From positions 1 to 25,175 of IMG/VR virus record IMGVR_UViG_3300031952_000129: 25,175 nucleotides of DNA; one strand, written 5' to 3'. This stretch comes from a virus. Both the position numbers and the translations under genes were made by a program. Shown piece by piece: positions 1 to 25,175 of the stretch. Below the pieces are notes generated by a model, which did no database searches, was not told the DNA's origin, and was given only the letters and a program-made list of their open reading frames with translations. Numbering within the stretch: the first letter of the stretch is position 1; each line of letters opens with the position of its first letter.

Positions 1-1418
1 CTAAGTAAACTTGTACCTGAAAATATATATGTACCACCAGATTGTACGACAAAAGGGTTAGTATAGGCATAATCTCTAAAAGCAACACCGTTTCTATAAA
101 GCTGAAAATAACCTAAAGTCATACCAACAGCTATTCCATTTGCAACTATTTGTATACTAATTAAATATTTGCCAGTTTTTGGCATCTGAAAATTAGTAAA
201 TGCAGCATTTACTCCTACACCGCCCACATTATAACCTATATTGGCAAACGCAACAGTATAAATACCGCCTGCACCAGTAATATTAGGTTGTGCTGCTGCA
301 CTATATGAAAAAGCACACTGTCTAGGCAGATTAATCTGCGTGGTAGCAACGTCGTAAGTGAAAAAGGTTCCACCATCGCCTAAAGCTCCAGTACTCATAG
401 AGAGCTGGTTAACGCTAGTATCAAGACCTATACTTACGGTTTGAGTAGCAGCATTATAAAATCTTAATTCAGGGTCTCCACCTGTAGCAGCAAGTTGTCC
501 ATTAACCTGTAAATCAATTCTTGACCCACTGCCTGCCGCAGTACTAGCATTATTAATTAAGAGTCCTTCAAAAATGCCTCCAGCTGTCGTTGCCACATTT
601 CTTTGAGCATAAGTTCCAGCAGTGTTAAACCCATTGACTGTCAGGGCTGTGAGAGCCGCAACAGGAGTGTTTATAACAACGTTGCCATCACTGCCAAGAT
701 ATAAACGCTGCCCAGATACTCCAGCAGTGCTAGTCGTAAACCAGTCAAAAGCACCTGAAACGCGTGTGGCTCCAATACTCTCGGCGTAACATCTGGATTG
801 AGCAGCATTTTGATAAGTAGTAGCAAAACCATAAAAACCACTTTGACCTAAAACATCATTAGCGTTTATGTTTCCGCCTGACCTGCTTTTATAATTATTA
901 ATATATACTGGTTGAGCATCAGCACTACTTTGAACACAATAAATACTTGCGACGCCACTAGTAGCTTGATTGACTACTAATCCGCCAGCATTTGTTCCTG
1001 TTATTGTTAAGGGCACGTTTCCAACAACCGTATTTGCTATGGAGACAGCTCTAGATGTACTTATATCAATAGCAGCCGTAGTACCTATTCTTATCTCTAT
1101 TGGCAGCTGTACACCAAGACCAAGAACATTACTAACTAATTTAACTGAAGCTGCATCTACTTGTAATGACCCAAAAGCAGAATTAGTCGGGTCGCTAGCG
1201 TTAGCAACAACTATCTGACCTATAGTTCCAGTCCCATTTGGTATAATAAATGGAGAAGTTGCTCCATTTACTACGTTAGTTTGAAAAGATAGTCTGTTGG
1301 CGTGCGTTGCGTTAGACATATCGCCAGTAATACGCTGTGCGGTTGAAGTAAAGTTAAGATTTAAACTTGGAAGAGTAAACCCATAACTTGTATTATTTAA
1401 ACTATTATTATTTGCCAT
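1..1418 (-). CDS. Tail fibre/adhesin with C1q-like domain, 3' end outside window
   Basis: My reading of the minus strand gives an open frame of 472 codons that starts at ATG 1418 and runs off the left edge, so the C-terminus is missing. The start overlaps the stop of the upstream fibre gene by one base (TAATG), which suggests translational coupling. The protein is Thr/Ala/Asn/Gly-rich with no Cys clusters. One fibre shaft unit (around residues 170-270: a KSRSGG-NDVLG-FYGFA core, then SDGNVVINTP) resembles the two units in the next gene upstream. The last 100 visible residues carry the spacing of a C1q/TNF-like jelly roll (ITGAGG, YTVAF, then FTNFQMPKTGKYLISIQI, then LYRNG). The likely role is a trimeric receptor-binding fibre at the virion surface. 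The fibre assignment is fairly safe from composition and neighbours; the C1q-like call is motif reading only. Confidence 0.75.
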   Translation of the reverse strand, partial: MANNNSLNNTSYGFTLPSLNLNFTSTAQRITGDMSNATHANRLSFQTNVVNGATSPFIIPNGTGTIGQIVVANASDPTNSAFGSLQVDAASVKLVSNVLGLGVQLPIEIRIGTTAAIDISTSRAVSIANTVVGNVPLTITGTNAGGLVVNQATSGVASIYCVQSSADAQPVYINNYKSRSGGNINANDVLGQSGFYGFATTYQNAAQSRCYAESIGATRVSGAFDWFTTSTAGVSGQRLYLGSDGNVVINTPVAALTALTVNGFNTAGTYAQRNVATTAGGIFEGLLINNASTAAGSGSRIDLQVNGQLAATGGDPELRFYNAATQTVSIGLDTSVNQLSMSTGALGDGGTFFTYDVATTQINLPRQCAFSYSAAAQPNITGAGGIYTVAFANIGYNVGGVGVNAAFTNFQMPKTGKYLISIQIVANGIAVGMTLGYFQLYRNGVAFRDYAYTNPFVVQSGGTYIFSGTSLL

Positions 1419-2998
1419 TATACCACCGTTAAGTTACCGACAGAAGATAAAACTACCCAATCTGTATTAGCTGTTATACATAAAAGCTCAACACAATCAT
1501 AGCGTAAAATAGCTGTTACAGAACCGCCTACTCCGACAGTTGTATCCATAGAACCAAAATGGATAACTTGAAGTGCGTTTTGTGCTATTCTCCATAGTCC
1601 AGCTCCTTTGCCAGCTACTCTCACTCTATCACCGACTACGGCAACAGCTGGTAATGTCAAAGTCACTAAAGCAACGTTGTTAGCAATATAACCAGTATCA
1701 ACAGCCATAGCTTGTGTTGTGCCAGTAACTTCAACCCATGAGATACCGTTAGTGGTGGAGATAGTTATCGTATTTGCTGTAGGCGTAACTAATATACCAG
1801 TACCAGCAGTTATAGTGGCTGTACCAAGCTGATTACTATCCATGGTAAGCACTTTAGCTACTGAGCCTACGTTTACACCATCTATACCACAAATAAATGC
1901 TCTATTTAATTGTTGATCACCAGCACCTGTAGCAGAACCAATTCGTAACGTGTTTGATTCTACGGCTCCAAAGTTATTAATACAGATATTACTATTACCT
2001 GCACCAGTATTTATAGCCGACGAATACCCTAAACCAACATTGTAGTTTCCTGTGGTAATGGATTGACCTGTGACATGACCTACAAGGGTATTTTGTGAAC
2101 CTGTCGTAAATGAAAAAAATGAACCTTGACCAACCGCTGTGTTTTCTGTGCCTGAACCTGTAAAATTACCACAAGAAGCACCAGCAAAAATATTATCAGT
2201 ACCATAAGCATGCAAAGCTGTTTGCCCTGCTATTTGATATTGACCTACCGCAGAAGTTGTTGCGGGGATATTAACGTTACCAGCAGATAGTAATAAATTA
2301 CCAGCTGTAATAGTTTCACCTCCACCTACTATTGTAAGTGCTACTCCTGAAGCAGGGTTACTAATTGTAACATTACCATCAGCCGAAATATTCATTCTGG
2401 TAGCTAATGCAGCATATGAAGTAGGACGTGTTAAAAATTGAAAATTACCACTAACAGACGCACCATTTACAGTTTCAGCTTGCGATCTTATAGCAGCAGC
2501 TTCAATTGCAACGCCGCCCTGATACCCTCTAAATTCTAATCTTCCTAGATCGTCAGCAGCTAGAACATCTGCTATACCTGCTCGACTACGTGTAAAATGA
2601 ATATGAGGCGAATTAGCTGCCGTAGCGTTTGCTGTTCGTAAATTAATATTAGGTGCAGATTGATCGTTTGTTACAAACAATGAAGCTACATTACTTGACG
2701 GGTTGTTTATTTGAACTTGACCAGTAGATTCAATAACCATGCATTGAGTACTAGCTGTTACACTATCAGGATGAGTGTAGAATTCTAAATTAGAACCTAT
2801 TCTATTTGCAGCAATAGTACCACTAGCAACGGATAATATCTGACTAGTTGTCAAATAATTTGTACCATCAAAGCCTTGAAACTGAATATTTCCTAATCCA
2901 TCAGCAACTACTACAGTTGCATTATTACGATCTTTTTTAAACTGAAAAATTGGTTGATTTGCATTAACTTGTTTGTTAATAAAACTATTATAAGCCAT
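1418..2998 (-). CDS. Modular tail fibre protein with YadA-head-like stretch
   Basis: A 526-residue fibre. Two related shaft units are visible at about residues 18-98 and 132-216, each with a charged start (FKKDRNN or FTRSRAG), a D-LG-FxG-GxG centre, F-T-P, then a G-V-I-NP end. Residues 266-355 hold NTAVG, TTGSQNTLVG, TTGNYNVGLG and ESNTLRIG, the pattern of left-handed beta-roll (YadA/Hia head) repeats common in phage fibres. GIDGVNVG and NQLGT follow, and then a C-terminal cap (420-526) with LTLPA, VAGKGAG, IHFGS and the end SSVGNLTVV. The start at 2998 overlaps the previous stop (TGATG), with GAGG about 7 nt upstream. The probable role is host attachment. No enzyme motif is visible, so a plain adhesin is favoured over a tailspike depolymerase. 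Confidence 0.8.
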   Translation of the reverse strand: MAYNSFINKQVNANQPIFQFKKDRNNATVVVADGLGNIQFQGFDGTNYLTTSQILSVASGTIAANRIGSNLEFYTHPDSVTASTQCMVIESTGQVQINNPSSNVASLFVTNDQSAPNINLRTANATAANSPHIHFTRSRAGIADVLAADDLGRLEFRGYQGGVAIEAAAIRSQAETVNGASVSGNFQFLTRPTSYAALATRMNISADGNVTISNPASGVALTIVGGGETITAGNLLLSAGNVNIPATTSAVGQYQIAGQTALHAYGTDNIFAGASCGNFTGSGTENTAVGQGSFFSFTTGSQNTLVGHVTGQSITTGNYNVGLGYSSAINTGAGNSNICINNFGAVESNTLRIGSATGAGDQQLNRAFICGIDGVNVGSVAKVLTMDSNQLGTATITAGTGILVTPTANTITISTTNGISWVEVTGTTQAMAVDTGYIANNVALVTLTLPAVAVVGDRVRVAGKGAGLWRIAQNALQVIHFGSMDTTVGVGGSVTAILRYDCVELLCITANTDWVVLSSVGNLTVV

Positions 2999-3669
2999 CA
3001 GAATACCTCATAGCTTGTACCGTTAAAAATAAATTGATTAGAACCATAAGCAAGATTTATAACAAAAGTAGTTGCTCCATCAAGCAAAACAGCACCTCCT
3101 ACAGTAGTCACGGTAATATTATTGGTATTTGATAAACCTAATCTATCTTTTACTATCCAATATTCACCAACAGTAGGTAAATTAGGAAGTAAGATAGTAA
3201 TAGCACCATCTGTTACATCGCATGATACAAACAAATTACTTACTAAAGCAGTATATGGAGAAGCTGGAAAAGCAACGCTTACATAATCTAAAATAGGTGA
3301 AGTACTGCCGCTAATAGTAATTGAACCTGGGCCATTAGTAATAGTTATATTAGTACCAGCTGTAATTGTAGCTATTACAGGATCTACGCCAGTGCTGCCA
3401 ATTGGTATTTGTCCATCAGTTGCAGCAGCAAGAGATGTTAAACTACCAGTGGCATTTCCAACTTGTAAACAATGATCTGTTGTACCAGTTAAAGAAAAGC
3501 CTATGGTGTTTGCACCAGTACCTGTTGTAGTAATGTTATTACCACTAAATAAATTAATATTATTGGCAAAATCTGGTACGACTGGAATAGTGCCAGCACT
3601 TGGACTCAGTTTGGTTACTACCGTGCCTGGCGGGTAAACACCTCTATTTAAAACTCCACTTTGTGACAT
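2998..3669 (-). CDS. Tail fibre/structural protein
   Basis: A 223-residue beta-rich protein without Lys/Glu-rich helices. The N-terminal half has repeated NITTTGTG, TGTTDHCLQVGNATGSLTSL, DGQIPIGSTG and ITAGTNITITNG patterns, which recur in phage fibre shafts. The C-terminal 90 residues form a compact domain (YTALVSN, ITILLPNLPTVG, WIVKDRLG, NNITVTT, LDGATTF, FIFNGTSYEVF) that I recognise as a recurring cap in fibre proteins of uncultured phages. AGGGG sits 5 nt before the ATG. The gene lies 8 nt after the small gene upstream, and its TGA overlaps the next ATG, so it is clearly part of the fibre operon. It may assemble with the next two fibres or act as an alternative tip. Confidence 0.72.
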   Translation of the reverse strand: MSQSGVLNRGVYPPGTVVTKLSPSAGTIPVVPDFANNINLFSGNNITTTGTGANTIGFSLTGTTDHCLQVGNATGSLTSLAAATDGQIPIGSTGVDPVIATITAGTNITITNGPGSITISGSTSPILDYVSVAFPASPYTALVSNLFVSCDVTDGAITILLPNLPTVGEYWIVKDRLGLSNTNNITVTTVGGAVLLDGATTFVINLAYGSNQFIFNGTSYEVF

Positions 3670-3677
3670 AATAACCC

Positions 3678-4034
3678 CTAAGTTTGTGAAGCATAAATTG
3701 TGGTTACATAAATATTACCGCTAGTTGCTGGCACAGCTCCTCTTATTACATAAATTTTTGAACCTGATGGTATCTCTAAAACACCAACTTGATTAGATTT
3801 ATTAGTTGAGAGATCATATAAAACAAAACCATTAGCTACTACAACATCTATATTAGTTACACCGTCAAAAGATATAAAAACATCAATATCAGTAGTATTA
3901 GATATTTTTAATATTCTAATAGGATTTGCAAAAGAAGCACCAACTGCTGTATAAGTTAAATTAGCAATAGAACCAAATGCTAAAGTTCTTAAGGTTTCAA
4001 ATTTTGCTCTCATTGAGCTTAATAAATTTCCCAT
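3678..4034 (-). CDS. Small beta-rich virion protein, paralogue of its upstream neighbour
   Basis: 118 residues, function not recognised. After a short N-terminal helix (LLSSMRAKFETLRTL) it is nearly all beta: ILKISNTTDIDVFISFDGVTN, a hydrophobic VVVANGFVLYDL, NKSNQVGVLEIPSGSKIYVIRG, and an ending GNIYVTTIYA. The same order (I-NxTT-I-ISYNG, NSFFEL, PNNQVCLFSVNSAVFIKG, GSISISGYYV) is seen in the adjacent upstream gene, so the two look like tandem duplicates. An AGGA motif precedes the ATG. The setting inside the fibre operon suggests a virion surface, adaptor or fibre-attachment protein; this is inference from position and fold only. Confidence 0.65.
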   Translation of the reverse strand: MGNLLSSMRAKFETLRTLAFGSIANLTYTAVGASFANPIRILKISNTTDIDVFISFDGVTNIDVVVANGFVLYDLSTNKSNQVGVLEIPSGSKIYVIRGAVPATSGNIYVTTIYASQT

Positions 4035-4042
4035 AATTATCC

Positions 4043-4369
4043 TTATACGTAATAACCTGAAATAGAAATTGAGCCTACTCCAGCCACACCCTTAATAAAA
4101 ACAGCAGAATTTACTGAAAATAAACATACTTGATTATTTGGTTGAGAATTAGCTTGAGCATTAAGTTCAAAAAAACTATTTGGGGCTATATATTCATGAT
4201 CATCAATACCGTTATAACTAATAGTTATTGCTGTAGTAGCATCGTTTACTATTCGAATATAGAATAATGCTTTTTCAATAACTACGTCAGCTACAGCAGC
4301 ATAAGCAGCAGGAATAGCAGCAGAATTAACAATAGTAAGATCAATAGTTTTAACTGAATTTTGTGCCAT
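4043..4369 (-). CDS. Small beta-rich virion protein, first of a tandem pair
   Basis: 108 residues, unknown function. It shows a single-domain beta-sandwich-like pattern with a conserved core: IRIVNDATTAITISYNG, IAPNSFFEL, QPNNQ, AVFIKGVAG, SISGYYV. It aligns by eye along most of its length with the following gene at 3678-4034 but lacks that protein's N-terminal helix. Its ATG overlaps the TAA of the preceding 67-codon gene by one base (TAATG), so translation is probably coupled. A role in the virion, such as decoration or fibre joining, is likely from its neighbours but cannot be shown from the sequence. Confidence 0.62.
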   Translation of the reverse strand: MAQNSVKTIDLTIVNSAAIPAAYAAVADVVIEKALFYIRIVNDATTAITISYNGIDDHEYIAPNSFFELNAQANSQPNNQVCLFSVNSAVFIKGVAGVGSISISGYYV

Positions 4370-4572
4370 TATTCTACCACTTCAGTTTTTATTGGTTTTA
4401 CTTGTTCAATAGCTCTTTTGCTTTCTTTATGAACTTCTTCAAGCACTTCATAAGCCGCATCAATAGAGTCTCCCCATGTTGTACCATTTGGGATAAGAAA
4501 GCTAAAAACATATTCTTTGCCTTCTTTATTTGTTTTTTTGATCTGAATACTGACGTAATGTAAAATTTCCAT
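4369..4572 (-). CDS. Small hypothetical protein leading the fibre sub-operon
   Basis: A 67-residue protein I do not recognise. It has a beta-rich N-terminal half (ILHYVSIQIKK, GKEYVFSFLIPNGTTWGD) followed by an acidic helix (SIDAAYEVLEEVHKESKRAIEQ) and a short tail. AGGA lies about 4 nt before the ATG. It is the first gene after a strong leftward terminator (4597-4646), and its stop overlaps the next start, so it begins a new co-translated block. An overlapping reading frame on the other strand covers almost the same bases, but this strand is favoured by the ribosome binding site and by coupling. The virion or assembly role is unknown. Confidence 0.62.
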   Translation of the reverse strand: MEILHYVSIQIKKTNKEGKEYVFSFLIPNGTTWGDSIDAAYEVLEEVHKESKRAIEQVKPIKTEVVE

Positions 4573-4596
4573 AAAATCCTAACTTAATATTGGTGT

Positions 4597-4646
4597 ATAA
4601 AAATCATAGCGTTTTATATACTACAAGCAATATACAAAACGCTATG
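4597..4646 (-). terminator. Rho-independent terminator between fibre genes
   Basis: The arms 4605-4620 and 4631-4646 pair over 16 positions with a single mismatch around a 10-nt loop. On the minus strand the stem is followed by ATTTTTATAC. It sits in the 105-bp gap after the 228-codon fibre gene and before the 67-codon gene. The stem is long and the T tract short but clear. It should end or reduce leftward transcription and separate two fibre transcription units. Confidence 0.75.
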
Positions 4647-4677
4647 AGAAAGGAGTAACGAAGCTCAACTTTTTAAA

Positions 4678-5364
4678 CTAACTTTGTCTTACTATTAGAT
4701 AATCAAAGCTTCCAACATCTGTAATAGTTGCTGTCACACCATCATCATCAAAAGAACTTACAACAAAGTCAACTCCAGGACTTATAACATAAGTTAAATT
4801 ACCTATAGCTGCTCCACCAGTAGTTCTACGAGAAATAAATATTCTGTCATTTGCTGCAATATTAGTATTTAAAACAGTAGCAACACCAGCTATTAAAGTA
4901 GCTTGACCAATGGTATCAGTGGCTGCTCCACCGTTTATAGTTAACCCTTTACCAGCTGTAGCAATAACTAAATCACTGTTGACGTTTGTTACTGAACCAG
5001 CAGTAGCAGAGCCAAGAGTTAAAGTTTTAGCTGCTGCACCAGTAGCAATATTTACTGCCGCAACTGCTGCATCAGCAGAGATATTAACAGTTCCAGCAGT
5101 TTGAGTTAATGCACCAGTAACAGTCAAACTTGAAAACACACCAGCTCCACCATTAACTGTAAACTGAATCCATTGAGCCAAGCCCGCACTGTTTTTGTTA
5201 AACATATAAGCAAGATTGTTAGTTTGATCAACCCATACTTGACCAGCTATACCTCTATCAGATGTAAGAGGAGCACGATTAGTAACAATAGGATCTAAAA
5301 ATTGGTTACTTTGAGGACTAGGATAACCATACAAAGAATTAGCACGAGAAACTTTAACTGACAT
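4678..5364 (-). CDS. Tail fibre protein
   Basis: A 228-residue fibre. The N-terminus (VSRANSLYGYPSPQSN, APLTSDRGIAGQVWVDQTNN, AYMFNKNS, WIQF) resembles a virion-anchoring segment seen in many phage fibre-like proteins. The middle is an Ala/Thr/Gly-rich shaft (LTQTAGTVNISADAAVAAV, AAKTLTLGSATAGSVTNV). The C-terminal 65 residues (NDRIFISRRTTGGAAIGNLTY, FVVSSFDDDGVTATITDVG, FDYLIVRQ) form a recurring cap domain. GGAG is placed before the ATG. It is the first leftward gene after the divergent control region 5365-5468 and is followed by a terminator, so it may be expressed as a single-gene unit. It is probably a fibre or fibre-base protein. Confidence 0.75.
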   Translation of the reverse strand: MSVKVSRANSLYGYPSPQSNQFLDPIVTNRAPLTSDRGIAGQVWVDQTNNLAYMFNKNSAGLAQWIQFTVNGGAGVFSSLTVTGALTQTAGTVNISADAAVAAVNIATGAAAKTLTLGSATAGSVTNVNSDLVIATAGKGLTINGGAATDTIGQATLIAGVATVLNTNIAANDRIFISRRTTGGAAIGNLTYVISPGVDFVVSSFDDDGVTATITDVGSFDYLIVRQS

Positions 5365-5395
5365 AAAAACTCCAACAAAATAAAACTAACACTAT

Positions 5396-5401
5396 ATTAT
5401 A
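5396..5401 (-). promoter_or_regulatory. Candidate -10 for the leftward fibre gene
   Basis: A perfect TATAAT on the minus strand lies 31 nt upstream of the fibre ATG at 5364. No good -35 is found 16-18 bp further upstream (ACCAAT region), so activity is uncertain in this AT-rich gap. If used, it would place the 14-bp palindrome at 5431-5444 upstream of this promoter and over the divergent rightward one. Confidence 0.35.
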
Positions 5402-5409
5402 TTTTTTAT

Positions 5410-5438
5410 TTGACAATCATTGGTTAAAAAGTTAACAT
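5410..5438 (+). promoter_or_regulatory. Sigma70-type promoter of the rightward mini-operon
   Basis: A perfect TTGACA (5410-5415) is followed after exactly 17 bp by TAACAT (5433-5438). Expected transcription starts near 5445, just ahead of an AGG-containing ribosome binding site and the ATG at 5469. The -10 lies inside a perfect palindrome. Placement, spacing and the absence of other upstream genes on this strand make this a good promoter call. Confidence 0.7.
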
Positions 5439-5444
5439 GTTAAC
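5431..5444. promoter_or_regulatory. Perfect 14-bp palindrome, likely operator
   Basis: GTTAACATGTTAAC is identical on both strands and covers the -10 of the rightward promoter, so a bound dimer would block RNA polymerase. The second gene of the operon it controls encodes a ribbon-helix-helix protein, a family that binds short inverted repeats and often controls its own promoter. The match of site and regulator is inference. Confidence 0.6.
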
Positions 5445-5468
5445 ATAATGTAATTAGATAGGTTTAAA

Positions 5469-5756
5469 ATGTTAAGCAAAAAACAAATGGATATACAGTT
5501 TGATATATTGGGTCATAAATTACATGAAATCAATAATCAAATTAAAGTTTTAGAAGAGCAAAAAGAAATAATAATAAAAGACTTACGGTTATTGATAGAT
5601 AACAATAGTTATACAACTGCTAATTTTGTATATATAAAAGAGTTTAGAAAAGCGGCAATAGATTATAAAGCCTTAGCAGAAGTTTTTGACGTAGAACAAT
5701 TTAGAAAAAAAGAACAGGTGTTATATTGGATATTCAAGAAAAACCACTCAGAATAA
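5469..5756 (+). CDS. Coiled-coil protein resembling a YqaJ-nuclease C-terminal tail
   Basis: A 95-residue protein. Residues 10-45 form a heptad-like coiled coil (LGHKLHEINNQIKVLEEQKEIIIKDL in outline). A short segment follows with the pattern RKAAIDYKALAEVF...FRK...YW. From memory, some phage YqaJ/lambda-exonuclease-type proteins end in the same order: coiled helix, then RKGSVDYK, then YRKPS and W. Here that tail stands alone without a nuclease domain, so this is a weak family hint only. It is the first gene of a two-gene rightward operon opposite to its structural neighbours, and the RHH gene starts inside its 3' end. The role is unknown; a partner, inhibitor or accessory factor is possible. 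Confidence 0.6.
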   Translation: MLSKKQMDIQFDILGHKLHEINNQIKVLEEQKEIIIKDLRLLIDNNSYTTANFVYIKEFRKAAIDYKALAEVFDVEQFRKKEQVLYWIFKKNHSE

Positions 5757-5899
5757 GACATATGTTAGCAACTGAAGTTAGTCCTGAAACGCATAAAGAA
5801 ATAAAAATGTTAGCAGCCAAAAGAAACATGACTATGAATCTTTGGCTGAATAACGCTATTATTAAGGCAATTAGAGAAGACACAAAATACGATATATAA
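5726..5899 (+). CDS. Ribbon-helix-helix (Arc/CopG-type) regulator
   Basis: A 57-residue protein that I read from the sequence. TTG at 5726 is preferred: CAGG lies 7 nt upstream, and the frame from here includes the short basic beta strand (EKPLRIRHML) expected before the two helices. An ATG start at 5762 would give 45 residues and lose it. The rest fits the RHH fold: SPETHKEIKMLAAKRNM (helix 1, turn), then MNLWLNNAIIKAIRED (helix 2). The gene overlaps the end of the coiled-coil gene in another frame and ends next to a terminator. The likely role is a dimeric DNA-binding repressor acting on the palindrome at 5431-5444. It could alternatively be an antitoxin, but the partner gene does not look like a known toxin. 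Confidence 0.68.
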   Translation: MDIQEKPLRIRHMLATEVSPETHKEIKMLAAKRNMTMNLWLNNAIIKAIREDTKYDI

Positions 5900-5900
5900 A

Positions 5901-5919
5901 AGGGGACTTTTCGTCCCCT
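5901..5919. terminator. Bidirectional terminator between convergent genes
   Basis: The perfect 7-bp stem AGGGGAC/GTCCCCT has a TTTTC loop. Rightward it is followed by GATTTATTTATTT, leftward by CCCTTTTATATAT. It lies between the stop of the RHH gene (5899) and the stop of the 820-residue ejection protein gene (5923), so it can end both transcripts. Confidence 0.8.
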
Positions 5920-5922
5920 GAT

Positions 5923-8385
5923 TTATTTATTTAATAAAAATAATGCTTTTATTGCATTTTTTGCTGCTTTTAAATTTTGAACTGAAGGTTTTTCTACTTG
6001 TTTATTTAATGTATCTAAAAAATTAGAATAAGCTTCAGGATTTGTTTTTTCTAGTGCTACAAGTTTGTTTAAAGTTTTTTGATTACTTTTATATAATGAT
6101 GTACCAATTTTGGTAGCAATTCCTGCTCCTTTTCCAAAAAATGCACTAACTCCACCAGCAATACCTAAATCTTTAAGTTCTTTTACAAGCCCACCATCTT
6201 TATCTATAGCTTTTATTGTTGCTTCAAAATTTGATTTATTTGAATCAAAGTTGTTTTGTAATTGTTTTTTTCCAACTTTAATTTCATCTTTTAAAATAGA
6301 AAGATTTTTCTTGCTGTATTCATTTTTAAATGCTGCATAATCTTTATTGATTGGTGTAATTGCTTTTAAATATTCAGGATTTGCATTATTATTAATTGTA
6401 TTTTTTATTGCATCTTGAACATTGTATATATAATCTCTTTGACTATATGGTGCTTTTTCTGCTAAATTTCCTAAGATTTTTTTAGCTTTTACTAACCCTT
6501 CAATATCGTTATAATTAACATTTTCAATTATTTGATCAACTTGTTTATTTTGTTGACCAAGGTTGCTAGCTTCATTATTTATATTTAATAATTCTTGTTT
6601 CAATTTATTAGCTGATTCTTTTGAAAGTTTTTTATCTACTTTTAGTAACTTATCAGCTTTTTCATATCTAGAACTAAATTCTTTTTGTTTAGGAGCTTCA
6701 GCTTTTTTAAATTCTAATAAATTTTTATCCAACTTATTTTTTTCTGCTTCTAATATTGCTGGTGCTTGTCTTTCTTTTTCTATTTCTATTGGAACTTGTT
6801 CTTTTATAAATTGTTTTTTAGCTTTTCTTTCAGCTAAATACTGACCACCTTTTGAAACAGCTTTTGAAGCAGCAAAGCCTCCTCCAAGTCCGCCTATAAC
6901 TTCTCCGATATCTTTACCTGCTTTACCAGCACCAAGCTCGCCTATTTTTCCACCAACAGCACTACCCGCCATTGATCCAGCTGCTGCGGTTGCAAGTGTA
7001 GCAATTCCTTTTAATGTACCTGTAAGACCTCCTGCATAGGGTACTAATAAAGGGGCAACATATGGTAAAGAATCTTTTAAAGTTTTTACAAGAACTTCAG
7101 GATTTTTAATTTGTTCGTCTGTTACACCTAAATTTTTTAAAACATTTTCAGCTTCTTTTGTTGTAGGAGCAAATGTTTGTCTTATTTTTTGAATAAAACT
7201 TTTTATATTTCCTTCTGGAATATATTGGGTAACTTTATTTACTTGGTCACCTATTCTTGCAATATTTGGAAGAATAGTTTGTAATGCAGTCATTGTTGGA
7301 TTAACAAATCCTTTTTCATATATCGGTTTAATAACATCTTCAAAAACATTACCAGCACCTCTAGGCTTGTTTTCAAAAGACAAAGGTGCCTCTGATGTTA
7401 CTTGTGGCTGCTCTTGCATTTGTTGAGGTTGCATTTGTTGAGGTTGCATTTGTTGAGGTTGCATTTGATCAACTTGCATTTGTTGTGATTGCTGTGGTTG
7501 ATTCAAATAAGCATCAACTTCATCATTTAATTGAGACAAGCTTATATTTGGATTATTACTAAATACTTCTCGTTTTATTTTAGAATTTTGTATAACTTGG
7601 TCATTTAATGCTACAAGCGAATCAACCAATGATTTAACTTGATCTTCATTCATTTGTAATACATCTGGAAACTGCGCTAAATAAGCATCTAATTGTTGAT
7701 TTGAAATCTTGCCTACAAATTGTTTTCTGATATCTTCAATAAATTTTGCTTTATTTTTTACAGCATCAGTAGCATTAGTAGATTGTGTATAAGTAAAAAA
7801 AGATCCTATATAAGGAATTTTTTTGCCAACTTCAGCAATACGATCATAAAAGTTTATACCTTTAGATTGAGTTACCATCTGCTTTAATCTATTATTAACT
7901 TTTTCAGCTGCTTTAGCTTCTTCTACTGCTGGTTGAATATTTTCTTTATAAAAAAGATTAGAATCTTTAGCTTGTTGACGAGACAAAGTTAACTTATTAG
8001 CTTCTTCTTTAGCAAGTGCTGATCTTTCTTTTTGCTGTATCATTTGACTTTGATAAGGACTTAATGGGGTTTGAAATAAATTCCCACCTTGTCCAGCTAA
8101 AACACCTAATCCACCTTGTTGTTGTCCAGCACCTAAAACACCCTGTCCTGGCAAATTTTGTAAAATAGCAAAACGTTCTTTCTCTGGCAAACTCATTAGT
8201 TTATTTGCAAGATCTTGATTTCCACCAACAAAAGGAGCTAAAGCTTGAGCTTGTTTTGCTTGTTGCATTTGTTGAAGCTTCATTTGAGCCAAAGATTGCA
8301 AACCTGAACCCAACCCTGTTCCAAGAGCAGAACCTAAACCAGCACTGGTTCCACCAAGATTTAAAAAGTTTATTCCATCAGCCAT
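5923..8385 (-). CDS. Large internal virion / DNA-ejection-type protein
   Basis: 820 residues. The N-terminus is Gly/Leu/Gln-rich (LNLGGTSAGLGSALGTGLGSG, then MKLQQMQQAKQAQA). Residues 120-290 are helical and charged. Residues 296-327 are an almost pure Gln/Met/Pro linker with MQPQQ copies. About 440-510 is a long Gly/Ala hydrophobic stretch (LATAAAGSMAGSAVGGKIGE, DIGEVIGGLGGGFAASKAV) of glycine-zipper type that could insert in a membrane. The rest is long Lys/Glu/Asn-rich helix with coiled-coil character. This architecture, next to a second Gly-zipper gene and downstream of the nozzle gene, fits the internal proteins that podoviruses eject to carry DNA across the envelope. No lytic transglycosylase motif is seen. 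GGAGGA lies 8 nt before the ATG. Function is inferred, not proven. Confidence 0.65.
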   Translation of the reverse strand: MADGINFLNLGGTSAGLGSALGTGLGSGLQSLAQMKLQQMQQAKQAQALAPFVGGNQDLANKLMSLPEKERFAILQNLPGQGVLGAGQQQGGLGVLAGQGGNLFQTPLSPYQSQMIQQKERSALAKEEANKLTLSRQQAKDSNLFYKENIQPAVEEAKAAEKVNNRLKQMVTQSKGINFYDRIAEVGKKIPYIGSFFTYTQSTNATDAVKNKAKFIEDIRKQFVGKISNQQLDAYLAQFPDVLQMNEDQVKSLVDSLVALNDQVIQNSKIKREVFSNNPNISLSQLNDEVDAYLNQPQQSQQMQVDQMQPQQMQPQQMQPQQMQEQPQVTSEAPLSFENKPRGAGNVFEDVIKPIYEKGFVNPTMTALQTILPNIARIGDQVNKVTQYIPEGNIKSFIQKIRQTFAPTTKEAENVLKNLGVTDEQIKNPEVLVKTLKDSLPYVAPLLVPYAGGLTGTLKGIATLATAAAGSMAGSAVGGKIGELGAGKAGKDIGEVIGGLGGGFAASKAVSKGGQYLAERKAKKQFIKEQVPIEIEKERQAPAILEAEKNKLDKNLLEFKKAEAPKQKEFSSRYEKADKLLKVDKKLSKESANKLKQELLNINNEASNLGQQNKQVDQIIENVNYNDIEGLVKAKKILGNLAEKAPYSQRDYIYNVQDAIKNTINNNANPEYLKAITPINKDYAAFKNEYSKKNLSILKDEIKVGKKQLQNNFDSNKSNFEATIKAIDKDGGLVKELKDLGIAGGVSAFFGKGAGIATKIGTSLYKSNQKTLNKLVALEKTNPEAYSNFLDTLNKQVEKPSVQNLKAAKNAIKALFLLNK
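7414..7458 (-). repeat. 15-bp tandem repeat, three perfect copies
   Basis: TTGCATTTGTTGAGG (plus strand) occurs three times head to tail, with diverged copies continuing to about 7489. It encodes the repeated QPQQM of the linker in the 820-residue protein. The 15-bp unit keeps the frame, so copy number can change linker length without breaking the gene. Confidence 0.85.
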
Positions 8386-8387
8386 GA

Positions 8388-9068
8388 TTAATATCCTCCA
8401 AGATTAAGATATCCGCTATTAAGACCAAACTGTTTGCCATAGTCTGTTCCAGAGCCATACAATGGAGCTACACCAAATTGACTCATAGAATTTTGACCTC
8501 CACCAAACAGTGAACTAAGACCACTTCCAGCTGCTCCACCTGCTACTGCTCCAGCTGGACCACCAAACATTCCGCCTAAAAGTGTTCCGCCAGTTTGCAA
8601 AAGAGCGGGAAGAAGACTACTTAAGAATCCTCCTTGACCTTGTTGCATATAATTTTGATATTGAGGCGAAAGTTGAGACATAGGACTTAATCCATATCCT
8701 AATTGTTGCAACGCTCTATCTTGGCTTTGTTGACCATATTGTGCTTGCATTGCCGCAAGCATTTGTTCAAGACCTGCTCCACTTTGACCAAGTTGAGATG
8801 CAAAAGAAGGAGATGACAAAGCATTACTACCCATAGAAGTAAATCGTTCTGCAATTCCAGGAACGGTTTGTTGTTCAAATTGAGTTCTGGCTTGTTGAGC
8901 TATTGGTTGAAATCCAGCATATGGATCTTCTAACCCTGCTTTACCTCTAGATAATAAATAATTTAATATAGCTTCTTGATTTTTATTATATATTGGTGTT
9001 TTTTGCATTTGGTTTGGTACTTGAGCAATCTTTGGCCCACTTCCCATAAAAAATTCTTTTAATGCCAT
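8388..9068 (-). CDS. Gly/Gln-rich virion protein, probable ejection protein
   Basis: 226 residues. It begins with a soluble helix region (GLEDPYAGFQPIAQQARTQF in part, then TVPGIAERF and SNALSSPSFASQLGQSGAGLEQ), a pattern I have seen in uncultured podovirus-like structural proteins. From residue 148 to 190 it is a hydrophobic Gly/Ala-rich zipper (LLPALLQTGG, LLGGMFGGPAGAVAGGAAGS). The C-terminus is Gly/Tyr-rich. It sits between a tail protein and the large ejection-type gene, only 2 bp before the latter, whose ribosome site lies inside its 3' end. The likely role is a small internal or tail-tip protein helping the genome cross the membrane. This is inferred from composition and order. Confidence 0.62.
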   Translation of the reverse strand: MALKEFFMGSGPKIAQVPNQMQKTPIYNKNQEAILNYLLSRGKAGLEDPYAGFQPIAQQARTQFEQQTVPGIAERFTSMGSNALSSPSFASQLGQSGAGLEQMLAAMQAQYGQQSQDRALQQLGYGLSPMSQLSPQYQNYMQQGQGGFLSSLLPALLQTGGTLLGGMFGGPAGAVAGGAAGSGLSSLFGGGQNSMSQFGVAPLYGSGTDYGKQFGLNSGYLNLGGY

Positions 9069-9083
9069 AATAATCCCTTATTT

Positions 9084-9596
9084 TTAGTTTTTAACATATT
9101 CTAATATTACATAAGCATCAGTAAAGACCACACCTGTAGTGTTATTAATTACTACCTGTGTAGCAGTAACATTTACAGCCAAATTAACATCAGGTAATGG
9201 ATAATATAAAAGATTAACAGTATCAGATGCCGCACCATATATTTTAGTAAATTTCCAATCTGCTGTAGGCACAAGATCATGATTAGTATTTGTTACACCT
9301 GCTGGCAATGCACCAATATTAATTATCTTTCTAAACCCAGATCTTAGATCCTGCGTGTTTGTAGAATTAGGATTAAAATAAAGCTGTGAAGTTATAAACT
9401 CTTCTTCTACATAATAACTACTTTCTTTAAGGTTTAAGGCTAAAGAAATTCTATTAAGATTTAAAGACAATCTAACAATCAATTCTTTAAATTGCGGACT
9501 CGAAGGATCGATATTTTCTAAAATACCTATTTCATAAATATCTGTAGTAGGTATGAATAATCCAGCATCTAATTTTTGACTTGGTATATATGGCAT
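9084..9596 (-). CDS. Tail-associated structural protein, unknown family
   Basis: 170 residues. The recognisable core EEFITSQLYFNPN...LRSGFRKIINIGALPAG occurs in structural genes of uncultured short-tailed phages, usually next to the nozzle gene. The N-terminus has a helical segment (FKELIVRLSLNLNRISLALN) and the C-terminal half is beta-rich. Its ATG overlaps the TAA of the nozzle-like gene (TAATG), so the two proteins are probably made in a fixed ratio. It may be a nozzle partner, fibre adaptor or tail-tip plug. The function is not known to me. Confidence 0.65.
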   Translation of the reverse strand: MPYIPSQKLDAGLFIPTTDIYEIGILENIDPSSPQFKELIVRLSLNLNRISLALNLKESSYYVEEEFITSQLYFNPNSTNTQDLRSGFRKIINIGALPAGVTNTNHDLVPTADWKFTKIYGAASDTVNLLYYPLPDVNLAVNVTATQVVINNTTGVVFTDAYVILEYVKN

Positions 9597-11785
9597 TATT
9601 GAAACCTATAACTTGTAGGGCTAGAATAAATACACATCGCATGCAATTGAAACCCAGCTTCTCTGATATCAGTATCTAGCATTTGTACTTGATTCATAGT
9701 TAATTCAAACTGAATAACTTCTCCTTCTGCTTGAAAATAAACAGGGTGCCACAATCTTGCTGAAGTTGTTTCAAGTGGAATTAATGGATATGGAAAAGTA
9801 TCTAATGTACCAGTTCCTAATAAAGAACCTGTATTAGCACTGTCTAATAAAAGATTATCTATAGAAGTAGATACATAATAATTTACATCTATCTGACCGT
9901 TTGTAGTTCTATCTACTAAAAAATCAACTTTATTAACAAAACTATTTCGACCGTCTTTTGCATAAAAGTTATATTGTTTAGTTTTAATATTTATTTGGCT
10001 CACTCTAGATATTAAGCCGCCACCTATATATATTCCTGTAAAGCTAGCGTTTGGACCAATAATAATATTATCTTTATCTGTAACCGTTAACACTTGAAAT
10101 ATTTGAGCATTTAAATAATTACCAGCGTTATCCCAAACTGCATTATCAATATAAATATATTGATCTTGAGCTAAGTTATGATCTATAACTTGTAAACTAG
10201 TTTGAAAACCAATTAATGTAATATTAGTAATTTGTAACACTAATTCATTAGTATTTACATTTGTATCGCATATAAAAGTGTAGCCTTGTTGATTTCCAGC
10301 TACAACTTGTTGAAATTTAGGAGAAACTGATCCACTACTCCAAACTACATCAGATGACCATAAGACTGTAGTAGATGACCAAGTTACACCTAATGTTGGT
10401 TGAAAATAACCAAAACAAGTAATTGAGTCATCATTAAACGACCAAGTTCTAGTAGGATAATTATAAACAAATAATTTATTAGGATAAGGAAAATCAGTAC
10501 CTGTTGAAACATCTGGAAAAGTCCAATACAACATTTCACTAAAATAATCTCTAATGCCATAAACACGTTGTGGTCCAAAACTATTATTTTTAATATCAAA
10601 TACTGCATTAGGTATTCTTTGATCGATACGATCAACATTTGAACCATTGCAAGCATGTACGCCAACATTCCCAACCCCGATTGCTAATTTGTCAAAAGGT
10701 ATTACAGAAAAAGTTGATTCAACACCTAATTCTGTATTTATTTGTTGCCAAGAAAATGGATAAATTTGGTTACCTGTATAGGCAAGTTCCCAAGTTGACC
10801 TTTCAAAGTAAACAATTAAACGATCTTTAACAAATTCTACGGTAACTATTGCTTCTTGCGTCGGAGCATCAATAGCATTTCCTCGTCCTACTATGTCTTG
10901 CCTCCATGCATTTACATCTAAAGGAGAACCTATTTGGCAATACCTTGCTCTGTTTACATAATTACTACCAGGGGCTGCACCTTCCCATGTATTAAGGGCA
11001 ATCAATCTATTTTTAAAAACAGTTAAAATTCTAGCAGAATTTAATGTACTACCAAGGGCATCTATAACAGGATTAAAATTATCCCAATCTACACCGTTAT
11101 AAAAACGCATAAAATTGGGTTCGGCTTCATTAAAATTAGTTACAAAAAATATTCTATCTGAAGGGCTTGTACCAGTCCATGTTACACCCCAAAAGAAATC
11201 TGAGTTTGAACCACTCCATTCAGCAGCTCCAACAGTTACCTCACCTGTTATTCTTTCCCAACCAGAATTATAAATGTAAGAAAATCTAGTATCAAAAGCT
11301 ATAGTAGTTTCATCATTTATTGTTGAGTTTTCATATGTCAAAAGCCCCATTACTGGCAAAGAAGGATACCAATAAATATCAGTTAAAGCATCAGCACCTG
11401 TAAATTGAAAATCACCTGTACCAGTATCAAAAGTAGCTAATGTTATAGGTGTTGTTTGTAACATAGAACCATTAACTATAACAACTGTAAAAATATTAGT
11501 ACCAATAGAAAACATTTGACCAATAGCACCAGTTGCTGTAGGAACTGCGGTTAAAACAATATCACCAGCACCATCAGTTGTTCCAACGTTTACCCTTAAT
11601 CTGCTTTTTAATGAGTCATTCTCATTTGCAAAATATCTTGAACCAAATCGTTTTCTTACTCTTCCTCTAAAAACATAAGCATTGTTTAAAGTCTCAAAAG
11701 CATTATCAGGAATTAACCATGGTTTAATATTATTTTGTTGACCAGAATTTTCATCATAAGGGGCAATAAAAAAACGATTTGTCAT
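9596..11785 (-). CDS. Tail nozzle / tail hub protein (gp10- or gp12-like)
   Basis: 729 residues, almost entirely beta. The N-terminus (IPDNAFETLNNAYVFRGRVRKRFGS) has the name-plate of podoviral nozzle proteins: a loop about genome-side contacts followed by a basic V-R-KR-GS turn. The middle shows repeated W-rich blade-like units (RIFFVTNFNEAEPNF, ARILTVFKNRLIALNTWEG, VKDRLIVYFERSTWELAY, WTFPDV, NKLFVYNYPTRTWSFND), consistent with a beta-propeller, as in T7 gp12 and P22 gp10. AGGA precedes the ATG. The neighbours are a fibre upstream and a coupled tail protein downstream. The likely role is the distal tube through which DNA leaves. The assignment rests on pattern and position; a different beta-rich hub protein is possible. 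Confidence 0.65.
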   Translation of the reverse strand: MTNRFFIAPYDENSGQQNNIKPWLIPDNAFETLNNAYVFRGRVRKRFGSRYFANENDSLKSRLRVNVGTTDGAGDIVLTAVPTATGAIGQMFSIGTNIFTVVIVNGSMLQTTPITLATFDTGTGDFQFTGADALTDIYWYPSLPVMGLLTYENSTINDETTIAFDTRFSYIYNSGWERITGEVTVGAAEWSGSNSDFFWGVTWTGTSPSDRIFFVTNFNEAEPNFMRFYNGVDWDNFNPVIDALGSTLNSARILTVFKNRLIALNTWEGAAPGSNYVNRARYCQIGSPLDVNAWRQDIVGRGNAIDAPTQEAIVTVEFVKDRLIVYFERSTWELAYTGNQIYPFSWQQINTELGVESTFSVIPFDKLAIGVGNVGVHACNGSNVDRIDQRIPNAVFDIKNNSFGPQRVYGIRDYFSEMLYWTFPDVSTGTDFPYPNKLFVYNYPTRTWSFNDDSITCFGYFQPTLGVTWSSTTVLWSSDVVWSSGSVSPKFQQVVAGNQQGYTFICDTNVNTNELVLQITNITLIGFQTSLQVIDHNLAQDQYIYIDNAVWDNAGNYLNAQIFQVLTVTDKDNIIIGPNASFTGIYIGGGLISRVSQINIKTKQYNFYAKDGRNSFVNKVDFLVDRTTNGQIDVNYYVSTSIDNLLLDSANTGSLLGTGTLDTFPYPLIPLETTSARLWHPVYFQAEGEVIQFELTMNQVQMLDTDIREAGFQLHAMCIYSSPTSYRFQ

Positions 11786-11786
11786 A

Positions 11787-12410
11787 TTAATATCCTATTG
11801 CAAAATAATTAAAACCATTAGTAGTACTGCCGCCTGCTATAGTTCTATAAGTTGAAATTGAAAAAGCAGTAAGACTAGCACCAGTAACAATGTTATAAAA
11901 TATTCCTCTTCCTGCTGATGAGGCAGTACTTGGAGTAGCTTGTGCACTTAAAACTGCGGTAGGAAATGGTATTGGAAAATTAAATGAAGTAGATACAAGA
12001 GTGTTTAAAGTTATTGTAGCAGAAACTGTACCCCATTGAATAATCAAACCAGAAGGTAAGTATGACCAACCACTTCCACCTGCAACAGGCGCTGAATTAC
12101 TTAAAGTTGAAGCAGTAAATGGCACATTTACAAAATTAGCCCCAACTCCATTAGCTTTGTATACATTTAATTCATTTTTAGTTGTAGTAGCATTTAAAAG
12201 ACTATACAATGCTAAGTCACCAACAGCAATAACAATTGGAAGCACCTGTACTGGAAAAGTTATTTTATTATGTTTTCCTGCTCCAGCATCATTAAAGTTA
12301 ACATGATCAACAGCAAAGGCTGTATTAATAGCATTAAAATTATTTAAGATTAATGGTTGTGTTATGGAAAGAGTTTGATTTGCTTGAGGTATATTTATAT
12401 TTAAAGCCAT
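11787..12410 (-). CDS. Tail fibre with gp53-like C-terminal domain
   Basis: 207 residues. The N-terminal 50 (INIPQANQTLSITQP, NFNAINTAFAVDHVNFND, GKHNKITFP) is a common virion-binding segment of short phage fibres. The C-terminal 95 residues match the gp53-like fibre tip pattern: GWSYLPSGLIIQWG near residue 115, FNFPIPFPTA, then a closing NGFNYFAIGY. AAGGA lies upstream of the ATG. The gene lies between the adaptor and nozzle genes, away from the main fibre array, so it may be the primary side fibre fixed to the tail hub, while the array at the left carries additional tips. Confidence 0.75.
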   Translation of the reverse strand: MALNINIPQANQTLSITQPLILNNFNAINTAFAVDHVNFNDAGAGKHNKITFPVQVLPIVIAVGDLALYSLLNATTTKNELNVYKANGVGANFVNVPFTASTLSNSAPVAGGSGWSYLPSGLIIQWGTVSATITLNTLVSTSFNFPIPFPTAVLSAQATPSTASSAGRGIFYNIVTGASLTAFSISTYRTIAGGSTTNGFNYFAIGY

Positions 12411-12426
12411 GATTTATTTTCCTTAT

Positions 12427-13440
12427 TTAATACGGCCATCCGCCAGATCCAAAAAAACCAAACCCATACGATTTACCTTGAGTATAAATAGTAACCGTTC
12501 TTTCATTAGCCTGTAACGTTAATGTAGAACGCAAACATAATCTTTCTTGTAATTTAAGCTCAGGCATAATCATTTGAACAGAATCAAGATCCATTCTATC
12601 TTCAAAGATTTTCTTTGAAGCTCCATAAGCAATATATTGCCACCATTGTTCTAAATCAGGACTTTCATTAGCTAACAATAGTTCTGTTGGTCTGACATCT
12701 ACTTCTATTTGAACAGGATAGGCTTTATCAGGTACAGGTCTTATGGTAAATTTTGTATCATAAAATAACATTGCAACTGGTTTGCCAGGTTGATAAGCAA
12801 TATTTTCAATAACAATAGGTTCTTGATTTTTAACAGCTGTAGGAAATGTAACCGTAAATTCACCTGTAAGATAATTAATATTTCCATAAGGTCCTGGAGC
12901 AAGACCAGTTTGAGGTTGATTAGGTAAACTTAAAAGCCCTAATACATTAGAAATAGGATTATCAATTAAGACCATTGATACACCAGAAATATCTATGGCT
13001 GTAACAACAACATTTCTTTGAATCATTGGTCTAGCTGTTGCTGTTCCAGTAAAAGTAACTTGAGCATTATTGCCATATAAGCCAGTATTAGTTATTGCAT
13101 TTGTTTGAGGATAATATCCATAGAAAACATTTCTCCATTGAGTATAAAAAGCAGGTATACCAGCTATGTACACAGGTGGGTGTACACAAACGTATTTATT
13201 TTTAAAATTATATAAAGCATTAGTAACTACCGTACTAGTTTCATAAGTGTCAACTCCTGGTTGTGTGTACCAAGTTAAAGTTGTTCTTAACGTTGCTAAT
13301 CGAATTTGCTCAGGAAAATCATATAAGATAAAAGTATTAACATACTCATCTATTTGATTGTCTGTTATCTGAGCAGTATTAGGACTCCTTGTTAGCCTTC
13401 TAACCTTTGTCCTTATAGCACCTAATGTTGAATCTGCCAT
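12427..13440 (-). CDS. Head-to-tail adaptor (P22 gp4-like family)
   Basis: 337 residues from ATG 13440; an in-frame start 21 nt upstream is rejected because AGGAG sits exactly before this ATG. The N-terminus TLGAIRTKVRRLTRSPNTAQ, then DEYVNTFILYDFPEQIRL, is a helical module typical of portal-ring adaptors. A beta-rich insertion follows (about 70-200). The last third has IRPVPDKAYPVQIEVDVRP, LEQWWQYIAYGASKKIFEDR and RTVTIYTQ, conserved in this family in uncultured podoviruses. The C-terminus is Gly/aromatic. It likely docks on the portal and holds the nozzle. The upstream 58-bp gap contains a strong hairpin, possibly controlling its mRNA. Confidence 0.7.
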   Translation of the reverse strand: MADSTLGAIRTKVRRLTRSPNTAQITDNQIDEYVNTFILYDFPEQIRLATLRTTLTWYTQPGVDTYETSTVVTNALYNFKNKYVCVHPPVYIAGIPAFYTQWRNVFYGYYPQTNAITNTGLYGNNAQVTFTGTATARPMIQRNVVVTAIDISGVSMVLIDNPISNVLGLLSLPNQPQTGLAPGPYGNINYLTGEFTVTFPTAVKNQEPIVIENIAYQPGKPVAMLFYDTKFTIRPVPDKAYPVQIEVDVRPTELLLANESPDLEQWWQYIAYGASKKIFEDRMDLDSVQMIMPELKLQERLCLRSTLTLQANERTVTIYTQGKSYGFGFFGSGGWPY

Positions 13441-13453
13441 ATTTTCTCCTGTA

Positions 13454-13488
13454 CACGACATTTGTTTTTTAATGTAACAAATGCCGTG
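13454..13488 (-). promoter_or_regulatory. Strong intercistronic hairpin before adaptor gene
   Basis: The arms 13454-13466 and 13476-13488 pair over 13 bp with one G-U wobble and a 9-nt loop. On the minus strand the stem ends 3 nt before the AGGAG of the adaptor gene and has no T tract, so it is not a classic terminator. It could be an RNase III site, an mRNA stabiliser or a translation modulator. Confidence 0.6.
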
Positions 13489-13498
13489 CTTAGAGCAA

Positions 13499-13894
13499 TT
13501 AATATGGAAGAACGTTTTGAGTTGCTTGACTCAACAGACTATTTATTTCACCTACTGGAACAACTATTGCAGGGTTTGACGCATATGGCGAAAAAGGTGG
13601 AACAGTTGAAACGGGTGGTAAAACAAATGCATTTAAATTTGTAGTATCTAAAGGGCATGAAAAAGATGTGGCATCTATCACTTCAATAATATAAGTTCTA
13701 TCATTGTCTATTTCCATTTGACAACTTTTTGGAACATATAGTCTAACAATTAATCCAGTTGAGTAATCATGGCTCGCAGGATTAACTCCATCCAACGTAG
13801 TAACAACCACACAAGGAAAACCTTGTGAAATAGACAAAACATTTCTCATAGCCCTTTGAAAAGTAGGAAACTCAACTGCATAATAGTTAGCCAT
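13499..13894 (-). CDS. Virion protein with FCCH-like beta domain
   Basis: 131 residues. The central part (CVVVTTLDGVNPASHDYSTGLIVRLYVP, in pieces, then MEIDNDRTYIIEVIDATSFS and LDTTNLNAF) follows a small beta-barrel pattern often annotated in phages as E1 FCCH-like: TT-G-STG-IVRL-VP, Y-I-V, TF, DT-FxAF. The same pattern appears inside the 320-residue protein at 14482-15444. The C-terminus (INSLLSQATQNVLPY) is a short helix. It is located between the adaptor gene and a conserved unknown gene, so a head completion or connector protein is likely. A role outside the virion is not excluded. Confidence 0.62.
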   Translation of the reverse strand: MANYYAVEFPTFQRAMRNVLSISQGFPCVVVTTLDGVNPASHDYSTGLIVRLYVPKSCQMEIDNDRTYIIEVIDATSFSCPLDTTNLNAFVLPPVSTVPPFSPYASNPAIVVPVGEINSLLSQATQNVLPY

Positions 13895-13912
13895 ATTTTT
13901 CTTTCAAACAAT

Positions 13913-14416
13913 TTACATTTGAGTAACTTCAATTAAATTTGTAGGAGTAAAGTCTTCATCTTCTGCCATATATTCTAAACTCATAAAAGCATATCTATGA
14001 ACTTTTTTGGCTACTTTCATTCCAGCTGTTTGATTGTTTGAATTTAGTCTACCATCAGCAAAACCGCCTCTAATACCTTGTTGACCAAATTCACCAGACA
14101 AATGAGAATATTCTTTATAGAAACAATTATTGTTTAAATGCCTAGCTACTCCTCTAGGTAAGCTATATCTTTCGCCGTCCCATAATTCATACATAATGTA
14201 TTGATCGCCAGGATAAGCTTTATAACCAAAAGTTACAGATCCTTTGCCACCATCTCTGGCAGGATTCTCTAAGTTTTTAAAAATACCTGTAACGGTTTCT
14301 TTATCTCTATCACGTAATTTTAAGATTTCTTTAGCAAGCTGCTCTTTAGTCATCTTTTTAAAATTTTCTTGTGATTTCTGAATCATTGGCTTTCCAGCCA
14401 TTTCTATTTTACTCAT
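13913..14416 (-). CDS. Conserved structural-operon protein of unknown role
   Basis: 167 residues. The N-terminal 55 form a charged helix (FKKMTKEQLAKEILKLRDRDKE). The C-terminal two thirds is a compact mixed domain with KGSVTFGYKAYPGDQ, YELWDGERYSLPRGVARHLNN, YKEYSHL and YAFMSLEYM. I have seen this arrangement after the capsid genes of related uncultured phages, but I know no function. AAGGAG is 4 nt before the ATG. It is the first gene after a minus-strand terminator hairpin (14430-14454), so expression may be lower than that of the capsid pair. It is a possible minor head protein or completion factor. Confidence 0.65.
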   Translation of the reverse strand: MSKIEMAGKPMIQKSQENFKKMTKEQLAKEILKLRDRDKETVTGIFKNLENPARDGGKGSVTFGYKAYPGDQYIMYELWDGERYSLPRGVARHLNNNCFYKEYSHLSGEFGQQGIRGGFADGRLNSNNQTAGMKVAKKVHRYAFMSLEYMAEDEDFTPTNLIEVTQM

Positions 14417-14429
14417 ATTACTCCTTATA

Positions 14430-14454
14430 CAGAAAGGGAGGATTTTACCCTCCC
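14430..14454 (-). terminator. Terminator after the capsid gene pair
   Basis: GGGAGG/CCTCCC (14436-14441 with 14449-14454), extendable by one G-T pair, forms a GC-rich stem that on the minus strand is followed by TTTCTG. It lies between the 320-residue gene and the 167-residue gene. The T tract is short, so partial termination that lowers downstream gene dosage is the likely effect. Confidence 0.65.
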
Positions 14455-14481
14455 CATCATAGACACATTCTTAAAATATAT

Positions 14482-15444
14482 TTAGTTGTTTATGCTAAAT
14501 GAATTTCCAGATGTCCAATAAATAACATCGTTAGCGGCACCAGCAGGTGAGTTTGCACCACCTACTAATTGAATACCAATTAAACCAGTATTTATAGTAG
14601 CATCACTTAAAATATCAACACCGCTATCTAAGCCTTCAGCTGTATTCATACCAACAGGTATTACTTGAGCTTGAGTAAATCCTGCTGCTGCTTGTGCAGT
14701 AGTAGGGAAAGCAAAAGCTGTAAATGCTGTTGTATCGATATCTACAGTAATAGAGTTAGTAGCTGTATTTATAGCAAGAATTGTACCTTGTAAGCCATTT
14801 ATTTCTGTCATACCATATGAAGCGGCAGAACCACCTACAGAAGGAACAACAAAAGAAACAACTTGTCCTATTTTATAACCATGAGTAACAGTTAATACAA
14901 CCACAGCTTCAACAGCTTGTGAAATACTTACTATATAACGATTACGTGGGTAGAATATAGGATTGTAAGGTATTCTTCTAAATGTACCAGCGTTAGCAGC
15001 TACGATTTGAGACATATATGCTAATGTAAAACTTACGTTTGCGTTAACAGCACCGATTGTAAAATCAATACTATTTAATTGCACACCGTTAGTAACATTA
15101 TATAAACGAACAATATCGCCATTTGCTAAACCACCAGTGTTACCAGTAGATACAACAGGAATAGCTGCTGCAGAAATTGCTGTTAAAACAACACTAGCAC
15201 CAGGCACATTTAAAGAAGTATCAATTGGAAAAAATCCAAGACCAGCACCTAAAGAAGCAGTTGTACCGTTTGCAGCTGTAATTTTACCTACACCAGCAGC
15301 CATACCTACTTGCCAAAAGTATTGGGTATTATCTGTATAGTTTAATACTTTAATCCAATCAACACCTGATCTAATATTTAATGTTTGAGAAGCGCCTGTA
15401 GAGGTAAACTTCCCTTGGTTTGTACCAGTAAATATAACACTCAT
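14482..15444 (-). CDS. Virion structural protein next to the major capsid protein
   Basis: 320 residues, beta-rich, almost no Cys. It starts VIFTGTNQGKFTSTGASQTL and then IRSGVDWIKVLNYT, YFWQVGMAAG, as in proteins encoded beside N4-gp56-type capsid genes. Near residues 180-250 there is an FCCH-like module (LTVTHGYKIGQVVSFVVPS, YGMTEINGLQGTILAI, ITVDIDTTAFTAF) shared with the 131-residue protein. The end is GIQLVGGANSPAGAANDVIYW. AAGGAG precedes the ATG, and the gene starts 13 nt after the capsid gene, so the two are probably expressed at similar levels. It could be a capsid decoration, head fibre or cement protein; the abundance is inferred from operon position. Confidence 0.65.
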   Translation of the reverse strand: MSVIFTGTNQGKFTSTGASQTLNIRSGVDWIKVLNYTDNTQYFWQVGMAAGVGKITAANGTTASLGAGLGFFPIDTSLNVPGASVVLTAISAAAIPVVSTGNTGGLANGDIVRLYNVTNGVQLNSIDFTIGAVNANVSFTLAYMSQIVAANAGTFRRIPYNPIFYPRNRYIVSISQAVEAVVVLTVTHGYKIGQVVSFVVPSVGGSAASYGMTEINGLQGTILAINTATNSITVDIDTTAFTAFAFPTTAQAAAGFTQAQVIPVGMNTAEGLDSGVDILSDATINTGLIGIQLVGGANSPAGAANDVIYWTSGNSFSINN

Positions 15445-15457
15445 ATTAAACTCCTTT

Positions 15458-16402
15458 TTATCTTAATGTTGAACGCATATTTGTAATCCAAAGATCGTTT
15501 AGAATCCTAGGCACTTCAGCAAATACATAACCAATAGTTACGTTTTGGAAAAGTGGATCTGAGAAGACTGGTGGACGATATAAGAATCTTGCAGAATAAT
15601 TATCTTGTTCAACACAGGCTAATGCTTCCATACCTTGGATAAATGTATTGTATACATTGTTTCCTAGAGCAGACGCATTAGGAGAAACTGATCCTACTGA
15701 AGACAACATAAAACGAACGTTGTTTACACAACCCCATTCAGATCTTACTACTTCATTTTGGTTAGGATAATTCCATTTAGAAATAAAACCATTTACGTTA
15801 TTTAGATCTTTTGCTAATGCAACATGACCTAAAGCTAGATAAGCATCACGTACAGGGCCTGTACCGAATTTGTTCTCACCACCAACCATGTCCATGATCA
15901 TCCAAGCATCATTTTGTAATAATGCAGAAGTCACTTCATCAATATCAGATAATGAAATATCTGTAGGTAAATCACCATTTGTACCACCTGTACAATTGTA
16001 GAAAGAAGCTGTAGAAGCTAGCATTTCTTTAGTGATTTGATCTTCTGTCATACGAAGAGATAAGCCTAAAAGCTCAGCTGTTTCGTTAAGAACAGGATCC
16101 TGATTTTGCAATGTTACTTGCTGATTGATTGCAACATATTGTCCATAAAAAGACATTGTAGCATCAATATCAACACGATTTAAAGGTGTTGCTGGAGGAG
16201 TTGCTCCGCTTGACCCCAATGGAACAGGGCTAGTTGGTAATCTATCATAACGTGACATACGAAGCGTTCTGCCGCCTTTTGCTGGTAAACGCTTTGATAA
16301 AGCACCTAATTTCATAATTAAATTAGGGGTTCTTACGGAAAGAAGAACATCATCAAAAGTTTGCTGTACCTGAGCGGGCAGCGTTGATGGAGTAGTTATC
16401 AT
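15458..16402 (-). CDS. Major capsid protein, N4-gp56 family
   Basis: 314 residues, recognised as an N4-gp56-type HK97-fold coat protein. The diagnostic N-terminus (TPSTLPAQVQQTFDDVLL, then RTPNLIMKLGALSKRLP, GGRTLRMSRYDRLPT) is complete. A glycine/proline loop SSGATPPATPLNRVDI follows, then the spine helix region (LNETAELLGLSLRMTEDQIT), and a late beta region with GFISKWNYPNQNEV, SSVGSVSPNAS and FAEVPRILNDLWI. Length matches the family. It forms the icosahedral shell. It is preceded by a scaffold gene and separated from it by a terminator and a structured leader, which suggests dedicated expression. AGAG precedes the ATG. Confidence 0.92.
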   Translation of the reverse strand: MITTPSTLPAQVQQTFDDVLLSVRTPNLIMKLGALSKRLPAKGGRTLRMSRYDRLPTSPVPLGSSGATPPATPLNRVDIDATMSFYGQYVAINQQVTLQNQDPVLNETAELLGLSLRMTEDQITKEMLASTASFYNCTGGTNGDLPTDISLSDIDEVTSALLQNDAWMIMDMVGGENKFGTGPVRDAYLALGHVALAKDLNNVNGFISKWNYPNQNEVVRSEWGCVNNVRFMLSSVGSVSPNASALGNNVYNTFIQGMEALACVEQDNYSARFLYRPPVFSDPLFQNVTIGYVFAEVPRILNDLWITNMRSTLR

Positions 16403-16555
16403 AATTAAACTCTTTAATTAATTTAAAAATTTCAAAGATGTGAAAAATGCATTTACGAGATGCCTACGTAGTTTTTTTTTAGGTTGGCGAGACCAGAAGT
16501 ACGCCGAAAGGATTAGCGAAATCCAATACGCTAACAATAGATTTACATATTAATA
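16403..16555 (-). promoter_or_regulatory. Structured 5' leader of the capsid gene
   Basis: About 150 nt, locally richer in GC than its surroundings. In minus-strand order it offers TTAGCG/CGCTAA or the competing GGATT/AATCC hairpin, then GGCG/CGCC, then a run of nine A, the palindrome CTACGTAG, and GCAT/ATGC, before a plain AT-rich ribosome site. No convincing sigma70 promoter was found inside it. It may be a translation-enhancing or stabilising leader, or contain a phage-specific promoter. Confidence 0.4.
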
Positions 16556-16601
16556 AGAAAAATCAACACGGACTTACCAATTGATCTTAATAAATCCGTG
16601 T
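16556..16601 (-). terminator. Terminator between scaffold and capsid genes
   Basis: ACACGGATTTA pairs with TAAGTCCGTGT (11 bp, one wobble; arms 16591-16601 and 16566-16576) around a 14-nt loop. It is followed on the minus strand by TGATTTTTCTT. It begins 8 bp after the scaffold stop. It should end or limit scaffold transcription, or mark the processed 3' end of that mRNA. Confidence 0.75.
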
Positions 16602-16609
16602 ATTTTATA

Positions 16610-17323
16610 TTATCTATTACGTTTTGCTTCTTCTACTTGTTTTCTTAATTGATCTTTTCTTTCTTCAGTTAAGATTCTTCTATCATAGTCGCCTACTTTA
16701 GAAAGAGGAGTATCACCAGACTGAGGCGAAGCATTTCCGATAGCACGGGGCTTTGCTTTATTTTCTTCTAAACGTTTATCTTGATCGCTATATTGGCTAT
16801 TACTTTTGAGAATATTGCTATTCTTAATCATAGCATAAGCAGAATATCCACGATCATAAATATCAGATGAAGCTAAAAGCGTTCTATATAAAACTGGTTG
16901 GGTATCAGATAATTTTTTTAAATTTTCTTCACTAACAACAGTATCAAAATCATTAAATTGAGATTTAAGTAATACTTGTGCATTAGCCATTGCATTCTTT
17001 TTACTATTTTCTTCTAATAATTTTTTAGTTTCTTTAAGATCTTTTTGAATATTTTTTATATGTTTTTTATATTGCTTAGCTTCAATAAAACTATCATCAT
17101 CAATATTTAAGTCTTCATCTTCTTCAACAGGTTGTTGTTGTTGCTGTAAGATTCTTTTATATTCTTGATTTTCTTTTTCGATTGATTCCATGCGTTCACG
17201 CATAATCCTAAGATTATATTCTTTAGAGCGAACAGCCTCTTTAGCTTCTTCGTTGGCTACAACATTTTCATTTTGAGTTTGTTCAACTTGATTTTGTTCT
17301 TGTTCAAAAAATTCTTCGTTCAT
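16610..17323 (-). CDS. Scaffolding protein
   Basis: 237 residues, highly charged and helical. The N-terminal 60 are Gln/Glu/Asn-rich. Residues 30-120 form a coiled coil interrupted by a QQQQQ run and an acidic patch (EEDEDLNIDDD). The C-terminus turns basic (RRILTEERKDQLRKQVEEAK, then RNR), like the coat-binding helix of P22-type scaffolds. There is no catalytic motif. The position just upstream of the major capsid gene and the usual scaffold size support the call, which rests on composition and synteny because scaffold sequences are not conserved. AGGAG lies 6 nt before the ATG. It acts inside procapsids and leaves before or during packaging. Confidence 0.75.
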   Translation of the reverse strand: MNEEFFEQEQNQVEQTQNENVVANEEAKEAVRSKEYNLRIMRERMESIEKENQEYKRILQQQQQPVEEDEDLNIDDDSFIEAKQYKKHIKNIQKDLKETKKLLEENSKKNAMANAQVLLKSQFNDFDTVVSEENLKKLSDTQPVLYRTLLASSDIYDRGYSAYAMIKNSNILKSNSQYSDQDKRLEENKAKPRAIGNASPQSGDTPLSKVGDYDRRILTEERKDQLRKQVEEAKRNR

Positions 17324-17332
17324 ACATTACTC

Positions 17333-17830
17333 CTATGTATTTGCTATTCTAATAATTGCGTCTTTTTTCTCGCCATTTTCTTTTTTTACCCATTCAAGTA
17401 ATTCACCTGTTTCCATTAAAGAAACAAATTTAGTTAATTGAGCAGTTTCTTTATCAGCAAAATATTTAGTTTGGTTATGGTAAATATGCCAATACAATAC
17501 CTGATCAGGGATTGACCATAAAAATTCTAAATTATCGCTATCTATATGATATTTCCATACAGATTGTTTATAAACAGGTGTAGGACATGATCTTCTAGCA
17601 AAAACAAAACTTCTAGTAGCTTGCCCTATTTTTTCTACTTTCATAAGCATAACTATATAAAAATCTTTGTTTATATACAAAGGATCATTTTTAGCTTTTT
17701 GAGCTGTTTCATGAATATTTTTAACAAGTTCTTTTTCTATTTCTTGACGATATTCAATAATATCATCTTCAGTTTGTAAATTTTTTTGATTATGCTCTTG
17801 TATTAATTGTCCATAAAGTTTTTTAGTCAC
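17333..17830 (-). CDS. Conserved phage protein of unknown function, GTG start
   Basis: 165 residues. The start is GTG at 17830, overlapping the RuvC stop in GTGA, so translation is coupled to RuvC. The N-terminal helical part (EDDIIEYRQEIEKELVKNIHE) is followed by a conserved globular core: DFYIVMLMKVEKIG, SFVFARRSCPTPVYKQSV, KYHIDSDNLEFLWSIPD, then LLEWVKKENGEK. I recognise this core from structural operons of uncultured phages, where it usually lies near the scaffold, but I know no function. It could act in head assembly or DNA processing. No nuclease or ATPase motif is visible. Confidence 0.68.
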   Translation of the reverse strand: MTKKLYGQLIQEHNQKNLQTEDDIIEYRQEIEKELVKNIHETAQKAKNDPLYINKDFYIVMLMKVEKIGQATRSFVFARRSCPTPVYKQSVWKYHIDSDNLEFLWSIPDQVLYWHIYHNQTKYFADKETAQLTKFVSLMETGELLEWVKKENGEKKDAIIRIANT

Positions 17831-18294
17831 GGTTTAATTGCTCCACAAAGTGCTATGGCTACTGCATCGCTTGCGTCTAGTGTCTCAAAATTTCCTATTT
17901 TTGGAAATAATTGTTTTATCATATCTTGAACTTCTTCTTTTGTAGCTCTTCCGCTACCCGTAACCTGTTGTTTAATTGTTGTAGGTGCAAATTCACGCAA
18001 GATTATTTTTTTTTGTTCACAGATAAGATAAATAATACCTCTTAAATAACCAAGCTTTAAGAAAGATTGGGCGTTTTCGCCTAAATATGGGGTTTCAAGA
18101 GAGATACATTCAACATTATGTTTTTCTATTAATTCATTAATGTCGTTGTAAAATTGAAAGACGCGATTTGAAAGCGTCATTTTTCGATCAAATTTGATGA
18201 TTCCGTAATCAAAAATAGTTATTTTTTTATCAAGCACGTTCATAATGCAATAGCCTGCAATGACTGTGCCTGGATCAATACCAAGTATTATCAA
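17827..18294 (-). CDS. ruvC: RuvC-type Holliday junction resolvase
   Basis: 155 residues, close to the size of bacterial RuvC (about 170). The RNase H fold motifs are in order: GIDPG with Asp7, SLETPYLGENA with Glu67, the basic QVTGSGRATKEEVQDMI loop, and LDASDAVAIALC with Asp140 and Asp143. All four acidic metal ligands are present, so activity is expected. It cuts four-way junctions; in phages this debranches replicated concatemers before the terminase packages them, which fits the place between packaging and capsid genes. GAGG lies 8 nt before the ATG. A TTGACG-N17-TAAGAT promoter lies 180 nt upstream. Confidence 0.9.
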   Translation of the reverse strand: MIILGIDPGTVIAGYCIMNVLDKKITIFDYGIIKFDRKMTLSNRVFQFYNDINELIEKHNVECISLETPYLGENAQSFLKLGYLRGIIYLICEQKKIILREFAPTTIKQQVTGSGRATKEEVQDMIKQLFPKIGNFETLDASDAVAIALCGAIKP

Positions 18295-18471
18295 AGTAGC
18301 CTCAGTTCAACTGATATAATTTAGGTTAAAAATACTAATTGCAACCAAAGCTACTCTGAATAATATAATTAAACAATGATTAAAATTGTTAATATTCAAC
18401 TTGTAGTTTATTCGTTAACTTTTACTTGTAAATCCATTAAAAAAACAAATACTTAAATAAACTACGTACAT
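18295..18471 (-). promoter_or_regulatory. AT-rich untranslated leader of the RuvC operon
   Basis: No reading frame of note. It would be the 5' leader if transcription starts at the promoter 18472-18500. It contains a loose inverted repeat (AACAA...TTGTT near 18385-18405) and several AT-rich boxes. I see no terminator or riboswitch-like conserved core. Confidence 0.4.
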
Positions 18472-18500
18472 ATCTTAAATATTTGTTATTTATCCGTCAA
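18472..18500 (-). promoter_or_regulatory. Sigma70-type promoter for the RuvC-scaffold operon
   Basis: TTGACG (18495-18500, minus) and TAAGAT (18472-18477, minus) are separated by 17 bp. The -35 begins immediately after the stop codon of the DUF5872-like gene. It is the best promoter candidate in the 206-bp gap before RuvC. Confidence 0.55.
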
Positions 18501-18899
18501 CTATCTTTTTTTTGCTGTTTTTTTTGCAATAGACTTTGGTTGACGAACAAACTGCTTGCCTTGTTTAGTGCCTTCTCTTTTAGCTTTTGTTGTAGAAGCA
18601 TATTCTTGAGAAGTCAATGATTTTATAGCAGCTTTTGGCAAATATCTTTCACCTGTGGCTTTTGATCCCTGTGTACTAGGTTTGCCTGATTTTGTTTGCC
18701 ACTTTTCTTTTGTCCATTTAGAAAGAGATTTCTGTTTTGTAGATTTACTACCAGTGTAACCTCCTCCTGCTTTTTTATATTCCATAGCAACAAGTTGTGC
18801 TTTGCGAGCACTCCACTGCCCTGAGTTTCCACCCTTACTACCAGACATAACACGGTTTTTAATTGACTCACGTAATTTTGGTTTAGTATAGTTGCTCAT
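18501..18899 (-). CDS. Basic DUF5872-like protein
   Basis: 132 residues from ATG 18899, chosen because AAGGA lies just before it; a longer TTG start would overlap the upstream gene. It is very rich in Lys, Ser and Gly. Family signature: YTKPKLRESIKNRVMSGSKGG, QWSARKAQLVAMEYKKAGGGY, SKWTKEKWQTKSGKPSTQG, KATGERYLPKAAIKSL, then KREGTKQGKQFVRQPK and a KKTAKKR tail. From memory this is the DUF5872 type found in many phages and large DNA viruses, with unknown function. Charge and tail suggest nucleic-acid binding. It follows the DUF6321-like gene by 8 nt. A DNA-condensing or virion role is possible but unproven. Confidence 0.75.
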   Translation of the reverse strand: MSNYTKPKLRESIKNRVMSGSKGGNSGQWSARKAQLVAMEYKKAGGGYTGSKSTKQKSLSKWTKEKWQTKSGKPSTQGSKATGERYLPKAAIKSLTSQEYASTTKAKREGTKQGKQFVRQPKSIAKKTAKKR

Positions 18900-18907
18900 A
18901 GCTTCCT

Positions 18908-19156
18908 TTAACACGCCCAAGCACGTAATGCTTTATTAATTCTTGAGTTAGGATCGTTGGCAGTTTTAGCAGATGTTAATTTGCGTCTCAATCCTGACAT
19001 TCTAGCACAAAAAGACTTACGACGTTTATTGCCTTTTACTTTAGTAGGTGGCTTTAAGTTCATGCCTTGAGCCTTAGCTGATGCCCTACCTTTTGCATTA
19101 AGGCCGCCAGCTTTATTTTTACCTTCTTTGCGTTGCCAAGCAGCTGTTTTTTTCAT
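18908..19156 (-). CDS. Small basic DUF6321-like protein
   Basis: 82 residues from ATG 19156, preceded by AAGGA; an upstream in-frame GTG lacks such a site. Signature: KKTAAWQRKEGKNKAGGLNAKGRAS, in pieces, then LKPPTKVKGNKRRKSFCARMSGLRRKLTS, in pieces, NDPNSRINKALRAWAC. I recognise this as the DUF6321 type, frequent in aquatic phages and large DNA viruses and of unknown function. The conserved SFCARM and terminal W-C give two Cys that could bind metal or form a disulfide. Strongly basic. It lies in a run with two other Lys-rich small genes, suggesting a shared DNA-related or virion role. Confidence 0.75.
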   Translation of the reverse strand: MKKTAAWQRKEGKNKAGGLNAKGRASAKAQGMNLKPPTKVKGNKRRKSFCARMSGLRRKLTSAKTANDPNSRINKALRAWAC

Positions 19157-19163
19157 TTTATCC

Positions 19164-19565
19164 TTATTTATCACACGGTGAGATATATTTCACCAGTAAA
19201 GTTGTTAATATTCCTACAGTTGCAGTTGAAACAATTGCCACCTTACCCTTAAACTCAGCCTTAGCTTTTTCTTGCTCGGCTAATTCTTTATCGGTTGAAT
19301 TTTGACGTTTAAGTCCTTGAGTATGAGTGGTCATTAAACTTAAAAGCATAGTGCTTAATCCTGTTAAGTCAGGTTGCTTTACAGGTTCTGGCATATTAAC
19401 AACAACATGAGAAGGGGAAGAAACTTTTTGTTTTACTTCCTGTAATACTGGATCATTTACAGTTTGTAAAAGTTCTAAAGCAGCTTGTATGACATCTATT
19501 TTTTTAGGTGTGGTTGGGGCTTCTGAGGCAAACAAGCTTAAACAAAACCAGAAAATCAAAAACAT
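19164..19565 (-). CDS. Secreted/membrane protein with C-terminal TM segment
   Basis: 133 residues from ATG 19565 with AGGGAAG 7 nt upstream; a start 18 nt earlier has no ribosome site and weakens the signal. Residues 1-14 (FLIFWFCLSLFA) form a signal peptide or anchor with a probable cut before SEAP. Residues 20-85 are soluble. Residues 85-108 are a charged helix (DKELAEQEKAKAEFKGK). Residues 109-127 (VAIVSTATVGILTTLLV) form a membrane span with a short KYISPCDK tail. No family recognised. The topology could suit a spanin- or holin-like lysis factor or a superinfection-exclusion protein, but no neighbouring endolysin is present, so this remains open. Confidence 0.6.
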   Translation of the reverse strand: MFLIFWFCLSLFASEAPTTPKKIDVIQAALELLQTVNDPVLQEVKQKVSSPSHVVVNMPEPVKQPDLTGLSTMLLSLMTTHTQGLKRQNSTDKELAEQEKAKAEFKGKVAIVSTATVGILTTLLVKYISPCDK

Positions 19566-19622
19566 AATATTACTTCCCTTCATAAAAGTCGTGACTATTC
19601 AGCAATCTACTTTGTTTTAGTC

Positions 19623-19697
19623 TGGCACCCCTATCCAGAATCGAACTGGATTCTATAGCGTGAAAGGCTATCGATCTAACCAGTAATCTATAGGGGC
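19623..19697 (-). tRNA. tRNA-Glu (anticodon UUC)
   Basis: 75 nt folded by hand: acceptor GCCCCTA/TAGGGGT (first pair G-U), TA, D arm GATT/GATC with ACTGGTTA loop, anticodon arm ATAGC-CTTTCAC-GCTAT with TTC, a 4-nt variable loop, T arm TCCAG-TTCGATT-CTGGA, discriminator G, encoded CCA. All arms are complete, and the G discriminator fits Glu. It would decode GAA/GAG, with GAA common in this AT-rich phage. Its first 30 nt are also the end of the HNH gene. Confidence 0.92.
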
Positions 19698-20219
19698 ATT
19701 ATTTATTAAAGATTTTTTAAATAACCATTCTTTTTTTTGATGTTCGCTGTTTGTTAACAATTCTAAATTATTAATATCATTATTTAAACCATTACCGTCT
19801 TTGTGATGAACATGTTCATTCTTTAATAATTTTCTACCTAAAAATTGTTCTATAATGTAACGATGTTCGCGAATTTGTTTGCCATTTATATATAATGTTT
19901 TGTAAGTATGATGAGGCAATTTTAAATCAATTAATTTATTTCTAATAAAATTAGGGTTAGCCCATAATTGATTTAATCTATCTGTTCCCGTGCATGATTT
20001 ACTACAAAACTTAACATTATATTTTTTTAATCTAAACAAACGCGCATAAAATTGTTTTTTACAAATAGCGCAATCTAAATATTTACCAGTACGTTTTTTA
20101 AACTTATTTTGCTTGCGCATATTATTAAGATTTACAATACTAGCACATTTTTTGCCGCAGTATATTTGCAATTTTGCTTTAGGGCTAAATTCACAAAGGC
20201 AGTATAAACAATTTTTCAT
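19668..20219 (-). CDS. HNH homing endonuclease overlapping the tRNA gene
   Basis: 183 residues. Two Cys4 zinc-ribbon-like elements (Cys4, 7, 21, 25 and Cys50, 53, 72, 76) precede a C-terminal HNH_3-type nuclease: EHRYIIEQFLGRKL, then HVHHKDGNGLNNDINNLELL, in pieces, and SEHQ. His138/His139, the Asn of NNDINN and His160 give the metal and catalytic residues. Codons 175-183 and the stop (TAG) are the first 30 nt of tRNA-Glu, so the tail APIDYWLDR is tRNA-encoded. No ribosome site is seen; a promoter places the start of the RNA at about the ATG. It is a selfish free-standing endonuclease, probably inserted beside the tRNA. Confidence 0.85.
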   Translation of the reverse strand: MKNCLYCLCEFSPKAKLQIYCGKKCASIVNLNNMRKQNKFKKRTGKYLDCAICKKQFYARLFRLKKYNVKFCSKSCTGTDRLNQLWANPNFIRNKLIDLKLPHHTYKTLYINGKQIREHRYIIEQFLGRKLLKNEHVHHKDGNGLNNDINNLELLTNSEHQKKEWLFKKSLINNAPIDYWLDR

Positions 20220-20225
20220 AATTAA

Positions 20226-20253
20226 ATATTAACATTCATATTACCTTTGTCAA
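20226..20253 (-). promoter_or_regulatory. Promoter of the HNH gene, possibly leaderless
   Basis: A perfect TTGACA (20248-20253, minus) with TAATAT (20226-20231, minus) at 16 bp. The expected start, about 7 nt downstream of the -10, falls on the HNH ATG at 20219, and no ribosome binding site is present, which fits a leaderless mRNA. It would also transcribe the tRNA. Confidence 0.5.
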
Positions 20254-20264
20254 AGCTATACCAA

Positions 20265-20543
20265 TCAGCGTTTCTTCTTAGCAATTTTTATTGCAATTGC
20301 GATCGCTTGGCGCGGCTTCTTAACTACTGGTCCACCTTTACCAGAATGTAACTCACCTTTTTTAAACTCACGCATTACTTTAGCAATCTTCATTTTACTT
20401 TTAGGATTACCATTACATTTTTTTTCAGAAGCTTCATCATCTTTATTTATCTTTAAAGACTTAATTAATTTTTTATCTTCAGAGGCTTCACTTTTAAACA
20501 TTTTCATGTCGTCTTTTAAATGTTTAACTACTTTGTTTTTCAT
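20265..20543 (-). CDS. Small basic protein with DUF6496-like C-terminus
   Basis: 92 residues. The N-terminal half (VVKHLKDDMKMFKSEASEDKKLIKSL) is a charged amphipathic helix that recurs in other phage proteins. The C-terminal half (KIAKVMREFKKGELHSGKGGP, in part, then VVKKPRQAIAIAIKIAKKKR) matches the DUF6496-type core: VM-EFK-G-LHSG-GP-VK-QAIAIA. Strongly basic, no catalytic motif. AAAGGA precedes the ATG, which follows a strong terminator, so its transcript probably comes from read-through or an unseen promoter. Function unknown; DNA or RNA binding is a reasonable guess from charge. Confidence 0.72.
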   Translation of the reverse strand: MKNKVVKHLKDDMKMFKSEASEDKKLIKSLKINKDDEASEKKCNGNPKSKMKIAKVMREFKKGELHSGKGGPVVKKPRQAIAIAIKIAKKKR

Positions 20544-20562
20544 ATTTTATTCCTTTGAGTCT

Positions 20563-20611
20563 AAAAAAAGCCGTAACATTAATACTTACCAGTTAAAAAT
20601 ATTACGGCTTT
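20563..20611 (-). terminator. Strong rho-independent terminator
   Basis: AAAGCCGTAA pairs with TTACGGCTTT (20567-20576 with 20602-20611), extendable past one mismatch. On the minus strand it runs directly into seven T. It ends the portal-led transcript after the 49-codon gene. Confidence 0.85.
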
Positions 20612-20614
20612 AAA

Positions 20615-20764
20615 TTATGATGCTGTTGAACTATCTTTAAACCACTCTTCTATTCTTTTTTCAGAAGGCTTATTATCATTCTTTTGTCTTAACGACTTAA
20701 CAGTTTTAAGAAGTTTATAAGCTATTTCCATAGCTTTTTTATTTGGTCTTATCATTCCAGGCAT
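20615..20764 (-). CDS. Short hypothetical protein
   Basis: 49 residues, read from the minus strand; ATG at 20764, TAA at 20615-20617. It is a basic helical protein: PGMIRPNKKAMEIAYKLLK, then TVKSLRQKN, and SEKRIEEWFKDSS. It starts 6 nt after the 77-residue gene's stop and ends at the strong terminator, filling the operon neatly. The ribosome site is weak (GGT about 8 nt upstream), so translation may depend on coupling. No family recognised. Helix pattern, codon use and tight packing support a real gene. Confidence 0.55.
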   Translation of the reverse strand: MPGMIRPNKKAMEIAYKLLKTVKSLRQKNDNKPSEKRIEEWFKDSSTAS

Positions 20765-20770
20765 AATTTT

Positions 20771-21004
20771 TTACCACTTTTTAGGTGAAAAAGCTTTTTT
20801 AAGATCTGATTCATCTTTATGTAATTGAGCTTGAACACCACCAAATAAATCATGATAGCCATTTTGTAAGCCGTAACCAGCTGAAGGAAATTCTCTATCA
20901 ATAACTTCACGAGGTAATAAACAAGGTGCTGACATATCTTCTTTGATCATACTACCAGCTTGTTTCATTGCTTTTGCAGAATTGGAATAGTATTTTTTTG
21001 CCAT
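20771..21004 (-). CDS. Small conserved phage protein after the portal gene
   Basis: 77 residues. Pattern: AKKYYSNSAKAMKQAGSMIKED, in pieces, then SAPCLLPREVIDREFPSAGYGL, in pieces, and HKDESDLKKAF ending in PKKW. I recall similar short proteins (Lys-Lys-Tyr-Tyr start, M-ED, LP-EV, YP, basic end) beside portal genes of uncultured phages, with no known function. AGGAGCC lies before the ATG. It starts 26 nt after the portal stop. It may be a minor head or packaging protein; nothing shows enzymatic activity. Confidence 0.65.
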   Translation of the reverse strand: MAKKYYSNSAKAMKQAGSMIKEDMSAPCLLPREVIDREFPSAGYGLQNGYHDLFGGVQAQLHKDESDLKKAFSPKKW

Positions 21005-21030
21005 TGTGGCTCCTTTTAGAAAATGAACAA

Positions 21031-23106
21031 CTATAATTGCGGTTGCTCAAGGTTTAACGCAGAACCTCTATCAGAAAGGTCTTGGTTTATATTACTATTG
21101 GTAGGTAAAGAAGCAACTTCATTTTTTTCTCTTTCTTTTAAAGAGGCAGCTAATGCTAATAATCTTTCTAAATGAGAAATATCCATATTTTCAAGCTCTT
21201 GAATAATTTTTAATTTTTCTAAAGTTGCTTGTTCATCATTTTTATTAGCTTCTGATATTTTTTGAATAGCTAAAGCTCTATTTTCTTCTACCCTTGAAGC
21301 ACGTTCAACACCTAAGCCCATGTCAGCATAGCTTCTAGCTTTAGCAAGTTCAGTTTGAGCTTGAACCAAAGCCATTTGAGCTTGGACTTGTTGTAATTGT
21401 ATTTGTGTAGCTTGTTCTTTTTGTTTAACTATTTCAGCTATTATTTTTGGTTTATCTTGAATAGTTGCTGCTTCTAATAAAGCAGTATCAGGAATAGGCA
21501 CGCCCATTTCTCGCAAGTGTATCATTTGAGCAAACTGCATTTGCTTTTGGGTTTCTGTGTTTAATCCTGCTTCTACATTGCAATGATATTTACCAAAAGC
21601 TTTATTGTAAAAAAGTGGTGCTGGGTCTTGGCCTTCTAGTAAGTTTTTAACTTTTCCAACTGTATAATTATTTTGTATAACTTTCATAATTAATGCACCA
21701 AGTAAGTTCTGGGCATAATCAAGTTTGTCAAAAAGCGGTTGTAAAGTAGTTAGACCCGCACCTTGTCTTAAAACAGAAAGTATACCAGCCTTATCATCTA
21801 TAGCTGAACCCATAAGTTCTTCATTAACACCAGATACAAGCATTAACTCTTGTGAGAATGTTTCTTGTAGCTGAAAAAATGATGGCGGTATTTGTGGCGG
21901 CACTATTGGCATAATGTCAGACATTTGGGCATCTTCTTTAAGTGGAATAATTCTTCCCTGCCCTGTCTGCATTAAATGTTTTACGTCTAAAATAGCATTT
22001 TCTTTAAAAATCCAACCAGAATTTACTTGGCTTTCTAGCATGTCTGCGGATAACAATATCCTTCTGTTAAGTAATACTTGCGGATCTCTTAAAGACCTAC
22101 ATATTCCTTGAATACGGTTATAAAAATAAGGCATCATGCTATTGTAATAAGCTAAAACTGGAACAAACGGAAAAGTATCAATACCTAAATTGTTTGGACC
22201 ATCATAGAAGACTTTGTCTTGAATAACAATTGCCATTCTAACTGTTGGAACATTTTGTTCTATGACTTCAGTTTCTGGATAGTTGTTTAAAAACTCTTGA
22301 ATATCTAGATCGGTTTGTTTAGTTATTTCAAAAGATTCACCAGTGTTCTTATCGATCAATAACTTTTGTTTCCTGTAAGAACGATAATAATACTCATCAT
22401 AAGAAACTTTATTGCTTTGAGTTTGACCAGTAGCCTCAGGCATATACTGAAACTTACCATCTCTAGGTGTGCCTGTTGGATTAATAGACAGTTCCATTAT
22501 TGCTTCATACTCATTAGGCATTAAAGCAGCTGCTTCTGTACGGGTTAAATAAGATCTACGCCATACAAAGTTACAATCTGAAAGATCAGTTTTTCTAAAA
22601 TAAGGATCAATAAAGAATTCATTGTATGATAACGGGTCACACTTAATATCGCCATTAACAGGATCAGTAGTATAATCCATATAAACATGCAATAATGTCA
22701 TACCAGTTATTAAACCACCATGAAACGCATCAGAAATAGTTTCGTAAACACCTTCTCGCTTATATATTCCCAATAGAATTTTAGTAAATTGATCAGCTGT
22801 TTGTTGATCAGCATTTTCAAGCGGTACTACTATAGAAGACTTTCTATTTCTTCTTTGGTGACCTGAAACCATGTTAATTATTGGTCTGACTCGATTAAAA
22901 TAAAAGTTGTTTCGATTAGTTGGTAATGCTCCAGCCTGTAGATCTCCCATTACTGAGACATCGCCAGCTTCTAAGCGAACATCAATATTACTTTCTGTCC
23001 AAAAGGTTTGCCAAATAGAACTATTATTTTGATAGTCTAAATCCATTTTTTTCTTTATGGCACTATAATCTTTATTGTCTAACGTTTCAACTGGTTTGGT
23101 TAGCAT
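21031..23106 (-). CDS. Portal protein, P22 type
   Basis: 691 residues, close to P22 portal (725). The N-terminal part (FYFNRVRPIINMVSGHQRRNRKSS, in pieces) and the wing/stem core (DPLSYNEFFIDPYFRKTDLSD, in pieces; VWRRSYLTRTEAAAL; DTFPFVPVLAYYN; YFYNRIQGICRSLRDPQ; MLVSGVNEELMGS) are characteristic of this family. From about residue 565 the chain is a long Gln/Glu/Ala helix (barrel-like coiled coil), then a disordered Asn/Ser tail. It forms the dodecameric ring at the packaging vertex, touching terminase, adaptor and DNA. GAGGA lies 7 nt before the ATG and a divergent promoter lies about 35 nt upstream. It leads a short unit ending at 20563. Confidence 0.9.
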   Translation of the reverse strand: MLTKPVETLDNKDYSAIKKKMDLDYQNNSSIWQTFWTESNIDVRLEAGDVSVMGDLQAGALPTNRNNFYFNRVRPIINMVSGHQRRNRKSSIVVPLENADQQTADQFTKILLGIYKREGVYETISDAFHGGLITGMTLLHVYMDYTTDPVNGDIKCDPLSYNEFFIDPYFRKTDLSDCNFVWRRSYLTRTEAAALMPNEYEAIMELSINPTGTPRDGKFQYMPEATGQTQSNKVSYDEYYYRSYRKQKLLIDKNTGESFEITKQTDLDIQEFLNNYPETEVIEQNVPTVRMAIVIQDKVFYDGPNNLGIDTFPFVPVLAYYNSMMPYFYNRIQGICRSLRDPQVLLNRRILLSADMLESQVNSGWIFKENAILDVKHLMQTGQGRIIPLKEDAQMSDIMPIVPPQIPPSFFQLQETFSQELMLVSGVNEELMGSAIDDKAGILSVLRQGAGLTTLQPLFDKLDYAQNLLGALIMKVIQNNYTVGKVKNLLEGQDPAPLFYNKAFGKYHCNVEAGLNTETQKQMQFAQMIHLREMGVPIPDTALLEAATIQDKPKIIAEIVKQKEQATQIQLQQVQAQMALVQAQTELAKARSYADMGLGVERASRVEENRALAIQKISEANKNDEQATLEKLKIIQELENMDISHLERLLALAASLKEREKNEVASLPTNSNINQDLSDRGSALNLEQPQL

Positions 23107-23146
23107 AACTGTGTCCTCGGGTGAAAATAATTATTTACATTTTCAT

Positions 23147-23155
23147 AATATAGCA
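23147..23155 (-). promoter_or_regulatory. Extended -10 promoter of the portal unit
   Basis: TGCTATATT on the minus strand (TG, one base, then a 5/6 match to TATAAT). No clear -35, as usual for extended -10 promoters. Start expected near 23140, 34 nt before the portal ATG. Confidence 0.5.
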
Positions 23156-23169
23156 ATACGTAAGACTTA

Positions 23170-23178
23170 TGATATAAT
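23170..23178 (+). promoter_or_regulatory. Extended -10 promoter toward the terminase gene
   Basis: TGATATAAT: perfect TATAAT (23173-23178) with the TG extension. The -35 region is poor. Start expected near 23185. It lies back to back with the portal promoter, 14 bp apart. Confidence 0.6.
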
Positions 23179-23218
23179 ATTTGCATAATGGTCTTGTTGC
23201 TTGATACCTTTATAAAAC

Positions 23219-23254
23219 AAAAAGATGTAATGTTAATCATTACATTTTTTTTTT
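23219..23254 (+). terminator. Terminator/attenuator before the terminase gene
   Basis: ATGTAATG (23225-23232) pairs perfectly with CATTACAT (23238-23245), loop TTAAT, extended by A-T pairs. Ten T follow on the plus strand. No gene lies between the promoter at 23170-23178 and this stem, so transcripts would stop after about 70 nt unless they read through to the terminase at 23272. On the minus strand CTTTTTG follows, so it can also block antisense transcription. Confidence 0.75.
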
Positions 23255-23271
23255 AACTTAAAAGGTAAACT

Positions 23272-24642
23272 ATGAACGTTGAAGTACAAGTTAAATTAGA
23301 TAAATTTAAATTACGTTGGTATCAGTCAGAAATCTGGGATCTAATCCAATCACGCAAATGCAAAAGGCTATTATATATAGCATCTAGAAGGGCAGGCAAA
23401 GATATACTTTGCTGGAACCTAGCAATAAGAAAAGCAATTACTTCCACTTGTTTAGTATTTTATGTACTACCCACTTATTCTCAAGGTAGAAAAGCTATTT
23501 GGGATGCTATTACTATTGATGGTATTAAGTTTACCGACTTTATACCTCATGAACTAATTGCTTCCATGAACCAAAACGAAATGAAAATAAAGTTAAAGAA
23601 CGATAGCATTATTCAGGTTATTGGTGGCGACTCCTACAACACGTCTTTAGTTGGTACTAACCCTATCTTTATAGTTCTATCTGAATACAGCTTGATGCCA
23701 CCTGATATATTTAATTTTATTAGACCTATTTTAGCTGCTAATGGTGGGACTTGTATTATTAACGGGACACCTAGAGGTAAAAATCATTTCTTTTCTTTGT
23801 ATAAAATTGCTCAGGAATTACCAGAATGGAAAGTTATAGTTCATAAAGCTTCTGAGATTCAACATATTTCTCAATCTGTTTTAGCTAATGAGAGATCTCA
23901 AATGGATGAAGGGCTGTTTTTACAAGAATATGAATGTAGTTTTGAGCGTGGCATAAGTGGCTCATATTACGGACAAGCCTTGGATCAACTAAAGCTAAGG
24001 GGCCAAATAAATCATATCAATTGGGAACCTAATTTGTTGGTTTATACCGCATGGGATATTGGGGTTAACGACGCCACAACAATAATATTTTGGCAACAGG
24101 TAGATAATTCAACCGTTGTTAGAATAATAGATTGTTACAGTGGTACTGGTCATGGATTAGATCACTACGTTAAGACTTTGCAAAATAAACCATATAACTA
24201 CGGCGATCACTTTGCTCCTCATGATATTAAGGTCAGAGAGTGGGGCGGTGGAGCAGTAACAAGATACGAAAAAGCCCGTCAGTTAGGTATCAGTTTTAAG
24301 TTAATTGAACAGGTGCCTATAATCGACGGTATTGACAACGTATTGGCTAACTTTTCTAAGTTTTGGATAGATTCTGAAAAATGTAAAAGCTTAATTGATG
24401 CGTTAGAAAATTATCGCAAACAATTTGACGATTCTAAAAATATATATTTAAATAAACCCTTACATAATTGGGCATCCAACTACGCAGACTCTCTAAGATA
24501 TTTATGCCTTGCACTTCATAAAACAAAGAAAGGGCTAACATCTGAAGAGTTTGATAGGAAGAAAGCCGCGGCTATGTATGGCAATAATGATCTGCCTAGA
24601 TTTTTTAGAGACGATATAAATTATAACAGATACGGGAGCTAA
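23272..24642 (+). CDS. Terminase large subunit
   Basis: 456 residues. The ATPase has a Walker A variant SRRAGKD (38-44), Walker B-like IVLSEY (134-139, Ser where Asp is usual, Glu138 likely catalytic) and the coupling motif NGTPRG (164-169). The RNase H-like nuclease has AWDIG (Asp262), APHD (Asp318) and YADSLRY (Asp406) as metal ligands, complete. It cuts concatemers and pumps DNA through the portal. Length is typical. AAAGG precedes the ATG. It is on the opposite strand from the portal and all head genes, which is unusual, and an attenuator precedes it. No small subunit gene is found in the window. Confidence 0.92.
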   Translation: MNVEVQVKLDKFKLRWYQSEIWDLIQSRKCKRLLYIASRRAGKDILCWNLAIRKAITSTCLVFYVLPTYSQGRKAIWDAITIDGIKFTDFIPHELIASMNQNEMKIKLKNDSIIQVIGGDSYNTSLVGTNPIFIVLSEYSLMPPDIFNFIRPILAANGGTCIINGTPRGKNHFFSLYKIAQELPEWKVIVHKASEIQHISQSVLANERSQMDEGLFLQEYECSFERGISGSYYGQALDQLKLRGQINHINWEPNLLVYTAWDIGVNDATTIIFWQQVDNSTVVRIIDCYSGTGHGLDHYVKTLQNKPYNYGDHFAPHDIKVREWGGGAVTRYEKARQLGISFKLIEQVPIIDGIDNVLANFSKFWIDSEKCKSLIDALENYRKQFDDSKNIYLNKPLHNWASNYADSLRYLCLALHKTKKGLTSEEFDRKKAAAMYGNNDLPRFFRDDINYNRYGS

Positions 24643-24643
24643 A

Positions 24644-25175
24644 ATGATAATTTTATTTATAAGTTTTGCTTTGATTAATTGTTCATGGCACGGTCATTCT
24701 CCTGCTGAATGGAAACGACCACACAGAAAAACAACTGATAAAGCTTTTTCAACTCTTTTGCCTTTAGAGTCGTCTTCGACTCCTTTGTTTTTAGAAGAAG
24801 AAATTAGCGACGATGAAACCGATGAAACTAGACGATGCAGATGGGAACTAGTTAGTCCTTATGATGCTGAGCATTTGGTGGGCGCTGGCGCTTTGGTAGG
24901 CGCTGACGCTTTGGAAACCACAAAAAAAACTCTTTCACCCAAAAGCGAAACGATTGTTTTCTTAGAGAAGCTAAAGCGTTTTGACAAAGAGCTAACAGAA
25001 ATAGATACAGAAGCAGCCGACATGGTTGCTAAACACATGGAGCAAAATAGCGATTCATTTTGCAGGTCAGCAATAGTTAAAAACTCTGAGGTCTGGCGAG
25101 GTGTTCACCCTGATATGATGGAGTGTAGTTCTTTCTTTGCTTCTGACTCATTTCACGAAGACAGTAACGTTGATA
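24644..25175 (+). CDS. Unknown exported protein, 3' end outside window
   Basis: My reading gives an open frame of 177 codons that continues past the right edge. ATG 24644 lies 1 nt after the terminase stop, with GGGAG 5-6 nt upstream, so it is co-expressed. The N-terminus IILFISFALINCSWHG looks like a short signal sequence with a lipobox-like LINC, though Asn before Cys is not typical. The rest is acidic and low in hydrophobic residues (LEEEISDDETDE), with a duplicated LVGAGA/LVGADA stretch and later a helix (VFLEKLKRFDKELTEIDTEAA, in part). I do not recognise the family. Its base composition in the repeat is richer in GC than its neighbours. A surface lipoprotein (for example exclusion) is a guess only. 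Confidence 0.6.
   Translation, partial: MIILFISFALINCSWHGHSPAEWKRPHRKTTDKAFSTLLPLESSSTPLFLEEEISDDETDETRRCRWELVSPYDAEHLVGAGALVGADALETTKKTLSPKSETIVFLEKLKRFDKELTEIDTEAADMVAKHMEQNSDSFCRSAIVKNSEVWRGVHPDMMECSSFFASDSFHEDSNVD
24875..24910 (+). repeat. 18-bp imperfect tandem duplication
   Basis: TTGGTGGGCGCTGGCGCT is followed directly by TTGGTAGGCGCTGACGCT (two differences). It is in frame in the partial gene at 24644 and notably GC-rich for this genome, a sign of recent duplication. Confidence 0.8.

Follow-up and report, generated by a model that had tools for sequence, protein, structure and literature searches.

A Probable Autoregulated Ribbon-Helix-Helix Operon Divergent from the Tail Fibre Gene in a New Phage Family

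In the virus record IMGVR_UViG_3300031952_000129 (25,175 nucleotides analysed, hereafter the window), an operon encoding a ribbon-helix-helix (RHH) protein is most probably autoregulated by this protein, a putative Arc-type repressor of a new phage family. The evidence consists of the gene order, the promoter, a dyad kept in register with compensating changes and the conservation of the family, all of which are seen in the compared sequences.

Organization of the Locus

The window, a 25-kb virus record, has a P22-type portal gene (phrog_156, E = 1e-78) and coat and terminase genes. Amid its leftward structural genes, two rightward genes encoding p95 and the RHH protein form an operon closed by a bidirectional terminator, as the original prediction described (Table 1). 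Both ORFs are open, with a 31-bp overlap. The promoter TTGACA-N17-TAACAT was found at 5410–5438, where it had been placed before, and the 14-bp palindrome GTTAACATGTTAAC is exact and overlaps the −10 box. The neighbouring 820-aa gene may encode an ejection protein, judging from its position. A search of Rfam revealed no match within 4500–6200.

Table 1. Features of the RHH locus in the window.
Feature	Position	Strand	Basis
−35 box TTGACA of the RHH operon promoter	5410–5415	+	Sequence; TTGAC at equal distance in most relatives
−10 box TAACAT of the RHH operon promoter, 17-bp spacing	5433–5438	+	Sequence
Proposed operator array within the spacer and across the −10 box, three 8-bp units: GTTAAAAA, GTTAACAT, GTTAACAT	5423–5446		Sequence
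Conserved-register subsite of the operator array	5423–5436		Comparison with relatives
Perfect palindrome GTTAACATGTTAAC, from repeat units 2 and 3	5431–5444		
Further copy TTTAAAATGTTAAG, weak and possibly due to chance, 32 bp (4 × 8) downstream across the start codon of p95	5463–5476		
p95, 95 aa, ATG start, helical	5469–5756	+	ORF
RHH protein, 57 aa, TTG start	5726–5899	+	ORF; profile matches
Bidirectional intrinsic terminator separating the RHH gene from the 820-aa structural gene	5901–5919		
Divergent fibre gene, K1-lyase C-terminal domain, family-conserved N-terminus	5364→4678	−	
Leftward TATAAT, possible −10 box of the fibre promoter, without recognisable −35 box	5396–5401	−	Sequence; inference
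820-aa gene, leftward neighbour	8385→5923	−	

Taken alone, the window makes no more than a suggestive case for regulation. The RHH promoter has 10 of 12 consensus matches and is the joint best promoter-like site in 4500–6500; there are 11 such sites against 10.6 expected, i.e., no excess. The palindrome is made of two exact copies of GTTAACAT, which together with the preceding GTTAAAAA give three 8-bp units. The chance of an exact tandem 8-mer is P ~0.008, and that of a perfect palindrome in the 104-bp intergenic region is P ~0.04. A single palindrome is nevertheless weak evidence, because the window contains three perfect palindromes of at least 14 bp, with 2.9 expected. The search for the palindrome beyond the promoter, proposed in the original prediction, indicated that GTTAACATGTTAAC is unique in the window. 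The contig of the relative G001 adds 12 kb on the left side to this search, and it contains no further copy of GTTAACATGTTAAC, exact or with one or two mismatches, except the overlapping neighbour shifted by 8 bp. A scan of the collection for GTTAACATGTTAACAT revealed 19 contigs, two of them already-known relatives of the window.

Several other features of the window can be noted. The 820-aa gene (ORF 5923–8385, minus strand) contains a hypervariable Gln/Met/Pro-rich stretch at 6800–7500 with 15-bp repeats at 7414–7485; compared with locus L007, this stretch is strongly diverged and has gaps, and its flanks are nearly identical. A very long terminator-like hairpin (4604–4647, minus strand, 20 pairs, loop of 4) is located 3′ of the leftward 228-aa fibre gene, which suggests a separate transcript for the fibre gene at 5364. 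An HNH-endonuclease-like ORF, named by its HHKDGNGLNND motif alone, is found among the genes of the structural region (19668–20219, minus strand). The ORF 24644–25174, which is secreted/lipoprotein-like, contains an 18-bp repeat in 2.3 copies (24874–24914); the gene carries it as an in-frame insertion when compared with its counterpart in L035 (2449–3228), and a second ORF of L035 (4107–4751) has a similar ASAPTK repeat.

The RHH Protein

A 57-residue RHH protein starting from TTG had been predicted, and both parts of this prediction are borne out by profile matches and by the N-termini of the family, which fit the TTG start. The window protein matches Pfam HicB with E = 6e-4 and 20.1 bits, narrowly missing the cut-off of 21 bits, and a PHROG HicB-like antitoxin with E = 2e-4. 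Homologues tested one by one clear the Pfam HicB cut-off with 25.8, 21.8, and 21.1 bits; these are two stand-alone RHH members and one HNH–RHH fusion. Of nine family members, eight are matched by HicB, seven by Antitox_RHH, and six by ParD. By profile match, the family of the window protein belongs to the ribbon-helix-helix (MetJ/Arc) superfamily. The TTG start supplies the strand and the basic N-terminus present in homologues, and it is supported because the in-frame ATG at 5762 would cut off part of the strand along with the basic residues. The strand residues are Met, Ala, and Glu, compared with the usual Gln, Ala, and Asp, and about eight residues lie beyond helix 2.

The single-sequence AlphaFold model of the RHH monomer (helices 5–17 and 20–54, no strand, pTM 0.41) is uninformative for an obligate dimer. 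A sequence search of the PDB revealed no relevant match, and a tblastn search of phage and plasmid records with the RHH protein no convincing one. The RHH matches in loci L005 and L006 were rejected as chance, as they comprise 11 residues in a different gene.

Distribution in Related Phages

About 150 loci were gathered by capsid and portal searches, and RHH genes were sought using tblastn and a profile (A2) built from nine RHH proteins. With this profile, RHH homologues were detected in 31 of 50 related phage records. The RHH gene adjoins the fibre gene and is divergent from it in nearly all loci examined, typically at a distance of 90–130 bp, and the N-terminus encoded by the fibre gene beside it is conserved (YGYPNPQ...). 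The distances between RHH proteins correlate with those between tail proteins (Mantel r = 0.51, p = 0.0014), which indicates that the RHH gene is mostly inherited with the phage. The module is ~99.5% identical in DNA in the three closest relatives of the window. Its near-identity between the window and G002 was considered as a sign of a recently transferred island; this idea was dropped, since the neighbouring stretches are equally conserved. Searches of GTDB genomes with terminase and capsid protein queries revealed no host or prophage relative, and no close cultured relative was found in the phage collection.

Conservation and Covariation of the Operator Dyad

The RHH promoters of the relatives mostly have the form TTGAC(A/T)-N17-TAnnAT, and the centre of their dyad is located 3 bp before the −10 box. 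Examples are CTATCATGATAG in loci L188 and L191, CTAACATGTTAG in L189, CTAGCATGCTAG in L193, CTACCATGGTAT in L204, and CTAACAAGTTAG in L221. About 18 relatives keep this dyad in register while its bases change in a compensating way, and the autoregulated RHH repressor that had been proposed from the window is thereby well supported. The dyad was compared with a shuffle in which right halves were swapped among loci; since the loci are related, the p-values are inexact, being 0.009 for the 15 loci anchored automatically on TTGAC (54 of 90 pairs complementary, shuffle mean 47.6) and 0.004 for 19 loci, i.e., these 15 and four anchored by hand (73 of 114 pairs, 64.5 after shuffling). In the 15 loci, this register scores above all 37 other registers, and in the 19 loci it is also the best one tested. 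The dyad is found upstream of the RHH gene both with and without p95. Six records that do not belong to the group of the window have perfect TANCATGNTA palindromes at the RHH promoter, this pattern having been picked after the sites were seen.

The original prediction took the 14-bp palindrome for the operator, and this holds in part. A dyad is indeed located on the RHH promoter; however, the register shared with the relatives corresponds in the window to GTTAAAAAGTTAAC (centre 5429.5), one repeat upstream of GTTAACATGTTAAC (centre 5437.5), and the perfect 14-mer is an extra 8-bp repeat. The operator variant of the window escapes the covariation test because the region hardly varies in three near-identical relatives.

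The middle pair of the dyad occurs in all four forms (A-T, T-A, G-C, and C-G), and it seems to follow residue 15 of the RHH strand (window numbering), which is expected on the strand face facing DNA. Among the 12 loci with Ala at this residue, 11 have T as the middle base of the right half; Thr is accompanied by A, Asn by C, Ser by G, and Cys by T, in loci that are not independent.

The dyad and the tandem units overlap the RHH gene's own promoter, as in an autoregulatory operon. Promoter, operator array, p95, RHH gene, and terminator would make up a self-contained operon that runs antisense to the late structural genes around it. Its RHH protein is most likely an Arc/CopG-type repressor acting as a dimer, which would bind its own promoter at the 8-bp repeats that lie in the spacer and cover the −10 box. 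When bound, it would block RNA polymerase, and the RHH protein and the linked cargo, here p95, would thereby be held low or limited to one infection stage. We infer DNA binding, repression as its direction, this timing, and the effect on the fibre promoter considered below. The constant parts of the module in the family would be the RHH gene, the operator, and the divergent place beside the tail fibre gene, with varying cargo.

Variable Cargo

The p95 profile (A3) was detected in 6 of 32 records. In five of them (G001, G002, G024, G029, and G041), p95 is next to the RHH gene, and in the sixth it is far from it. Thus, the two-gene operon with the RHH gene last, described in the original prediction, exists in the window but does not characterize the family: p95 precedes the RHH gene only in the group of the window, and in G024, G029, and G041 it is located after it. 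On this comparison, the ancestral unit is the RHH gene with the divergent fibre gene, and p95 is optional cargo. In other records, the cargo 3′ of the RHH gene comprises HNH endonucleases, small hydrophobic proteins, small membrane or zinc-binding-like proteins, and small cysteine-rich proteins, and it is non-homologous from phage to phage. Free-standing HNH genes follow the RHH gene in L227 and L205. In L195 (record G028), HNH_3 (E = 4e-11) is fused in frame to a HicB-type RHH, and in L212 (record G029), GIY-YIG (E = 1.5e-12) is fused in frame and has an RHH-like tail.

The members of the p95 family (window 5469–5756, G024 11606–11905, G041 26138–26425, and G029 12455–12727) have the common pattern (G)GF-x-RKG-x-DY...(Y/F)RK. 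The family weakly matches RecE-like exonucleases in their C-terminal part (phrog_434, E = 0.004). The single-sequence AlphaFold model of p95 is helical and poor, as was the RHH model. No antirepressor match for p95 was revealed in family searches, and the search for its homologues in phage and plasmid records gave no convincing match.

Divergent Promoter of the Fibre Gene

In the relatives, 10 of 16 loci have a leftward TTGNNW box at a distance of exactly 5 bp from the −35 box of the RHH gene, compared with a mean of 0.3 and a maximum of 4 in 2000 shuffles, and the fibre and RHH promoters appear to be back-to-back. The leftward −10 box is poorly conserved. In the window, the intergenic space is shorter, the leftward −35 box is absent, and only the leftward TATAAT (5396–5401) can be noted. 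The suggestion that the RHH protein also controls the fibre gene therefore gains from the conserved divergent pairing and the back-to-back promoters of the relatives, and loses from the window itself; for the family, such control is plausible.

Possibly, the RHH protein governs both divergent promoters, its own shut-off freeing or directly altering the fibre promoter and thus changing the timing or amount of the tail fibre. We regard this as a tentative reading, worth keeping though not the one to be expected. The divergence of the RHH and fibre genes is kept in deeply diverged records, even when terminase or portal genes replace the tail gene on the other side. Simultaneous binding by two polymerases is hardly possible with boxes 5 bp apart, and there is a possible parallel in P22, where the immI region is thought to influence the tailspike level (2008 paper, PMC2629481). 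However, the operator is located on the RHH promoter and not on the fibre promoter, the leftward −10 box is weakly kept, and the window has no leftward −35 box. A broader and more doubtful picture would be a conserved divergent RHH/fibre switch, in which the two promoters, their −35 boxes being 5 bp apart, are mutually exclusive and autorepression passes polymerase to the fibre promoter. Its operator specificity would drift through paired changes of one strand residue and the middle pair, and homing nucleases would invade the RHH gene and even fuse with it, all this in uncultured, apparently integrase-less phages with a P22-like portal.

Alternative Explanations

The dyad might be a chance feature of AT-rich DNA or the site of another regulator, encoded by the phage or its host, with the RHH protein acting elsewhere. 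The single palindrome of the window, being close to chance, would allow this, but the conserved register and compensating changes in the relatives and the tracking of the RHH strand residue by the dyad make it unlikely, and there is no other shared regulator gene at the locus. The small two-gene operon with its overlap, together with top RHH matches to the antitoxin families HicB, Antitox_RHH, and ParD, could also be read as a type II toxin–antitoxin system, in which p95 is the toxin and the RHH protein an autoregulating antitoxin. This is improbable: most RHH-bearing relatives have no p95, the cargo beside the RHH gene is not homologous from one phage to another, the ~8 residues after helix 2 leave little space for a toxin-binding tail, and p95 has no match to toxin families in family searches and none in PADLOC.

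The least probable reading is an immunity switch, with the RHH protein keeping the prophage state as Mnt does in P22. The genome position and the type of promoter layout are those of P22 immI. Nevertheless, no tyrosine integrase was found in any of the 29 related records, many of them near genome length, while all 14 control genomes were positive, and none of the cargo that was translated and read was recognised as an antirepressor. Classical lysogeny through a tyrosine integrase is therefore unlikely, a result with which serine integrases or plasmid-like states would be compatible, and the word "switch" of the original prediction finds no support in the sense of lysogeny. With the comparison of relatives, a guess from a single palindrome becomes a family-wide, testable regulator–operator pair. 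The changes of strand residue and operator pair may serve as a natural data set for the rules of DNA recognition by RHH proteins.

Comparison with Known Systems

The Arc, CopG, MetJ, and omega repressors are single-domain RHH proteins with autoregulation and short tandem operator units. The family described here shares with them a single RHH domain of 45–63 aa, tandem short operator units, and predicted autoregulation; the single-sequence model did not recover their RHH fold. The HicB, ParD, and FitA antitoxins include the best Pfam matches of the family; unlike them, the RHH protein here has no cognate toxin and a short C-terminus, and its cargo changes among phages.

The closest known system to the operon of the window is the immI region of P22 (mnt, arc, ant, and sieA). 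This region, or "ant moron", has gene 16 on one side and the tailspike gene 9 on the other, encodes RHH repressors, and varies strongly between phages (PMC8022706, PMC2629481). It possesses divergent promoters of its own, and the Arc operator is placed between the −35 and −10 boxes (PMC8022706, PMC2629481; P22 record). Several differences can be noted. The window encodes one RHH protein, whereas P22 has two (Arc and Mnt), and profile comparison did not match the RHH protein confidently to Arc or Mnt of P22. The operator here consists of 8-bp tandem units, in contrast to the 21-bp Arc site, and the cargo contains no antirepressor, unlike ant of P22; no integrase was found here. The partner of the divergent promoter is, unlike in P22, the fibre gene itself, and this conserved link raises the question of whether the receptor-binding protein is controlled separately from the rest of the virion. 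In both systems, RHH genes with their own promoter lie between the last ejection or tail gene and the tailspike or fibre gene, partly antisense to late genes and with variable cargo, and the operator is placed between the −35 and −10 boxes of a TTGACA-N17 promoter, with divergent overlapping promoters. The P22-type placement of an RHH repressor by the receptor-binding gene thus appears to extend to phages in which no tyrosine integrase was detected.
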